DNA of 64,000 bases. Source: Solirubrobacteraceae bacterium. Its GTDB lineage: Bacteria; Actinomycetota; Thermoleophilia; Solirubrobacterales; Solirubrobacteraceae. How positions within the stretch are numbered: position 1 is the first letter of the stretch; the number at the start of each line of letters is the position of its first letter. The notes below the pieces were generated by a model. The model did no database searches. It was not told the origin of the DNA and saw nothing but the letters and a program-made list of their open reading frames with translations. The stretch lies in NCBI GenBank assembly GCA_017744415.1, contig JAGIBJ010000084.1, forward strand, positions 1-64,000, read 5' to 3'. The position numbers and the translations under genes were made by a program. This document shows positions 1 to 64,000 of the stretch, one piece after another.

Positions 1-1
1 G

Positions 2-325
2 ACAGCCCCGGGCGGGAACGCCGGCCCCGCGACGGGCGGCGGCGCCGGGCCGACAGTCACCACCCTCGCGGCGCGTGGCACGCGGCGCGCCGAGGTGCTC
101 CGCTCGGGCGTCAAGCTCACCGTTCGCTGCAGCTCGGGCCGGCTCGACCTGCGCGCGATGCTTGGGAAGACGGTCGTCGCCCGCGGGCGCGCCACCTGCA
201 CCGGCGTTGAAAAGCGCGCCACACTCACCCTCACCAAGGCGGGCCGCACGCGGCTGCGCGCGATCCGCAGGCCCGTGCTGCGCGTCACCGCTGGCACGGC
301 GAGCCTCCGGCTCGCGCTCAGGTAG
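2..325 (+). CDS. C-terminal part of a secreted-type hypothetical protein (5' truncated by window edge)
   Basis: The frame is open from base 2 and ends at TAG 323-325, giving about 107 residues with no start inside the window. It begins in a Gly/Ala/Pro-rich linker and then has a short beta-rich module with two cysteines (VRCSSG and ATCTGV) and many Arg/Lys/Thr residues, ending RLALR. Basic modules of this kind are common at the C-termini of secreted proteins in this type of actinobacterium, but I cannot name a family. The last 8 bases overlap the end of the converging EamA gene. The function is unknown. Confidence 0.6.
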   Translation, partial: TAPGGNAGPATGGGAGPTVTTLAARGTRRAEVLRSGVKLTVRCSSGRLDLRAMLGKTVVARGRATCTGVEKRATLTLTKAGRTRLRAIRRPVLRVTAGTASLRLALR

Positions 326-1334
326 TCGGGGCGCTACGTACCCTGGGCCCCGCGGCCGCCGCCTCCACGGTGGCGGCCGCGGCGGCACGTGCGGCCACTC
401 GGTTCGCGCCGATGATCGCGAGGATCGTGAGCACGGCACCGGCGAGCTCGCCCGCGGCCGGGTCATAGCCCTGCCCAATGGCGACGGCGAAACTCGTGAC
501 CGGCACGAGGTTCATGAACAGCGACCCCGTGGAGGGTCCGAGCCGCCGCACGCCCTCGTTCCACGACAGCACCGCAACGAGCGCGCCGAACACGATCACG
601 TAGAGGATGGGGAGCCACTCCGCGCCCACATCGCCCAGCGACGGGAGGGTCGTCCAGCCGGCGGCATCCGACACGGCCGTGATCGCGACGATCGAGATCG
701 TGCCCGCTGGCGCGGTGAGCGCCGTATAGCGCAGTGGCGAGAGTTCCGCGTGGCCGGCGGCGCCGAGCGTGTAGAGCACCCAACCGACGACGCCTCCGAG
801 CACCAGGAGATCGCCGACGTTGGCGTGCGCCGCGATCGAGAGCGGATCGCCCTGCCCGAGCACCATGGCGACGCCGAGGAGCGCAAGCAGGATGAACGCC
901 AGCACGCCCGGCGCCGGGCGTATGCCGTCGCGCAGCCAGCGCAGGCCGACCGTGACGAGCGGCGCGAGCGCCACGATGAGCGCGGCGTTCTGCGGCTCGG
1001 TGTACGTGAGGGCGACGTACGCGAGCAGGTTGAAGCCGGCGAAACCCAGCGTCCCGAGCCAGAAGAGCCGTAGGAAGCGGCCCTCGTAGCGCAACGCCTG
1101 GCGTCCCTCGACCTTCCAGAGCAGCAGGAGGAGCAGCGGACTCGCACCGAGGTAACGGAGCGCGGTGAGGTTGAAGGCGTCGATGCGCTCGATCACGCCG
1201 GCGGCGATCGGAAACATCAGGCCCCAGGCGAGCGCCGCCGTGATCGAGAAGCCGGCATCGGCCGCGCGGCGCCGCTCCACGGCGGCGACCGGCGTGACAC
1301 CCGGTTCGTTGGTTCGATCCATATCGAACTTCAT
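318..1334 (-). CDS. EamA/DMT-family membrane transporter
   Basis: About 338 residues with ten hydrophobic segments arranged as two five-helix EamA halves, as in the drug/metabolite transporter (RhaT/YdcZ-like) superfamily. It probably exports a small metabolite or drug across the cytoplasmic membrane; the substrate cannot be read from sequence. Recognisable pieces are the first helix AALAWGLMFPIAAGV, the TYTEPQNAALIVALAPL segment of the first half, and the second-half helix GALVAVLSWNEGVRRLGP. Three starts are possible (GTG 1343, ATG 1334, ATG 1322), none with a clear ribosome site; 1334 is a compromise. It is divergent from an ArsR-type regulator 52 bp away with a palindrome between them, so regulation by that neighbour is likely. 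Confidence 0.9.
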   Translation of the reverse strand: MKFDMDRTNEPGVTPVAAVERRRAADAGFSITAALAWGLMFPIAAGVIERIDAFNLTALRYLGASPLLLLLLWKVEGRQALRYEGRFLRLFWLGTLGFAGFNLLAYVALTYTEPQNAALIVALAPLVTVGLRWLRDGIRPAPGVLAFILLALLGVAMVLGQGDPLSIAAHANVGDLLVLGGVVGWVLYTLGAAGHAELSPLRYTALTAPAGTISIVAITAVSDAAGWTTLPSLGDVGAEWLPILYVIVFGALVAVLSWNEGVRRLGPSTGSLFMNLVPVTSFAVAIGQGYDPAAGELAGAVLTILAIIGANRVAARAAAAATVEAAAAGPRVRSAPTT

Positions 1335-1353
1335 GTTGGTCACGGTAGCAGGG

Positions 1354-1371
1354 GTTCGACGTTGATCGAAC
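1354..1371. promoter_or_regulatory. Inverted repeat, candidate operator of the ArsR-like regulator
   Basis: Perfect 6-bp arms GTTCGA (1354-1359) and TCGAAC (1366-1371) with a 6-bp spacer, in the 52-bp gap between the divergent transporter and regulator starts. A further CGAT-N4-ATCG dyad follows at 1371-1382. Position and symmetry suit a dimeric winged-helix repressor. The assignment is inferred. Confidence 0.45.
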
Positions 1372-1386
1372 GATTATGATCGTGGA

Positions 1387-1695
1387 GTGACCGATCTGCC
1401 GGAACCCGACGCGGACGAGCTCGAGCTCACCACCGTGCTCAGCGCGCTGGCCGACGACGTGCGCCTCGTGATCGTGCGTCACCTGGCCGCGGCTGGCGAA
1501 CAGGCCTGCGGCACTCTCGAGCTCGGCATCTCGAAGGCGACGCGTTCCCACCATTTTCGCGTGCTGCGCGAGAGCGGCGTGACCCACACGCGCATCGTGG
1601 GCACCCGTCGCCTCGTCACGCTCCGCCGCGACGATCTCGATGAGCGCTTTCCGGGGCTGCTCGACGCGCTCTTCGCCGCCACGCCGGCCCGCTGA
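1387..1695 (+). CDS. ArsR-family winged-helix transcriptional regulator
   Basis: 102 residues from GTG 1387. The central part has the ArsR layout: a helix with LSALADDVRLVIVRHLA, then a recognition helix region SKATRSHHFRVLRESGVTHTR, then a beta wing GTRRLVTLRRDDL. No metal-binding ELCVCDL-type cysteine motif is present; the only Cys is in QACGTLELG at the position where that motif normally lies, so it is probably not a classical metal sensor. It likely binds the inverted repeat just upstream and controls itself and the divergent EamA transporter. The M1-like peptidase starts 8 bp downstream on the same strand. Confidence 0.88.
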   Translation: MTDLPEPDADELELTTVLSALADDVRLVIVRHLAAAGEQACGTLELGISKATRSHHFRVLRESGVTHTRIVGTRRLVTLRRDDLDERFPGLLDALFAATPAR

Positions 1696-1703
1696 ACCTG
1701 CAC

Positions 1704-3047
1704 GTGGCCCGCTCCGCCCTGCTCTCCCTGCTCGCCTGCGCGCTCCTGTGCGCGAGCGTGCCGGCAGCGCGTGCCGCCGGGACCATCCTGCCGCCGCTCG
1801 ACGATGCCGTCTCGTACGGCGCCGATCTCACGGCCAGCGGCACCGGGCGCACGTGGACCGGGACGGAGTCGATCGTCGCCCGCAACGACGGCCGCTCACC
1901 GACCGATCGACTCTGGATCCGCCTGTGGGGCAACGGCCCGAAGGGCTGCTCGCCCCGCGCCGTGACGGCCACGATCACCAGCGGCGGGCGCCGCGGCCGA
2001 CTGATCCGGGACTGCACGGCGATGGAGGTGATCCTCCCCACCCCGCTCGCCCCCGGCGCCGCCACCACGATCACGCTGGCGCTCACGATCACCGCCCCCA
2101 ACCTCTCCGATCGTTTCGGCGCGGCCGACGACATCGACCTCTTCGGCAACGCCCTGCCGGTGCTCGCCCAGCGCGACCGCAAGGCCTGGCGGTTGCCGAG
2201 CTACTCGCCGTACGGCGAGAGCTGGGTGACCACCTGGGCGAGGTTCGCGCTCACGCTCCACCACCCGGCGGCGCTCAAGGTCGCCGCGGCGGGCTCCACC
2301 ACCACGACGCCCGACCCGAACGGCGCGACGGCCACGACCACGAGCGTCGTCGACGCCCGCGACACCTTCTGGGCGATCGGCGCGATGGAAGAAGTGCAGC
2401 GCACCACCGCCCGCGGCGTGAAGATCCGGGCCTGGTCGCCCGTCGAGGCCGGCGGCGACCGCGACGACGCCGCCGCCGGTGCCGCGAGCGCGATGGAGGA
2501 GATCGAACGGCACCTCCCGGCCTACCCCTACCCCGAGTACGACGTGATCGTCGCCCGGATCCAGGCCGGGGGCGGCATGGAATACCCGACCGTGGTGATC
2601 ACCGACGGCACCGACGACGTCACCCGGCACGAAACCGGCCACCAGTGGTTCTACGGGCTCGTCGGCGACGACCAGTACCGCGAGCCCTGGGTCGACGAGG
2701 GCCTCACCAGCTTCCTCGAGGTCTACTGGACGTCATCGAACTCGCAGCAAACGCCGGCGTGCTACCCGTCCCGGCGGTTCACCGTGAAGGACCCGGCGAC
2801 GTTCATCACGAGCTCGATGACCTACTGGAACCGGCACGTGGGGCAGTACGGGCTCGCGTACGACAATCCGGCCTGTGCGCTTCGCGAGGCGCGCTCGAAG
2901 CTCGGCGACGCGAAGTTCACGGCAGTGATGCGCGGCCTCGTCACCAGGTACGAGCGGCGGATCATGACCGGCGCCGACGTCCGCCGGGCCTTCGGCAAGC
3001 GGCTGAGCTCGCTGTGGCCGAAGTGGGGCCTCGCCCCCGGCCGCTAG
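1704..3047 (+). CDS. Secreted M1-family (gluzincin) metallopeptidase-like protein
   Basis: 447 residues from GTG 1704. An N-terminal signal peptide (hydrophobic stretch ALLSLLACALLCASVP, cleavage near AARA-AG) directs export. The catalytic zinc motif HETGH is followed after exactly 18 residues by the third ligand in WVDEG, the M1 HExxH-x18-E signature; upstream GGGMEYP matches the substrate-binding GxMEN motif with Tyr in place of Asn. It is shorter than full M1 aminopeptidases (600-900 residues) and ends soon after the catalytic domain, so it may be a single-domain exopeptidase. It follows the ArsR gene by 8 bp and converges on the fasciclin gene. Peptidase activity is inferred from intact motifs. 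Confidence 0.85.
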   Translation: MARSALLSLLACALLCASVPAARAAGTILPPLDDAVSYGADLTASGTGRTWTGTESIVARNDGRSPTDRLWIRLWGNGPKGCSPRAVTATITSGGRRGRLIRDCTAMEVILPTPLAPGAATTITLALTITAPNLSDRFGAADDIDLFGNALPVLAQRDRKAWRLPSYSPYGESWVTTWARFALTLHHPAALKVAAAGSTTTTPDPNGATATTTSVVDARDTFWAIGAMEEVQRTTARGVKIRAWSPVEAGGDRDDAAAGAASAMEEIERHLPAYPYPEYDVIVARIQAGGGMEYPTVVITDGTDDVTRHETGHQWFYGLVGDDQYREPWVDEGLTSFLEVYWTSSNSQQTPACYPSRRFTVKDPATFITSSMTYWNRHVGQYGLAYDNPACALREARSKLGDAKFTAVMRGLVTRYERRIMTGADVRRAFGKRLSSLWPKWGLAPGR

Positions 3048-3057
3048 CCGCCCGGGC

Positions 3058-3708
3058 TCAGGCGCCCGTCTTCGGCTTGAGCACGGTGTCGATCGTGTGG
3101 ATGATGCCGTTGCTCGCTTTGGCGTTCGGCACCAGGATCACGCCCTTCGTGAGGCTGTTGCCGATCGTGTACTGGCCGTCCCTGATGGAGACGCGCAGTC
3201 GCGTGCCCTGAAGCGTTGTGAGGAGCTGCCCATCTCGCAGCGACTTCTCGCGGATGCGGCCCTTCACGATGTGGAACTTCAGGATGTTCTGGAGTGCGAC
3301 CTTGCCGGTCGGCTGAAGGAGCGCGTCGAGCTGGGTGCCCAGCTTAGTGAACGCGTCGTTGTTGGGCGCGAACAGCGTGTAGTCGCCGGAGTCGAGCGTG
3401 TCGGCGAGCGCGGCGGCGTTCACGACGGTCGAGAGCGTGCGCAGGTCCGGGTTCTTGCTGAGCTGCGTCGTGATCGAGTCCTCCGTCGTGATGCCGGTGT
3501 CGGCGTGCGGGGTCTCGGAGGTCGTGGTCGGCGTCGTGGTGCCGTCGAGCGTGCCGTCGTCACCGGTGCCGGTGTCGGGCTGCTCGTCGACCGCCGCGCC
3601 GGTGATTGGCGTCGCGGTCGCCGCCGGATCTTCGTCGCTTCCGCCGCAGCCGGTGCCCGCGAGTGCGAGCAGGATCAATGCCGGGATGACGGCGTGGCGT
3701 GCGCGCAT
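3058..3708 (-). CDS. Fasciclin (FAS1) domain lipoprotein
   Basis: 216 residues from ATG 3708. The N-terminus is a lipoprotein signal with lipobox LAGTGC (Cys about residue 20), followed by a Thr/Asp-rich low-complexity linker of about 50 residues. The rest is one FAS1 domain, shown by YTLFAPNNDAF, ILKFHIVKG and the terminal NGIIHTIDTVL motif. FAS1 domains mediate surface adhesion and protein contacts, so this is probably an outer-membrane-face anchored adhesion or matrix protein. The open frame extends far upstream, but that part is the shadow of the neighbouring transglycosylase; the lipobox fixes the start. It converges with the M1-like peptidase 10 bp away. Confidence 0.9.
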   Translation of the reverse strand: MRARHAVIPALILLALAGTGCGGSDEDPAATATPITGAAVDEQPDTGTGDDGTLDGTTTPTTTSETPHADTGITTEDSITTQLSKNPDLRTLSTVVNAAALADTLDSGDYTLFAPNNDAFTKLGTQLDALLQPTGKVALQNILKFHIVKGRIREKSLRDGQLLTTLQGTRLRVSIRDGQYTIGNSLTKGVILVPNAKASNGIIHTIDTVLKPKTGA

Positions 3709-3775
3709 GGTGAGGCGGAACTCCAGGGTGATCAGCAAGTGGTGCAGCCGGCGGCTGCGGCGCACAGAGCGTAGC

Positions 3776-3789
3776 TCGCCCGAAGGCGA
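3776..3789 (-). other. UUCG-loop hairpin between transglycosylase and fasciclin gene
   Basis: On the minus strand a 5-bp stem TCGCC/GGCGA encloses a TTCG tetraloop, an unusually stable small RNA hairpin. It lies in the 121-bp gap between the transglycosylase stop (3830) and the fasciclin start (3708). A second 6-bp dyad (GCAGCC/GGCTGC) lies at about 3744-3758. It could be a weak terminator or a leader structure; no T-run follows it. Confidence 0.35.
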
Positions 3790-3829
3790 CGCGGAGCCGC
3801 CTGGCGGAGATAGCCGGATTGGCGCCCGC

Positions 3830-4453
3830 TCAGCGTGGATCCGGGAGGCCGAGCTCGCGCCACCACTGCTCGCGGTAGCGCGCCTGGGCGTCGAGCACCT
3901 TGCCCACGTACTCGCGGGTTTCGGTGAACGGGATCGCGTCGACCGTGAAGTCTTCGCCGCGCGCCTTCGACTCGGCGACCCACCGTTCAACGTTGCCTTC
4001 GCCACCGTTGTACGCCGCCAGCCCGAGGAGCACGTTTGCGTCAAAGCGGCGCAAGAGATAGCGGAGGTACCACGTGCCGTACGCGATGTTGATCTGCGGG
4101 GTCGCGAGGTCACGGGTCTCGAAGCGCACGCCGCCGCTCTTGTGCGCGATGAAGTCGGCCGTCGCCGGCGTGATCTGCATCAGCCCGACCGCTCCGGCCG
4201 GCGAGTCGCGCGGGCGGAAGTGCGTCTCCGTGTAGATCACGGCGGCGATGAGCGACGGATCGATGCCCTTGTCCCGCGATTGCTGACGGATGATGTCGTC
4301 GTGCTGGAGCGGGAGCCGGAGCTCCTTCACCGCGTGGCGGAAGTAGGGGCGCAGCGCAAGGTAGCCGCCCGCGCCGATCATCACGGCGGCGAGCAGCCAG
4401 ACCGTCAGACGGCGTGCGCGCGTGGGCGCCTTCCGGCGCGTGCTGGGGGCCAC
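3830..4453 (-). CDS. Lytic transglycosylase (SLT domain), membrane-anchored
   Basis: 207 residues from GTG 4453. An N-terminal basic stretch and one transmembrane segment (LTVWLLAAVMIGAGGYLAL) anchor it, with the SLT domain outside. The catalytic Glu is in IYTETHFRP (the ESxF-like motif), followed by GAVGLMQITPATA and AYNGGEGNV, the classic motifs of family 1 lytic transglycosylases (Slt70/MltC type). It cleaves peptidoglycan between MurNAc and GlcNAc to leave 1,6-anhydro ends. It is divergent from the NlpC/P60-like gene at 4605, so two wall hydrolases share one 151-bp promoter region. Confidence 0.92.
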   Translation of the reverse strand: MAPSTRRKAPTRARRLTVWLLAAVMIGAGGYLALRPYFRHAVKELRLPLQHDDIIRQQSRDKGIDPSLIAAVIYTETHFRPRDSPAGAVGLMQITPATADFIAHKSGGVRFETRDLATPQINIAYGTWYLRYLLRRFDANVLLGLAAYNGGEGNVERWVAESKARGEDFTVDAIPFTETREYVGKVLDAQARYREQWWRELGLPDPR

Positions 4454-4470
4454 TCGTCGTAGCTTGCCAC

Positions 4471-4489
4471 GGCCGTCAGAGGAACGGCC
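4471..4489. promoter_or_regulatory. Inverted repeat in divergent wall-hydrolase promoter region
   Basis: Arms GGCCGT (4471-4476) and ACGGCC (4484-4489) with a 7-bp spacer in the 151-bp gap between the transglycosylase and NlpC/P60 starts. A second, bulged hairpin lies at about 4579-4602, next to the ATG at 4605. I compared the region with the c-di-AMP (ydaO) riboswitch that often precedes such genes and did not see its conserved blocks. Function is unknown. Confidence 0.3.
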
Positions 4490-4604
4490 TCACCGGTGTT
4501 TGTCCTGCAAGTGGGCGTGCGCCCAGGCTGCAGGGAACCGCCCGCCCTGGCGGCCGCTCCCCGCTACCGTGGGACGGCCGGCTCCGGTCGGCGACCGAGC
4601 CTCC

Positions 4605-5762
4605 ATGCCCGAATCCCGCACCCGCACCACCCCCTGGCGACGCCCAGCCGCCCTCAGCGCTGCCGCGGTGACCACCGTGGTGGCCGTGCTCGCGCAGTCG
4701 CCGGTTGACCCAAGCCAGGCCGATGTCGCCGCCGATCGCGCCGCCGCCGCCCGGGTGCGGGCAGCGATCGCCTCCGAGGAGCGCCGCATCTCCGCCACCT
4801 CGAACGGCCTCGCCTCGGCCGAGGCCCGCCTGGCCAAGCTCTCCGCCCGTGAGGCCGAGCGCCGCGACCAATTCCTGCGCGCCCAAGAGGAGCTGGTGAA
4901 CGAGCGGATCCGCCTCACCCGCCTCGAGAAGCGCTCCACCCAGGCCAAGAGCCTCCTCGGTTCCACGCTCGCCGAGAGCTACCGCCGCGGCCAGCCGGAT
5001 CTTGCGACGATCGTGGTCTCCGCCCGCGGCCTGAGCGATGCGATCGACCGCGTCGAGTACGAGCAGCGCGTGCACCGCCGCAACGCCCGCGTGCTCGAAG
5101 CGACCCGCAACGCACGTGAGGACGCGACCGAGCAGGAGGCGCGGCTCGCCAAGCAGGAGCAGAAGTTCCAGACGCTCGCCGCCGAAGCCGCGAAGGATCG
5201 CGACGCCGCCAACGCCGTGCGCACCGCCCTCTTGCGCCGCCAGGCCAAGCAGCTTGCCCGCAAGAACGGCGCGAAGAGCCAGCTCGTCACGCTCCAGGGC
5301 CGCATCCGCCGCGCCGAGCAGGCGCAGATCGCGGCCGTCCGCGCGCAGGTGAACAGCCAGGCGGCCGTCTCAGAGGCGCCGCGCATCACGGGCACGTCGA
5401 ACGCCGACGCCGTCGTCGCGCGCGTCGTCGCCGCCGCCAACCAGATCGCGACCACGCCCTACGTGTGGGGCGGCGGCCACGGCGGCTCCGCCAGCGGCGG
5501 CTACGACTGCTCCGGCTCGATCTCCTATGCCCTCGCGGCCGGCGGCCTGCTCTCCTCCCCCCTCACCTCGGGCGGCTTCATGAGCTGGGGTCTCGCCGGC
5601 GTCGGTCAGCGCATCACGATCTACGCGAACGCCGGCCACGCCTACATGTACGTCGACGGTCGCCGCTTCGACACGAGCGCGCTGCGCGCCGGCGGCACCC
5701 GCTGGACGAGCGCGGCGCGCAGCAACGCGGGCTTCGTCGCCCGCCACCCTGCCGGGCTCTAG
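4605..5762 (+). CDS. Coiled-coil NlpC/P60-like (C40) peptidoglycan hydrolase, secreted
   Basis: 385 residues from ATG 4605. A signal-like segment (LSAAAVTTVVAVLAQS) is followed by about 230 residues of Ala/Arg/Glu-rich heptads, a long coiled coil, and then a C-terminal NlpC/P60-type domain. The nucleophile is the Cys of GGYDCSGSIS and the base the His of NAGHAYMYV; the third position of the triad seems to be the Asp in RRFDTS. The architecture resembles RipA/FtsEX-activated hydrolases, where the coiled coil keeps the peptidase inactive until division. An earlier in-frame ATG at 4422 overlaps the divergent gene and gives no signal peptide. Its stop and the coaE stop share one CTAG (5759-5762). 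Confidence 0.85.
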   Translation: MPESRTRTTPWRRPAALSAAAVTTVVAVLAQSPVDPSQADVAADRAAAARVRAAIASEERRISATSNGLASAEARLAKLSAREAERRDQFLRAQEELVNERIRLTRLEKRSTQAKSLLGSTLAESYRRGQPDLATIVVSARGLSDAIDRVEYEQRVHRRNARVLEATRNAREDATEQEARLAKQEQKFQTLAAEAAKDRDAANAVRTALLRRQAKQLARKNGAKSQLVTLQGRIRRAEQAQIAAVRAQVNSQAAVSEAPRITGTSNADAVVARVVAAANQIATTPYVWGGGHGGSASGGYDCSGSISYALAAGGLLSSPLTSGGFMSWGLAGVGQRITIYANAGHAYMYVDGRRFDTSALRAGGTRWTSAARSNAGFVARHPAGL

Positions 5763-6436
5763 GCCGGCGCGAGCTGCTCGAGCAGCGCCGCGAGGCGCTC
5801 GCGCAGCTGCTCCTCGGTGCCGTCGTTGACGATCACGTGGTCGGCGCGCTCGGCCTTCTCATCCTGGCTGAGCTGCGCGGCATTCCGCTCGTCGACCGCC
5901 GCATGCCCGCGGGCTGCCGCGCGCTCTGCACGCACCGCCTCCGGCGCGATCACGGCGATCGTCGCGTCGTAGAGCCCCTGCATGCCCGCCTCGAACAGCA
6001 GCGGCGTCTCGACCACCGCCACGCGCGGCCATGCCGGCAGGTTCGGCGTGCCGACCAGCGGTTCGCTCGGGCCGTCGCCGCAGGTCTGATCGGCGCGCGA
6101 GGCGGCGTCGGCGGCAAGCCGGAACTGCCAGATGGCCTCGCCGACGAGCGGCCAGATCTGCTGCTGCAGCCACTCGCGCTCGGCTGGCTCGGGGAACACG
6201 CGCTCGGCGATCGCCTTGCGGTCGATGATGCCATCTGCGGCAAGCACGCCGTCGCCCCAGCGCTCGACCACGAGCGCGCGCAGGCGCTCACCTGCATAGA
6301 GGTCGTGGACGATCTGGTCGGCGCTAATCGTCGCGCACCCCAGCTCGCCGAGCAGGCGCAGCGCCGTCGACTTGCCCGATCCCAGGCCGCCCGTGAGTCC
6401 GATGAACGGGATCGCGTGGTCGGGTGCGACGGTCAT
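5759..6436 (-). CDS. coaE: Dephospho-CoA kinase
   Basis: 225 residues. It phosphorylates the ribose 3'-OH of dephospho-CoA, the last step of coenzyme A synthesis, in the cytosol. The P-loop GLTGGLGSGKST is at residues 13-24, followed by the substrate-lid region ISADQIVHDLYAG and the conserved VETPLLFEAGM segment. It is about the usual length (200-225), with a small insertion near residues 115-135. It lies downstream of rpsA on the same strand, a common actinobacterial order, but a strong hairpin separates the two. The 3' end converges on the NlpC/P60 gene with overlapping stops. Confidence 0.95.
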   Translation of the reverse strand: MTVAPDHAIPFIGLTGGLGSGKSTALRLLGELGCATISADQIVHDLYAGERLRALVVERWGDGVLAADGIIDRKAIAERVFPEPAEREWLQQQIWPLVGEAIWQFRLAADAASRADQTCGDGPSEPLVGTPNLPAWPRVAVVETPLLFEAGMQGLYDATIAVIAPEAVRAERAAARGHAAVDERNAAQLSQDEKAERADHVIVNDGTEEQLRERLAALLEQLAPA

Positions 6437-6491
6437 GCGCGCCGCAGGTTAACGACCGCGCCGCTCCCGAGCCCACTGGCCGCAGAACGAC

Positions 6492-6530
6492 CGCGGCCGC
6501 CGCCCACCGAGCAGGTGGACGGCGGCCGCG
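6492..6530 (-). terminator. Strong hairpin after rpsA, probable transcription terminator
   Basis: A 17-bp stem with one mismatch (6492-6508 paired with 6514-6530) and a 5-nt loop lies between the rpsA stop (6554) and the coaE start (6436). The stem is almost entirely G+C. There is no proper T-run, as usual in high-GC actinobacteria, so termination or mRNA 3'-end protection is inferred from stem strength and position. Confidence 0.65.
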
Positions 6531-6553
6531 ATGCAGCTCGGATGAGCGTGGCG

Positions 6554-7948
6554 CTAGGCCTCGGTGGAGGCGTCGCCCTCAGCAGCGGCGTCGGCGTCAG
6601 CGTCGTCGCTCGCGACGGGAGCCTCCGCGACGTCGCCCTCGGCGATCTCGCCCTCGACATCAGCCTCGACCTCGGCGACCGCCTCGACGTCGCCCTCGAC
6701 GATCTCCGTCGTGTCAACGGCGACCGGCTCGTCGCTGGCGGCGTAGTCGCTGTAGTCAGCGGCGTCGTAGCCCTCGTCGGTGACCTCGTCGTAGCCGTCC
6801 TCGAGCGTGCGGGTCGGGAGCACCTGGCCCTCGACGCGCTTCACCGAGAGGCTGAGGCGACGACGCTCGTCGTCGATCTCGAGCACCTTGACCTTGACCG
6901 TGTCGCCCGGGGCGACCACCTCACGCGGGTTCTCCACGTGGTGACCGGCGAGCTCGGAGATGTGCACGAGGCCCTCGACGCCGTCGAGGATCTCGACGAA
7001 CGCACCGAAGGTGACGACCTTCGTGACCGTGCCCTCGAGCTCGTCGCCCACGTTGTACGTGTCGACGACGCGCTGCCACGGATCCTCCTGGGTCTGCTTG
7101 AGACCGAGGGAGATGCGCTGGCGCTCGCGATCGATGTCGAGCACCTTGACCTGAACCGTCTCACCGATCGAGAGCAGCTCGCTCGGGTGGTTGACGTGCG
7201 ACCACGACAGCTCGGAGATGTGGATGAGTCCGTCGATGCCGGCGAGATCGACGAACGCGCCGAAGTCGACGATGTTCGAGATCTGACCCTCGACCACGTC
7301 GCCGGGGTGCAGGCGATCCAGGATCTCCTGGCGCTGCTCCTTGCGCTCCTCCTCGAGCACAGCGCGGCGGCTGAGCACGACGTTGTTGCGCTGGCGGTTG
7401 AGCTCGATGACGCGGCACTCGATGGTGGTGCCCATGAACTCGTCGAGGTTCGCCACGCGGCGGATGTCGACGAGCGAAGCCGGGAGGAAGCCGCGGATGC
7501 CGAGGTCGAGGATGAGGCCACCCTTGACGACCTCGATCACGTTGCCCTCGACAGCCTCGCCGGACTCGGCGGCGGCCTCGATACGGCGCCATGCCTTCTC
7601 GAAGCGCGCACGCTTCTTCGACATGATCAGGCGGCCGTCCTGGTCCTCCTTGATGAGGACGAGCGCATCGACCTCTTCGCCGAGCTCGACCTCGTCGGCG
7701 GGGGCGACCGACTTGCGGATCGAGAGCTCGTGCGAGGGGATGACGCCCTCGGACTTGTAGCCGATGTCGACGAGGACCTCGTCGTGGTCGATGCGGACGA
7801 CCTTGCCGGTGACGACGTCACCCTCCTTGAACGGAGTGATGGTCGCGTCGTAGTTGGGCACAATCCGGCCGTCGATCTCGAGCAGCAGCCCATCGCTGCC
7901 GGGAACGATCGTGGCGTCCGGGGTCGTAGGTGTGGCGGTCTGGGTCAT
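6554..7948 (-). CDS. rpsA: 30S ribosomal protein S1
   Basis: 464 residues from ATG 7948. Four S1 (OB-fold) RNA-binding repeats follow one another at about residues 40-110, 128-195, 212-280 and 297-366, visible as GDVVTGKVVRID, VEGNVIEVVKGG, VVEGQISNIVDFGAF and ELEGTVTKVVTFGAF. This is the four-domain actinobacterial form rather than the six-domain enterobacterial one. The last 80 residues are a low-complexity acidic tail rich in Asp, Glu, Ala and Val. S1 helps the ribosome bind and unfold mRNA. The open frame continues upstream to 8047, but the ATG at 7948 begins the conserved Thr-rich N-terminus. Confidence 0.95.
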   Translation of the reverse strand: MTQTATPTTPDATIVPGSDGLLLEIDGRIVPNYDATITPFKEGDVVTGKVVRIDHDEVLVDIGYKSEGVIPSHELSIRKSVAPADEVELGEEVDALVLIKEDQDGRLIMSKKRARFEKAWRRIEAAAESGEAVEGNVIEVVKGGLILDLGIRGFLPASLVDIRRVANLDEFMGTTIECRVIELNRQRNNVVLSRRAVLEEERKEQRQEILDRLHPGDVVEGQISNIVDFGAFVDLAGIDGLIHISELSWSHVNHPSELLSIGETVQVKVLDIDRERQRISLGLKQTQEDPWQRVVDTYNVGDELEGTVTKVVTFGAFVEILDGVEGLVHISELAGHHVENPREVVAPGDTVKVKVLEIDDERRRLSLSVKRVEGQVLPTRTLEDGYDEVTDEGYDAADYSDYAASDEPVAVDTTEIVEGDVEAVAEVEADVEGEIAEGDVAEAPVASDDADADAAAEGDASTEA

Positions 7949-8189
7949 GAACCGCGAAGAGTAGCCCATACCACTTGGCTCACGCGGCCACGTCCGCCGC
8001 CGGAAGCGCCCGGCCTCTCGGGGAATTTCCGGGCCTGGGCACACCACCCACGGCGGGGGCCCGGGTTCGCGCAGCTCCGAACACTGGTAGGAGGCGTGTA
8101 CGAACGACGAGCAAGGGCCGGGATCGGGTTTAAAGTGGCGCTACGTTCCGCGACCGCTTCGAGCGCACCTTGGCGCGTTCGGGTCCGGA

Positions 8190-10541
8190 GTGGATCCGAG
8201 GCAAGCGCCAGTCACGATGACGAACTCCCCCCGCCAGTCTGCCGGTTCTCCATTGTGGAACAGCAAGCCGGTCACCCTCCTGCTCGACCCGGAGGGCTGC
8301 TTGATCCGGCTCATCCGCGGCGGAGCGCACGACGACGACGTGCGGCTCGCCCCGGGGACACCGATCGGGGAGATCTTCCCCGACCCTTCCGGCTGGGACG
8401 ACCGCCTCACGCGCCTTCGGCTCGATCCGTTCACGACCGTGCACGTCGACGTACCCGTGGCCGCTCCCACGGCAGCGACGCCCGGCAAGCTCGCGCGGGC
8501 CGGCACGGCGATCCCGATTCCCGGCGACGACGGCCAGCTCGACCACATCGTGCTCCAGCTCGGCCTTGCGCACGAGGTCGGCGAGCAGCAGGTCACCACC
8601 GAGCAGCAGTTCCGGCTGCTCGCGGAGACGCTGCCGCACATGCTGTGGATCGCCCGCCTGGACGGGACGATCGAGTACTACTCGCCGCAGTGGGCCGAGT
8701 TCACCGGGAAGTCGATCGACGACCTCCTCGCGCACGGCATCCACGGCCTCGTCCACCCGGACGACCTCCCCGCGCTCATGCGTCCCGGGCGCAGCGTCGA
8801 CGGCGACATCCCCACCCGCCCCTACCGGCTGCGCCGCCATGACGGCGTCTACCGGTGGGTCGAGGCGCTCGTCAATCCCGTACGCGACGACGACGGTACG
8901 ACATGGCGCGTCGTCGGCTCCACCAGCGACATCGCCGACCGGCTCGCCGCCGAGCAGGAGCGGCGCGACCTCAACCACCAGCTCGCCGCAGCCCTCGCGG
9001 TCTCGCAGCTCGGGCGGTTCACCACCGACCGCCGCACCGACAGAGCGGCGGTGGACCAGCGCTACCTCGACATCCTCGGGATCGACGCGACGCCGGAGAC
9101 GCTCACCAGCCGAGCGGCGCTGATCGCGGCCTGGCCGCCGATCCACGCCGACGATCAGGGTCGCCACGACGACGCCATCGCCAGGGTGTGGGAGCTCGGC
9201 TCCGAGCTCGAGGTCGAGTTCCGGGTCATGCGACCTGGGGAGAACGGCCCGCAGGAGCGCTGGGTGTCGCTGCGTGCGCGCCCAGAGATGGTCGACGACG
9301 AGGTCGTCGGGATGGTCGGCGTGCTCGGCGACGTGACCGACCAGCGCAAGGAGGATGCGGCTCGGCTGCGCTCGCAGAAGCGCGAGGCGCTCGGCACCCT
9401 CGTCGGCGGCATCGCACACGACTTCAACAACGTGATCGGGGCGATCCTCAGCAACGCCGCCGTGGCGGAGGAGGAGATCGCGGCCGGCGACAGCCCCGCC
9501 ACGAGCCTGGCCGAGATCCGGCGCGGCGCCGAACGCGCCGGCGACGTGGTGCGCAGGCTCCTCGGATTCAGCCGCGAAGGCGACCACGAGGAGCAGCGCT
9601 TCGACCTCAGCGACGTGACGCGGGAGGCCTGCGAGCTGCTCCGCCCGACACTCGCGCGTGACGTGAAGCTCCGCTGCGCGCTGAGCCCCGCGCCGGACGT
9701 GCTCGGATCGTCCTCGGAGCTGCACCAGGTGGTCGTCAACCTCGTGCAGAACGCCGGGCACGCCGCAGCCGATGGCGGCGGCAACGTCGACCTTGCGATC
9801 GACGTCGTCAGTGCGGGCGAGCTGCAGGCGACGGCGTCGTCGGACGACCCGATCAACCAGCTCCCGGGCGGCCGCTACGTGCGCCTGCAGGTGCGCGACG
9901 ACGGCGCCGGAATCCCTCCGGCGATCCTCACCCGCATCTTCGATCCGTTCTTCACGACGAAGGAGGCGGGCCAGGGCACCGGACTCGGGCTCGCCGCAGC
10001 CCAGGCGATCGTGCGCAACCATGGCGGCGAGATCACTGCCGTCAACCGGCAACGCCCGGACTCCGGCGCCGTGTTCACCGTCGTCCTCCCCGTCGCGAGT
10101 ACGCCGGCCGGGCCCACGCCGACGCCCACCGCCACCGCCGCACGCGGAGGGCTGGTCGCACGCCCGCATGTGCTCTTCGTCGATGACGAGGCGCCGCTCG
10201 CGCGCCTCGCTGCCCGGGCGTTCCCGCTGCACGGCTGCACCGTCGAGGTGTTCACGGATCCCGTCGAGGCACTTGCGGCGTTCCAGGCCACTCCGGCCCG
10301 CTTCGACGCGCTGGTCACCGATCTCTCGATGCCGCACTTGAGCGGGCTTGAGCTGGCCGCCGAAATCCTCGCGGTGCGCGCCGACATCCCAGTCGTGCTC
10401 AGCTCGGGCTACGTGACCGCCGAGAACCGCGCGGCAGCCGCCGCGTGCGGGATTCGCGAGGTGGTTGCCAAGCCGTGTGCGCTGCAGGACGTCGCCGATG
10501 CCGTCCTGCGCGTGACGGCGCGCGCCGCCGTGGGGATGTGA
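8190..10541 (+). CDS. Cytosolic PAS hybrid histidine kinase with C-terminal receiver
   Basis: 783 residues with no transmembrane segment. Order: a poorly known N-terminal domain (about 20-130), a PAS domain with PAC (about 140-255), a second PAS-like domain (about 270-385), HisKA with the phospho-acceptor His410 in GGIAHDFNN, HATPase (N box VVVNLVQNAGHAA, DDGAGIP, FDPFFTTK, GTGLGL) and a receiver with FVDDE and phospho-acceptor Asp711 in VTDLSMP. The start is GTG 8190 or ATG 8217. The next gene is a paralogue without the receiver, so phosphate transfer between the two is possible. No DNA-binding domain and no separate response regulator lie nearby. Confidence 0.9.
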   Translation: MDPRQAPVTMTNSPRQSAGSPLWNSKPVTLLLDPEGCLIRLIRGGAHDDDVRLAPGTPIGEIFPDPSGWDDRLTRLRLDPFTTVHVDVPVAAPTAATPGKLARAGTAIPIPGDDGQLDHIVLQLGLAHEVGEQQVTTEQQFRLLAETLPHMLWIARLDGTIEYYSPQWAEFTGKSIDDLLAHGIHGLVHPDDLPALMRPGRSVDGDIPTRPYRLRRHDGVYRWVEALVNPVRDDDGTTWRVVGSTSDIADRLAAEQERRDLNHQLAAALAVSQLGRFTTDRRTDRAAVDQRYLDILGIDATPETLTSRAALIAAWPPIHADDQGRHDDAIARVWELGSELEVEFRVMRPGENGPQERWVSLRARPEMVDDEVVGMVGVLGDVTDQRKEDAARLRSQKREALGTLVGGIAHDFNNVIGAILSNAAVAEEEIAAGDSPATSLAEIRRGAERAGDVVRRLLGFSREGDHEEQRFDLSDVTREACELLRPTLARDVKLRCALSPAPDVLGSSSELHQVVVNLVQNAGHAAADGGGNVDLAIDVVSAGELQATASSDDPINQLPGGRYVRLQVRDDGAGIPPAILTRIFDPFFTTKEAGQGTGLGLAAAQAIVRNHGGEITAVNRQRPDSGAVFTVVLPVASTPAGPTPTPTATAARGGLVARPHVLFVDDEAPLARLAARAFPLHGCTVEVFTDPVEALAAFQATPARFDALVTDLSMPHLSGLELAAEILAVRADIPVVLSSGYVTAENRAAAAACGIREVVAKPCALQDVADAVLRVTARAAVGM

Positions 10542-10625
10542 GCGGCTGCCACGCGCGCCCGGACCGGAATCCCGCAACTTGCTGAACAAGCGTTAGGTTC
10601 AGCCGGAGGCACGCCCTGCAGACGC

Positions 10626-12572
10626 GTGAGGCGACCGGCACCAGTGACCGACCCCACGACCAATCCGACTGAGGAGCGCGCGGGCGTCGCCGCGTCGGCC
10701 CACGCCCTCACCGTGGTGCTCGAGCCCGACGGGAGCCTGCGGCGCGTGGTCAGGGTCGGCCCCACGAGCACCGTCGCCCGACTCGAACCCGGGTTGCCGG
10801 TGTACGAGCTCGCCGCCGCGATCTGTGGGGCCTCAGCGGAACCGGCGCTTTGGGAGGCGCAGCTCTCGGCGGTCCGCGAGCACCCGGCGGTCGCCGTGCA
10901 GTTCGAGGTGACCGTCGACCCGACCGCGAACGCCACGCAACGGGTGCGGCGCGAGGTCGTCGCCACGCCGGTGCTCGATCGGACCGGTCAGCTCGACTGC
11001 GTGGTGCTGCAGTGCTCAATCGGGCGGCAGGTCGACGACGGCAGCGTGCCGATCGACCCCGACGCGGATCGCTTCGAAGAGCTCGTCGCAGCCCTTCCCG
11101 CGCTCGTGTGGTCGGCGCTGCCCGATGGGTCGCTCGCCTACCTCTCGCCCGAGTGGGAGCGCTTCACGGGAATCCCGGTGCCGAGGATGCTGACGAACGG
11201 CTACTACGACCTCATCCACGCCGACGACCTACCGGCTGTGGCCTCGCAGCAGCTCGAGTTCGACGACGACGACCGGTTCGACTTTCCCGCGTTCCGGTTG
11301 CTCCACGCCAGCGGCGAGTACCGGTGGGTCGACACCAGCGTCGTGGCGGTGCGCAACGAGTCGGGGCAGATCCAGCGTATCCTCGGCGTCACCACCGACG
11401 CCGCGTCGATGCACGACGCCCAGATCGCCGAGCAGCGCCTCAGCGAGCAACTCTCCGCGGCGCTGGAGGTCGCGGGCCTCGGTCGCTTCGACGTCGACAT
11501 CGGCACCGGGCTGGCGCGACTCGACGCTCGCGGGCGGGAGATCCTCGGCCTCGAACGCGGCGACTTCGACTCCCCGCCGCTGCCGATCGAGGCGCTCGTC
11601 GCCACGAGCCATCCGGACGACACCGAGCGGGTGAAGGCGGCGATCCAGCGCGTCTTCGATGGCACGGACACGAAGTACCGCACGCAGAGCCGGCGGGTGG
11701 TGCAGACGCCGGCCGGCCCGATGATCCGGAACGTGCTCGGCGTCGGGCGGCTCGAACCTCGCGAGCATGGCCACTCGCACTTCGTGGGCGTGATCCACGA
11801 CCTCACCGCCGAGTCGGCGGCGGCCGCGGCCGGCCTCCGCGCGCAGAAGCACGAAGCGCTCGGCACCCTGGCCGGCGGCATCGCGCACGACTTCAACAAC
11901 ATGATCAGCGCGATCACCATGAGCGCCGACGTGCTCGAGGCGGAGGTGGCCCGCGGCGGCCAGCCCGACGAGGGCATCGCCGAGATCCGGGCGGCCGCCG
12001 AGCGCGCGGCCAAGCTCGTGCGCAGGCTCGTCAGCCTCAGCCAGGACTCCGCGCCAGAACTCTTGCCCGTCGATGTCTCCGAGCTCGCGCGCGAGGTCTG
12101 CACCCTGATGCGTCCGACCCTCCCGCGCCGCGTCGAGCTCGTGCCGCCGTCGCCGCTCACGCGCGTGCCGCCCGTGCTGGGCTCCGACCGCGACCTCCGC
12201 CAGGTGCTCCTGAACCTGATCGACAACGCCGGGCAGGAACTCGCCGAGGGCGGCCGCATCGAGGTGCGCGTCGACACCGTCGAGCTCGACAGCGTCGCGG
12301 CGGCGGCGTTCACGCGCGGCGCGGCCCTCGGCGCCGGACGCTACGTGCGGCTGGTGGTCACCGACGACGGCCCGGGCATCCCCGCCGACGGCCTCGCCCG
12401 CATCTTCGACCCGTTCTTCACCACGCGCCGTCCGGGTGGCGGCACCGGCCTCGGGCTCACCGCCACCCAATCGATCGTGCGCGGCCACGGCGGCGCGATC
12501 ACCGCCGACAACCGCATCGGCGCTCGCGGCGCCGAGTTCAGGGTGCTGCTGCCGCAGGCCGACGGCGGGTGA
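10626..12572 (+). CDS. Cytosolic PAS histidine kinase, paralogue of the upstream hybrid kinase
   Basis: 648 residues. It repeats the upstream gene's architecture: N-terminal domain (LTVVLEPDGSLRRVVRVG aligns with VTLLLDPEGCLIRLIRGG), PAS (VWSALPDGSLAYLSPEW, then the HADDLP loop), a second PAS-like domain, HisKA with His421 in GGIAHDFNN, and HATPase with VLLNLIDNAGQEL, DDGPGIP, FDPFFTTR and GTGLGL. It ends after the HATPase and lacks a receiver. The start is GTG 10626, with GTG 10644 as an alternative. The 84-bp gap to the first kinase suggests co-transcription. It converges with polA, with only 6 bp between stop codons. Confidence 0.9.
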   Translation: MRRPAPVTDPTTNPTEERAGVAASAHALTVVLEPDGSLRRVVRVGPTSTVARLEPGLPVYELAAAICGASAEPALWEAQLSAVREHPAVAVQFEVTVDPTANATQRVRREVVATPVLDRTGQLDCVVLQCSIGRQVDDGSVPIDPDADRFEELVAALPALVWSALPDGSLAYLSPEWERFTGIPVPRMLTNGYYDLIHADDLPAVASQQLEFDDDDRFDFPAFRLLHASGEYRWVDTSVVAVRNESGQIQRILGVTTDAASMHDAQIAEQRLSEQLSAALEVAGLGRFDVDIGTGLARLDARGREILGLERGDFDSPPLPIEALVATSHPDDTERVKAAIQRVFDGTDTKYRTQSRRVVQTPAGPMIRNVLGVGRLEPREHGHSHFVGVIHDLTAESAAAAAGLRAQKHEALGTLAGGIAHDFNNMISAITMSADVLEAEVARGGQPDEGIAEIRAAAERAAKLVRRLVSLSQDSAPELLPVDVSELAREVCTLMRPTLPRRVELVPPSPLTRVPPVLGSDRDLRQVLLNLIDNAGQELAEGGRIEVRVDTVELDSVAAAAFTRGAALGAGRYVRLVVTDDGPGIPADGLARIFDPFFTTRRPGGGTGLGLTATQSIVRGHGGAITADNRIGARGAEFRVLLPQADGG

Positions 12573-12578
12573 GCAGCG

Positions 12579-15179
12579 CTACTTGGCTTCGAGCCAGGTG
12601 CGGCCGACGCCGACGTCGACCTCGAGCGGCGGCTCGTGCTCCCACAGGCCGACCATCGCCTCGACGACCAGCGGGCTGATCTCGTCGGCAAGCGACTCCT
12701 CGCACTCGACGACGAGCTCGTCGTGCACCGTGAGGACGAGCATCGCGCGCTCGCCGTAAGGCGCAAGCGCCCGCTCGACGCGGAGCATCGCGATCTTCAG
12801 GACATCGGACGCCGTGCCCTGGATCGGGGTGTTCGTCGCGAGCCGCTCGCCGAGCTGACGCATCTGGAAGTTGCGGGCGCGGATCTCCGGGATCTGACGG
12901 CGGCGGTGCCAGATCGTCTCGACGTAGCCGTGCTCCTTGGCCTGTTCGATCGACGCGTCGATGAAACCGCGGATGCCCGCGAACTGCTCGAGGTAGGCGT
13001 CGATGATGCCCTGGGCCTCGTCGCGATCGATGTTCAGGCGCTCGGCCAGGCCGTACGAGGACAGGCCGTAGACGATGCCGTAGTTGACCATCTTCGCCTT
13101 GCTGCGATGGCCGGCGTCGAGCTGGTCCGGCGGGAGGCTGAACACCTTCGAGGCCGTCGCCGTGTGGACGTCCTGGTCGGTGCGGAAGATTTCCTGGAGC
13201 GCCGTCTCGTCGGCGAGGTAGGCGAGCAGCCGAAGCTCGATCTGCGAGTAGTCGGCGGAGAGCAGCACGCGTCCTTCCGGCGCGACGAAGCAACCCCGGA
13301 TCTCGCGCCCGAGCGCGGTGCGCACCGGGACGTTCTGCAAGTTGGGGTTCGTCGAGCTCAGCCGGCCGGTCGCCGCGATCGCCTGCTCGAACGTCGTATG
13401 GAGCCGAGAGTTCGCGTCGACGAGGTGCGGGAGCGTGTCGAGGTACGTCTTCTTGAGCTGGTTGAGCTCGCGCCACCGCTCGATGCGGGGGACGATCTCG
13501 TGCTCGTCGCGGATCTGCTGCAGCACACGCGCATCGGTCGAGAAGCCCGTCTTGCCGCGGCGCTTGCGGCTGAGCCCGAGCTCCTCGAAGAGCACCGCGC
13601 CGAGCTGCTGCGGCGAGCCGATCGTGAAGCTGTGGCCGGCGAGCGTGTAGATGTCCTCCTCGAGCTGACGGAGTTCCGTGTCGACCTTCGTCGTGATCTC
13701 GCCGAGGGCGGGCACGTCGAGACGGATGCCGCGAAGCTCCAGCGCGCGGAGGACGGCCACGAGCGGAAGCTCGATGTCGTCGAAGAGCTCGATCTGGCCG
13801 CGCGCTTCGATCTTCTCGCGTTGCACGCCCGCGAGCGCGAGCAGCCGGGCAGCGTCGTCGGCGAGCGGCTCGCCGGTGTCGGCGGCGATCCCGGACTCCT
13901 CGAGGAGCTCCGCGAGCGGGTAGGCGCGGCGCGCGACGTCGAGCAGGTACGCGCCGATGAGCGTGTCGTGGTGGAGGTTGCTCGGGACGCGCCCGAGCGC
14001 CTTCGCGTCGTGGGCGACGACGGGCCGGTCGCCGAGGAGTTCGACCACCTGTTCGGGCGACTCGCAGGTGCCCGTGATCGCGGTCGTCCCGGAGCACACC
14101 GCGAACTGCACCTCGGTCTCGACGGCGAGCAGCTCGCCCGTGGCAATCTCGGGCACGACCACGACGATCGCGACCGGCTCGTCAGCGGGCAGCCCGGCGA
14201 TGAGCTCAAGGCCGCCATCCTCGAGCTGCGCCTCCACGTGCACGGTCGCCGTCGCTTGCGCGGCCTCCTCGGGCGTGTCGTCGAGGTGCTCCTCGAGGCG
14301 GCGCAGCGGATCGCGCAGCTCCCAGCGGCGGAGGATCTCGCGGGCCCGTGAGCGATCGCCGATCACGAGCAGGTCGTTCGGGTCGATGCCGACCGGGATG
14401 TCGCGGTGCATCGTCGCGAGCTGCTTGCTGATTCGCGCGTCCTCGGCGTGGTTGGTGAGGTTCTCCTTGCGCTTGGCGCCGCTCACCTCATCGATGCTCG
14501 CGAGCACGTTCTCGAGCGAACCGAACTGCTGGAGCAGGCTCGAGGCGGTCTTGTCGCCTATGCCCGGGACGCCCGGGATGTTGTCCGACGTATCGCCCTT
14601 GAGCCCCCAGAGGTCGGGGATGAGGTCGGGGCCGACCCCGTAGCGCTCGACCACGTCGGCAGCCGTGTAGCGCTTGGTGTCGGTGATGCCGCGCCCGGTC
14701 GCGAGCACGGTCACGAGGTCGTCGTCAACCAGCTGGAAGCTGTCTCGATCGCCGGTGACGATCGTCGTCTTGATCCCCGCGGCGCGCGTGAGCTCGGCGA
14801 GCGAGGCGATCACGTCGTCGGCCTCGTAGCCCTCGACGTCGAAGTTCTTGTAGCCGAGCGCCTCGACCATCTCGGGGATGTGCGCCCACTGCTCCTTGAG
14901 GAGATCCGGGCGCGAGGTGCGGTTGGCTTTGTACTCGGTGTGGATGTCCTTTCGGCCCGAGTGGCCGCGGTCCCACACCACGACGGTCGGCTCGTCGCCG
15001 TGCTCGTCGATCAATTTGATGAGCATCGAACAGAACCCGAAGATCGCGTTCGTCGGCTCTCCGGTGGAGGTCGCGATCGATTCGGGCAGCGCGAAGAACG
15101 CGCGGTACACGAGCGAGCTGCCATCGATCAGCCGCAGCGACTTGGGCGCCTCGTTCGTCGCCTGGGGTGCGTCGGTCAC
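12579..15179 (-). CDS. polA: DNA polymerase I
   Basis: 866 residues from GTG 15179. The N-terminal 5'-3' exonuclease/FEN domain (LIDGSSLVYRAFFALP, EGYEADDVIA, GDRDSFQLV, GIGDKTA) covers about residues 1-300. The middle 3'-5' exonuclease fold (about 310-480) lacks the normal DxE catalytic pattern and looks inactive, as in many actinobacteria and Thermus. The polymerase domain has motif A DYSQIELR, the motif B region RSKAKMVNYGIVYGLS, and motif C VHDELV. It fills gaps in repair and removes Okazaki primers. The upstream 32 in-frame residues were excluded because conservation begins at TDAPQ. The divergent neighbour is the first RCC1-repeat gene. Confidence 0.97.
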   Translation of the reverse strand: MTDAPQATNEAPKSLRLIDGSSLVYRAFFALPESIATSTGEPTNAIFGFCSMLIKLIDEHGDEPTVVVWDRGHSGRKDIHTEYKANRTSRPDLLKEQWAHIPEMVEALGYKNFDVEGYEADDVIASLAELTRAAGIKTTIVTGDRDSFQLVDDDLVTVLATGRGITDTKRYTAADVVERYGVGPDLIPDLWGLKGDTSDNIPGVPGIGDKTASSLLQQFGSLENVLASIDEVSGAKRKENLTNHAEDARISKQLATMHRDIPVGIDPNDLLVIGDRSRAREILRRWELRDPLRRLEEHLDDTPEEAAQATATVHVEAQLEDGGLELIAGLPADEPVAIVVVVPEIATGELLAVETEVQFAVCSGTTAITGTCESPEQVVELLGDRPVVAHDAKALGRVPSNLHHDTLIGAYLLDVARRAYPLAELLEESGIAADTGEPLADDAARLLALAGVQREKIEARGQIELFDDIELPLVAVLRALELRGIRLDVPALGEITTKVDTELRQLEEDIYTLAGHSFTIGSPQQLGAVLFEELGLSRKRRGKTGFSTDARVLQQIRDEHEIVPRIERWRELNQLKKTYLDTLPHLVDANSRLHTTFEQAIAATGRLSSTNPNLQNVPVRTALGREIRGCFVAPEGRVLLSADYSQIELRLLAYLADETALQEIFRTDQDVHTATASKVFSLPPDQLDAGHRSKAKMVNYGIVYGLSSYGLAERLNIDRDEAQGIIDAYLEQFAGIRGFIDASIEQAKEHGYVETIWHRRRQIPEIRARNFQMRQLGERLATNTPIQGTASDVLKIAMLRVERALAPYGERAMLVLTVHDELVVECEESLADEISPLVVEAMVGLWEHEPPLEVDVGVGRTWLEAK

Positions 15180-15330
15180 GGGAGCGCAGCCTACGCGTCC
15201 GGGAGGCGTGCCCGCCGTAGCCAGGTGCACGGCTGGAACCTGGGCGACGTGTGCACTCCGCTGAGCGCTGCTCACCTTCCCCTCGCGGACTCGACCCGTT
15301 CGGGCGGGTCTGCCAGAGTGCGGCCCGTCG

Positions 15331-18003
15331 ATGAGGAATACGCCCCGTAGCTCTGTTCAGCCGGCCCGGCTCGCCGCCGTGCTCCTCGCCGCCATCGGGC
15401 TGCTCCTCGCCGCGTTCGCAGCGCCCGCGTCGGCGAAGCCCAAGCCAGTGCTCGCGCTCCAAGCGGTGACCAAGGGCGATTACACCCAGCTCCAGGGCAC
15501 GATCATTGGGAAGGCCGGCCGCGCCAAGACCGGCGTGAAGGTGGCGGTCTACAACCGGACCGGAACACGCTGGAACCCGCTCGGCGGCGCGCCCACGAAA
15601 CGCTCGGGGTCCGAGCGCCGCTTCCGACTTACGGTCCTTGTCGCGCCGACCAGCTGCCGCGAGCTGCGCGTCGTGGTCCGGCTGCGCGGCAAGATCGTCG
15701 CCCGCGAGCAGCTCAAGCCGTGCACGGCGATCAAGCCACGCGCCACCGCGACGCCGACACCCAAGCCCGCACCCACCCAGTCGGTCGTGCTCGGCGAGAT
15801 CGTCGGCGGGGTGCCCAAGGCCACGGCGACGCCCAAGCCCACGGCCACCCCGAAACCGACCGCGACGCCCAAACCCACCGGCACCCCCGCGCCGACGGCA
15901 ACGCCGACGCCGACGGCCAGCCCAGAGCCGACGTCAACCCCGACTCCGGCCCCGCCGGCTCCACGGCGGATCAGCGCTGGAGTGCGGCAGACCTGCAGCC
16001 TCGACGACGATGGCAGCGCGTCGTGCTGGGGCGACCAGCAGGTCGGCGGGCCCTACTACAACATGCCGACCCGTCGGCTCACCCCCACGCCTTGGATCAC
16101 CGGCGTGCAGAGCCTCGCCGCCACCGGCGCCTACGCATGCGCGGCGCTCGCTGACGGCCATGTCCGCTGCTTCTCAGAGCTGTACGGCAACGAGTTCGAC
16201 ATGGAGGTCCCGGGCGTCACCGGCGCCACGACCGTCAGCGTCGGCGGCTCGTACGCGTGCGCCCGCCGCGCGACCGGATCGGTGGTCTGCTGGGACACGT
16301 ACGAACTCCACCGGTACCTCTATGAGGAGGTCGACCACGTCGCGCTCGAGGAGATCTCGAGCGCCCCGGACGCGCTCGACATCGCCGTGGGCGCTCGTCA
16401 CGCCTGCGCCGTGCGCGCTGCCGGCACCGTCGTCTGCTGGGGCGACAACACCTACGGCCAACTGGGTCGCTACAGCTACGTGCCGTCGGTATCGCCCGCT
16501 CCCGTGGTCGGGGTGGCCGACGCCGTCGAGGTCGCCGCCGGCGGCGACCAGACCTGTGCGCGCACGCGCTCCGGCGACGTCTGGTGCTGGGGCAACATCT
16601 GGCAGGGCAGCCCGGAGGCCTGGCACCAGGGCGGCTGGGCACAGGGCAAGCAGGTCTCCGGCATCACCGACGCGACCCGCATCGCCGTCTCGGGCAAGGT
16701 CGCCTGCGCCGTCCGTGCCGGGGGCACCGTGGAGTGCTGGGGCGAGGGCACGTTCGGCCAGCTCGGCAACGGCACTCGCGCGGTGAACGGCGCACCCGAG
16801 CCGGTCTCGAACCTCACCGGCGCGGTCGATGTGGCCGTCGGCAACAACCACGCGTGCGCAAAGACCTCGTCCGGAGACGACTGGTGCTGGGGCACCAACG
16901 ACGCCGCTCAGCTCGGCACCGGGTTCGCCGGTAGCGGCGCCTTCGTCCCGAGCCCGCCCATCGTCGGGGTAGCGGGCGCCAAGCAGATCGACGCGGGCAC
17001 CTACCACTACTGCACCGTGCTCGCCGGCGGCGGGATCACCTGCTGGGGCGCAAACTCAGCCGGGCAGCTCGGTCGCGGCGCCGCCTCCGAGCCCCAACTC
17101 GCTGGACCGGTCGTCGGCGTGACGGATGCCGTCGAGGTCGCGACCGGCGACCTCCACACGTGCGCGCGGCTCGAGGACGGCACCATCGAATGCTGGGGCG
17201 ACAACACCTACGGGCAGCTCGGCGACGGTTCGACCACCCCCTCCCTGTCGCCAGTGGCCGTCGACGGCATCGACGACGCGACCGGCCTCGTCGCCGGCCG
17301 CGACTTCACCTGCGCGCTGCGCCCTGCCGGCGTGGTCTCGTGCTGGGGCCGGGACGATCTCGATCAGCTCGGGACGGCGCCTGGCACCGATCCGACGGTG
17401 CCGAACCCGGTCGTCGGCGTGAACGACGCGACTGCAGTGGATGCCGGTGACGTGCACGCCTGCGCGCTCCGCAGCGGCGGTACGGTCGCCTGCTGGGGCT
17501 CCAACAGCCAGTCCCAGATGGGCGACCCGGACTTCACCGACGCCACCGCGCCGACCCCGCGCGCCGTGCCGGGGGTCAGCGGCGCCGCCGAGCTGAAGGT
17601 CAGCGAACGCTCGTGTGCGCGCCGCGCCAACGGCACGATGACCTGCTGGGGCCAGGTCGACAACCCGGTGTTCCAGGCGCTCGAGGCCTCCAAGGGGGCG
17701 ACCGACGTCGCCGGCGTCACCGATGCGGCCGGGATGGTCGTCGGCGGCGGGCAGCTCTGTGCGCTGCGCAGTGGTGGCGGAGCCGCATGCTGGGGCTTCG
17801 CGACGGACTTCGAGGAAGGTGAGTGGGAGACCACGCCGCACCAGGTCGTCGGACTCACGGGCGTGGTCGACGGCGCCTCCTCGCGGTGGGCCAGCTGCTT
17901 CGTGCTCAGCTCCGGGGGAGTCCGCTGCCAGGGCCCCAACAACAACCTCGCGATCGGAACGCCGAAGTCGATCGACGTGCCCGTGAAGGTGGCGGCGCCC
18001 TAG
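15331..18003 (+). CDS. Secreted RCC1-repeat protein with fourteen Cys-paired repeats (copy 1)
   Basis: 890 residues from ATG 15331. It has a signal peptide (LAAVLLAAIGLLLAAFAAPASA), then a small two-Cys N-terminal module (about 35-130), then a Thr/Pro linker of repeated TPKPTA units (about 135-210), then RCC1-type repeats to the end. Each repeat carries a pair of cysteines in the pattern x-C-A-9 residues-C-W-G, often followed by NxxGQLG; I count fourteen, enough for two seven-bladed propellers. Exported proteins of this kind may bind protein or glycan partners, but no partner can be named. It is followed 34 bp later by a paralogue with the same layout. Confidence 0.85.
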   Translation: MRNTPRSSVQPARLAAVLLAAIGLLLAAFAAPASAKPKPVLALQAVTKGDYTQLQGTIIGKAGRAKTGVKVAVYNRTGTRWNPLGGAPTKRSGSERRFRLTVLVAPTSCRELRVVVRLRGKIVAREQLKPCTAIKPRATATPTPKPAPTQSVVLGEIVGGVPKATATPKPTATPKPTATPKPTGTPAPTATPTPTASPEPTSTPTPAPPAPRRISAGVRQTCSLDDDGSASCWGDQQVGGPYYNMPTRRLTPTPWITGVQSLAATGAYACAALADGHVRCFSELYGNEFDMEVPGVTGATTVSVGGSYACARRATGSVVCWDTYELHRYLYEEVDHVALEEISSAPDALDIAVGARHACAVRAAGTVVCWGDNTYGQLGRYSYVPSVSPAPVVGVADAVEVAAGGDQTCARTRSGDVWCWGNIWQGSPEAWHQGGWAQGKQVSGITDATRIAVSGKVACAVRAGGTVECWGEGTFGQLGNGTRAVNGAPEPVSNLTGAVDVAVGNNHACAKTSSGDDWCWGTNDAAQLGTGFAGSGAFVPSPPIVGVAGAKQIDAGTYHYCTVLAGGGITCWGANSAGQLGRGAASEPQLAGPVVGVTDAVEVATGDLHTCARLEDGTIECWGDNTYGQLGDGSTTPSLSPVAVDGIDDATGLVAGRDFTCALRPAGVVSCWGRDDLDQLGTAPGTDPTVPNPVVGVNDATAVDAGDVHACALRSGGTVACWGSNSQSQMGDPDFTDATAPTPRAVPGVSGAAELKVSERSCARRANGTMTCWGQVDNPVFQALEASKGATDVAGVTDAAGMVVGGGQLCALRSGGGAACWGFATDFEEGEWETTPHQVVGLTGVVDGASSRWASCFVLSSGGVRCQGPNNNLAIGTPKSIDVPVKVAAP

Positions 18004-18037
18004 CCGCCGCCGGGCCTTTGACAGCATGCGGCCGCGG

Positions 18038-20725
18038 ATGGGAAATACGTTGCGTAGTCCAAGTCAGGCGCTGATGGCGCTCGTCCTCGCGCTCACGCTC
18101 GCCGCCGCGCCAGCGAGTGCGAAGACCCTGCGCGGCGCGCCCGCGAGCTCCCTCTCGGTCGCGGCCGTGGCAAAGGGCAGCAAGGCCCAGCTCATCGGCG
18201 AGTTCGGCGGCAAAGCCGGGCGTGCTCGCAATGGTGTAGAGCTGGCAGTGGAGCGGTTCCGCAACTCGCGCTGGCGCGCCGTCACGAACGGCGCCACGCG
18301 CCGCGCGGGGACGACACGCACCTTCAAGGTCGTCGTGCCCTACGCGTCGACGAGCTGCGTGCGCCTGCGCGTGACGGTGCGGCTCCGCGCCAAGATCGCC
18401 GACCGCTTCTCGTTCCGGCTGTGCGACGTACTCCGCCCCACCGCGCCTAGCACCCCGCAGAACGAGCAGGTTCCGCCGCCGGCGACCAGCACGCCGGCAC
18501 CGACGGCCGGCGCCGCGACGACGCCCACCCCCGCTCCGACCGCGACCGCGACGCACACCCCCACCGTGACGCCGTCGCCCACGGCGTCGCCCACCCCGAC
18601 GGCAACGGCGTCGCCGTCGCCGACCTCGGCGCCCTCACCGTCGCCATCACCCACCGCGACACCGTCGCCCTCGACTGGCCCAGGCGTCCGCACCCTCGCC
18701 GCCGGGTGGCAGCAGAGCTGTGCCCTCGAAGACGGGACCGCATGGTGCTGGGGCGACCAAGCGGTCGGCGACCCGTACTACGACATCCCGACGAAGCGGC
18801 TCACGCCGGAGGCGTGGATCAACGGCGTGCGCAGCCTGAGCACCTGGGGCGCCGTCACCTGCGCCGTCCTCACCGACGGGCGCGTCAACTGCCGGAGGCA
18901 CTACAGCGCCAGTGAGGTCAGCGGCGAGGTGCTCCCGGGGGTGACCGACGTCGCCGCCGTGGCGATCGGCGGCAACCAGGTGTGTTTCGTTCGCAATGCG
19001 GGCACCGTGGGCTGCTTCTCTGGGGCGTACGTCAGCTCGGACGACCGCCCGGACCCTGACGTGATCCCAGTGTCCGACGCGCCCGGCATCGACGACGCGA
19101 GCGCGGTCGCAGTGGGCCATGACCACTACTGCGTGCTCCGGTCCACCGGCGCCGTGCAGTGTTTTGGCGACAACGACTCCGGCCAGCTAGGCATCGGCAC
19201 CTTCACGCCCCCGGCGACGCCGGAGGCGGTCCATGATCTCGCCGACGTGGCCGACATCTCCGCCGACGGCGACCAGACCTGCGCGCTGCGCACCGACGGC
19301 ACCGTCTGGTGCTGGGGCAAGGTGTGGAAGGGCGCCACGGCGCCGTCCCAGGAGAGCCAGGCGACCCCGGCGCAGGTCTACGACCTCGGGGCCGCCAAGG
19401 CGATCTCGGTGCACGCCGACTTCTCGTGCCTCGTCCGCGTCAACGGATCCGTCGCTTGCTGGGGCGCGGGCGCCAAGGGCCAGCTCGGCGACGGCGAGTC
19501 GACCACCTCCGCGTACCCGGTGACGGTGAGCGGCGGCCTCACGAACGCAACCGCGGTCTCGGCAGGCGAAAACCACGCGTGCGCAACCACCAGCAACGGC
19601 GACTGGTGGTGCTGGGGCGACAACGAGGCAGGGCAGCTCGGCACCGGCTTCGCACCGGAAGGCGCGTGGACGATCAGCCCGCCGATCCCCGGCATCAGCG
19701 GCGCCGTACGGATCGATTCAGAGTTCAACCACTCGTGCGTCGTGCAGTCGGGCGGCACGCTGACGTGCTGGGGCGCCAACAACCATGGCCAGCTCGGCCG
19801 CGGCACGGTGACGGATGGCGAGATTCCCGCAGCCGTCGACGGGCTCTCGGAGGTCACCGACGTGGCCGTAGGCAGCTACCACACCTGCGCGCTCCGCACG
19901 GCCGGCGACGTCCTCTGCTGGGGCCGCAATCTCGACGGCCAGCTCGGCGACGGCACCACGGACGATGCCCTCGAGCCGACTGCCGTGGAGGGCCTCGACG
20001 ACGCCACCGCGATCGCCGCCGGAACGAACTTCACCTGCGCGCTGCGCGAGGGCGGCACGGTGGTCTGCTGGGGCAGCAACGAGCAGCAGCAGCTGGGCAC
20101 GTTCGACGGCGACGCCTCCGACACCCCGGTGGCCGTCGATGGCGTGACCGACGCGATCGCGCTCGACGCCGGCACCGACCACGCCTGCGTGATCCGCGCC
20201 GATCACAACGTCGTCTGCTGGGGCGCGAACGACCTCTGGCAGGCCGGCGACCCCGACTTCGACGATCCCACGACGACGCCGCGACGAGTACCCGGCATCA
20301 CGACTGCCGTCACGATCTCGGTCGGCGCAAACGCCTGCGCCGGCTTCTCCAACGGAGAAGTCGACTGCTGGGGCCAGATCCAGGACCCGGCCCGAGACAG
20401 CGGTCGCGGGTCGCGCGGTGTCGCGCCGATCGCAGGGATGGGCAGCCAGACCCGGCTCGCCGTGGGCCGCAGCGCGATCTGCGGGGTCAACATGTGGGGC
20501 CAGGGACAGTGCTTCGGATGGCCGGTGTACGTGGGCGAGAACGACTGGGACCCCGTCCCGGACTACGTGATCGGACTGCACGACGCGTTCGACGTCGGCG
20601 CCGGTCAGTGGACGACCTGCTTCGTCATCAACGACGGCACCGTCCGCTGCCGCGGGTGGAACAACCAACTCGCTAACGGCATCCCGCAGGGCTCTCCGAT
20701 CGCGAGCCTCGTCGTTCGGCCCTGA
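18038..20725 (+). CDS. Secreted RCC1-repeat protein with fourteen Cys-paired repeats (copy 2)
   Basis: 895 residues from ATG 18038, chosen over ATG 18026 because the bases from 18038 align with the start of the upstream paralogue (GGAAATACG against GGAATACG, then CGTAG in both). A signal peptide (ALMALVLALTLAAAPASA) is followed by the same two-Cys module, a Thr/Ser/Pro linker (TPTPAPTATATHTP and so on) and fourteen RCC1 repeats, each with two cysteines, mostly ending CWG. It is clearly a tandem duplicate that has diverged in the linker and in repeats 2-4. It converges with the thioesterase gene over a hairpin at 20740-20757. Confidence 0.85.
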   Translation: MGNTLRSPSQALMALVLALTLAAAPASAKTLRGAPASSLSVAAVAKGSKAQLIGEFGGKAGRARNGVELAVERFRNSRWRAVTNGATRRAGTTRTFKVVVPYASTSCVRLRVTVRLRAKIADRFSFRLCDVLRPTAPSTPQNEQVPPPATSTPAPTAGAATTPTPAPTATATHTPTVTPSPTASPTPTATASPSPTSAPSPSPSPTATPSPSTGPGVRTLAAGWQQSCALEDGTAWCWGDQAVGDPYYDIPTKRLTPEAWINGVRSLSTWGAVTCAVLTDGRVNCRRHYSASEVSGEVLPGVTDVAAVAIGGNQVCFVRNAGTVGCFSGAYVSSDDRPDPDVIPVSDAPGIDDASAVAVGHDHYCVLRSTGAVQCFGDNDSGQLGIGTFTPPATPEAVHDLADVADISADGDQTCALRTDGTVWCWGKVWKGATAPSQESQATPAQVYDLGAAKAISVHADFSCLVRVNGSVACWGAGAKGQLGDGESTTSAYPVTVSGGLTNATAVSAGENHACATTSNGDWWCWGDNEAGQLGTGFAPEGAWTISPPIPGISGAVRIDSEFNHSCVVQSGGTLTCWGANNHGQLGRGTVTDGEIPAAVDGLSEVTDVAVGSYHTCALRTAGDVLCWGRNLDGQLGDGTTDDALEPTAVEGLDDATAIAAGTNFTCALREGGTVVCWGSNEQQQLGTFDGDASDTPVAVDGVTDAIALDAGTDHACVIRADHNVVCWGANDLWQAGDPDFDDPTTTPRRVPGITTAVTISVGANACAGFSNGEVDCWGQIQDPARDSGRGSRGVAPIAGMGSQTRLAVGRSAICGVNMWGQGQCFGWPVYVGENDWDPVPDYVIGLHDAFDVGAGQWTTCFVINDGTVRCRGWNNQLANGIPQGSPIASLVVRP

Positions 20726-20739
20726 GCCCTCGCACGCGG

Positions 20740-20757
20740 GCGCCCGACGCCGGGCGC
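20740..20757. terminator. Bidirectional hairpin between converging genes
   Basis: A 7-bp perfect stem GCGCCCG (20740-20746) with CGGGCGC (20751-20757) and a 4-nt loop. It lies between the RCC1 copy 2 stop (20725) and the thioesterase stop (20758), where transcripts meet. Confidence 0.55.
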
Positions 20758-21174
20758 TCAACGCAGGAAGCGCTCGCGCTCCTGGTCGCCGAAGATCCGC
20801 TTGCCGCGCTCGCGCGCGTCCCATCCGACCATCACGGCGATGCCGCTCGCTGCCACGGTGCCATCGGGCCAGCGCACCTCCTGGCGGCTCGTGACGCTCG
20901 ACGCGCCGATGCGCGTGAGCCGGCTCGTCGCGACCACCTGGTCGTGGTGATAGTCCACCTCGCGCCGGTAGTCGAGCTCGACGCGCGCGAGCACGAACGC
21001 CTCGTGGCGCTGCAGCTCGGCGGGCCGCACGTGGTTGAGCCAGGCGGTGCGCGCCTGCTCGATGAGCACGTGGTAGACGGCCTGGTTGAGGTGCCCGAGG
21101 CGGTCGAAGTCCGACCACCGCAGATCGCAGGTGATCGAGAACTCGGGGGCGTCAAGGCTCGCTGCGTCGCTCAC
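20758..21174 (-). CDS. Acyl-CoA thioesterase, 4HBT hot-dog family (YbgC/FadM-like)
   Basis: 138 residues from GTG 21174. A single hot-dog domain with the conserved catalytic segment [23 protein letters not shown]; the first Asp of that run is the expected nucleophile or base of the 4-hydroxybenzoyl-CoA thioesterase type. A typical second-half motif is [18 protein letters not shown]. It hydrolyses some acyl-CoA thioester in the cytosol; the acyl group is unknown. The frame is open up to 21567, but homology begins at the Ser-Asp-Ala residues after GTG 21174. It is divergent from the cold-shock gene. Confidence 0.88.
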
Positions 21175-21337
21175 GGCCGCAGAGCCTACGCGCGCGGCGC
21201 GTGCGTGTGTGCGGCGGGCGCTCTTGACGGACCCGGTCTGGGCCGGGAAGGGACTCGATTGCGCCCCGCTCACCAGCGGCGATGCCTGGCGTAGGAACGG
21301 CTTCATCCCGAGCCTGACGTACCCGGCTCGAGCTGAC

Positions 21338-21368
21338 CTGACCGCCAACCCCCGGCGACCTGTAGCGT
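21338..21368 (+). promoter_or_regulatory. Candidate promoter for the cold-shock gene
   Basis: CTGACC at 21338-21343 and TAGCGT at 21363-21368 are separated by 19 bp and resemble weak actinobacterial -35 and -10 boxes. Transcription from here would give a leader of about 70 nt that contains the hairpin at 21401-21423. This is a pattern match only. Confidence 0.3.
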
Positions 21369-21400
21369 CTTCTTCAGGTTCGCCACTCCGGCGACACACC

Positions 21401-21423
21401 GTGACCGACCGCAGGTCGGTCAC
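21401..21423 (+). promoter_or_regulatory. Perfect 10-bp leader hairpin upstream of cold-shock gene
   Basis: GTGACCGACC (21401-21410) pairs perfectly with GGTCGGTCAC (21414-21423) over a 3-nt loop. The ribosome site GGAGG (21433-21437) starts 10 nt after the stem and the ATG is at 21443. Cold-shock mRNAs are often controlled by leader structure, so a temperature- or protein-responsive element is plausible. It could also be a DNA operator. Confidence 0.5.
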
Positions 21424-21442
21424 CCCACCTATGGAGGCCGGC

Positions 21443-21652
21443 ATGGCCACAGGCACCGTCAAATGGTTCAGCGACGAGAAGGGCTTCGGCTTCATCGCAC
21501 CCGATGAGCAGGGTCCCGACCTGTTCGTCCACCACAGCGCGATCGTCAGCGACGGCGGATTCCGCACGCTCGCAGAGGGCGCGAAGATCAGCTTCGACGT
21601 CGCTCAGGGCCAGAAGGGCCCGAACGCGGAGAACGTGCGCGTCATCTCCTGA
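21443..21652 (+). CDS. Cold-shock protein (CspA family)
   Basis: 69 residues, one cold-shock OB-fold domain. RNP1 is KGFGFIAP and RNP2 is LFVHHSAI; both bind single-stranded nucleic acid. The N-terminus [17 protein letters not shown] is canonical. The ATG at 21443 is preceded by GGAGG at 5-nt spacing, which makes it preferable to the in-frame ATG at 21431. It acts as an RNA chaperone that keeps mRNA unfolded, often at low temperature. It is a single gene preceded by a notable hairpin leader and divergent from the thioesterase. Confidence 0.95.
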
Positions 21653-21741
21653 GCCGCTACTCGCCCGCGCGTCGCCCATCCGTCCCGCAGCGCACCGGGG
21701 AGGCAGGGAAATGCGCCGCGCTTGCGTATGCTGGAAGGGTT

Positions 21742-23247
21742 GTGACCCGACCTAGTGCCCAGTACTCGGTCGTTCTCCGCCTGGAGATCGACGAATCGCC
21801 CGGCGCCGTGACGCGTTTGCATGACGCGATCGAGGCGTGCGAGGGCAAGGTCGTATCGAACGACGTCGTATCCGCCGAGCACGGCCGCTCCGTTCGCGAC
21901 GTCGTCGTCGACCTCGGCGGCGTCGAGCACCAGCAGGCCATCCGCGACCTCCTCGAGGCGTTTGAGGACGTCCGCGTCCTCGGCATGACCGACCGCACCT
22001 TCGCGCTTCACCACGGCGGCAAGCTGACCACCGAGCCGGCCGCACCACTCGTCACCCGTGACGACCTGGCGATGGCCTACACGCCGGGCGTCGCGCGCGT
22101 TTGCGAGGCGATCAATAAAGACAAAGCCAAGGCCTTCGACTACACGATCAAGCGCAACACCGTGGCCGTCGTCTCCGACGGCACCGCGGTGCTCGGCCTC
22201 GGCGACATCGGCCCCGAGGCCGCCATGCCCGTGATGGAGGGCAAGGCCGTGCTCTTCAAGGAGTTCGCCGGCGTCGATGCGTTCCCGATCTGCCTCGACA
22301 CGAAGGATCCCGACGAGATCGTCCACATCGTGAAGATGATGGCCCCGACCTTCGGTGGCATCAACCTCGAAGACATCTCCGCCCCGCGCTGCTTCGAGAT
22401 CGAGGATCGCCTCAAGGCCGAGCTCGACATCCCCGTCTTCCACGACGACCAGCACGGCACCGCGATCGTCACGCTCGCCGCGCTCTACAACGCGCTGAAG
22501 ATCGTCGACAAGCGGATCGAAGACCTTCGCGTGCTCTGCGTCGGCCTCGGCGCGGCCGGCGTCGCCGTCACCAAGATCCTCATGAGCGCCGGCGTGCGCG
22601 ACGTGATCGGCTGCGACACCAAGGGTGCCCTCTCGACCACGCGCCCGGACTACCTCGACGGCTCGATGAACGGCATGAAGCGCTGGTACGCCGAGCATTC
22701 GAACCCGAACAAGCTCCTCGGCACGCCGAGCGACGTGATCGACGACATCGACCTCTTCATCGGGCTCTCCGGCCCCGGGGTGATCGAGGCCAAGGAGCTC
22801 GCGCGCATGGCGCCGAACGCCATGGTGTTCGCGATGAGCAACCCCGATCCCGAGGTGAAGCCCGAGGAGGCCGCTCCCTACGTGCGCATCATGGCCACCG
22901 GGCGCTCGGACTACCCGAACCAGATCAACAACGTGCTCGCGTTCCCCGGCATCTTCCGCGGCGCCCTCGACGTGCGCGCCCGTCAGATCACCGAGAAGAT
23001 GAAGCTCGCCGCCGCCCGCGCGATCGCCGATGCGGTGCCGGCCGACCGGCTCCGTGAGGACTTCATCATCCCCTCGGCGTTCGACCGAGAGGTGGCTCCG
23101 GCCGTCGCGGCGGCCGTGGCGCAGGAGGCCGACCGCGAGCGCAGCTCCCGCGGCGACCTCGACGACTTCGAGGCCCCGGGCGGCCCGAGCGGGATCGGTG
23201 GCGGGGCCGGCGGCCCCGTGACGCCGGCGCTCACGCCCAAGTCGTAG
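21742..23247 (+). CDS. NAD(P)-dependent malic enzyme with N-terminal ACT domain
   Basis: 501 residues from GTG 21742. Residues 1-80 form an ACT-type regulatory domain (YSVVLRLEIDESPGAVTRLHDAIEA). The rest is the short bacterial malic enzyme: YTPGVARVC, SDGTAVLGLGDIGPEAAMPVMEGKA, the metal-binding FHDDQHGTAIV, the nucleotide motif GLGAAGVAV and SNPDPE. It oxidatively decarboxylates malate to pyruvate and CO2, making NAD(P)H. There is no C-terminal phosphotransacetylase-like domain; the tail is a Gly/Pro-rich stretch of about 35 residues. The ACT domain suggests allosteric control by a small ligand such as an amino acid. The epimerase gene starts 10 bp downstream. Confidence 0.93.
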   Translation: MTRPSAQYSVVLRLEIDESPGAVTRLHDAIEACEGKVVSNDVVSAEHGRSVRDVVVDLGGVEHQQAIRDLLEAFEDVRVLGMTDRTFALHHGGKLTTEPAAPLVTRDDLAMAYTPGVARVCEAINKDKAKAFDYTIKRNTVAVVSDGTAVLGLGDIGPEAAMPVMEGKAVLFKEFAGVDAFPICLDTKDPDEIVHIVKMMAPTFGGINLEDISAPRCFEIEDRLKAELDIPVFHDDQHGTAIVTLAALYNALKIVDKRIEDLRVLCVGLGAAGVAVTKILMSAGVRDVIGCDTKGALSTTRPDYLDGSMNGMKRWYAEHSNPNKLLGTPSDVIDDIDLFIGLSGPGVIEAKELARMAPNAMVFAMSNPDPEVKPEEAAPYVRIMATGRSDYPNQINNVLAFPGIFRGALDVRARQITEKMKLAAARAIADAVPADRLREDFIIPSAFDREVAPAVAAAVAQEADRERSSRGDLDDFEAPGGPSGIGGGAGGPVTPALTPKS

Positions 23248-23257
23248 CGAGCCGGCG

Positions 23258-24220
23258 ATGCGCGTCACCGTCACCGGCGCCACCGGCGGTATCGGACGGC
23301 TCCTGGTTGCGACGCTGCTCGAGCGCGGGGACGACGTCACCGTGCTCACGCGCGACCCCGATCGGGCGTACGACGCGCTCGGCCCGGACGTGCACGCGCA
23401 TGCCTGGGATTCCACGTCGACCGCGCCTGCCGAGGCTCTCGCCGGGCGCGACGCGGTGATCAACCTCGCCGGTGAGCGGATCGACCAGCGCTGGAGCGAC
23501 GAGGCCAAGGGGCGGATCATGAGCTCCCGTCGCGACGGGACCCGCCATCTCGTCGAGGGCATCGCCCTCACCGAGGGGGACGACCGACCGCTGGCGCTGA
23601 TCTCGGGCTCGGCGACGGGCATCTACGGCGACCGCACCGGTGATGGCGAGATCGACGAGACCGCCGAACCCGGCGAGGGCTTCCTCTCGGACGTGTGCGT
23701 GGCGTGGGAGGCCGAGGCCCGCCGCGCCGAGGCTCTTGGGCTCCGCGTGGTGGTCATCCGCACCGGCACCGTGCTCGATCCTGAGCATGGGGCGCTCGTG
23801 CCGCTCAAGAAGGTCGCGAAGTTCGGCGTCCTCGGGCCGCTCGGCTCCGGTCGTCAGCCGTTCCCCTGGATCCACGTGACCGACGAGCTCGGCCTGATCC
23901 TTCATGCCCTCGACAGTGGCCGCGCCTCCGGACCGATCAACGCCGTGGCGCCCGGGATCGTCACGCAGGCGCAGTTCGCCAGAGCCCTCGGCAAGGCTGT
24001 TCACCGCCCAGCCTTCCTCCCCGCTCCGGCATTCGCCGCCAAGACGCTGCTCGGTGAGCAGGCCGAACTCCTCCTCAGCGGCGCCTGGGCCGTGCCGAGC
24101 GCCGCTCGCGACCTCGGCTACGCCTTCGCGTTCCCGGAGCTCCCCAGTGCGCTCGACGATCTGCTCAGCGGCCGCTCCGGCGACGAGCCCAGCGGCCCGC
24201 TCGGCGAGCTGCTCGGCTGA
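23258..24220 (+). CDS. TIGR01777-family NAD-dependent epimerase/dehydratase-like protein
   Basis: 320 residues. The Rossmann motif GATGGIGRLL is at the N-terminus and the family-specific segments VINLAGERIDQRW, SGSATGIYGDRTG and QPFPWIHVTDELG are present, as in YfcH/SDR39U1. The classical YxxxK motif is replaced by the family's G-x-Y-G arrangement. The true substrate of this family is not established; a role in nucleotide-sugar or cell-division related metabolism has been suggested for relatives. It is probably co-transcribed with malic enzyme (10 bp gap). It converges with the lipoprotein gene 15 bp away. Confidence 0.88.
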   Translation: MRVTVTGATGGIGRLLVATLLERGDDVTVLTRDPDRAYDALGPDVHAHAWDSTSTAPAEALAGRDAVINLAGERIDQRWSDEAKGRIMSSRRDGTRHLVEGIALTEGDDRPLALISGSATGIYGDRTGDGEIDETAEPGEGFLSDVCVAWEAEARRAEALGLRVVVIRTGTVLDPEHGALVPLKKVAKFGVLGPLGSGRQPFPWIHVTDELGLILHALDSGRASGPINAVAPGIVTQAQFARALGKAVHRPAFLPAPAFAAKTLLGEQAELLLSGAWAVPSAARDLGYAFAFPELPSALDDLLSGRSGDEPSGPLGELLG

Positions 24221-24235
24221 CGCCGCAGGGCGTGC

Positions 24236-25489
24236 TCAGCGCGCGCGGAGCCAGCGCCCGCCGCTGAGCCGCTCCACCACGACCTCGCCCAGCGTCACTT
24301 CGGCGTCCCGCACCGGGAGCTGCGCATTCGAGGGCGCGTCGCCAGAGAGCTGCTCGGCGTACGTGAGGCGGTCGATCGTCTTGTCTGGCTGCGAGGCGCC
24401 GAGATCGAGCATGCGCTTCGCCGCACGGTAGCCCGCCACGACGGCGTCGCCGCGGTCGCGACCGAAGAGCTCGCGCTCCTTGGCCCGCACCCGCTGCCCG
24501 ACCCCGTCGGAGGTCGGAGCAAGCGCGCGGCGAACTCGGTAGACCGGCCCGTCGTGGCCGGCGACGGCGGAGGCAGCGATCGGGCGGTCGGCGCCGTCGA
24601 TCACGACGAGCAGTCCGCGGGACCCACGCGCGGCGCGGCGCGCGATCGCCGCGGGATCACGCTCCGTCGGATCGATGACGAGGATCTGCGCGCCCTTGCG
24701 AAGCTGGTCGGAAGCATCGCCGCCGGTCACGCCGTGGATGGCCTCGGCGATCCGGGCTGCGTCGCTGACCGGGTTGTACACCGAGCGCGTGCTCCCGGGA
24801 ATGAGCGGCGGCACGTCGTCGCCGGTCTTGCCATCGGCGACCGCGGCGTCGTGCGCCGACTTGGCCGCCGCAACGGCGGCGCGGCTGGCCGACGCCTGCT
24901 GCGCGTTGAACGCGCCGTTGGCGAGCACCGACGTGATCCCCTTCGTGCCGGCGATCCCACCGACCGCCTTGGCGATGGCGGCATCGGACGGAACGCCTCG
25001 CAGTGCGAGGTTGCGGCCAGAGGGCTGATAGCGGCCCGGTTCGCCCGGGCGGCCGGCCTGAGTGAGGCCGAGCATGCCGGTGCCGTACTGCAGCAGGCTG
25101 ATCTCGCCGCCGTTGAGCTGCGCGGCGGAGATCTCGAGCTGGGGCGCGGAGTAGGTGCCGAGCACCGCAAGGGTGCGTGAGTCGCGCAGGATCCGGCCGG
25201 TGCCGACGGCGGCACTCACCTGGTCGCCGTCGCGCTGCTCGATCGGCACGACGACGGTGGAGACGGCGCGCGCGCCCATGATCCCGTTGCGCTCGGCGAC
25301 GGCGATCTTGGCGCCGTCGGCGAGGCCTTCGAGCCGCGACGACCATGCGCCGCCGGGATCACCGGCGACGTAGATCACCGAAATCGGCCGGTGTGCCGGC
25401 CTGCCGGGCTCATCGCTGCCGCAAGCGGCGACGGCCAGCGTGAGGAGCCCCGCCGCCGCAGTTGCGGCGGCAGCGCGCCGGGGGGTCAC
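24236..25489 (-). CDS. Type 1 periplasmic-binding-protein-like lipoprotein at end of trp run
   Basis: 417 residues from GTG 25489. An N-terminal signal with lipobox AVAAC gives a Cys at about residue 24. The body resembles the type 1 periplasmic binding fold used by branched-chain amino-acid ABC receptors and receptor-family ligand-binding proteins: VIYVAGDPGGAW, GIMGARAVSTVVV, VLGTYSAPQLEIS, KGITSVLANGAFN and YRAAKRML. It probably binds a small solute outside the membrane. No permease or ATPase genes accompany it. Its GTG overlaps the stop of the upstream 56-residue membrane protein by 4 bp, so translation is coupled. The frame upstream of 25489 is the shadow of that small gene. Confidence 0.75.
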   Translation of the reverse strand: MTPRRAAAATAAAGLLTLAVAACGSDEPGRPAHRPISVIYVAGDPGGAWSSRLEGLADGAKIAVAERNGIMGARAVSTVVVPIEQRDGDQVSAAVGTGRILRDSRTLAVLGTYSAPQLEISAAQLNGGEISLLQYGTGMLGLTQAGRPGEPGRYQPSGRNLALRGVPSDAAIAKAVGGIAGTKGITSVLANGAFNAQQASASRAAVAAAKSAHDAAVADGKTGDDVPPLIPGSTRSVYNPVSDAARIAEAIHGVTGGDASDQLRKGAQILVIDPTERDPAAIARRAARGSRGLLVVIDGADRPIAASAVAGHDGPVYRVRRALAPTSDGVGQRVRAKERELFGRDRGDAVVAGYRAAKRMLDLGASQPDKTIDRLTYAEQLSGDAPSNAQLPVRDAEVTLGEVVVERLSGGRWLRAR

Positions 25490-25656
25490 CCCTCCCGGCT
25501 GTTGCTCTGGCGCACCTGCTCGCCCACCGTGCGGACGGCGGCGGCGACGAGGAAGAGCGAGAACGAGATCATGGCGGCATCGCGTGCAGCGATGTGGAAG
25601 CACCAGAGCACGACCCAGAGGGCCAGACAAAGACCGGAGGCGACGATGAGTCCCAT
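25486..25656 (-). CDS. Small membrane protein, 56 residues, between trpA and the lipoprotein
   Basis: ATG 25656 to TGA 25486, too short for standard ORF cut-offs. It begins MGLIVASGLCLALWVVLWCF, a first hydrophobic helix, has a short charged loop (HIAARDA), a second hydrophobic stretch (MISFSLFLVAAAVRTV), and ends QSNSREG. Two transmembrane segments are likely. It starts 10 bp after the trpA stop and its stop overlaps the lipoprotein start as GTGA, so it fits tightly in the operon. GGAGG-like bases are absent upstream of the ATG. Function is unknown; a membrane partner of the lipoprotein is one idea. Confidence 0.7.
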   Translation of the reverse strand: MGLIVASGLCLALWVVLWCFHIAARDAAMISFSLFLVAAAVRTVGEQVRQSNSREG

Positions 25657-25666
25657 GCGCGGAAGC

Positions 25667-26476
25667 TTACCGATCCAGGCCGCGGGCGAGGTCTTCCATC
25701 ACCGCGCGGGTCGCCGCGGCACCGTCGGGCTCCCCCGCGGCGCGTACGAGACGCGATCCGACGATCACGCCATCAGCACCTGCGTCGGCCGCCGCAGCAG
25801 CCTGTTCGCCGCTGCTGATGCCGAATCCGAGGGCTACGGGCACGCTCGTCGCGCGCCGCGCGCGCTCGATCACGTCGACGTAGCCGGCCGCGCCCTTGCG
25901 CTCACCGGTGACGCCCGTGGTGGAGACCGTGTAGAGGAAGCCGCGCGCTCGGCCACCGACGAGGGCGAGGCGCTCCTCGGGCGTCGTGGGCGCGATCAGC
26001 GGCACGAGCGCGAGGCCCGCCGCGTCGGCGTGCTCGAGCAGCTCGCCGGACTCCTCGGGCGGGAGATCCGGGACGATCGCGCCGGCCGCGCCGGCCTCGA
26101 CGAGTCGCGCGCAGAACGCCTCAGCGCCGCGCGCCTGCACGATGTTGGCGTAGGTCATCACGACGACGGGCACGCGCGCCGACACGGTGCGGCAGATCTC
26201 GAGGCAGGAGTCGAACGTGGCGCCGTTCTGGAGGGCCACGGTGCCGGCGGCCTGGATCAGCGGGCCGTCGGCGAGCGGGTCGCTATACGGGATGCCGAAC
26301 TCGATCACGTCGGCGCCGCTCTCGACGCACGCCTGCATGATCGCGATGGACGTGTCGTGGTCGGGATAGCCACCCATCACGTACGGCATCAACGCGGCCT
26401 TCCCGGGCGCGCTGTTGATGGCCTGCTCGATGCGCTCGGCGCCGGCGTTGACGGCGGAGGCGGTCGGGTTAGTCAC
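25667..26476 (-). CDS. trpA: Tryptophan synthase alpha chain
   Basis: 269 residues from GTG 26476. It cleaves indole-3-glycerol phosphate to indole and glyceraldehyde 3-phosphate and channels indole to TrpB. The TIM-barrel motifs include [14 protein letters not shown], the catalytic Glu in [17 protein letters not shown], the Asp in [10 protein letters not shown], and the phosphate-binding GFGISSGEQ and [10 protein letters not shown]. Its start overlaps the end of trpB by 8 bp, consistent with coupled, equimolar synthesis. The upstream in-frame stretch to 27076 is a shadow of trpB. Confidence 0.96.
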
Positions 26477-27650
26477 GGGCCAGGACCTCGGCGAGATCCT
26501 TGTCGCCGCGGCCGGAGAGGCAGACGACGTCGAGCGTGGAGGTGTCCTTCGGTCCGTCGAAGACGTAGGCGAAGGCGTGGGCCGTCTCGAGCGCGGGCAC
26601 GATCCCCTCGAGCCGCGCGACCTTCTTGAAGGCGGCCACCGCCTGCTCGTCGGTGACGGCGACGTACTGCGCCCGGCCGCTGTCTCGGAGCCACGCGTGC
26701 TCCGGGCCCGTGCCCGGGTAGTCGAGGCCGGCGCTGATCGAATGCGCTTCGAGGATCTGCCCCTCGTCGTCCTGCATGATCGCCGAGAGCGAGCCGTGCA
26801 GGATGCCGGGGCGGCCACCGACGGTGAGCGGGGCGCCGTGGCGCGGCGTGTCGATGCCGTCGCCGCCCGCCTCAACGCCGACGAGCGCCACCTGGGGGTC
26901 GTCGACGAAGCCGGCGAACATGCCGATCGCATTGCTGCCGCCGCCGATGCAGGCGAGGGCACGATCCGGCAGGCGGCCGGCCTTCTCGAGGATCTGCACG
27001 CGGCTCTCGTCGCCGATGCGGCGCTGCAGGTCGCGGACGATCGCCGGGTATGGCGCGGGGCCGACCGCGGAGCCAAGGATGTAGTGGGTGTCGCCGACGT
27101 TCGTGACCCAGTCGCGGATCGCCGCGGAGACGGCCTCCTTGAGCGTGCGGGTGCCGTCTTCGACGGGCCGCACCTCGGTGCCGAGCATGCGCATCCGCTC
27201 GACGTTGGGCGCTTGGCGACGCATGTCCTCCGAGCCCATGTAGACGATGCACTGGAGGCCGAACAGCGCGCAAGCGGTGGCGCTCGCGACGCCGTGGGAA
27301 CCTGCGCCCGTCTCGGCGATCATCCGCGTCTTGCCCATTCGCTTGGCAAGCAGCGCCTGCCCGAGCGCGTTGTTGAGCTTGTGGCTGCCCGTGTGCATGA
27401 GGTCCTCACGCTTGAGCCACACCTCGTGGCCCACCTCCTCGGAGATGCGCTGGGCAAGGTAGAGCGGGGTCGGGCGGCCGCAGTAGTCGGCGAGCAGCTG
27501 GTCGAGCTCGGCGCGGAAAGCGGAGTCGCCCCACGCCTCGATCCAGGCCTGCTCGAGCTCATCCAGTGCGGGGATGAGCGTCTCGGGAACGTAGCGACCC
27601 CCGTAGGGGCCGTAGCGCTCGGGGAGCTTGGCCTCGGTGCTGCGCGTCAT
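26469..27650 (-). CDS. trpB: Tryptophan synthase beta chain
   Basis: 393 residues from ATG 27650. It condenses indole with serine on pyridoxal phosphate to make tryptophan. The start [17 protein letters not shown] is canonical; the PLP lysine is in [15 protein letters not shown]; the phosphate-binding glycines are in [12 protein letters not shown]; the catalytic Glu sits in [12 protein letters not shown]. It follows the trpF reading frame (68 bp from the RGG-frame stop, 16 bp from the uncorrected stop) and overlaps trpA. Confidence 0.97.
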
Positions 27651-27718
27651 AGTCGTGTTCAGCAGACTACGGCGCGCAGGGGCTCGGCGCATCGCGACCG
27701 AGCCCCAGGCGCCGACGT

Positions 27719-29550
27719 CTAGCGCTCGCGGTCGTCGTCTTGATTGCGACCGCGGTCGTCGTACTGCTTGGGACGGCCAGGCCCGCCTTTCGGGCGCGGC
27801 GGGCGATCCGCACGCGGGCCACGGGGGCCACGATCGTCACGGTCGCGGAAGCCGCCACCGCCGCCACGCGGGCCGCGATCATCGCGATCGCGGAAACCAC
27901 CGGGACGCGGGCCCCGGTCATCACGGAAACCACCGCCGCCACGCGGGCCACGGTCATCACGGTCGCGGTAGCCACCGCCGCCACGCGGGCCACGGTCATC
28001 ACGGAAACCACCCCGCCACGCGGGCCACGGTCATCACGGTCGCGGAAACCACCGCCGGGCCGGCCGCCGCCACCGGGACGCGGGCCCCGGTCATCACGGA
28101 AACCGCCACCGCCGCCACGCGGGCCACGGTCATCACGGTCGCGGTAGCCACCGCCGCCGCGCGGACCGCCGCCGTCGTTGTCACGCGGACGGTAGCCGCC
28201 GCCCTCGTTGCGATCGCGGTAACCACCGCCGCCGCCACGCGGGCCGCGGTCGTCACGGAAACCACCGCCGCCACGCGGGCCACGGTCGTCGCGATCGCGG
28301 AAGCCACCACCGCCGCCACGCGGGCCACGGTCGTAGCCGGCGCGCTCGTCACGGCTGCCGTGGCCGCCACGTCCGCGATAGCCCCCGCCACCGCCGCCGC
28401 GTGGGCCACGGTCGTCATCGAAGCTCCGGGGGCCGCGGTCGGTGCCACGGCCGCGCGGGCCGCCATGGGCGCCGCGGGGCGCGCGATAGCCACCGCTGCG
28501 GTCCTCGTAACGACCGGCGCGCGGAGCGTCATCGCCCGCTTCCTCGTCGTCCTCGTCGGCGTCCCAGTCGTCGTCGCCGGGCTCCGACCCACCGACCACG
28601 AGGTCGGCCTCGGCCGAACCGATCACGGTCCAGCCATCGTCGTCGCCAGTCTCCTCAAGTGGATCGGCGTCGTCGAGTTCGGCTTCGCGGGCCTCGTCGA
28701 GCTCGGGCTCGGCCTCGGCGGCCGGTTCCGCAGCGGATTCTTCGTCCGGTGCCGGCGACTCCGCGGGCTCGGCGTCATTGGCCGCAGCCACTTCGGGCTC
28801 GGCGCTTCCTGCCTGCGCTGCATCGCGCTCGGCGTCCGGAGCGGGCTCGTCGGCCGGCTCAGGATTGCTGTGGGATTCCACGTCTACCTCGGCGTCTTCG
28901 CCGTGTTCCGGGCGCGCTGCGGCTACGGCCGCGGCGAACGCCTTGATCTTGTCCAGGTCCTTGATGCCTGGTTGTTCCTCAATACCGCTCGAAACGTCGA
29001 CCGCGAAGGGTGCGACGCGCGTGATTGCATGCCCGACGTTGTCGGGGGTGAGCCCACCGCTGAGAATCAGGGGGATACGGCGCCGGTGAGCGCGCGCGAG
29101 CTCGTGGTCGAAGGTCTTGCCCGTGCCGCCCGGCTCCCCGTCGACGTACGTGTCGAGCAGGTGGAAGTCGACGTCGATCCGGTAGGCCTGCAGGGCGTTG
29201 ACGTCACCGAGCGAGTCGACGCGGGCGGCCTTCACGACCTGCGCGCCCGTGCGGTGGTGCACCTCGGAGCAATACGACGGGCCTTCGGTGCCGTGCAGCT
29301 GCACGAGATCGAGCCCGACCTGCTGGGTGAGCTGGACGACCTCGTCGAGGGGCTGATCGACGAAGACGCCGGCGATCCGCACCTGACGGCGGAACTGCCG
29401 GGCGATCGCCGCCGCCTCGGCGGGGTCGATGTAGCGGGGGGAGTTGGGCCAGAGGATGAAGCCGATCGCCCAGGCGCCGGCCTCGACGGCGGCGGTCGCA
29501 TCCTCCAGCCGCGTGATCCCGCAGAACTTGATGCGCGTCGCTGTTGCCAC
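27719..29550 (-). CDS. trpF: Phosphoribosylanthranilate isomerase fused to acidic linker and RGG-rich tail (tail frameshifted)
   Basis: From GTG 29550, residues 1-212 are a complete TrpF barrel that isomerises phosphoribosylanthranilate to CdRP: catalytic Cys in [12 protein letters not shown], catalytic Asp in HLLDTYVDG, phosphate loops LSGGLTPDN and VDVSSGIE. The same frame then continues: residues 213-345 are an acidic Glu/Asp/Ala/Pro linker, and from about 346 a Gly/Arg-rich tail with repeated [10 protein letters not shown](F/Y)RDR units. After about residue 513 one base is missing (28011-28016) relative to the repeat. In the given frame translation leaves the RGG pattern and stops at 27667; with the base restored it continues and ends at TAG 27719, total about 610 residues. 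RGG tails usually bind RNA and drive condensation. Confidence 0.8.
27740..28520 (-). repeat. Degenerate tandem repeat encoding RGG units of the TrpF tail
   Basis: A short unit of roughly 27-45 bp recurs about a dozen times, recognisable on the plus strand by CCACGCGGGCCACGG followed by TCATCACGG or TCGCGG. It encodes [10 protein letters not shown](F/Y)RDR blocks. Copies are nearly identical at the DNA level toward the 3' end (27830-28150), which suggests recent unit duplication and makes the region prone to slippage or assembly error. Confidence 0.75.
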
Positions 29551-29638
29551 TGCACCTGATGGTAGGGCAGGCGGCACCGCCGCGCGGCGCGCCGGGCGCG
29601 GGTTGCATCGGCCCATGCAGGGCGGCCGGGGCCCGTCG

Positions 29639-30814
29639 TTACGGCGCGGTGACGGTGGTCGGGCGGTTGCCGAGCTTCACGTCGACGCTCTTGCGGTCGC
29701 CCTCGCGCTCGTAGTCGACCTTCACGGTGTCGCCGACCTTCTTGCCGCCGATGTAGGTAGCGAGCTCCTCGGCCGTCGCGAACGTCTCGCCGTCGACGCT
29801 CACGATCACGTCACCGCCGAGATCGACGCTGCCGCCTCCGAGCTCGAACGTGACGCCGCTGTCGCCGGCCTTCAGCCCCGATTTGTCGGCGGGGCTGCCC
29901 TCCTTGACGCTCACCACGAGCAGACCCTTGCCGATCTTCACGACCTTGGCGATCTTCTTGTCGATCGGCACGGTCGTCACGCCGAGGAAGGCGACCTGCA
30001 CCTCCTTGCCGGCCTTCAGTGTCGGGAGCACCTGCTCGACCTTGTCGACCGGGACGGCGAAGCCGATGCCGACGTTGCCGCCGTTCTCGGTCTGGATCTG
30101 CGAGTTGACGCCGATCACCTTGCCCTGCGCGTCGAGCAGCGGGCCACCGGAGTTGCCCTTGTTGATCGCGGCGTCGGTCTGGATGACGTTCGTGATCTTG
30201 AAGCCGTTGAGCCCGTCGATCTTGCGCGCGAGCGCGGAGACAACGCCCGTCGTCAGGGTGCGGTCGAGGCCGTACGGGTTGCCAATCGCGACGACCGGAT
30301 CGCCGACCTTGAGGCGCTTGGCGGTGCCGAGGTCCAGCGGCTCGAGATCGTGCGCGTCGGGGTCGACCTTCAGCACGGCAAGATCGGAGTTCACGTCGAT
30401 GCCCTGCACCTTCGCGTCGATGGCCTTGTCGGCACCGAACTGCACGGTTGCCTCCTTGGCGCCCTGCACGACGTGCGCGTTGGTGACGATGAAGCCGTCC
30501 TTCGACACCACGAAGCCGGTGCCGGTCGACTCGCCCTGCTGCTCCTGCTGACCGAACGGCGAATCAACCTGCTCAGTGACGAGTGCGTTCACGAGGACCA
30601 CGCCCGGGCTCGTCTTCTCGTAGATCTCGGCCGGCGTGAGTGCGCCGTCGCCCGTGCTCTCGTTGCTCGGCTGCGAGCTCGCCGAGAGGGGCGCCTGCTG
30701 CACGACGGTCGCGTCGCCGTCGCTCTTGATGAACTCGTCGTACGCCGCAGCCCCGCCGAGGCCACCCGCCACGGCGACGACGAGCGTGCCGAGAAGCGTT
30801 GCTTTGCGCCCCAT
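29639..30814 (-). CDS. HtrA/DegP-like trypsin-type serine protease with PDZ domain
   Basis: 391 residues. An N-terminal membrane anchor (ATLLGTLVVAVAGGLGGAAA) precedes the protease domain outside the membrane. The catalytic triad is visible: His in VTNAHVVQGA, Asp in VNSDLAVLKV, Ser in NKGNSGGPLLD. A C-terminal PDZ domain (LLVVSVKEGSPADKSGLKAGD, then VIVSVDG) binds substrate C-termini or senses misfolding. HtrA proteins degrade or refold damaged exported proteins. It sits inside the trp operon: its ATG overlaps the trpC stop by one base, and trpF starts 88 bp after it. That placement is unusual. Confidence 0.93.
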   Translation of the reverse strand: MGRKATLLGTLVVAVAGGLGGAAAYDEFIKSDGDATVVQQAPLSASSQPSNESTGDGALTPAEIYEKTSPGVVLVNALVTEQVDSPFGQQEQQGESTGTGFVVSKDGFIVTNAHVVQGAKEATVQFGADKAIDAKVQGIDVNSDLAVLKVDPDAHDLEPLDLGTAKRLKVGDPVVAIGNPYGLDRTLTTGVVSALARKIDGLNGFKITNVIQTDAAINKGNSGGPLLDAQGKVIGVNSQIQTENGGNVGIGFAVPVDKVEQVLPTLKAGKEVQVAFLGVTTVPIDKKIAKVVKIGKGLLVVSVKEGSPADKSGLKAGDSGVTFELGGGSVDLGGDVIVSVDGETFATAEELATYIGGKKVGDTVKVDYEREGDRKSVDVKLGNRPTTVTAP

Positions 30815-31611
30815 CAGTGGTGCGCCTCGTCCTCCGGGCCCGCGAGCACGCGGGTGGCCACGGAGAGGTCTTCGGAGCGCATGAGAGCCTCGCCGATCAG
30901 CACGGCATCGCAGCCGACACGCTCGAGCTCGTCGATCTGCTCGCGATGGTAGAAGCCGGATTCGGCGACGACGGTCTTACCGGCGGGCACGTCGACGAGG
31001 AGGTCATGCGTGCGGGCGATGTCGACGGTCATGTCGGTGAGATCGCGGTTGTTGATCCCGATGATGTCAGGGTCCATCACCTCGAGGGCGGCCTCGAGCT
31101 CCTCAGGGCCGTGCACCTCGACGAGCACGTCGAGGTCGAGCTCGCGCGCCTGCGCGTGGAGCTCGGCGAGCGCCAGCGGCTCGAGAGCGGCGACGATCAG
31201 GAGGATCGCGTCGGCCTCCCAGGCCGCCGACTCGACCACCTGGTAGGGGTCGACGATGAAGTCCTTGCGGAGGATCGGGAGATCGACGGCGGCCTTCGCG
31301 CGGCGCAGATCGGCGAGCGAGCCACCGAAGTGGGCCTCGTCGGTGAGCACCGAGATCGCGGACGCGCCACCCTCCTCGTACGCGCCGACGATGTCCTCGA
31401 CCTCGAGGTCTTCGCGGATGCGGCCGGCCGACGGCGAGCGCCGCTTGTGCTCGGCGATCACGGCGACGCCGGGGCGCAGCAGCGCCTCGTTGAACCCGCG
31501 CGGCTCGCTGCGCTCGGCGGCGAGGCGCTCGAGCTCGGCGTAGGCGACCTGTTTGGCGCGGCGCGCGACATCCTCGCGCGTGCGCTCGATGATCTTCTCG
31601 AGGTGGTTCAC
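30814..31611 (-). CDS. trpC: Indole-3-glycerol phosphate synthase
   Basis: 265 residues from GTG 31611. It closes the indole ring of CdRP with loss of CO2 and water. Motifs include the catalytic Lys and Glu in AVIAEHKRRSPSAG, the Lys in ILRKDFIVDPYQV, the Glu in LVEVHGPEELE, IIGINNRDL and VVAESGF. It is stand-alone, not fused to TrpF. It starts 2 bp after the trpD stop and overlaps htrA by one base, so all three are translated together. Confidence 0.96.
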   Translation of the reverse strand: MNHLEKIIERTREDVARRAKQVAYAELERLAAERSEPRGFNEALLRPGVAVIAEHKRRSPSAGRIREDLEVEDIVGAYEEGGASAISVLTDEAHFGGSLADLRRAKAAVDLPILRKDFIVDPYQVVESAAWEADAILLIVAALEPLALAELHAQARELDLDVLVEVHGPEELEAALEVMDPDIIGINNRDLTDMTVDIARTHDLLVDVPAGKTVVAESGFYHREQIDELERVGCDAVLIGEALMRSEDLSVATRVLAGPEDEAHH

Positions 31612-31613
31612 AG

Positions 31614-32642
31614 CTAAGCCACCGCCTCGGTGGTCGCAGCGACGAGCTCGTCGAGCACGCGCGCGGCACTTCCGGTGTCGATGGACTGGCGGGCGAGGTC
31701 GGCGCCTTCGGCGAGCACGTCGGCGAGCCCCGCGACGACCAACGTCGCTGCGGCGTTCAGCACGACCACGTCGCGCGCCGGTCCAGGTTCCCCCTCGAAC
31801 ACCCTTCTGATGGTGGCAGCGTTCTCGGCGGGACGCCCCCCTTCGAGCCCGGCGAGCGATTCGCGGCGCTCGATGCCGGCCTCCTCGGGGTTCACCTTGA
31901 ACCGCACGAGCTCGCCGTCGGCACGCACGTCGATCACCGCCGACGTGGCCGCGATCGAGAGCTCGTCGAGCCCGTCTTGCGAGCGGAGCACCCAGGCGCG
32001 CTCCACACCGAGATCGGCGAGGGCCTCAGCGATCAGCGCCATGCGCGACGGGTCGGCGACGCCGATCACCTGGCGGACCGCCCCGGCGGGGTTGGTGAGC
32101 GGGCCGAGCACGTTGAAGATCGTGTGCACGCCGAGCGCGCGGCGAACGGGGATCACGTGGCGCATCGCCGGGTGATGGCGCGGCGCGAACATGAACCCGA
32201 AGCCGATCTCGTCGATGTTCTGCGCCGTGCGGAGCGGGTCGACGTCGATGTCGACGCCGAGGGCCTCGAGCACGTCGGCGGAGCCGCACTCGCTGGTGGC
32301 CGAACGGTTGCCGTGCTTGGCCACGGCGGCGCCGGCGCCGGCGGCCACGAGCGCGGCGGCAGTCGAGACGTTGAAGGTGGTGAAGCCGCCGCCGCTGCCG
32401 GCGGTGTCGACGAGCGGGCGCCGCGTCGCGTGCACCGGCTCGAGGTGGGCACGCATGCCGCGCACGAGCCCGGCGAGTTCGTCGCGGGTCTCCCCCTTGC
32501 CGCGCAGGGCGACGAGCAGCGCTGCGGTCTGCACCTCGCTGGCCTGGCCTCGCATGACGAGATCCAGTGCGGCCTCGGCCTCCTGGCTGGAGAGGCTCTC
32601 GCCGATGATCAAGCGCTCGATGACGGCCGTGAGGTCGTGCAT
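31614..32642 (-). CDS. trpD: Anthranilate phosphoribosyltransferase
   Basis: 342 residues from ATG 32642 (GTG 32675 would add 11). It joins anthranilate to PRPP. The typical N-terminus IERLIIGESLSSQEAEAALD supports the ATG. PRPP-binding motifs DTAGSGGGFTTFNVSTAAA and KHGNRSATS are intact, and FMFAPRHHPAMRHV and NVLGPLTNPAGA are conserved. A 16-bp perfect palindrome lies between trpG and trpD about 115 bp upstream. The gene is followed closely by trpC. Confidence 0.96.
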   Translation of the reverse strand: MHDLTAVIERLIIGESLSSQEAEAALDLVMRGQASEVQTAALLVALRGKGETRDELAGLVRGMRAHLEPVHATRRPLVDTAGSGGGFTTFNVSTAAALVAAGAGAAVAKHGNRSATSECGSADVLEALGVDIDVDPLRTAQNIDEIGFGFMFAPRHHPAMRHVIPVRRALGVHTIFNVLGPLTNPAGAVRQVIGVADPSRMALIAEALADLGVERAWVLRSQDGLDELSIAATSAVIDVRADGELVRFKVNPEEAGIERRESLAGLEGGRPAENAATIRRVFEGEPGPARDVVVLNAAATLVVAGLADVLAEGADLARQSIDTGSAARVLDELVAATTEAVA

Positions 32643-32757
32643 CGGCTCGGGACTTCGTGGGTCTTCGTCAGGCACTGGTCGGAGAAAGATAGACGGTCGT
32701 GCGGGCTCGCGTGTGATCGCGCTCCCAGAGCGGGGACGCCCGCCTCGGCGCGCGGTT

Positions 32758-32773
32758 CAGCGGCCGGCCGCTG
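32758..32773. other. 16-bp perfect palindrome just after trpG
   Basis: Positions 32758-32773 (centre GGCCGGCC) read identically on both strands, 3 bp past the trpG stop. It is the only sizeable break (about 134 bp to trpD) inside the trpEGDC block. It could be a partial terminator, an RNA-processing hairpin or a protein site. Confidence 0.35.
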
Positions 32774-32776
32774 GAA

Positions 32777-33352
32777 TCAGCTGGCCGCCTGCGCGAGGAA
32801 GTTCGCGAGCATCTGGCGGCCATCGCGCGTGAGCACCGACTCGGGGTGGAACTGCACGCCCTCGGCGGGGAGCTCCTTGTGGCGGATCCCTTGGATCACG
32901 CCGCCGCCGCGGGAGCTCACCTCGAAGCAGTCCGGCAACGTGTCCTCATCGACGATCAGCGAGTGGTACCGGCCGACGACCGTGCTCTCGGGCAGCCCGT
33001 CGTAGAGCGTGCGGCCGTCGTGCTCGATAGTGGTCGTCTTGCCGTGCACCGGCTCGTGACGCACGACGGTGCCGCCGAACGCCTGCCCGAGGGACTGGTG
33101 ACCGAGGCACACGCCGAGCATCGGGATGCCGGCCTCCGGGAACGCGCGCACGGCCTCGAGCGAAATGCCGGCGTCGTCCGGCGTGCAGGGCCCGGGCGAC
33201 ACGACGACGAGGTCGGGCTTGCTGGCGATCAGCTCGCTCACGGTGGCCTTGTCGTTGCGGACGACGTCGAGCTCGACCCCCTGCTCCCCGAGCATCTGGA
33301 CGAGGTTGTACGTGAACGAGTCGTAATTGTCGATGACGAGCACGCGGGTCAT
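32777..33352 (-). CDS. trpG: Anthranilate synthase glutamine amidotransferase component
   Basis: 191 residues from ATG 33352. A class I amidotransferase that supplies ammonia to TrpE: nucleophile Cys in GVCLGHQSLGQ, catalytic His and Glu in GVQFHPESVL, oxyanion segment VSPGPCTPDDAG. The same subunit may also serve PabB in folate synthesis. Its start overlaps the trpE stop by 4 bp (ATGA), consistent with a TrpE-TrpG complex made in equal amounts. Confidence 0.96.
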   Translation of the reverse strand: MTRVLVIDNYDSFTYNLVQMLGEQGVELDVVRNDKATVSELIASKPDLVVVSPGPCTPDDAGISLEAVRAFPEAGIPMLGVCLGHQSLGQAFGGTVVRHEPVHGKTTTIEHDGRTLYDGLPESTVVGRYHSLIVDEDTLPDCFEVSSRGGGVIQGIRHKELPAEGVQFHPESVLTRDGRQMLANFLAQAAS

Positions 33353-34842
33353 GCCCAGTCCTCCTGGCTGACGGCGAGGTCGATCGCACGCTTCGTGCCG
33401 AGCGACTTCGTCACCGACTCCTCGTACTCGTTCTCCGGGAGCGCATCGGCCACGGTGCCGCCGCCGGTCTGCGCGTGCACCAGGCCGTCCTTGACGACGA
33501 CCGAGCGGATGTTGATGCAGGTGTCGAGGTCGCCGCCGTACGCGAGGTAGCCGACGGCTCCGGCGTACCAGCTGCGCTTCACCGGCTCGAGCTCGTCGAT
33601 GATCTCCATCGCCCGCACCTTCGGCGCGCCCGAGAGCGTGCCGGCGGGGAGCGTCGAGCGCAGGGCGTCGATCGGGCGCACGCCCTCTGCCAGCGTGCCG
33701 CTCACCAGTGAGCTGATGTGCAGCAGGTGGCTGAACGTGTCGATCTTCATCAGCTCGTCGACGACGACAGAGCCGTACTCGCTCACGCGCCCCAGATCGT
33801 TGCGACCCAGGTCGACGAGCATGATGTGCTCTGCGCGTTCCTTCTCGTCGGCGAGCAGCTCGGCGGCGAGCTCGGCATCGTCGGCCGGGTTGCCGGTGCG
33901 GCGGCGCGTGCCGGCGACGGGGTAGGTCTCCACTCGGCGGCCCTTCACGCGCAGCAGCGGCTCGGGGCTCGCGCCGACGATCTGGAAGTCGCCGAAGTCG
34001 AGGTAGTACATGTACGGGCTCGGGTTCACGGCCCGCAGCCCGCGGTAGACGCTGAACGGCTCGATCGGGAGCGGCGCCGTCCAGCGCTGACTGGGCACGA
34101 CCTGAAAGGCGTCGCCGGCGTGGATGTACTCGACGATCTTCGCGACCGTCGTCTCGTACTGCTCGCGCGTGTGGTTGCTCTCCCAAGCGAGCGGGGTGTG
34201 CTCGCGCGGCGCGACGTCGGGCACCGGGATCGGGCCGGCGAGGATGTTGCGCACGCGTCGGATCTCCTCGGCGGCGGCCTCGTAGGCGGCGTTCGCGTCG
34301 CCGCCTGCGGCCGTGAGATCGGCGTTGGCGAGGATCGTGGTGCGGCGGTCGAGGTGGTCGAACACCACGAGCGTGTCGCTGAGCATGATCGCGAGGTCGG
34401 GGAGCCCGACCGGATCGGGGTTCTGCGGCGCGCCGAGGCTCGTCTCGACGGTGCGGACGAGGTCGTACCCGAACATGCCCACGGCGCCGCCGGTGAACGG
34501 CGGGAGGCCGTCGACGCGCGCCTGCCGGGCGCCCTCGGTGAGGTCGGCGACGAGTCCGTAGGGATCGCGATCGTCGTCGCCGATGCTCCAGCGGATCACC
34601 TCCTTCGGGCGGGTGCCCACGAAGGCGTAGCGCCCCACCTGCTGGGCCTGCTCGGCGGATTCGAGCAGGAACGACGGGCTGCCGGGGTCGGCGGCGCGCA
34701 GCTTCAGGTAGGCGGCGACGGGCGTCGAGAGGTCGTCGACGAACGAGTGCGTGAGCGGGACGAGCCCGTGGTCACCGGTCGCCGCGAGCTTCGAGACCTC
34801 GTCGCGGCTGGGCGAGATCTGAGAGTCAGCGACGGCGGGCAA
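33349..34842 (-). CDS. trpE: Anthranilate synthase component I
   Basis: 497 residues from TTG 34842. It aminates chorismate to anthranilate. The chorismate-binding domain has IVGASPEPLLRVKGRRVETYPVAGTRRRTGNP, VDLGRNDLGRV, LPAGTLSGAPKVRAMEII and YAGAVGYLAYGGDLDTCI. The tryptophan feedback site normally carries an LLES motif, seen here as FLLESAEQ near the N-terminus. The TTG is preceded by GAGGTG at 5-nt spacing and no ATG or GTG exists before the conserved region, so it is the likely start. That start overlaps the hisIE 3' end by 17 bp. Confidence 0.94.
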   Translation of the reverse strand: MPAVADSQISPSRDEVSKLAATGDHGLVPLTHSFVDDLSTPVAAYLKLRAADPGSPSFLLESAEQAQQVGRYAFVGTRPKEVIRWSIGDDDRDPYGLVADLTEGARQARVDGLPPFTGGAVGMFGYDLVRTVETSLGAPQNPDPVGLPDLAIMLSDTLVVFDHLDRRTTILANADLTAAGGDANAAYEAAAEEIRRVRNILAGPIPVPDVAPREHTPLAWESNHTREQYETTVAKIVEYIHAGDAFQVVPSQRWTAPLPIEPFSVYRGLRAVNPSPYMYYLDFGDFQIVGASPEPLLRVKGRRVETYPVAGTRRRTGNPADDAELAAELLADEKERAEHIMLVDLGRNDLGRVSEYGSVVVDELMKIDTFSHLLHISSLVSGTLAEGVRPIDALRSTLPAGTLSGAPKVRAMEIIDELEPVKRSWYAGAVGYLAYGGDLDTCINIRSVVVKDGLVHAQTGGGTVADALPENEYEESVTKSLGTKRAIDLAVSQEDWA

Positions 34843-35434
34843 GGAGCACCTCGAACGCGTCGGTGTACGTGCGCCCGCGGCCGGAGAGCACGGCGAGCAG
34901 GTGGTAGAGCAAATCGGCGGCCTCGTTGTCGACGCGGTCGTCGGTCTCCTCGCGCGCGGCGCGCACCACTTCCTCGGCCTCCTCCTCGACCTTCTCCCCC
35001 GCGAGCGTGGGATCGGCAAGCAGCTTCGCCGTCCACGAATCCTCGCTCGGGCTCGCCTTGCGGTCGGCGAACGTGCGCGCGAGCGCGGGCAGCGCCTCGT
35101 GCGGCGTGAGCTGCGGCGCGGCGCCGTCCTCCAGGCGCCGGTAGAAGCACGTGCGCTCGCCGGTGTGGCAGGCCGGGCCCGCCGGCTCGACGATCGCGAG
35201 CAGCGCGTCCCCGTCGCAGTCGATGCGCAGGTCGCGCACCTTCAGGATGTTCCCGCTCGTCGCGCCCTTGTGCCAGAGCTCGTTGCGGGAGCGGCTCCAC
35301 AGATGCAGCTCGCCCGTCTGCTGCGTCAGCCGTACCGCCTCTTCGTTGGCGTACGCGAACATCAGCACCTCACCCGTCGCGTGATCCTGGGCGATCACGG
35401 CGACGAGGCCGTTCTGGTCGTAGCTGGGCTCCAT
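34826..35434 (-). CDS. hisIE: Bifunctional phosphoribosyl-AMP cyclohydrolase / phosphoribosyl-ATP pyrophosphatase
   Basis: 202 residues from ATG 35434. The N-terminal half is HisI: LMFAYANEEAVRLT, ELWHKGATSGN, the metal-binding DCDGDALL and CHTGERTCFYR. The C-terminal half is HisE: SWTAKLLADPTLAGEKVEEEAEEVV and NEAADLLYHLLAVL. It catalyses the second and third steps of histidine synthesis. In many actinobacteria HisI and HisE are separate, so the fusion is a useful marker. It is immediately upstream of, and overlaps, trpE. Confidence 0.95.
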   Translation of the reverse strand: MEPSYDQNGLVAVIAQDHATGEVLMFAYANEEAVRLTQQTGELHLWSRSRNELWHKGATSGNILKVRDLRIDCDGDALLAIVEPAGPACHTGERTCFYRRLEDGAAPQLTPHEALPALARTFADRKASPSEDSWTAKLLADPTLAGEKVEEEAEEVVRAAREETDDRVDNEAADLLYHLLAVLSGRGRTYTDAFEVLLARRR

Positions 35435-35523
35435 GTGGAGCCTGAGTCTAGGGATCCACTGACCAATTCGATGCCCGTGGTGACCGCGCCTTGAGCCAGC
35501 CGCGCGGCGCCGGCGTCGGCGGG

Positions 35524-35883
35524 TCAGGGGCCGGTCAGCACCACGTAGAGGCGGCCGATGCGGCCGTCTCGTGCGAATGCGATGTCGGCACCACGCACGA
35601 CTGGCGGCTGGCCCGGTGCGCCGAGCTGCCACGCGAGGTAGCCGAGGTCGCCGATGAGGTCGACGTCCCCGGCCGGCGCGAACTCGAAGTCGGGGGCGAG
35701 GCGGGCGTGCAGTCGCGCGACAGCCTCGTCGAGCGCAGCATGCCCGCTGGCCTCGCCGTCGTGATCGGTGAACACCACCTGCGGATGATGCACGCGGGCA
35801 ATCGCCGCGCGGCGGCGGTCGCCGTCTCGCTCGCCGAACACCTCGACGAGGTTCGCAAGCATGAGTGTCGCGAGTTCGGCCAT
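35524..35883 (-). CDS. SnoaL/NTF2-like small protein
   Basis: 119 residues from ATG 35883. A small alpha/beta protein with the layout of the SnoaL/NTF2 cone fold (long first helix VEVFGERDGDRRRAAIARVH, then VVFTDHDGEASGHAALDEAVARLHARLAPDF and DLGYLAWQLGAPG). Members are polyketide cyclases, isomerases or ligand-binding proteins; no catalytic residues can be assigned here. It starts 9 bp after the era stop, so it is likely co-transcribed, and is 89 bp ahead of hisIE. Confidence 0.75.
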   Translation of the reverse strand: MAELATLMLANLVEVFGERDGDRRRAAIARVHHPQVVFTDHDGEASGHAALDEAVARLHARLAPDFEFAPAGDVDLIGDLGYLAWQLGAPGQPPVVRGADIAFARDGRIGRLYVVLTGP

Positions 35884-35892
35884 GCCGTCGCT

Positions 35893-36954
35893 CTATTCGA
35901 TGCCGAGGCGGTCGAGCAGGCGGTCCTCGCGGCGCCAGTTCTTGCGCACGCGGACGGTGAGGTCGAGGTGGATGTGCTCGTCCATCTCGAGCTCGATCTC
36001 CTTGCGGGCGGCGCGGCCGATGCGCTTGACCATGTCGCCGCCCTTGCCGATCAGGATCCCCTGCTGGGAGTCCGTCTCGACCCAGATCGCGGCGCTCACG
36101 ATCAGGAGCTCGTCGTCGCGGCGCTCGATGTCGGTCACCTCGACCTCCACCGAGTGCGGCACCTCCTGGAAGGTGCGGCGCAGCACCTGCTCGCGGACGA
36201 GCTCGGCGAGGTGCACCTCGAGGCGCTGGTCGGAGCTGTCGCGGGTGTCGAAGTAGAACGGGCCCTCGGGGAGCAGCGCGGACACGTGGTCGACGAGCGC
36301 GTCGACCTGGTCGCCGTAGCGAGCGCTGATCGGGAACACCTCGGCATCCAGGCCGAGCTCGTTCGTCTCGTTGAGGGCCGTGATGAGCTTGCTCTTGTTG
36401 AGGCGGTCGACCTTGTTGGCGACGATGATCACCGGCACGTTCGCCTTGCGCAGCGCCTCGGCGATCCAGCGGTCGCCCGGGCCGATGCCCTCCTCGAGGT
36501 TGACCACGAAGAGCGCAGCGTCGCACTCGCGGAGCTCGGTCTCGACACGCCCCTGCATTCGCTCCGTGAGGAGGTCGCGCGGCCGCTGCACGCCCGGGAG
36601 ATCGACGAGCACGAGCTGGTAGTCCGGGCCGGTGCAGACGCCGCGGATCGCGCGGCGCGTCGTCTGGGGCTTGTCGCTGACGATCGCGACCTTGCGGCCC
36701 ACGATCGCGTTCACCAGCGTCGACTTGCCCACGTTCGGGCGGCCGGCCAGGGCGACGAAACCGCTACGGGTGCCGCTCTCCGGGGCGCCCGGCGAGCGGA
36801 GGTCGGTGGTGTCGGCAGCCGTCGGCTCATCGGTGGACCGCCGCGCTGCGGCCGAAGGTTCGTCACCGGTGAGTCGCTCCCCCGGCTTCGGCGGCTCGGG
36901 GATCGGCAGCTCCACCCCGTCCTCGGGGCCGTACTGGGGCTCGCGCGCTGGCAT
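35893..36954 (-). CDS. era: GTPase Era with extended N-terminus
   Basis: 353 residues from ATG 36954 (a GTG lies one codon earlier). It binds the 3' end of 16S rRNA and assists 30S maturation. GTPase motifs: G1 GRPNVGKST, G2 region KPQTTRRAIRG, G3 DLPGVQ, G4 NKVD, G5 SARYG. The C-terminal KH domain has GILIGKGGDMVKRIG. About 60 Pro/Glu/Ser/Thr-rich residues precede the GTPase domain, longer than usual Era proteins (about 300). AGGA sits 4 nt before the ATG. It follows ybeY by 82 bp. Confidence 0.95.
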   Translation of the reverse strand: MPAREPQYGPEDGVELPIPEPPKPGERLTGDEPSAAARRSTDEPTAADTTDLRSPGAPESGTRSGFVALAGRPNVGKSTLVNAIVGRKVAIVSDKPQTTRRAIRGVCTGPDYQLVLVDLPGVQRPRDLLTERMQGRVETELRECDAALFVVNLEEGIGPGDRWIAEALRKANVPVIIVANKVDRLNKSKLITALNETNELGLDAEVFPISARYGDQVDALVDHVSALLPEGPFYFDTRDSSDQRLEVHLAELVREQVLRRTFQEVPHSVEVEVTDIERRDDELLIVSAAIWVETDSQQGILIGKGGDMVKRIGRAARKEIELEMDEHIHLDLTVRVRKNWRREDRLLDRLGIE

Positions 36955-37036
36955 CACGTCCTATTGGAGCAGGTTGGGCGCAGTGAGCGCACGCCCGGCG
37001 AGCCAGACGGGCCCTCCGCGGCGGCGCACATGCGCG

Positions 37037-37447
37037 CTACCGCAGCCAGCCCATCAGCTCGGACTGCACCGCGAGCATCTCGCCGTCGTCGACCTCGTGG
37101 TCCATGCCGACGAGGTGGAGGGCACCGTGAACGATGGTCTCGAGGATGTCGTGGGTGCGCTCCGGGCAGATGACGATGTCGCCGAGCTCGCGCATCACGT
37201 CGGCGGTGATCTCGGGGCCGAGGTCGTCGTCCTCGTCGACCGGAAAGCTGATCACGTCGGTCGCGTCGTCCTTGCCGAGGTACTCCGCGGCGAGTTCGTG
37301 CGAGCGGGCCTCATCGACGAAGTGGATCGCGACGTGGCCGGCGCGGATGCCGGCGCTGGCGAACGCGAGCTGGAGCGCCTCACGGATCGCGGCGTCGCTC
37401 GGCGCGCCCGGAGCGAGCTCCCGGCCTTCGACCTCGATCTCGAACAT
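37037..37447 (-). CDS. ybeY: Endoribonuclease YbeY
   Basis: 136 residues. A zinc-dependent RNase for 16S rRNA 3'-end maturation and 70S quality control. The metal motif is HGALHLVGMDHEVDDGEM, with three His ligands, and upstream TDVISFPVDE is conserved. It lies between phoH and era, the conserved bacterial order phoH-ybeY-era, 20 bp from phoH. Confidence 0.95.
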   Translation of the reverse strand: MFEIEVEGRELAPGAPSDAAIREALQLAFASAGIRAGHVAIHFVDEARSHELAAEYLGKDDATDVISFPVDEDDDLGPEITADVMRELGDIVICPERTHDILETIVHGALHLVGMDHEVDDGEMLAVQSELMGWLR

Positions 37448-37467
37448 CTGGCGGTCGCCCTGGGTGG

Positions 37468-38472
37468 TCAGTCTTCGCGGGTGCGCTCAGCGCGGCGCTG
37501 GGCCGCCTGGCGCTCGCGGTCGGCATCGTCGAGGTCGTAGGCGTCGACGATGCGCTTGACGAGCCGGTGGCGGATCACGTCGTTGCTGCCGAACGTCACC
37601 ATGCCGATGTCGTCGACGTTCTCGAGGATCCGAGCGGCGCTGATCAGGCCCGAGCGGGTGCCACGCGGCAGATCGATCTGGGTCATGTCGCCGTTGATGA
37701 CCATCGTCGAGCCGAAGCCGAGGCGCGTGAGCACCATCTTCATCTGCTCACGGGTGGTGTTCTGGGCCTCGTCGACGATGATGAAGCTGTCGTTCAGCGT
37801 GCGGCCGCGCATGAAGGCCAGCGGCGCGACCTCGATCTGGCCCTTCTCGAGGTAGCTGGCGACCTTCTCGGCGCCGAGCATGTCGTGGAGGGCGTCGAAC
37901 AGCGGGCGCAGGTACGGGTCGACCTTCGCCATGAGGTCGCCGGGCAGGAACCCGAGGCGTTCGCCGGCTTCGACGGCCGGGCGCGTCAGCAGGATCCGCT
38001 GGACTCGCCGCTCGGCCAGTGCTGCGGCGGCCATGGCAACGGCGAGGAAGGTCTTGCCGGTGCCGGCCGGGCCGATGCCGAACGTGACCGTGTTCTCGCG
38101 GATCGCCTGCACGTACTCACGCTGGCCGGCCGTCTTCGGGGCGACGCGCATCGTGCGGCCCTTCCAGACGACGTCGTCGTGCAGCGCCGCGACGGGCTCG
38201 CGGCGGGCGACGCCACCGGCGATGCGCTCGATCGACTCGGCGTCCGGCGGAGCCCCCTTGTCGCTCAGGGCCACGATCTCCGAGATCACGGCGGTGGCGG
38301 CGGCGACGGCGGCCTCGTCGCCCTCGAGGATCACGTGGTTGCCGCGCAGCGTGACGTTCGCGTCGAGGTTGCGTTCGAGTTCGCGCAGGGTCGAGTCGCT
38401 CGCGCCGGCCAATGCCGTCGCTGCCTCGTTGCTGAGTTCCAGTTCCTTGCGCTGAATGCTGCCTGCGGCCAC
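37468..38472 (-). CDS. phoH: PhoH-like ATPase
   Basis: 334 residues from GTG 38472. It has an N-terminal KH-like region ([18 protein letters not shown]) and a PhoH ATPase domain: Walker [28 protein letters not shown], Walker [13 protein letters not shown], and sensor [13 protein letters not shown]. It is thought to be an RNA-linked ATPase, perhaps a helicase, working with YbeY and Era. The frame extends to 38604, but nothing upstream of 38472 is conserved. It heads the long minus-strand run toward the trp genes. Confidence 0.93.
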
Positions 38473-38557
38473 ACGTTCAGCGTAGCTGCCGCCGGGGCGC
38501 CACTCGACGCGCCACCGACGGCACCTCAGCCCTCCAGCCAGCCCCGGGGCCGGGCGC

Positions 38558-38602
38558 GTATGACGCGTGGTGGTCTCGCAGCGAGGCTGCCAAGCGTCAT
38601 AC
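38558..38602. repeat. Nested inverted repeat upstream of phoH
   Basis: GTATGACGC (38558-38566) pairs with GCGTCATAC (38594-38602); inside, GCAGC (38578-38582) pairs with GCTGC (38586-38590) over GAG. The result is a two-level hairpin, 86 bp upstream of the phoH start and downstream of the ndh stop. It could terminate ndh transcription or be a dispersed palindromic element. Confidence 0.45.
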
Positions 38603-38610
38603 ACGCCTAC

Positions 38611-38660
38611 CGGGCGGCCGCTGGCGTGTTGGGGTGTGGGTAACGGGCGGCCGCTGGCGT
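38611..38660. repeat. Direct repeat, two 17-bp copies
   Basis: CGGGCGGCCGCTGGCGT occurs at 38611-38627 and 38644-38660, 33 bp apart, next to the nested inverted repeat and before the ndh stop at 38684. No gene is seen in 38473-38683. The repeat resembles an intergenic mosaic element. Confidence 0.5.
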
Positions 38661-38683
38661 TGGCGTCTCGCTGGCGGCTTGGC

Positions 38684-40024
38684 CTACTCGTCGGCGTGTT
38701 TTCCGGTCACCGAGGTGTCGGCGGGCACCGAGGTGTGCTCGCCGCCGAGGCGCGGCACGTGGCCGAGCTGGCCGAGCTCGGCGGTGTCGCGGCCGAAGAG
38801 CAGGCCGACGTTCCAGTCGGCGAGGAGCCGGAAACGTCGGCCGAGACCCGGCATCATCGCGAGGTGGTAGCTGCGGGCGATGAACCAGGCCGGAGCGCCC
38901 CGCCACTTGAGGCCCATGGTCTCGGCGACGGCCTTGCGCTGGCCCATGTCGACGACGACGCCGCGGGTCTTGTACGTGAAGCGCCGCTCGCGACCGGTGC
39001 CGAGCGCAGCGGCCGCGTTGAGCGCGGCGACCTTGCCCTGGCGGATCGCGTGCTGGGCGGTCGGGGGTGCGGGGCGCTGGCCCTTGGCCGCCGGATCAGG
39101 GACGTTGGCGGCGTCGCCGAGCGCCCAGACGCCCGGGCGGCCTTGCACCGCAAGCCGCGAGTCGACCACGATGCGGCCGTTCTCGGCGAGCGGGAGACCG
39201 AGCTTTGCGACCACCGGATGCGGCTTCACGCCCGCGGTCCACACGACGGTGCGGGTCGGCACCACCTCGCCATCGCTCAGGCGAGCCGTGACCGCCGTGA
39301 CCTCGTCGAGGGTCGTCGACGTGCGCAGCTCGATGCCGCGCGCCGTGAGCTCACGGGCGGCGAAGTCGGCGAGCGACGGCGACACCTCGGGCATCACGCG
39401 GTCACGCGCTTCGACGAGGATCCAGCGCATGCCGTGCACGCGGGCCCGCGGATAGAGGTCGAGCACGTCGCTGGCGAAGTCCTGCAGCTCGGCGAGGCCC
39501 TCCAGGCCGGCGTAGCCCGCACCGACGAACACGAACGTGAGCGCAGCGCGGCGCTCGACCGGATCCTCGGTCGACTCGGCCAGCTCGAGGTTGCGCAGCA
39601 CGCGGTTGCGGAGCGCGATCGCCTCCGGCAACGACTTCAGGCCGACGGCGTGCTCTGCGAGCCCGGGGATCGGCAGCGTGCGACTCACCGACCCGAGCGA
39701 CACGATGAGCTGGTCGTAGCGCAGATGCTTCTCGCCTCCGCCGACCGTCTGCACCGTGACCGTCTTGGCATCGGGGTCGGCACCGGTAACCGTCGCGAGG
39801 AGCAGGTCGACGGCATCCGGGAGCGACTCACGCAGCGGCACCACGACGTGCCGCGGCTCGAGCGTGCCGGCGGCCGCACCTGGCAGCAGCGGCGTGTAGG
39901 TGAGGAAGTTCGTGTCGTTGACGAGCGTGATCCGGGCGGAGTGATGCGGCAGCGCGCGGGCGAGGTGTTTCGCCGCGTGGAGCCCTCCGAAGCCGCCGCC
40001 TGCGATGACCACGTTCCATGCCAT
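38684..40024 (-). CDS. Type II NADH dehydrogenase (NDH-2-like FAD oxidoreductase)
   Basis: 446 residues from ATG 40024. Two dinucleotide folds: FAD motif VVIAGGGFGGLHAAKHLA at the N-terminus and NADH motif TFVFVGAGYAGLEGLAEL in the middle. The GVWALGDAANVPD motif contacts FAD. The C-terminal 80 residues carry a hydrophobic, amphipathic stretch (APAWFIARSYHLAMMPGL) for membrane attachment. It passes electrons from NADH to menaquinone without proton pumping. It has its own promoter region with a short inverted repeat (40055-40074). Confidence 0.9.
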   Translation of the reverse strand: MAWNVVIAGGGFGGLHAAKHLARALPHHSARITLVNDTNFLTYTPLLPGAAAGTLEPRHVVVPLRESLPDAVDLLLATVTGADPDAKTVTVQTVGGGEKHLRYDQLIVSLGSVSRTLPIPGLAEHAVGLKSLPEAIALRNRVLRNLELAESTEDPVERRAALTFVFVGAGYAGLEGLAELQDFASDVLDLYPRARVHGMRWILVEARDRVMPEVSPSLADFAARELTARGIELRTSTTLDEVTAVTARLSDGEVVPTRTVVWTAGVKPHPVVAKLGLPLAENGRIVVDSRLAVQGRPGVWALGDAANVPDPAAKGQRPAPPTAQHAIRQGKVAALNAAAALGTGRERRFTYKTRGVVVDMGQRKAVAETMGLKWRGAPAWFIARSYHLAMMPGLGRRFRLLADWNVGLLFGRDTAELGQLGHVPRLGGEHTSVPADTSVTGKHADE

Positions 40025-40054
40025 ACCCACAACTTAGTGGCATTGCGTTACAAA

Positions 40055-40074
40055 CTCGTGGCAACGGTCACGAG
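40055..40074. promoter_or_regulatory. Inverted repeat upstream of NADH dehydrogenase
   Basis: CTCGTG (40055-40060) and CACGAG (40069-40074) with an 8-bp spacer, 31 bp before the ndh start. Candidate operator for an unknown regulator. Confidence 0.3.
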
Positions 40075-40183
40075 CTCAGGCGCACCGCCACCCAATCGCG
40101 ATCAGAGCGCCGCAGACGCGGTGATTCTTCGGACCCCGGTCACCGAAGGGCGCGCGAGGCCCGGAGGCGCCCGACGCCACGCG

Positions 40184-40831
40184 CTAGCGAGGCGCGAACG
40201 CGGCGCCGACCGTCTGCTCGAAGAGCGCGACGGCCTGCTCGAGCTCGGGCGTCTGCCCGCGATCGTAGAACTCCAGCAGGAGCCCGCGGAACCCGGCAAA
40301 CATCAGCAGCGACAGGATCTCCGGCGCCAGCGGGGGCTCGATCCCCCGCTCCTTCGCACGCTCGATGTGCAGGGCGACGACCTCGAGATTCGCTGCGCGT
40401 ACGTGGTCGAGGAGCTCACGCAGCACCGGGTCGGCGCCGGCCTCGCCGAGCACCGCGAAGTAGGCACGCACGAGCACCGGATCGCCGGTGACCCGCTCCC
40501 ACGCATGGCGAAGACTCACCCGCACACCTTCAGCGGGATCCGCGGCGGCGTCGAAGTCGGCCCGGGACTGGGCGACCATCTGGCCGACGATCCGCAGGAC
40601 GAGCTCGCTGAACAGGTGCTCGCGACTCTCGAAGTAGTAGAGGACCATTCGCTTCGTGGTGCCCGCCTCTTCGGCGATCCGCGCGAGCGACGTCGCGGCA
40701 TACCCACGAGACGCGATCGACTGCACCGTGGCATCGAGGATCGCCTCGACCTGCCGCGCGCCCTTCTCGGTCGGTGCCGCGGCCCTCGCCGGTCCGGGCC
40801 CGATTCCCGATGTAGCCGCGCCGTTCGTCAC
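40184..40831 (-). CDS. TetR-family regulator, divergent from P450
   Basis: 215 residues from GTG 40831. The N-terminal HTH is typical: ILDATVQSIASRGYAATSLARIAEEAGTTKRMVLYYFESREHLFSEL is the segment (read from about residue 29). The C-terminal ligand and dimer domain is alpha-helical (VLRELLDHVRAANLEVVALHIE). The open frame extends to 41587 but overlaps the P450, so 40831 is right. Two near-identical palindromes lie in the 120-bp gap to the P450 and are its probable operators. It likely represses itself and the P450 until a hydrophobic ligand binds. Confidence 0.9.
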   Translation of the reverse strand: MTNGAATSGIGPGPARAAAPTEKGARQVEAILDATVQSIASRGYAATSLARIAEEAGTTKRMVLYYFESREHLFSELVLRIVGQMVAQSRADFDAAADPAEGVRVSLRHAWERVTGDPVLVRAYFAVLGEAGADPVLRELLDHVRAANLEVVALHIERAKERGIEPPLAPEILSLLMFAGFRGLLLEFYDRGQTPELEQAVALFEQTVGAAFAPR

Positions 40832-40858
40832 CCACGCAGCGTACCGGTGGACGAATGT

Positions 40859-40872
40859 GTACCGGTCGGTAC
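40859..40872. promoter_or_regulatory. TetR operator copy 1
   Basis: GTACCG (40859-40864) and CGGTAC (40867-40872) around a GT centre. The same arms recur at 40906-40919. It is 27 bp from the TetR start. GTACCG half-site-like sequences are also present nearby at 40841. Confidence 0.7.
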
Positions 40873-40905
40873 GTTTGCGTGGTACGGTGCTCGAGACCGG
40901 TCGAC

Positions 40906-40919
40906 GTACCGATCGGTAC
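40906..40919. promoter_or_regulatory. TetR operator copy 2 (fully palindromic)
   Basis: GTACCGATCGGTAC is a perfect 14-bp palindrome, starting 47 bp after copy 1 and 32 bp before the P450 ATG. Two matching sites between divergent genes are typical of TetR autoregulation. Confidence 0.7.
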
Positions 40920-40951
40920 GCCATCCTCCGTCTCACCCCCAGGGGACACGC

Positions 40952-42406
40952 ATGACCGCCACGACCGCCACCCCGAGCCACGCCGCGGGCTCCCCCACCG
41001 CACCGGCCCCGCGGCCGGTGAGCGAGGCACCGGGCGCCACCACGTTGCTCGCCGTCGGCCGCGAGCTCGCGGCGATCCGCAAGGACCCGGTCCGCTCGCT
41101 CGAACTCAGCTCCGCGCGCCACGGCGGCCGTCCGTTCCAGCTCTCCGCACCCGGCGCCCACGCCAGCCTGTTCATCAACGATCCCGAGGGCGCCAAGGAG
41201 GTGCTCCTCACCCACCAGGACGACTACGAGAAGAGCAGCCAGTACGAGATCCTCCAGCGCGTACTGGGCTTGGGGCTCGTCACGAGTGAGGGCGAACTGT
41301 GGCGCGAGCACCGCTCGATCGTGCAGCCTGTGTTCGCCGGCCGCGCGATCGGCGCCTTCGCCCAGTACATGGTCGCCGCCGCCTCGGACGCCCTCGATCG
41401 CTGGGATGCGACGTGGACCGACGGCCAGGAGATCGACCTGTCGGTCGAGATGAGCATGCTCACCCTCGACATCGTCGGCCGCGCGCTCGTCGGCACCGAC
41501 TTCTCCGCCCGCTCCACCGAGTTCGGCGCGGCCCTCGGCGACATGCTCGAAGCGGCCGGCGCGATCGGCCGCTCGCCGGTCACGCACATCTCAGGCGGCA
41601 TCAAGCGCATGGGCGTCGGCCGCGGGATGAACCTCCAGCCGCGGCGCCTGCAGCGGATGAACGCGGCGATCGACGTGCTCGACGACGTGATCCTCGAGCT
41701 CATCGAGCGCCGTCGCCGCAGCACCGACGAGCACGACGATCTCCTCGCGGTGCTCATGGGCTACCGCCACCCGGAGACGGGCGAGCCGCTCTCCGCCACC
41801 GCGCTGCGCGACGAGCTGATGACGTTCGTGACGGCCGGCCACGAGACGACGGCCAACGGCCTCTCGTGGATGTGGGGCCTGCTCTCGCAGCATCCGTCGG
41901 CACGCGCCCAGCTGCTCACCGAGGTCGACGAGGTGCTCGGCGGCGACCGCACGCCCGATTACGACGACCTGCGGCGCCTGGAATGGACGACTGCCTGCTT
42001 CCAGGAATCGATGCGGCTCTTCCCGCCGGTGTGGATCGTCCAGCGTCGCGCGAAGGTCGACACCGTCGCCGCCGGCTACGCGATCCCGGCCGGCACGGTG
42101 ATCTCGATCAGCCCGTGGGTGATCCACCGCGACGCCCGCAACTGGCCGAACCCGGCCGGCTACGACCCCTCGCGATTCATCGGCGACGCGCCGAAGGATC
42201 GCCCGCGCCTCGCCTACCTGCCATTCGCCGCAGGCCGCCGCATGTGTATCGGCCAGGGCTTCGCGATGATGGAGGCGACGATCGTGACCGCGATGCTCTC
42301 GCAGCGCTACACGTTCGATCTCGTGCCGACGGCTCGCCTGGAGACGGATCCGAGCATCACCTTGCGCCCGCGTCACGGGATGCCCGTGATCGCGCACCGC
42401 CGCTGA
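40952..42406 (+). CDS. Cytochrome P450
   Basis: 484 residues from ATG 40952, with AGGGG about 7 nt upstream. The oxygen-activation helix has TAGHETTANGL, the K-helix ExxR is ESMR, the PERF-like segment is YDPSRFIG, and the heme loop FAAGRRMCIGQGF carries Cys432 as axial ligand. A Thr/Ala/Pro-rich 35-residue leader precedes the fold. Similar to CYP enzymes that hydroxylate fatty acids or other hydrophobic molecules; the substrate is not readable. No ferredoxin gene is adjacent. The divergent TetR gene probably controls it. It converges with prmA over a strong hairpin. Confidence 0.93.
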   Translation: MTATTATPSHAAGSPTAPAPRPVSEAPGATTLLAVGRELAAIRKDPVRSLELSSARHGGRPFQLSAPGAHASLFINDPEGAKEVLLTHQDDYEKSSQYEILQRVLGLGLVTSEGELWREHRSIVQPVFAGRAIGAFAQYMVAAASDALDRWDATWTDGQEIDLSVEMSMLTLDIVGRALVGTDFSARSTEFGAALGDMLEAAGAIGRSPVTHISGGIKRMGVGRGMNLQPRRLQRMNAAIDVLDDVILELIERRRRSTDEHDDLLAVLMGYRHPETGEPLSATALRDELMTFVTAGHETTANGLSWMWGLLSQHPSARAQLLTEVDEVLGGDRTPDYDDLRRLEWTTACFQESMRLFPPVWIVQRRAKVDTVAAGYAIPAGTVISISPWVIHRDARNWPNPAGYDPSRFIGDAPKDRPRLAYLPFAAGRRMCIGQGFAMMEATIVTAMLSQRYTFDLVPTARLETDPSITLRPRHGMPVIAHRR

Positions 42407-42440
42407 TGCCCGCGCTGCTCCGATCAGGGACGGAGTGACG

Positions 42441-42476
42441 CCGCTCGCTCGCGCTCGGGACGGCGCGGGCGAGCGG
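42441..42476. terminator. Bidirectional terminator between P450 and prmA
   Basis: A 14-bp stem (42441-42454 with 42463-42476, one wobble pair) and an 8-nt loop lie exactly between the converging P450 stop (42406) and prmA stop (42477). Confidence 0.65.
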
Positions 42477-43298
42477 TCAGGCTCGTTCGAGCAGCAGCGC
42501 GGCCCAGTCGCCGAGCTCGCGGCGGCCGGTCTCGCGCAGCCCGTGCCGTTCGTAGGCCGCGGCGACCTCATCAGCCTCGTGGCGCAGCAGTCCTGAGAGG
42601 ATCAGCGTGCGCGGCGGCTCGGGGGTGAAGCCCGTCTCGGCGATCTGCAGAAGCACGGGGCGCAGGATGTTCGCGGCAACGGTCGGCGCCGACGGGATTG
42701 CTTCGGCGCGCATCAGGTCGAACTTGCCGGCCTTCACCTCCACCCCGTTCGCAACGGCGTTGAGCTCGGTCGCCTCGACGCTCGCAGGGTCGAAGTCGAG
42801 CGCCACGCACGGCCCGAAGCCCCGCTGGGCAGCGGCAATGGCGAGTACGCCGGAGCCGCAGCCGAGATCGAGCATGGCGCCCTCGGCTCGGGCGTCGAGC
42901 AAGAACTCGAGGCAGAGCTGGGTGGTTTCGTGGGCGCCGGTGCCGAACGCCATGCCGGGGTCGATCACGAGGTCGGTGACGCCCTCCTGGGCCTCCAGCC
43001 ACGGCGGGCGCACGTGGAGACGGCCGCCGATGGTGATCGGCTTGTGGAAGTCGCGCCAGCGCTCGTGCCAGTCGTCAGCGATCTCCTCAGTGAACACGTC
43101 GACCGGGATCCCGGCGACGTGCGCGGCGGCGGCGCCGAGATCGGGCAGCTCACCGGCCGAGCCGTAGACGGCGTACTCGACGAGGTCGGCGTTCTCGGGC
43201 ACGTCGCGCTCCTCGATCCCGCTCGGCGCGAGATCGATCAGCTCGGCCAGGACGAGCTCGCAGGAGTCGCGCGGCACGCGGACGGCAAGACGGATCAT
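42477..43298 (-). CDS. prmA: Ribosomal protein L11 methyltransferase
   Basis: 273 residues from ATG 43298. It methylates lysines and the N-terminus of L11 using S-adenosylmethionine. The conserved IDPGMAFGTGAHETTQLCLE motif, SAM motif I LDLGCGSGVLAIAAA, and the NPPY-like VAANILRPVLL are all present. The N-terminal L11-recognition domain is complete. Its ATG overlaps the dnaJ stop (ATGA), so the two are coupled, the same order as in other bacteria (hrcA-dnaJ-prmA). Confidence 0.94.
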   Translation of the reverse strand: MIRLAVRVPRDSCELVLAELIDLAPSGIEERDVPENADLVEYAVYGSAGELPDLGAAAAHVAGIPVDVFTEEIADDWHERWRDFHKPITIGGRLHVRPPWLEAQEGVTDLVIDPGMAFGTGAHETTQLCLEFLLDARAEGAMLDLGCGSGVLAIAAAQRGFGPCVALDFDPASVEATELNAVANGVEVKAGKFDLMRAEAIPSAPTVAANILRPVLLQIAETGFTPEPPRTLILSGLLRHEADEVAAAYERHGLRETGRRELGDWAALLLERA

Positions 43299-44416
43299 CG
43301 GCGCCTCCCTGCGAGCCGGCGTAGGCGCTCGCCGATGCCACCCGGAGACTTGAGGTTGCGGTCCTCGAGCGTGTCGGCGAACTGCTGGAGCAGCTCGCGC
43401 TGGCGCTCGTCGAGGCGGCGCGGCACGACGACGTCGAGCACGACGCGCAGCTGGCCGCGATGGGCGCCGTCGCGGGTTCGCGGCATGCCCTGTCCGGCGA
43501 TCCGCACCTCCTCGCCCGGCTGGGCGCCGGCGGGAACGTCGATCTCGATCGGACCATCGAACCCGTCGAGCTCGAGCGTGGTGCCGAGCGCGGCGAACGG
43601 CGCGCCGACGGGGACGACCGCGATCAGGTCGTCGCCATCGCGCGTGAAGATCGGGTGCTGGCGAACGGCGACCTGCACGTAGAGGTCCCCGGGAGGCGCA
43701 CCGCGCTCGCCGGCGTGCCCCTCACCGCGCAGGCGGATGCGCTGGCCGTGGGCGATGCCGAGCGGCACGTCGATCTCCACCTCGCGGCGGCGCACGATCC
43801 GGCCCTCTCCGCGGCAGGTGTCGCAGGGGTCCTCGATCAGCTCGCCGCGGCCGCCGCACTGATCACAGGCGACGGCGCGCACCACCTGGCCGAACGGAGT
43901 GCGGCTGACGGCACGCAGCTCGCCCGCGCCTTGGCAGCGCGGGCACGTGGTGGTCTTCGAGCCGTCCTTTGCGCCGGTGCCGGTGCAGGTGTCGCAGGTG
44001 ACGATCGCGTCGAACGCGATCTGCACGCGGCCCCCCTTGATCGTCTGCTCGAGCTCGACATCGAGCCGGACGAGAAGGTCTTCGCCGGGCGCCGGGCCAG
44101 TCGGTCCGCCGCCTCCGCCGAATGCTTCGCCGAAGAACGCCGAGAAGAGGTCGGAGAAGGAGCCGAAGCCCTCGGTCTGGCTTTGAAAGCCACCGCCGCG
44201 CAGGCCGTCGTGGCCGAAGCGGTCGTAGGTCTGGCGGCGCTCCGCATCGCCGAGGATCTCGTAGGCCTGCGCGGCCTCCTTGAAGCGCTCCTCGGCGTCG
44301 GGCTCGTCGTTGTTGTCGGGATGCAGCTCGCGGGCGAGGCGGCGGAACGCCTTCTTGATCTGGGCGTCGTCGGCGTCGCGGGAGACGCCGAGCACCTCGT
44401 AGGGGTCGCGTGGCAC
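43295..44416 (-). CDS. dnaJ: Chaperone DnaJ (type I)
   Basis: 373 residues from GTG 44416. The J domain has the HPD motif (RELHPDNND), followed by a Gly/Phe-rich region (GGGFQSQTEGFGSF), four zinc-finger repeats CDTCTGTG, CPRCQGAG, CDQCGGRG and CDTCRGEG, and the substrate-binding C-terminal domain. It delivers clients to DnaK and stimulates ATP hydrolysis. The open frame runs to 45103, but that part is the shadow of an opposite-strand gene. In related genomes hrcA is next upstream; here another gene lies between. Confidence 0.96.
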   Translation of the reverse strand: MPRDPYEVLGVSRDADDAQIKKAFRRLARELHPDNNDEPDAEERFKEAAQAYEILGDAERRQTYDRFGHDGLRGGGFQSQTEGFGSFSDLFSAFFGEAFGGGGGPTGPAPGEDLLVRLDVELEQTIKGGRVQIAFDAIVTCDTCTGTGAKDGSKTTTCPRCQGAGELRAVSRTPFGQVVRAVACDQCGGRGELIEDPCDTCRGEGRIVRRREVEIDVPLGIAHGQRIRLRGEGHAGERGAPPGDLYVQVAVRQHPIFTRDGDDLIAVVPVGAPFAALGTTLELDGFDGPIEIDVPAGAQPGEEVRIAGQGMPRTRDGAHRGQLRVVLDVVVPRRLDERQRELLQQFADTLEDRNLKSPGGIGERLRRLAGRRR

Positions 44417-44570
44417 GGCCTGCAGTTTGCCGGAGTCCGGGGCGCGGCGGTGTGCGGTGGCGCGCGCCGACACCGCGGCGACGGCTCGACAGCTGATCGA
44501 CGCACCGGGAGGCGCGGCGTATCGTGAGGATCCCGCACCCGGCCGCGCCATCCCAGCGCACCCGACCGAC

Positions 44571-46812
44571 ATGCCGCACACCGAAGGGCCCCGAGCATCG
44601 CTCGCACGGTCCGCTCTCGACCCGCAGTCGGTCCTGTACGGGATCGACGAGGGCACCCAGGCGCTTCTGGCCGAGCTCGGTGAGCTCGTCGACGCCGACG
44701 CGCTCCTCACGACGTGGACGACCGCCTCGAGCGAGCTTGCCCGAGGTGACGTCCTCGACCACGACGTGTTCGCGGCGGCGCTCCGTGTGCGCGACGCACT
44801 CGCCGACGTCGCCGCGATGCTGCCGCCGTCGGAGGATCGCCTCTCGGCGCCACTGCGCGCCGCGGACCACGAGTTCTGGCAGGCAACGCAGGACGATGGC
44901 GCTGCCGGACCGCCGCCGTCCGAGGATTGGGGTGGACGCCCTTGGTGGCGCTCGCGCGCGGTGCGGGGCACGGAGCGCACCACGGTCGCCGTCGCCGACG
45001 GCACCGCCGCCGCCGTACCCGGCCCGAGCCCACGACCGGGCCAACTCTGCCGGATCCTGCAGATGCGGTCGTGGGCCAGCGACCTCGCTGCGGCCCAGCG
45101 CAAGCTGGAGGACGCCGACTACCGAATGGATCGCGCACGGGCCCCGCAGGCCGACGACGTCGTCGCCGCCCTGCGCTTCGTCCTCGAGCTCACCCGACGA
45201 GCGACGCCGCGCCTCCACGCCGCCGATCTCGATCTCAAGGCCGCGCGACCACTCGCGATCGAGCACCTTGAGCGACTCCTCGCCGGCGCACCAGGACCGC
45301 ACGCCGATGACCTCCGCGGTTGGTGGCGGGCCGAGAGTCCCCTACGGCTCGCCCGCATGCTCGCGTGGGAGCGGGACGTGCGCGACACCGTCCCGAGTTG
45401 GGCGCGCGAGCCGCAGAGCCTGCTGCACGGGGCCGACGACGCGACGATCGCGCGCGTCGTCGACCTTGCACTCTCCAGCGAGGGCCTTCCGCGCTCGTTC
45501 GACGCGTGCCGGGTGGGAGGGCCTGGAGCCCGGCGAGGGCGACGTCCTCGACATCGCTGAGTACGACCTCTGCATCGATCGCCGCGCCCAGCTGGCCGCG
45601 ATCGAGCGGGTGCTGCCGCCTACGCATACGGCGTTCTTCGAACGACTCACGGTGGCCGATGAACGTTGGGAGCGGCGCACGCTCGGTGTCCGGGAGCCCA
45701 TCAGGCACTGGCGTCGTTCGGCAGGACCGGCCCAGTGGTGGCAGCGACGGGTGCCGCGGTTCCTCCCGAACAGCTTCACGATCAACCTGTCCGGCCGCTC
45801 GCCCGGCATCTGGGCGGAACTCGTCGAGCGCGGCATTCCCGAGGATCCGAACCACAACCCTTCACTCGACGCGTGGAAGCTGCGCTTCGGGATGGGCCGC
45901 TCCGTCGCGCGCGAGCAGCAGTTGCCGGTGCCGATGTCGCAGATCCTCGCGACGGCGCGCCGCGAGAAGGACGCTGGCGCCGTCCGCGAGCGACTGCTGA
46001 TCTGGGCAGGCGGTAGTCGCTATTCCGTGCCGACCGTCGACGACGTCCTGGCCGCGTACGCCAGCGCGCGGGAGCTGGTGGCCACCGTCGAGCCGCGCGC
46101 TGCGACGCTGAGCCGGCTCGCCAAGCCGACGGGGCGCCGTCGAGGGAAGGCCGACGACGCGGCTCCATGGCGCGAGCAACGGGACGCCCACGCGATCGCG
46201 CGCACCGCAGATCTGCACGTGCTCGAACGGCTCGCGTCCGGAGAGGCGGGCACCGCCTGGGAAGGCGAGCCGCGCGGAGCGCTCTCGCTCGCGTGCCTTC
46301 TGGCCGAGGAGTGCGAGGTGGGCACGGCGCTCCGAGCCGCGGCCGAAGACCCGATGTCCGTGCTGTTCGGTCTCGGTACCGACGCGCTCGACCTCCTGCT
46401 CGACGCGCGCGTGGGTGCTCGGATCACGTGGCCGGGATTCGGCTTCTGCAGCGGCGAGATCGAGCTCTGGCAGGCCGGAGCGTCGTATGTCGACGCCGAG
46501 TTCGCCGCCTGGGAGCTCGCCGTCCGGTGGGCCGAGGCAGGCCCCGACGCTCCACCGCTCAACCAGTACGACATGGACGGCCTGCTCGGCCGCCGCGACT
46601 ACCTCGAGTCGATCTCGCAAGCGGTGGCGCCGACGCACGAGCCGTTCCGCGATCGACTCGCCGACCTCGATGCGCGCTACTGGCGAGTGAGCTCGCCCGC
46701 GCCGGAGTCGACCACGACGCCGGCGTCGATCCAGCCGGCGGCGTGGTGGTGGCACCGCGTCCCGGACGTCGTCCCCGCCGACGGCGAACGGGATCGCTGG
46801 ATCCTCTGGTGA
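44571..46812 (+). pseudogene. Unrecognised three-module protein, broken by a +1 frameshift
   Basis: ATG 44571 opens one frame that ends at 45560; a second frame, shifted by one base, carries the protein from about 45515 to TGA 46812. Joined, it is about 747 residues. Three modules recur, starting DPQSVLYG (residue 17), EPQSLLHG (about 280) and DPMSVLFG (about 593) and ending in tryptophan clusters PWWRS (125), QWWQRR (389) and AWWWHR (725). GDVLD is shared by module 1 (first frame) and module 2 (second frame), which shows both frames belong to one gene. No signal peptide, transmembrane helix or enzyme motif is visible, and I do not recognise the family. It lies opposite and between dnaJ and hrcA. 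Confidence 0.7.
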
Positions 46813-46836
46813 GCGGCGGCCGCCACCCCGGATCGC

Positions 46837-47853
46837 TCAGTCGTCGTAGACGTCGCTGACGTACCTGGAGAGCTGCGTCGCTGCCGAACGCACGACGGAG
46901 ATCGCGGCGCCGTAGTCCATCTGGAGCGGGCCGATCAGGGAGACGGTGCCCAGGGGGCGGCGCGGCAGGCCGTAGGCGCCGGCAACGTGCGAGAGGCTGC
47001 GCAGGGCCGGGTCGGGGTTCTCGGCGCCGATGCGCACGAGCACGTCGCCGGTGGTGAGCGCGGCGCGCAGCGCGCCGAGCATCGAGCGGCGCTGCTCGAG
47101 CAACTCGAGCAGCTCACTGGCCACCGAGAGGTCGCGGCCGCGCATGAGGCGGGCCGTGCCCTCGACGTACAACGAGTCCTCGCCGGCCTCCTCGAGCTCG
47201 GTGAAGGTCGGCGCGATGGTGGCGAGAAACGCGGATTCGCGGGGGCCGAGGCCCGACTCACGGAGGCGGGAGTGAAGCATCCGGGCGCCGAGGCCGAGCC
47301 CCTCCACCCGTTCGCGTAGATACTCGGCGGCCCACTGCACGAGGCCCTGGTCGACGCGCTGCTCGAACGTGAACACGCGCCGCGTGACACCACCGGTCGA
47401 CGTGATCACGACGACGGCGACGACATGCGGCTGAAGCAGCAGCACCTCGATATGGCGCACGGTGGCGGTGCCGATCGGAGGCGCGGAGACGACCGCGAGC
47501 AGATCCGTGAGCTCGGAGAGCCGCTGTGAGACGAGCCGCATCGCGGCATCGACCTCGCGGCGCATCAGCTCGAGATCGACGCTGACGGCCGGGACATCGT
47601 CGATGAGGTGGTCGACGTAGTAGCGCAGGCCGGCATCGGTCGGCACGCGGCCAGCCGACGTGTGGGGATGGTCGAGGAGCCCCTGACCCTCGAGCCACGC
47701 GAGCTCGTTGCGGATCGTCGACGGGCCGGCGCCGATCTCGGTGTCGAGCGCGAGCGACTTGCTGCCGACCGGAAGCGACGTAGCCTGGAACGTGCGTACG
47801 ACCTTGCACAGCACCAGCTCCTGGCGTGGCGTGAGGCGCGGCTCCCCGGTCAT
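46837..47853 (-). CDS. hrcA: Heat-inducible transcription repressor HrcA
   Basis: 338 residues from ATG 47853. The N-terminal winged helix (LTPRQELVLCKVVRTF, GAGPSTIRNELAWLEGQGLLDHPHTSAGRVPTDAGLRYYVD) is the HrcA DNA-binding domain, followed by the dimerisation GAF-like domain and the C-terminal GTVSLIGPLQMDYGAAISVV. It represses class I heat-shock genes by binding CIRCE. I saw no CIRCE sequence (TTAGCACTC and its inverse) upstream of this gene or of dnaJ. It is divergent from the DUF4184 gene. Confidence 0.95.
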   Translation of the reverse strand: MTGEPRLTPRQELVLCKVVRTFQATSLPVGSKSLALDTEIGAGPSTIRNELAWLEGQGLLDHPHTSAGRVPTDAGLRYYVDHLIDDVPAVSVDLELMRREVDAAMRLVSQRLSELTDLLAVVSAPPIGTATVRHIEVLLLQPHVVAVVVITSTGGVTRRVFTFEQRVDQGLVQWAAEYLRERVEGLGLGARMLHSRLRESGLGPRESAFLATIAPTFTELEEAGEDSLYVEGTARLMRGRDLSVASELLELLEQRRSMLGALRAALTTGDVLVRIGAENPDPALRSLSHVAGAYGLPRRPLGTVSLIGPLQMDYGAAISVVRSAATQLSRYVSDVYDD

Positions 47854-47935
47854 GCCCCAATTCTAGGGGCGGCGGCTGGCGCCCGGCGGCGAACCGGCGC
47901 CACTTGGGCGGCGCGGCGCCAGACTCCCCGGCGAT

Positions 47936-48685
47936 ATGCCGTTCACCGTCAGCCATGCCGCAGCGGTGCTGCCGCTGCGCAGCCCCCGCTGGCCGTTCAC
48001 CGCGCTCGTCGCGGGGAGCATGGCTCCCGACCTGCCCTACTTCGTGCATCTGCCGGTCGGCCAGGGGATGACCCATTCGATCCTCGGCATCCCGACGATC
48101 GATCTCGCCATGGCGATCGCCGCCGTCGCCGTCTGGCACGCCCTGCTGGCGCCGGGCGCGCTGGCGCTCGCGCCGCAGGCGGTGCGCGCTCGTTGTCCCG
48201 AGGCGCGCTCATGGCCGTCCGTACTCCGCAACGCCGGCTGGCCTGCCGTGATCGCGGCCTGCATCGCGGGCGCGACCACGCACGTCGCCTGGGATGCATT
48301 TACGCACCCGGACCGCTGGGGCACGCGTCGGATCGATTGGCTGATGCAACTCCACGGCGGCCACATGGGCTACACGTGGGCCCAGTACGCGAGCAGCGTC
48401 GGCGGCCTCGCGATCCTTACCGTCGTCCTGCTGCGCTGGTGGCGCCGCGCCGCCCCTCAGCCCTCCCTCGCTCCTCTCGTGCTGGCCGACCGTCAGCGCC
48501 TGCTGTGGTGGGCGGCCGTGATGCTCTGCGGGCTCATCGGCGCGGCCCTCGGCGTGGTCACCGCCTCTGAAGCGGCGGCTCGTTTCCGCGCCGTCACGTG
48601 GGGCGGCACCGGGGCCGGCGCCGTGATGCTCGCCGCGAGCCTCGAGGTCGCGCGCCGCCGCCTGGCGCTGCAGCGCGCCGGCTGA
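47936..48685 (+). CDS. DUF4184-family membrane protein
   Basis: 249 residues. The N-terminus MPFTVSHAAAVLPL and the following GSMAPDLPYF are the signature of DUF4184. It has six or so hydrophobic segments (TIDLAMAIAAVAVWHALLAPGAL, AVIAACIAGATTHVAWDAFTH, GGLAILTVVLLRW, LLWWAAVMLCGLIGAAL). The His/Asp-rich loops (SH, PDLPYF, TTHVAWDAFTHP) resemble metal-dependent membrane hydrolases of the YdjM kind, but no activity is established. It is divergent from hrcA, with 82 bp between them. Confidence 0.85.
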   Translation: MPFTVSHAAAVLPLRSPRWPFTALVAGSMAPDLPYFVHLPVGQGMTHSILGIPTIDLAMAIAAVAVWHALLAPGALALAPQAVRARCPEARSWPSVLRNAGWPAVIAACIAGATTHVAWDAFTHPDRWGTRRIDWLMQLHGGHMGYTWAQYASSVGGLAILTVVLLRWWRRAAPQPSLAPLVLADRQRLLWWAAVMLCGLIGAALGVVTASEAAARFRAVTWGGTGAGAVMLAASLEVARRRLALQRAG

Positions 48686-48755
48686 TCACACGCCTCACGC
48701 CGCTCCCGCCCCAACCGGGCGTCGACGCCCTCGGGGCCCGCTGCTACGGTGACTG

Positions 48756-48870
48756 GCGAGCCTCGCAGGCTCGCCCTATGCGTACGCGCTGATCGACACG
48801 CCGCCTCGAACTCGCCCCGGCCCTCGGCCGGAGGTGCGGCCGTCCTCTTGGACCCATCGATCTCCGGAGG
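48756..48870 (+). promoter_or_regulatory. Structured leader of the ABC-F gene with 4-codon ORF (candidate attenuator)
   Basis: The leader holds a perfect 8-bp hairpin (48756-48763 with 48767-48774), then a tiny ORF ATG CGT ACG CGC TGA (48778-48792), then a 6-bp hairpin CCGGCC/GGCCGG (48817-48822 with 48826-48831), and finally an 8-bp palindrome CTCCGGAG around the ribosome site ending at 48870. Antibiotic-resistance ABC-F genes are commonly controlled by ribosome stalling on a short leader ORF. Here the peptide and structures are seen; the mechanism is inferred. Confidence 0.4.
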
Positions 48871-48875
48871 CACGC

Positions 48876-50495
48876 ATGCCTGCCACCTTGCTCCACGCCG
48901 AGCGGCTCACCCGCCGCCATGGCGACCGCACCCTGCTCGACGCCGTCGACCTGCGCATCAGCGCCGGCGACCGCGTCGCGATCGTCGGCCCGAACGGCGC
49001 CGGCAAGTCGACGCTGCTCCGGCTCCTCGCCGGCGCTGAGCTCCCCGACGGCGGCACCGTGCACCGTCACGCGATGCCGCTCTACCTCCCGCAGCCGGGG
49101 CGTCGCCCGGCCGATGGCCGCGCGCTGCGCACGGTGCTTGCCGAGCGCCTCGGCGCAGGCCCAGCGACGGCAGCCCTCGACATCGCCGTGCGCCGGCTCC
49201 AGGTGGCGGGCGAGGACGACATCGGCGACGCGATCGAAGCCCACGCCGCCGCGCTCGACGACTGGATCGCGGCGGGCGCCGACACGCTCGACGCCGACCT
49301 CGAGCGCGCCGCCGACCGGATCGGCCTTCCACCGGAGCTCCTCGATCGGCCGATGCAGCAGCTCTCCTCCGGGCAGGCCTCGCGCGCGGCGATGCTCGCG
49401 CTCGCCGCCGCGCGCCATCCGCTGGTGCTCGCCGATGAACCCTCGAACCACCTCGATGCGGCGGGGCGCACCCTGCTCGATGAGCTGCTCGAGGCACACC
49501 AGGGTGCGCTCGTCCTCGCCTCTCACGACCGCGCACTCCTGGCACGGCACGCGGTGCGCGTCGTCGAGATCGACCCGCACCGCGGCACGCTCACCGAGTA
49601 CGCCGGCGGCTGGGAGGCGCACGAGCGCGAGCGCGAGGCGACGCGGGTGCGAGAGCACCGGGAGTACGCCGAGGCCGTGCACCGGCGCGACGAGCTCCGC
49701 GAGGCCGAGCGTGAGATCCGCCGGCGGGCTGCGGCCACCCGCGCCCGCGTCGGCCGATCGCCGCGAGACAACGACAAGCACCACAAGGAGTGGTTCACCT
49801 CCCGGGCCGACGGCGTCGCCGCGCGCGGACGCGTCGTCGGGGCCCGTGCCTCACGCGTCGACGTACCCGACCGCCCGTGGAGCCCCCGTCCGCTGGCGCT
49901 GGCGCTCACCCCGCAAGAGCGGGCCGGCTGGCTCGTCGAACTCGATGGTGCCGCTGCACGCCGCGGCGATTGGGAGAGCCCGCCGTGGACCCTGGGCGTG
50001 CGGGCCGGCGATCGCCTCCTGCTCCGCGGTCCCAACGGCGCCGGGAAGTCGACGCTGCTCGGTTTGCTCGGTGGCACTCTCGAGCCGGTGCGCGGGCGCC
50101 GGACCGCGGCCGCCGGCGCGGTCGTCGCAGAGCTCGGGGCCATCGAGCGGGCGTTCACGGCCGATCTCCCACTGGCCGACGTGGTGCGCGGGCTCACGGG
50201 CCTCGATCCGTCGGCGGCGCGCGGGCAGCTCGCGCACGTGGGCCTCGGCGCCGATCAGGCGAGCCGGCCCGCGGCGACCCTCTCGCAGGGCGAGCGCACC
50301 CGCGCGGAGCTTGCCGTGCTCGGCGCGAGCCGCACGTCGTTGCTCCTGCTCGACGAGCCGACCGACCACCTCGACCTCGCCTCGGTCGAGGCTGTCGAGG
50401 CGGCGCTCGACGGCTGGCCGGGCGCCGTCGTCGTCGCGACGCATGACGAACGCTTCGCCGAGCGCCTCGGCGCACGGGAGGTGATCGACGTCTGA
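48876..50495 (+). CDS. ABC-F family ATP-binding protein (ribosome-associated)
   Basis: 539 residues from ATG 48876, with CCGGAGG 5 nt upstream. Two ABC ATPase domains and no membrane segments: Walker A GPNGAGKST occurs in both, signatures LSSGQ and LSQGE, Walker B LVLADEPSNHLD and LLLLDEPTDHLDL. A charged linker rich in Arg/Glu (about residues 245-330) contains the P-site tRNA interaction motif region. ABC-F proteins bind the ribosomal E site; some protect against antibiotics and others aid translation. Closeness to resistance-type members cannot be settled by eye. It converges with the NmrA-like gene. Confidence 0.92.
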   Translation: MPATLLHAERLTRRHGDRTLLDAVDLRISAGDRVAIVGPNGAGKSTLLRLLAGAELPDGGTVHRHAMPLYLPQPGRRPADGRALRTVLAERLGAGPATAALDIAVRRLQVAGEDDIGDAIEAHAAALDDWIAAGADTLDADLERAADRIGLPPELLDRPMQQLSSGQASRAAMLALAAARHPLVLADEPSNHLDAAGRTLLDELLEAHQGALVLASHDRALLARHAVRVVEIDPHRGTLTEYAGGWEAHEREREATRVREHREYAEAVHRRDELREAEREIRRRAAATRARVGRSPRDNDKHHKEWFTSRADGVAARGRVVGARASRVDVPDRPWSPRPLALALTPQERAGWLVELDGAAARRGDWESPPWTLGVRAGDRLLLRGPNGAGKSTLLGLLGGTLEPVRGRRTAAAGAVVAELGAIERAFTADLPLADVVRGLTGLDPSAARGQLAHVGLGADQASRPAATLSQGERTRAELAVLGASRTSLLLLDEPTDHLDLASVEAVEAALDGWPGAVVVATHDERFAERLGAREVIDV

Positions 50496-50512
50496 GCGCG
50501 CCACGGCAGCCC

Positions 50513-50531
50513 GACGCCGCCGGTCGGCGTC
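50513..50531. terminator. Hairpin at converging ABC-F and NmrA-like genes
   Basis: GACGCCG (50513-50519) pairs with CGGCGTC (50525-50531) over 5 nt, between the ABC-F stop (50495) and the stop of the opposite-strand reductase (50530-50532). Confidence 0.5.
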
Positions 50532-51381
50532 AGCGGTTGCGCTCGAGGATCTCCCGCACGGTCGCCGGCTCCTGGCCGGTGAGCGCGCGCACGTCGGTGG
50601 TGACCTTCTGGAAGAACTCGCTGTAGACCGCCTGCCCGACCGAGACGATCAGCTCGACCGCGGGCGCGGGCAGCCCGGCCGCCGCGAGATCGACCGCGTA
50701 GTCCTCGTCGTCTTGGTCGACATACTCGATGTTCGCGCCGTGGATCTCGTTCGCGAGCGCGACGAGCTCGGCCTGGGTGAGCGCCGCGGGACCCGTGATG
50801 TCGTAGCTCTCACGCTCGTGGCCGTCGGTGAGGAGCACGGCAGCGGCCGCGCGGGCGCAGTCGTCGCGCGACACGTAGGCGGTGCGTCCCTCCCCCGCGT
50901 TGCTCACCCACACGCCGGACTCGAGCGCCTGTTGCACGGCCGGCACGAGCCCCTCGGCGTAGAGGTTGTTGCGTAGCAACGTCCACTCGAGACCGCTCTC
51001 GCGGATCGCCTGCTCGGTCGCGAGGTGGTCGGGGACGATCAGCGCCGGATTATCGGCGCTCGGCTGCGCGATCGACGTGTAGGCGATGTGCCACACGCCG
51101 GCACGGGCGGCGGCCGCGATCGCCTGGCGGTGCTGCTCGAGGCGCGCGCCAACGGCATCGGTCGAGATCAGCAGCAGCCGCTCGACGCCCTGGAGGACGC
51201 GCTTGAGGCCGGTCGGGTCTTTGAAGCTCGCCTTTTCGACGCGCGCGCCGCGCTTCGCGAGATCAGCGAGACGATCCGGCGTGCGGGTCAGCAGCAGGAC
51301 GGACTGGGGGTCGGTCTGCTCGAGGACGAGTTCGGCGACCCTGCGCCCGAGCCCGCCGGACGCACCGGTGATCGCGATCAT
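50530..51381 (-). CDS. NmrA-like NAD(P)-binding oxidoreductase (quinone reductase QorB-like), copy 1
   Basis: 283 residues. Rossmann start MIAITGASGGLGRRVAELVL, then LLLISTDAVGARLEQHRQAIAAA and WTLLRNNLYAEGL, the layout of atypical SDRs of the NmrA/HSCARG/QorB type. They bind NADPH and reduce quinones or act as redox sensors. Its start overlaps the hydrolase stop by 4 bp, and it is the last gene of the P450-hydrolase-reductase set. A paralogue lies at 55887-56777. Confidence 0.88.
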   Translation of the reverse strand: MIAITGASGGLGRRVAELVLEQTDPQSVLLLTRTPDRLADLAKRGARVEKASFKDPTGLKRVLQGVERLLLISTDAVGARLEQHRQAIAAAARAGVWHIAYTSIAQPSADNPALIVPDHLATEQAIRESGLEWTLLRNNLYAEGLVPAVQQALESGVWVSNAGEGRTAYVSRDDCARAAAAVLLTDGHERESYDITGPAALTQAELVALANEIHGANIEYVDQDDEDYAVDLAAAGLPAPAVELIVSVGQAVYSEFFQKVTTDVRALTGQEPATVREILERNR

Positions 51382-52292
51382 CCAGCGACGGTACCCACCG
51401 CGGCCTCTGCCGTGCGTGCATGGTCGGCAATGAGCGCCACGAGCTGCGCCCAGGCCCCGACGGGCAGGTCGTGGCCCATACCCGCGATCGTCTCGTGGCG
51501 GGCGCCCTGGATCGCGCTGGCGGTGGCGAGGCCGCCGCTCGGGTGCACCATGCGGTCACGATCGCCGTGGATCACCAGCGTCGGCGCGGTGATGTGGCGC
51601 AGGGCGCGGGTGCGGTCACCGCTCTTGAAGATCGCGGCGAGCTGGCGGCCGACGCCCTCGTGCGACGGCTGTGGCCCGCGCTCCCACATCTCGTCGGCGA
51701 GGGTGCGCACGGCGTCCTCGTCGAAGTCGAAGCCGTGCGAACCGATATGGCGCATCATCGCCACGAGCGAGTCGGCGGCCTTCTCGCGGGTCGTCGACGG
51801 CGGCCCCGCCATGCGGAGCCAGGTGGTGACGTGCGGACGCCCGACGCCGCGCGCGCCGGTCATCGACATGATCGACGTGAGCGACGCCACCTGCTCGCCG
51901 TGACGCGCCGCGAGCATCTGGCCGATCATGCCGCCCATCGACATGCCGACCACGTGCACCTGGCCGAGGTCGAGCTCGCCGACGAGCCCCGAGGTGTCAA
52001 GCGCCATGTCATCGAGGGAGTACTGCGACGGATGCCAGCGACGCGTGACGAACCGCACCGGGTTCGGCGCCGGCGCGCGCCCCTGGCTGCTGCGTCCGAC
52101 GTCGCGGTTGTCGAACCGGATCACCTGGAACCCCTCGCTGGTGAGCCGCTCCACGAAACCCAAGGGCCAAGCGCCGAGCTGCTGCCCCAGGCCGGCGACC
52201 AGAAGGATCGCCGGTGCCGACTCGTCGCCGAAGCGCTGGTAACAGAGGCGCGTACCACCGCCGACGTTCGCGAACCGTTCCTCGACGCTCAT
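51378..52292 (-). CDS. Alpha/beta hydrolase
   Basis: 304 residues from ATG 52292. The nucleophile elbow is VVGMSMGGMIGQ (Ser), the acid is the Asp in HGDRDRMVH, and the base is the His in IAGMGHDLP. Oxyanion region ILLVAGLGQQLGAW. Relatives include haloalkane or ester hydrolases and the aclacinomycin methylesterase type. Its ATG overlaps the P450 stop by 4 bp, and its stop overlaps the reductase start, so the three proteins are made together. The substrate is probably the P450 product or a related hydrophobic ester. Confidence 0.88.
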   Translation of the reverse strand: MSVEERFANVGGGTRLCYQRFGDESAPAILLVAGLGQQLGAWPLGFVERLTSEGFQVIRFDNRDVGRSSQGRAPAPNPVRFVTRRWHPSQYSLDDMALDTSGLVGELDLGQVHVVGMSMGGMIGQMLAARHGEQVASLTSIMSMTGARGVGRPHVTTWLRMAGPPSTTREKAADSLVAMMRHIGSHGFDFDEDAVRTLADEMWERGPQPSHEGVGRQLAAIFKSGDRTRALRHITAPTLVIHGDRDRMVHPSGGLATASAIQGARHETIAGMGHDLPVGAWAQLVALIADHARTAEAAVGTVAG

Positions 52293-53689
52293 GCCGCCGC
52301 CTCCTGTCGATCGCCGCCCGCCGGCGGCTGGTCGTCCCCCACGCCCGGCACGGCCGCGCGCCCGCGCGGCGCGACCAGGGCCACCGCCGCCCGCGAGCGC
52401 ACCCGCGCGACGCCGCCCTTCGACGGCGCGAATGCCACGCCGCGGAACCGCCAGCGCTCGCTCGGCTCGGTGGTCGGGACGAGGTCGACGTTGAGCAACA
52501 GGGTGCGCAGGACGACGTCCATCTCCATGTGCGCGAACGCCGCGCCCACGCACCGCCGCCGCCCGCCGCCGAACGGGATCCATGCGTACGTATCGGGCTT
52601 GACGCCGACGAATCGGTCGGGATTGAAGCGGTGCGGCTCGGGGTAGATCGATGGGTCGTGGTGGATCGCGACGCCGTCGACGTAGATCGTCATCCGCGGC
52701 GGGATCACCCAGTCGCCGAGCTCGAACGGCTGGTGAGCCCACCGCAGCGTGCCCGTGATGACCGAGCGCGAGCGCTGTACCTCGCGGATCGTGGCCTCGC
52801 GCAGCTCCGAGCCGCCGGCCTCCGCCTCGGCCCGCAGGCGCTCGACGATCTCCGGGTGCCGGCGCAGCCGCTCGACGGTCCAGGAGAGGCTCGCGGCCGT
52901 CGTCTCGTGGCCCGCGACGAGGATCGACAGCAGCTGATCCTTGAGCTGGGCGTTGGTCATCGGCGAGCCGTCGTCGTACGAGGCCTGAAGAAGTAGCGCG
53001 AGCACGTCGGTACGTTCGGCGAGGCGCTCGTCGGCGCGGCCGTCGGCGATGAGGCGGTCGATCGCGGCGTCGAACCGGCGGCGCATCCGCAGGAACTTCC
53101 CCCATGGGCTCCACGGGCCGAGGTCTTTCTGAAGCGCCGGGGCCGACGTGAGGTAGCTGCCGAGCTTCACCCAGCTCGGGAGGAAGGTGCGCAGCTCGTC
53201 GAACTCCTGGTCCTCCGCGCCGAAGACCGTGCGCAGGATCGCGTTGAGCGTGATCCGCATCATCGGTTCGAGCGTGCGGAAGTCCTGCTCGAGCGGCCAG
53301 GTGGCGATCTCGCGGAGGGTCTCCTCCTCGAAGATCGCCTCGTACCCGGCGAGTCGTCCGCCGTGAAACGGCGGCAGGAGCAGGCGCCGCTGCGCCAGGT
53401 GCGGAGCCTCGTCCAGCGCGAACGAACTGTTCTTGCCCAGCGTGCGCTCGAGCGGCGCGAAGTCGGCACCGTGCACCACGTCGGCGGGAGCGGTGAACAC
53501 CTGCTTCACGAACGCGGGATCGGTGACGGAGATGCCGTCGCCGAACCCGGGGATCGTCGTGAGCACGACGGGTCCACCACCGGCACGCACTTTCAGCGCC
53601 GCCATGGGCCCGCCGAGCACGTAGCGCGCCGTGATCGCGGCCTGCGAGATCGGCAGGCGCGGCGGGAGGCGTGTGGCAGTTGTCGTCAT
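52289..53689 (-). CDS. Cytochrome P450 (second, in TetR-P450-hydrolase-reductase set)
   Basis: 466 residues from ATG 53689. I-helix VAGHETTAASL, ExxR in EVQR, the FNPDRFVG segment, and heme loop FGGGRRRCVGAAF with the Cys ligand at about residue 380. The last 35 residues are a Pro/Gly/Ala-rich extension beyond the usual end. It shares only the family fold with the first P450. A 22-bp operator-like inverted repeat lies 46 bp upstream. Substrate unknown. It overlaps the hydrolase by 4 bp. Confidence 0.93.
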   Translation of the reverse strand: MTTTATRLPPRLPISQAAITARYVLGGPMAALKVRAGGGPVVLTTIPGFGDGISVTDPAFVKQVFTAPADVVHGADFAPLERTLGKNSSFALDEAPHLAQRRLLLPPFHGGRLAGYEAIFEEETLREIATWPLEQDFRTLEPMMRITLNAILRTVFGAEDQEFDELRTFLPSWVKLGSYLTSAPALQKDLGPWSPWGKFLRMRRRFDAAIDRLIADGRADERLAERTDVLALLLQASYDDGSPMTNAQLKDQLLSILVAGHETTAASLSWTVERLRRHPEIVERLRAEAEAGGSELREATIREVQRSRSVITGTLRWAHQPFELGDWVIPPRMTIYVDGVAIHHDPSIYPEPHRFNPDRFVGVKPDTYAWIPFGGGRRRCVGAAFAHMEMDVVLRTLLLNVDLVPTTEPSERWRFRGVAFAPSKGGVARVRSRAAVALVAPRGRAAVPGVGDDQPPAGGDRQEAAA

Positions 53690-53734
53690 CGTGCTCCGGC
53701 TTCAGCTGGCAGTCGAGCCATTCCAGATCGGGTG

Positions 53735-53756
53735 GTGGAGACTGATGAGTCTCCAC
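53735..53756. promoter_or_regulatory. 22-bp operator-like inverted repeat upstream of P450
   Basis: Perfect 9-bp arms GTGGAGACT (53735-53743) and AGTCTCCAC (53748-53756) with a 4-bp centre. It lies 46 bp upstream of the P450 ATG and 119 bp after the end of the TetR gene that precedes it, and is a good candidate TetR binding site. Confidence 0.6.
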
Positions 53757-53800
53757 TCGAACCGAGGTCAACATACCCGCCGGTCTCTGAAATGGCAAGG

Positions 53801-53851
53801 GTCGGCCAGGGCAGGCGGTGACGCACCCCACCGAGGCGTCGGCCAGGGCAG
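53801..53851. repeat. Two 14-bp direct repeats between TetR and P450
   Basis: GTCGGCCAGGGCAG occurs at 53801-53814 and 53838-53851, start to start 37 bp. The region between the TetR stop (53875) and P450 start holds no gene. Confidence 0.45.
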
Positions 53852-53874
53852 CGCGAGTCGCGACGAACGGATAC

Positions 53875-54543
53875 TCAGGCGGAGGGCAGCAAGGCGCGCC
53901 GGAAGAGATTCTTGATCGCCGGGCCGAGCGGCACGACGTCCTCTCCGCGGGCCACCGCCTGGCCGACGAGCGCGTCGAAGCCACCCATCAGCATCATCGC
54001 CATCTCGCGCGACACCGGTCCGACGCCAGCCTCGACCATCACCGGCTCACGCGTCACCCGCACGAGCATGTCGACATACCGGTCCAGGCTCTCCTGCTGG
54101 ATGCGCAGCCCCTGGGCGCCGAGCATCGGCAGTTCGGTCTTGAACGCGCTCACGAGCACGGGGTCGGCCGCGAGGATCGCGAGGAACACGTCGACGGCCT
54201 GGTCGATCTGCACCTCCCAGGGCGCAGTCGGGTCGACCGCCGCCTCCACCTCGCTGCGAGCGACGCGGAACAGCGTCTCGGCCAGCGCGATGAAGCAGGA
54301 GTCCTTGTCGGGGAAGCAGCGGTAGAAGGTGCGCCGCGAGGCGCCGGCGTGCCGGACGATGTCGGTGACCTGCGTCTGCGCGAGGCCCTTCTCCCGGATC
54401 GCGCCCGCGAGGCCACCCATCATGCGCTGACGATGACGCTCGATGGCGTCGTCCGCCGAGGCACTCTCAGGGGCCGGAAGCGGATCGGGGATGGCGAGCG
54501 GTGTGCGGGTGATGGCCGAGGCGGGTCGCAGGGACCCCACCAT
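53875..54543 (-). CDS. TetR-family regulator of the second P450 set
   Basis: 222 residues from ATG 54543. HTH segment LAGAIREKGLAQTQVTDIVRHAG then ASRRTFYRCFPDKDSCFIAL, a standard TetR head after a 35-residue Pro/Ala leader. The C-terminal domain is helical and hydrophobic (REMAMMLMGGFDALVGQAVA). It lies directly upstream of the P450 on the same strand and 27 bp after the HD-GYP gene. The inverted repeat at 53735-53756 is its likely target. Confidence 0.9.
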   Translation of the reverse strand: MVGSLRPASAITRTPLAIPDPLPAPESASADDAIERHRQRMMGGLAGAIREKGLAQTQVTDIVRHAGASRRTFYRCFPDKDSCFIALAETLFRVARSEVEAAVDPTAPWEVQIDQAVDVFLAILAADPVLVSAFKTELPMLGAQGLRIQQESLDRYVDMLVRVTREPVMVEAGVGPVSREMAMMLMGGFDALVGQAVARGEDVVPLGPAIKNLFRRALLPSA

Positions 54544-54570
54544 CGTACGCGCGCCGCACAGGGCAGCCGA

Positions 54571-55671
54571 TCAGAGCATCGGTGCGCCGGCCTCGTACGT
54601 GGGCCCGGCGACGAGCTCGTTCGGATCGAGCGCATCGAACGCCTCGACGACGATCGGATCGAAGTGCGTACCGCTGCAGGCGTGGATCTCGTCGACCGCC
54701 TCGCGCACGCTCCACGCCGACTTGTAGGGCCGCTCGTGCGTGAGCGAATCGAACACGTCGGCGACGGCGACGATCCGGCCGCTCAGCGGGATCTCGGTCT
54801 CCCCTACCCGTGACGGGTAGCCGCTACCGTCCCAGCGCTCGTGGTGGCTCACGGCCACCTCCGCCGCAACCCGGAGCGCATCCGAGGAGCTCCCCGCGAG
54901 CATCGCGGCACCGGCCGTCGGATGGGTGCGCATGGTGGCGAACTCAGCATCGGTGAGCTTGCCCGGCTTGAGCAGCACCGAGTCGGGCACCGCGATCTTG
55001 CCGATGTCGTGGAGCGCCGCGCCCTGGCGCAGCAGCTCCCGGGGCTCTTCGGGGATGCCGAGCTGCTCGGCGATGAGCGCGGAGGTGTGGGCGACACGCT
55101 GCGTGTGCTGCGCCGTGTCGTCGTCGCGATACTCCGCGGCCAGCGCCAGGCGCATGAGCGTCTCGAGGCGCGCCTGCTCGAGCTGCGCGAGCGCCTGCAC
55201 GTTGGCCATGGCGACGGCGGTGGAATCGGCGAGCGCCTGCAGCAGCTCGGTCTCCTGGTCGCTCGGCGCATGCGGCTTGGCCCAGTAGACGCCGATCGCG
55301 CCGACGGGATCCACCTGCCGGATCGGCACCATGAGCATGCTCTTCACGAACGTCGGCCGGTAGGCGTCGTGCGGCACCCGCGGATCCGAGTAGATGTCGG
55401 AGATCGGCACGGCCTCGCGGTGGATCATCGCGTGGCCGCTGATGCACGCCTCCATCGGGAAGCGCTGCCCCTTCCAGAGGGGTTCGATCGCGTCTTCGTC
55501 GACGTAATGGCACTGCCCGTTGTCGCGCAGCACGAAGGTCGCGCCGTCGGCGCCTGCCACGATGCGCGCAGCGCTGCGCACGGTCTCGCGAACATCCTGC
55601 ACGGTGCGAGCAATCGCGAGCTCCTGCACCGCTTCCACGAGCAACTTGGCGCGGTCGTACTCGGTGATCAT
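54571..55671 (-). CDS. GAF/HD-GYP protein, probable cyclic-di-GMP phosphodiesterase
   Basis: 366 residues from ATG 55671, with GGGGAGG 4 nt upstream. A GAF domain (about 10-165) precedes an HD-GYP domain (about 175-350). Key motifs are HTQRV, the metal His-Asp in ALHDIGKIAVPDSVLLKPG, HHERWDGSGYP (GYP motif intact) and IVAVADVFDSL. It would hydrolyse cyclic-di-GMP when the GAF ligand is right. No transmembrane segment. A perfect 11-bp inverted repeat lies 19 bp upstream of the start. Confidence 0.92.
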   Translation of the reverse strand: MITEYDRAKLLVEAVQELAIARTVQDVRETVRSAARIVAGADGATFVLRDNGQCHYVDEDAIEPLWKGQRFPMEACISGHAMIHREAVPISDIYSDPRVPHDAYRPTFVKSMLMVPIRQVDPVGAIGVYWAKPHAPSDQETELLQALADSTAVAMANVQALAQLEQARLETLMRLALAAEYRDDDTAQHTQRVAHTSALIAEQLGIPEEPRELLRQGAALHDIGKIAVPDSVLLKPGKLTDAEFATMRTHPTAGAAMLAGSSSDALRVAAEVAVSHHERWDGSGYPSRVGETEIPLSGRIVAVADVFDSLTHERPYKSAWSVREAVDEIHACSGTHFDPIVVEAFDALDPNELVAGPTYEAGAPML

Positions 55672-55690
55672 TGGCCTCCCCTGACCCGTC

Positions 55691-55719
55691 GGTCCGAACG
55701 TACCTCGCACGTTCGGACC
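55691..55719 (-). promoter_or_regulatory. Perfect 11-bp inverted repeat upstream of HD-GYP gene
   Basis: GGTCCGAACGT (55691-55701) pairs with ACGTTCGGACC (55709-55719) over 7 nt. It lies just upstream of the ribosome site (55676-55682) of the HD-GYP gene. It could be an operator or a leader hairpin. The rest of the 215-bp gap (to 55886) holds no gene. Confidence 0.5.
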
Positions 55720-55886
55720 GCGGGCATGAATCGGGGGGCGAAACCACTCAGGTCCTATGGTCGAACCTGGTCTTGGCGCATCGAGAGGCGCCCTTGGGCG
55801 CGTTCACCCAGGCTTGGCCGATAAACGATCCCATGGCGGGGTGCCATCCGCAGACGCGGTTCCGGCCTCGAGCTCGCTCATCTGGG

Positions 55887-56777
55887 TCAGTGCGTGGCAG
55901 GAGCTGGCGCGAGCAGCTCGTCCTTGGCACCTTCGAGCACCTCGGCGAGCGGCGTCGGCGCCTTGCCGGTGAGGTCGGCGACCGCCGTGGTGACCAGCTC
56001 GAGCGCACCGAGACGGGCGGCCTCGCCGAAACCGACGAGGATCGGCGCCATGAACTCGGGAACGCCGCCGGCGATCATTCCGGCCGTGAGCGCGGCGTCG
56101 TCGACCTCGACGAAACCGGCTGGCTGGCCGGTCACTTCTGCGAAGAGCGCGGCAAGCTGCTCGTCGGTGATCGCCTCGGATCCGCTGATCTCGTAGACGA
56201 CGTTCTCGTGCTCCGCTCCGCCCGCCAGCACGGCGGCCGCAGCGGCGGCGCAGTCCTCACGGGTCACGTAGGCGACACCCCGGCCGGCCTTGTTGGAATA
56301 GACCGCACCGCCGGCCACCGCGCCAGCGCCGGCGGCGATCTGGAACTCCGAGTAGAGGTTGTTGCGCAGGAAGGTGTAGGCGAGGCCGCTGGCCTTCAGC
56401 GCCTCCTCCGTCGCGTGGTGCTCACGGACGACGAGCGAGGGACTGTCGGCCGAGGTCTGCGGCGCGGACGTGTAGATCACGTGGCGCACGCCGGCAGCCT
56501 TGGCCGCCGCGATCGCCGCCTGCTGCTGCTCGACGCGATCACCGACGGTGTCGGTGCTCACGAGCAGGAGCTTCTCGACGCCCGCGAGCGCGGCCTCGAC
56601 GCCGGCCGGATCGGAGAAGTCGGCGGCGCGGACACTCGCACCCTTGGCGGCAAGATCGTCCAGCTTCGAAGGCGTGCGGCTGAGGAGGACGACCGACGAC
56701 GGGTCGACCTGCTCGAGGAGGAGCTCGGCTGTGCGGCGGCCGAGGTTGCCCGAGGCACCGGAGATGGCGATGGTCAT
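55887..56777 (-). CDS. NmrA-like NAD(P)-binding oxidoreductase, copy 2
   Basis: 296 residues. Rossmann start MTIAISGASGNLGRRTAELLLE; LLLVSTDTVGDRVEQQQAAIAAAKAAGVRHVIYTSAPQ; LAYTFLRNNLYSEF; all aligned with the copy at 50530-51381. It belongs to the atypical SDR quinone-reductase (QorB-like) group. It is divergent from an Rrf2-type regulator, a redox-style arrangement, so it is probably controlled by it. The two copies share their N-terminal half strongly. Confidence 0.88.
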   Translation of the reverse strand: MTIAISGASGNLGRRTAELLLEQVDPSSVVLLSRTPSKLDDLAAKGASVRAADFSDPAGVEAALAGVEKLLLVSTDTVGDRVEQQQAAIAAAKAAGVRHVIYTSAPQTSADSPSLVVREHHATEEALKASGLAYTFLRNNLYSEFQIAAGAGAVAGGAVYSNKAGRGVAYVTREDCAAAAAAVLAGGAEHENVVYEISGSEAITDEQLAALFAEVTGQPAGFVEVDDAALTAGMIAGGVPEFMAPILVGFGEAARLGALELVTTAVADLTGKAPTPLAEVLEGAKDELLAPAPATH

Positions 56778-56899
56778 GCGGAGGTCCTTGTCGGATTCGG
56801 AGGTCGCAGGCGGCGCAGAAATATTCGTCGTCGCCTTGGTTGCGGATTAACCGTAGCAGACGTGATTGCGAATTCCGCCGGGCGTGCGACAATGTGGGT

Positions 56900-57361
56900 G
56901 TGGCAGGCCCAGCAAACACTCAGTTCGCCGTCGCGGTGCACGTGCTCACGATGCTCGCCGGCATGCGTGCGGCGCCCGTCAGCTCCGAGCTGATGGCCGG
57001 GAGCACGGGCTCGAACCCGGTCTACCTGCGGCGCGTGCTCGGGCGCCTCCGCGAGGCCGGACTCGTCGGCAGCCGCCCCGGACCGCGCGGTGGCTGGCAC
57101 CTCGAGCGCGAGCCCGCCGACATCACTCTCGGCGACGCGTGGCGCGCCGTTCAGGAAGGGGCTCCGGTCTTCAACCTCCACGCGGTCCAGCCGGACTGCC
57201 CGGTCGGCTCGTCGATCGCCACCACGCTCACCGGCATCGATGAGCGTCTCACCCGCAGCGTCGAGGCCGAGCTCGACGCGATCTCACTCCTCGACGTCTT
57301 CCCCGGGGCCGCGCAGTTCGATCCAGCCGACTTCGTCGCCGGCGGCACCCTACGTTCCTGA
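56900..57361 (+). CDS. Rrf2-family transcriptional regulator
   Basis: 153 residues from GTG 56900. Winged helix with FAVAVHVLTMLAGM, SSELMAGSTGSNPVYLRRVLGRLREAGLVGSRPGPRGGWHL. Rrf2 proteins that bind Fe-S clusters have three clustered cysteines; here only one is present (PDCPVGSS), so this member is closer to the cluster-free CymR/YwnA type. It likely controls the divergent reductase. The frame could start at 56840, but those residues overlap the promoter region. Confidence 0.9.
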   Translation: MAGPANTQFAVAVHVLTMLAGMRAAPVSSELMAGSTGSNPVYLRRVLGRLREAGLVGSRPGPRGGWHLEREPADITLGDAWRAVQEGAPVFNLHAVQPDCPVGSSIATTLTGIDERLTRSVEAELDAISLLDVFPGAAQFDPADFVAGGTLRS

Positions 57362-57382
57362 GCACCCGCCCGGAACGACGAA

Positions 57383-57427
57383 CGCCGCCCGGGCCGTTCG
57401 CAGCCGGTGCGAACGACCCGAGCGGCG
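57383..57427. terminator. Long hairpin between Rrf2 gene and MaoC genes
   Basis: A 20-bp stem with two mismatches (57383-57402 with 57408-57427) and a 5-nt loop lies between the converging Rrf2 stop (57361) and the MaoC stop (57450). It is the longest stem in the window and a probable bidirectional terminator. Confidence 0.65.
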
Positions 57428-57449
57428 CTCGGCACAACGTGGTGGGTGC

Positions 57450-57836
57450 CTAGACGGCGGCCGTACCCACGGCGTTGCGGATGATCTGGTTGCCGTCCTG
57501 CTCGGCGACGAGCTCGACGGTCGCGACGCCATCCTCGACCGATGTGGTGGAGCCGGAGACGGTGATCTCCTTCTCCGGGAAGCCCATGCCGCGGAACTGC
57601 ACGGACAGGCTCTTCACATTGGCCGGGCCGCCGGCGTTGTCGGTCAGCGCTCGGGCGACCTGCGCCATGGAGTAGAGCCCGTGGAGGATCGTCGACGGGA
57701 GCCCGACCATGGTCGCGTACTCCTTGTCGGTGTGGATCGGGTTGAAGTCGCCCGAGGCACCCGCGTAACGGATCGGCAGGAAGCGATCCGGGGTGACCTT
57801 CAGCTCGTCGATCGGCTGGCCAGCTTCGATAGCCAT
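57450..57836 (-). CDS. MaoC-like hydratase subunit (HadB-like)
   Basis: 128 residues from ATG 57836. A hot-dog fold with the catalytic hydratase 2 motif ASGDFNPIHTDKEYAT (Asp and His) and the following LPSTILHGLYSMAQVAR. It hydrates or dehydrates (3R)-hydroxyacyl-thioesters. It follows the HadA-like gene by 5 bp, so both probably form one heterodimer, as HadAB of mycobacterial FAS-II. Confidence 0.9.
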   Translation of the reverse strand: MAIEAGQPIDELKVTPDRFLPIRYAGASGDFNPIHTDKEYATMVGLPSTILHGLYSMAQVARALTDNAGGPANVKSLSVQFRGMGFPEKEITVSGSTTSVEDGVATVELVAEQDGNQIIRNAVGTAAV

Positions 57837-57841
57837 GGTGC

Positions 57842-58282
57842 TCAGACTCCCCGGACCAGGAAGGTCCAATCGGCGGTCACGACGGTCTCGCCGGCCTCGT
57901 CCTTCGAGATGGTCTCGTAGACGTAGAAGCCCTTGCCGTCCTTCTCGGTGATGTCCTTGACGCTCACGTGCGTGGTGATCTCCTCACCAGCGACGATCGG
58001 GCGCTCCCAGGTGAACGACTGGCCGCCGTGCACCATCATCGCGAAGTTCATCCCGACCTCGGGATCGAACAGCGTCGGCGTCATCGTCTTGCTGATGAAG
58101 ACGACCGCGAACATCGGCGGTGCGACCACGTCGGCGTAGCCCGCCGCGCGAGCCGCCTCCGGATCGAGGTAGAGCGGATTGGTCTCGCCGACAGCTTCGG
58201 CGTACTCGCGAACCTTCTCGCGGCCGACGACGTACGTGCCGGGCGCGAAGGTCTTGCCGATGGCGGAGGTGTTGACTGGCAT
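57842..58282 (-). CDS. MaoC N-terminal-domain hydratase subunit (HadA-like)
   Basis: 146 residues from ATG 58282. Matches the MaoC dehydratase N-terminal family: IGKTFAPGTYVVGREKVREYAEAVGETNPLYLD, then VVAPPMFAVVFISK. It lacks the catalytic D-x4-H of the partner and probably serves as the substrate-holding half of a heterodimer. The start is the ATG before VNTSAIG; upstream in-frame codons are not conserved. Confidence 0.88.
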   Translation of the reverse strand: MPVNTSAIGKTFAPGTYVVGREKVREYAEAVGETNPLYLDPEAARAAGYADVVAPPMFAVVFISKTMTPTLFDPEVGMNFAMMVHGGQSFTWERPIVAGEEITTHVSVKDITEKDGKGFYVYETISKDEAGETVVTADWTFLVRGV

Positions 58283-58479
58283 GGCGCGCGCCAGCTTACC
58301 GACGCACCGGCGGGCGGCGGGTCCCGGCGCACACGCGCGCTGAACCGGCCGCATCATCGGCCGACCACAGGGGTTGGAGCCGCTGGATGCGTCGTCGCCC
58401 GTTCTCGCAAGATCGCCTGCACATGCCCGACCGGCACCGGGGGCTCGGCGCCGAGTTGGCGAATAGGATCGCCAGCCCG

Positions 58480-60591
58480 ATGCGTCGCCCCTCGACCACC
58501 GCCGCGACGCGATGCGTCACCGCCCTGCTCCTCGCCACCGGCGTGAGCGGTACTGCGCTCGCCGCCGACACCGGTGAGGCGATGGGCCCTCCCGCGCCCG
58601 GCGGCACCGAGCCCGCGGCCACCACTCCCACGGCAACCGCCAAGCCTGCCGCCGCCGATCTCGACACCACGCCGGACCCGTGGCGCCTGGGGGACGACAT
58701 CGCCGCCCGCGTCGATGCGCGCTGGAACGCCGCCCGCGGCGTCTACATGAACGAGAAGGGCTACCCGGACACGCGACTCAACGCCCTGATGCTCCAGCTC
58801 CACGGCATGGCGGCACAGGCCGGCCACGTGGGCGCGAGCCGCAACGACGCCCGCATCGCCCCGATGGTGCAGGTGCTCACCTCGCCGCCCGTCCTCGTCG
58901 CCCGCAACCTGCGTCCTCGCCAGACCGGGCACTTCCCGCACGCCCCCGCATGGACGCCGTCGATCGGCGAAGACCCCGAACAGGCCGTCCTGCACCCGTC
59001 GATCGACACGGCGGTGGTCCGCGCGCTCACCGCCGCCTGGCGGGCACGCAGCGTGATCGGGATGACGCCCGAGCTCGGCACCCGCATCGGGCAGGTGCTC
59101 ATCGATCTCGCCGCGTCGCCGTTCTACCGCGCCCCGTCGCGGGCGCTCAACCAGATCAACTGGCACGCCGAGGTGTACGCGGCCGCCCTCGAAGTCGCCG
59201 GCGACAAGTCGGTGCTTGACGACTACCGCGCGCAGCTCAAATGGTTCGCGGACCATGCCCACAGCCCCGCCTACTCCGGCGGCTCGCCCAACCTCACCTC
59301 CGGCGGCGGCTTCCGCTATCTCCCGAACCGCCCGCGCAGTGCGCAGCTCAACTCGATCGAGACCACCGAGTACGGCAACCTCGCGGTCGGCGCGCTCGGC
59401 TTCTACCAGGCGTTCCTCAAGGCCGGGATGCAGCGGCTCTCAGCGGCCGACGAGAAGGTCCTGCGCCAGTGGAGCAAGCACATGCTGCTCGGCTCCTGGA
59501 CCCAGGCGGGTTACCCCAACTGGGACACCGGCCTGGGTACCAAGCGGCGTCACTTGCGCCAGTACTGGGCCTGGTCGCTCGACGGGCTCATGACGGCATC
59601 GGGCCCGGACGCGCTCCTCGGTTACCCCAAGCAGCGGCAGTACGCACGCTCGATCGCCGAGCACGGCATCGCCCTCTACCTCGCGACGGCGTGGAGCCCC
59701 GACATGGCGGCGCTCACCGGCCCGCTGCCGGCAAAGACGAGCTTCAACGCGCCGAACGGCTTCACCTCCGGCTCCGGCAACGAGCTCATCGGGCCGTTGC
59801 GCTTCGCGCTGCTCGACGCCAGCCTCGACGGCCGTTTCCAGGACGTGCCCTCCACCGAGCCGCCGAACTGGTTCGCGCACGACCAGGAGACGGGCCGGTA
59901 CGCGCTGAGCACGCCGACGTACAACACGGCCATCCTCCCCACCCGAGCCGGTCAGGGCCAGGGCGGCGTCGAGCCCGTGCGCCTCTTCGACGGCCTCATG
60001 CGCCCGCTCACCTCGCTCGGCGGGCGCGGCACCGGCAGCTTCGGACTCGCGCTGATCAAGGACGGCGTCGTGCGCCTCGACACCGAGCCCGCACTGCCCG
60101 GTCGCCAGAGCATGTCCGATGTGCGCCCCTCCGGGGATCCGCCCGACACCAGCCGGTCGTTTGAGCAGCAGGCCGACGTGACCGCCGGCGTGCGCTCAGG
60201 TTTCGGCCGCGTCGCGCTGCGCCACCGCTTCCACACGACCGACCTCCAGACCGTCTACCGCCTCACGCGCGTCACGAAGGGCTCCACCGTCGCGCTGCGC
60301 GTCCCGCTCTGGGGCACCCGGAGCAGTCTCGTCGTCAAGCAGGGCGCCATCCGCCAAGGCGGCGGGTTCGTCCGCACCGGCACGCCGCTCACGCTCGGAG
60401 GCCGCACCACGGACGGCGCCGAGATGACCGTGCGGTTCGGCGGCATCCCACGCTCGGCGAAGGTCGCGTTCGTGACGCTCCGTCCGGACGGCTACCACCC
60501 GGACGGCGGCCGCCAGGCGATCGTCACGTTCACCGCGCCCTCCACGCGGTTCGCGGTCACCCGCCGGATCGACGTCACGACCGCCAAGTGA
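58480..60591 (+). CDS. Large secreted protein of unknown function, tandem copy 1
   Basis: 703 residues from ATG 58480. Signal peptide (TRCVTALLLATGVSGTALA) followed by a Thr/Pro/Ala linker and a long globular body of about 640 residues. Characteristic segments are NALMLQLHGMAA, NQINWHAEVYAAAL, GGSPNLTSGGGFRYLP, YPNWDTGLGTKRR and QYWAWSLDGL, then a beta-rich C-terminal half. The helix-then-beta layout and Trp/Asn/His-rich pockets resemble polysaccharide lyases with an alpha toroid, but I cannot identify catalytic residues with confidence. A paralogue overlaps it by 4 bp. Confidence 0.8.
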   Translation: MRRPSTTAATRCVTALLLATGVSGTALAADTGEAMGPPAPGGTEPAATTPTATAKPAAADLDTTPDPWRLGDDIAARVDARWNAARGVYMNEKGYPDTRLNALMLQLHGMAAQAGHVGASRNDARIAPMVQVLTSPPVLVARNLRPRQTGHFPHAPAWTPSIGEDPEQAVLHPSIDTAVVRALTAAWRARSVIGMTPELGTRIGQVLIDLAASPFYRAPSRALNQINWHAEVYAAALEVAGDKSVLDDYRAQLKWFADHAHSPAYSGGSPNLTSGGGFRYLPNRPRSAQLNSIETTEYGNLAVGALGFYQAFLKAGMQRLSAADEKVLRQWSKHMLLGSWTQAGYPNWDTGLGTKRRHLRQYWAWSLDGLMTASGPDALLGYPKQRQYARSIAEHGIALYLATAWSPDMAALTGPLPAKTSFNAPNGFTSGSGNELIGPLRFALLDASLDGRFQDVPSTEPPNWFAHDQETGRYALSTPTYNTAILPTRAGQGQGGVEPVRLFDGLMRPLTSLGGRGTGSFGLALIKDGVVRLDTEPALPGRQSMSDVRPSGDPPDTSRSFEQQADVTAGVRSGFGRVALRHRFHTTDLQTVYRLTRVTKGSTVALRVPLWGTRSSLVVKQGAIRQGGGFVRTGTPLTLGGRTTDGAEMTVRFGGIPRSAKVAFVTLRPDGYHPDGGRQAIVTFTAPSTRFAVTRRIDVTTAK

Positions 60592-62678
60592 GCCGCGACG
60601 CGCTCTTCGGTGTGCGGCCGCGCCTCGGCCGCATGCCACGCCTGCTCGCGCTCGTCGCCGCCAGCGCGGTCGCCTCGCTCGGGCCCAGCGCCGCGACCGG
60701 CGATGCGCAGCAGGCCGCACCGGCGGCTGCGGAAACGGGCGACCCCGTCCTCCCCGGGCTCACCAGCGAGCAAACGTGGCGCCTACCCGACGCGCTCGTC
60801 ACCAAGCTCGAGGAGAGCTGGCAGCCCAGGCGCAACCTCTACCTGGATCGCGGCAACGTCTCGATCCGCGCGAACGCGATGCTCCTCGAGATCCACGCCC
60901 TCGCCGCGCTCGCCGGCCACGAGGGCGCCTCGCGGCAGGATGCGCGCATCCCCGGACTCGTACGCTTCTTCACCACCGCGCCGGTCTACGTGACGAAGAC
61001 GACCACGAAGCGCGACACCGGGAGCTTCCCGCACGCGCCGGCCTGGGAAAGCGTCTACCGCTCCGATTCAACGAAGGCCGTGCTCCACCCGTCGGCGGAT
61101 GCGATCGTCGCGCGAGCCCTCGCCACGGCCTGGCGGGCACGCGACGTCGCCGGGATCCCGGCCGAGGACTCGCAGCGGATCCAGCAGGTGATCGGGGCCG
61201 TCGCCCGCGGCAAGTTCTACGACGCGCCCAACCGCGCGGAGAACCAGATCAACTGGAACACCGACGTCTACGCCGCCAACCTCGAGGTGAACGGCGACCG
61301 CTCGCGACTCCCGGATTACCGCGCGCACTTGAAATGGTTCGTCGACCACGCGTTCAGGCCGGCCTACAAGGGCGGCAGCAGCAACCTCTCCGCCGGTTTC
61401 GGCTTCCGCTACCTGCCGCAGTACAAGGGCGGTAACGCCAACAAGATGGACACGGTCGAGTACGCGAACCTCGTGCACTCGGCACTCGGCTTCTACCAGA
61501 CGGCCGTGAACTCCGGAATGCGTCCGCTGAGTGCGTCGCAGGTGCGCAAGCTGCAGCAGTGGAGCCGCCACATCCTCTTCGGCACCTGGACCCACGGCGG
61601 CTACCTCAACTGGGATTCCGGCCTCGGCACCGCCCGCCGCAACCAGCAGCAGTACTGGGCGTTCGCGCTCGATGCCCTCGTCAAGTCGGTGAGCCCGGGC
61701 GCGCTGCTCAGCGTCGCCAATCAGCGCGCCTACGTGCGCTCGATCGTCGAGCAGGGCCTGCTGCTCTACTCCCGCATCGGCTGGCCGGCCGAAGGCCCCT
61801 TCCCGACGCGCCCCACCGCCTTCGGCGCACCGAACGGGTTCCCCGAGGGCACGAAGAGCCCGCTCATCACGCCGCTGCGCATGGCGATCGTCGCCGCGGA
61901 GCTCGACGTGCGCCTCCCCTCGTCCACCGCCAAGATTCCCCCGAACATGTACGCGCACGACGCCGAGTTCGGGCGCCTGGCAGTGTCGACCGAGAGCTAC
62001 AACACGGCAGTGATCAAGCCCGTGGCCCAGGCCGAGGGTGGCCTCGACCTGTCGCGCCTCTTCGATTCACGCCAGCGCCCGCTCACCACCCTCGGCGCCG
62101 GATCGCTGCTCGGCGCTGCGCCAGGCATCCGGCTCGCGCGCGGCAGCGCCACGGTGCTCGACGACCAGCCCGGCACGCAGACGCGCTGGTCGGTGCCCGG
62201 CATCGCCGCCGGCTCGCACCGCAACCGATCTGGCACCTTCAAGACACTCGTCGCCAGCGGTCTGATGAAGCACGGCAAGGCCCGGATCGACGTGCGCCAC
62301 GCGTTCACCAAGGATGCGATCTCGACGACGTTCAAGATCTCGCGCGGCGCCGCCACGAACGTGACGCTGCGGATGCCCGTGTGGGGCGCCTCGAGCACGA
62401 TCGAGGCCGTGCGCGGCGCGACGCTCACGAAGCAGCGGTTCCGCCGGAGCGGCAACGGCTCGATGCTCTTCAAGCTCACGACCCCCGAGGGGGGCACGAT
62501 GTACGTCGCGTTCCGCGGAGTGCCGCGCAAGGTCGACATCAGCGTCGTGCGCATCACGAAGGGCGCGCGCAATCCGGATGGCGCCCGCGAGCTGCGGCTC
62601 CGCTTCAAGGCCGATCGCGGCATGACGCTCAGGCGACGCATCGCAGTCGTCGCTGCGGCCCCGCTCCCCTCCGGATAG
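60588..62678 (+). CDS. Large secreted protein of unknown function, tandem copy 2
   Basis: 696 residues from GTG 60588, which overlaps the previous stop as GTGA; ATG 60633 is an alternative. Signal peptide (LLALVAASAVASLGPSAATG). The body aligns along its length with copy 1: NAMLLEIHALAALAGHEGASR, NQINWNTDVYAANL, GGSSNLSAGFGFRYLPQY, YLNWDSGLGTARRNQQQYWAFALDAL, then MYAHDAEFGRLAVSTESYNTAV. Identity is highest in the first 400 residues. Overlap and paralogy suggest that they work as a pair on one substrate outside the cell. Confidence 0.8.
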   Translation: MSRDALFGVRPRLGRMPRLLALVAASAVASLGPSAATGDAQQAAPAAAETGDPVLPGLTSEQTWRLPDALVTKLEESWQPRRNLYLDRGNVSIRANAMLLEIHALAALAGHEGASRQDARIPGLVRFFTTAPVYVTKTTTKRDTGSFPHAPAWESVYRSDSTKAVLHPSADAIVARALATAWRARDVAGIPAEDSQRIQQVIGAVARGKFYDAPNRAENQINWNTDVYAANLEVNGDRSRLPDYRAHLKWFVDHAFRPAYKGGSSNLSAGFGFRYLPQYKGGNANKMDTVEYANLVHSALGFYQTAVNSGMRPLSASQVRKLQQWSRHILFGTWTHGGYLNWDSGLGTARRNQQQYWAFALDALVKSVSPGALLSVANQRAYVRSIVEQGLLLYSRIGWPAEGPFPTRPTAFGAPNGFPEGTKSPLITPLRMAIVAAELDVRLPSSTAKIPPNMYAHDAEFGRLAVSTESYNTAVIKPVAQAEGGLDLSRLFDSRQRPLTTLGAGSLLGAAPGIRLARGSATVLDDQPGTQTRWSVPGIAAGSHRNRSGTFKTLVASGLMKHGKARIDVRHAFTKDAISTTFKISRGAATNVTLRMPVWGASSTIEAVRGATLTKQRFRRSGNGSMLFKLTTPEGGTMYVAFRGVPRKVDISVVRITKGARNPDGARELRLRFKADRGMTLRRRIAVVAAAPLPSG

Positions 62679-62794
62679 GCGGGTCACAAACCTCGGCAAA
62701 TCCGGCGCGTTGCAGGGCTTTCGACCCGTGAATGCCCCGTGAACGGTCACACGAGGTTCACGCGCCACCCGCGCGGACGTGGCACGGTCGGATC

Positions 62795-63847
62795 GTGACG
62801 CTCGACGATCCACAGCCGTCCCCGGCGGCGTCCGCGGAGCCGACGCAAGCCGTGGCGCCCTCCCCCGCGCCGCGTCACGCGGGCGAACGATCCGCGGATC
62901 GCCGGCGCCGCGCGACCGACCGCGCGCGCCGCGAGCGCCTGCCGTTCATCGTCGCCCCACGCGGCGCGAGCGGGGTGCTCCCAGAGCACACGCTGCCCGC
63001 GTTCGCGCGGGGCATCGCCCTGGGCGCCGACGCCGTCGAGGTGGATCTCGTCGCCACCGCCGACGGCCGGCTCGTCGCCCGCCACGAGCCCGAGCTCATC
63101 GAGACCACCAACATCGCCGCCCGCCCCGACCTGCTGCCGGAAGTCGTCGGCCAGGGGGAGCCGCCGTCGGACGCCGCGGGCATCTGCGCGCACGACCTCA
63201 CGCTGCGCAGCCTCACCCGCTTGCGAGCCCGCCAGCGCGATGTCGAGCGCCCGCTCGAGCACGACGACCTCTTCATGATCCCGACGCTCGCGCAGGTCCT
63301 CGGGCTCGTGCGACGGTCGCGAACCCAGCAGGGGCGCGTCCCCGCGCTGCACGTCGAGCTGAAGTCGCCGGCGCTCCACGCCGAGCTCGGCGTGCCACTG
63401 GAGCGCGAACTCGTACGCGACCTCGCCGCTCACGGCTGGAACCGGTCCGACGCCCCGGTGTTGGTGATGAGCTTCGAAGCCGACTCGTTGCTGCTGCTCT
63501 CGGGCCGCACCAGCGTCCCGCTCATGCAGCTGGCGCGCCTTGACGACGAGGGCCTCGCGCGCTGCACGCCGCGGGGCCTCGAGGCGGTCGCCACCTACGC
63601 CGCCGGGATCGGCATCTCGCGGGAACTACTGGCCGCCGTGGGCGACGACCTCGTCGCGCGGGCCCAGGCGCGTGGGCTCGCGGTGCACGTCTACACGTTC
63701 GCCGATGACCGAGAAAACGAGCCCGGCGCGGCCGCCCGGGCCTACGAGCACGCGCTCAAGCTGGGAGTCGACGCACTCGTGACCGACTTCCCGGATGCCG
63801 CGGTCAGGGCTCGTGCGTCGTGGGCTGAGGCTGGTCGGCCGCGCTGA
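62795..63847 (+). CDS. GlpQ-like glycerophosphodiester phosphodiesterase lacking the first catalytic His
   Basis: 350 residues from GTG 62795. The N-terminal 50 residues are Pro/Ala/Arg-rich with no signal peptide. The GDPD domain starts with APRGASGVLPEHTLPAF, where GlpQ relatives have AHRGASGYLPEHTLPA: the general acid/base His is Pro at residue 55 (CCA at 62957-62959). The metal-binding residues of GADAVEVDLVATADGRLVARHEPEL are kept. Other segments (LHVELKSPAL, TDFPD near the end) fit the TIM barrel. Either the protein has lost activity, or the CCA-CGC is an error for CAC-CGC. Confidence 0.85.
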   Translation: MTLDDPQPSPAASAEPTQAVAPSPAPRHAGERSADRRRRATDRARRERLPFIVAPRGASGVLPEHTLPAFARGIALGADAVEVDLVATADGRLVARHEPELIETTNIAARPDLLPEVVGQGEPPSDAAGICAHDLTLRSLTRLRARQRDVERPLEHDDLFMIPTLAQVLGLVRRSRTQQGRVPALHVELKSPALHAELGVPLERELVRDLAAHGWNRSDAPVLVMSFEADSLLLLSGRTSVPLMQLARLDDEGLARCTPRGLEAVATYAAGIGISRELLAAVGDDLVARAQARGLAVHVYTFADDRENEPGAAARAYEHALKLGVDALVTDFPDAAVRARASWAEAGRPR

Positions 63848-64000
63848 GCAGTCGGCGGGCTTCGTGCTCGTGCGCCATGGCGCGGAGTGCCATGAACGCT
63901 GCGCCGAACACCACCGTACCGACGACGACCTCGTCGATCGTCCGACGCTCCGCAGCACGATCATGCTCGGTGAACCGCGGCTTGAGCGCGCCGGTCTCGA
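63804..64000 (-). CDS. C-terminal part of a small membrane protein (5' end outside window)
   Basis: The minus-strand frame is open from the window end to TGA 63806-63804, about 65 residues. It reads through EHDRAAERR, a hydrophobic stretch TIDEVVVGTVVFGAAFMALRAMA, and ends PQPTTHEP. Third codon positions are G/C rich, as in real genes here. It overlaps the converging phosphodiesterase stop by 44 bp. A single transmembrane helix is likely; nothing else can be said. Confidence 0.5.
   Translation of the reverse strand, partial: ETGALKPRFTEHDRAAERRTIDEVVVGTVVFGAAFMALRAMAHEHEARRLLSAADQPQPTTHEP

Follow-up and report, generated by a model that had tools for sequence, protein, structure and literature searches.

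The window, a stretch of 64,000 nucleotides, carries within its tryptophan gene cluster a phosphoribosylanthranilate isomerase (TrpF) that is prolonged at its C-terminus by an acidic linker and a long RG/RGG tail. TrpF is a known enzyme, and RGG tails are familiar from RNA-binding proteins; what is new here is the architecture that combines the two. On balance, we consider it probable that this is a working TrpF that its helicase-like tail would tether to RNA or to RNP condensates. The gene is made up of the following parts:

28912..29550, minus strand: trpF, the TrpF (phosphoribosylanthranilate isomerase) barrel, 213 aa, with a GTG start and with Cys10 and Asp133 present
28522..28911, minus strand: acidic linker, 130 aa, pI 4.05, net charge -49, joined to the barrel without a stop
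28018..28521, minus strand: first part of the RG/RGG tail, 168 aa, in the TrpF frame, pLDDT 35-43
28012..28013, minus strand: junction of the frame change (-1), one base short of the repeat consensus; the RGG frame of relatives runs to the stop
27719..28015, minus strand: last part of the RG/RGG tail, 97-98 aa in the -1 frame, its end conserved in L138 and L139, where trpB follows closely

The barrel is a complete phosphoribosylanthranilate isomerase, as the earlier note on this DNA had read it. In profile searches it matches PF00697 with an E-value of 1.5e-45 (155.7 bits against a cut-off of 22.7) and exceeds the cut-off of the NCBIfam TrpF equivalog NF002298 (236.4 bits against 215), and among solved structures it is closest to the T. 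maritima enzyme (PDB 1lbm/1nsj, E 6.7e-42). AlphaFold2 models the barrel with confidence (pLDDT mostly >90). In TrpF catalysis a cysteine acts as the general base and an aspartate as the general acid; both residues, Cys10 and Asp133, align with 1lbm and are invariant in 16 relatives, and the glycine-rich motifs of the phosphate site, LSGGL and DVSSG(I/V)E, likewise aligned with 1lbm, are invariant or nearly so in these relatives. The TrpF of the window is probably a normal, active enzyme. Its GTG start, at 29550 on the minus strand, is conserved in L034. The interval 27719-29550 fits the intended gene exactly, but this gene is encoded by the minus strand and is not one open frame. A plus-strand ORF of 643 aa (27628-29559) is the antisense of trpF and was rejected as spurious.

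Beyond the barrel, the acidic stretch of about 130 residues without an intervening stop and the RGG-rich tail of about 270 residues that had been described earlier were both recovered, the former with 130 aa and a net charge of -49 and the latter with 267 aa. The tail holds 11 RGG and 30 RG in 266 residues and has a net charge of about +24, its halves contributing about +15 and +9. The linker carries the motif LDDxDPLE[D/E], conserved in the genus, and D-x-W. A Pfam search with linker and tail matched no family. Disorder prediction, suggested in the earlier note, agrees with an unfolded extension: in the AlphaFold2 model pLDDT is mostly <50 past residue 220, including most of the linker, where a short helix is predicted at residues 286-293, and the RGG/RG repeats are clustered, as in RG/RGG-motif proteins, in a region predicted to be disordered (tail pLDDT 35-43). 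In simple pairwise counts dN/dS is ~0.2-0.25 for the barrel, ~0.3-0.55 for the tail and ~0.6-0.9 for the fast-evolving linker. Judged by such sequence comparisons, the linker is loosely constrained and the tail is under protein-level selection.

The whole gene had been taken for one frame, and this reading has to be corrected. The assembly lacks one base between 28012 and 28013, where GGCGGGGTGGT stands in place of the repeat reading GGCGGCGGTGGT, and the tail is split over two frames, with 168 + 2 residues in the TrpF frame and the final 97 in the -1 frame. The deposited TrpF frame departs from the RGG repeats after residue 513 and continues for another 118 residues, rich in Ala and Val, until it meets a stop at 27667; the RGG frame has its stop at 27719, and the interval length of 1832 (3n-1) is consistent with a one-base shift in the tail. 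At the DNA level the repeat units match in register only, with zero out-of-frame repeat pairs, and mismatches between them fall 18/17/64 at codon positions 1/2/3 (pairs across the shift, at least 85% identity), a third-position excess that is seen before the shift as well as across it. These two properties, together with the presence of the tail in relatives of the same genus, argue that the tail is not a product of chance, and the codon-position bias and the relatives likewise identify the RGG frame as the true frame to the end. Since the RGG frame of the relatives is intact to its stop, the shift is particular to the window and is due either to an error in the assembly or to a mutation of recent date. 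The chance that it is instead a programmed -1 frameshift giving two forms of the tail is practically nil, and this candidate was rejected: both frames are open for ~100 codons, but the seven bases at the site misfit the slippery pattern X XXY YYZ, the site differs from the repeat consensus by the lack of a single base, the other frame is Ala/Val-rich, and the relatives, which have no shift, read RGG to the stop.

Tandem repeats of this sort, next to a variable linker, might also represent a GC-rich minisatellite that grew by slippage at the 3' end of trpF and is tolerated as nearly neutral, and the breaks of the relatives' assemblies at the tail and the one-base deletion in the window copy would fit such an origin. 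We regard it as unlikely in view of the retention of the tail across species of the genus whose barrels differ by a dS of ~0.5-0.9, the third-position bias between repeats, a tail dN/dS below 1 and the conserved tail end.

The genus, one of soil and water actinobacteria, consists of four genomes, the one that contains the window and those of three other sequenced species, all four of which have a TrpF with an acidic linker containing LDDxDPLE[D/E]. The start of the RGG tail lies on the TrpF contig in L034 and L035, with no stop between TrpF and RGG, and the TrpF contig of a third relative stops where the tail would start. In L138 and L139 the trpB contig begins within the RGG tail, whose conserved C-terminus immediately precedes trpB; the tail end of L139 (...RGGPGRPRPFDDRGRPENDDRDR, then the stop) and that of L138 match the tail end of the window, and the basic C-terminus GGPGRPK is conserved. 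The 5' side of the tail is thus seen in two relatives and the 3' side in two, with no relative contig spanning the whole tail. This, and the frame break within the tail, would fit a chimeric assembly or a separate gene for the RGG protein, a reading that is largely refuted and very improbable, since in independent assemblies TrpF, linker and RGG follow one another with no stop (L034, L035) and RGG is followed by a stop and then trpB (L138, L139). A stop at residue ~212 with an independent RGG start, the arrangement that the earlier note had opposed to a fusion, was looked for in the close relatives and occurs in none of the four genus members. A genuine fusion of TrpF, acidic linker and RGG tail is supported.

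Outside the genus, the 106 other TrpFs of the order end soon after the barrel, with a median extension of 15 residues and a maximum of 89, and RGG was present in none of the 105 C-terminal extensions measured, one TrpF-TrpB fusion being set aside; the search for RGG extensions among related TrpFs that had been proposed thus found them kept across the genus (linker in 4/4) but in none of the 106 others. Shorter TrpF extensions of up to 89 residues were seen in L036, L037, L015 and L103, several of them acidic and some with EEVLTL-like motifs. In L096 (G207:C154), from the same family, TrpF and TrpB share a reading frame of 649 aa with no stop between the enzymes. The assemblies of L033, L034, L035, L138, L139 and L161 are broken or N-filled at the RGG repeats of trpF and of the helicase described below, so that tails of this type may be overlooked in genomes assembled from short reads.

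The surroundings of the gene are those of a trp cluster:

26469..27692, minus strand: trpB, downstream neighbour (longest ORF; likely start near 27650), TIGR00263 568 bits
25667..27076, minus strand: ORF containing trpA (trpA part = residues ~220-469), TIGR00262 E 2.9e-69
29639..30814, minus strand: htrA-type serine protease, upstream neighbour within the trp cluster, TIGR02037 E 6.3e-89
30814..31611, minus strand: trpC, NF001377 over cut-off
31614..32675, minus strand: trpD, TIGR01245 E 2.2e-111

The htrA-type protease gene of the window sits between trpC and trpF, directly upstream of trpF, and many genomes of the order have a serine-protease motif, GNSGGP, at a distance of ~550-840 nt upstream of trpF. 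The gene order htrA-trpF-trpB is common to relatives in the order, and the distance from the end of the trpF barrel to the TrpB motif HTGSHK, 250-554 nt in relatives, grows to 1516 nt in the window; the kept order and the longer distance together place the tail at the 3' end of trpF. No separate gene for the RGG tail was found between the trpF barrel and trpB, and such a gene was rejected in view of the gene order and the contig arrangements given above. An Rfam search around the operon gave no match at gathering thresholds.

A genome scan for CGNGGNGGNTWYSGNGAY, which covers one motif only and would let other RGG tail types escape, gave clustered coding hits at a single further site, a DEAD-box RNA helicase (L160/L185, G000:C117, about 26.0-27.9 kb, minus strand) that has them in its tail of 216 residues; in this one-motif scan, clustered RGG[F/Y][R/G]D occurs in the TrpF and helicase tails only. 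The two tails have the words DDRGPR, RGPRGG and PRSFDD in common, and their local alignment scores 310, against 190 +/- 15 (maximum 249) for shuffled sequences, a control that the repeats make lenient. Because the tails are of low complexity, this score is weak proof of common descent, and the similarity may be convergent. Helicase homologues from other genera with a readable C-terminus have a shorter, mostly RGG-poor tail (0-5 RGG). Of 395 other genomes in the phylum sample, nine contain DRGPRGGGG, with no tail comparable to that of TrpF among them: eight have single matches in unrelated-looking alternate frames, and the ninth match, in L216, yielded no reading frame.

We propose that the locus gives one polypeptide, in which the C-terminus of TrpF would have been extended in the ancestor of the genus by the acidic spacer and the 267-residue tail, and that the tail most likely acts as does the RGG tail on the DEAD-box RNA helicase encoded in the same genome. 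Its arginines, and the aromatics of its GGFRD/GGYRD repeats, would touch RNA weakly and multivalently; affinity for RNA may be weak, the tail being only mildly net basic with many Asp. The acidic spacer would hold the basic tail away from the barrel and may bind it in cis or in trans. TrpF would in this way be placed on RNA (polysomes or RNP bodies, perhaps the same ones in which the helicase resides) with its chemistry unchanged. RNA binding by the tail is suggested by its composition and by its similarity to the helicase tail; TrpF might also enter condensates, and tryptophan synthesis or control of the trp mRNA might benefit. The scaffolding of other Trp enzymes by the tail and a link to mRNA, both raised in the earlier note, are likewise conjectural. 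The fuller scheme, in which an RNA-tethered TrpF co-condenses with the RGG-tailed helicase, binds its own trp mRNA or polysome and couples tryptophan synthesis to RNA metabolism, has little likelihood at present.

The strong charge segregation of the extension (linker -49 versus tail ~+24), and the short acidic extensions that are common on TrpFs of the order, could also be accounted for by a tail with no specific RNA role, serving as a solubility or entropic-bristle element or as a tag whose self-interaction, linker against tail, brings Trp enzymes together in clusters. We find this rather doubtful, since the wording of the tail matches that of an RNA helicase tail and the conserved basic C-terminus GGPGRPK exceeds bulk charge.

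Compared with known TrpFs (PF00697; T. maritima 1nsj/1lbm), the window TrpF has the same complete barrel, catalytic Cys and Asp and trp-cluster site beside trpB, but also ~397 extra C-terminal residues of linker and RGG tail. It resembles the RGG-tailed DEAD-box helicase in tail composition and words, whereas here the tail is carried by an isomerase rather than an RNA-binding core and is preceded by the -49 linker. As in the bifunctional fusions TrpC-TrpF and TrpF-TrpB (NF010376), the latter seen in L096, TrpF is joined to an N- or C-terminal partner, but the partner in the window is a disordered tail and not an enzyme. Reports of metabolic enzymes that bind RNA or enter condensates are frequent, but such enzymes usually have no dedicated domain for it. 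Some, such as aconitase, are found in bacterial RNA degradosomes or BR bodies, to which an RNase E scaffold recruits them (PMC9312465); the placing of a metabolic enzyme with RNA machinery is the outcome proposed for TrpF, although its recruitment would be through its own tail. A TrpF-RGG fusion was not found in the literature searched, in agreement with the earlier note, which knew of none, and the titles and abstracts of literature on phosphoribosylanthranilate isomerase with a C-terminal extension held nothing relevant.

A core biosynthetic enzyme has in one genus gained a built-in tail of the RNA-binding-protein type, and the retention of this tail in related species suggests that TrpF may be tied there to RNA or to RNA-protein droplets. 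The gain is recent enough for close relatives without the tail to provide natural controls, so that the effect of an RGG tail on an enzyme is directly testable.
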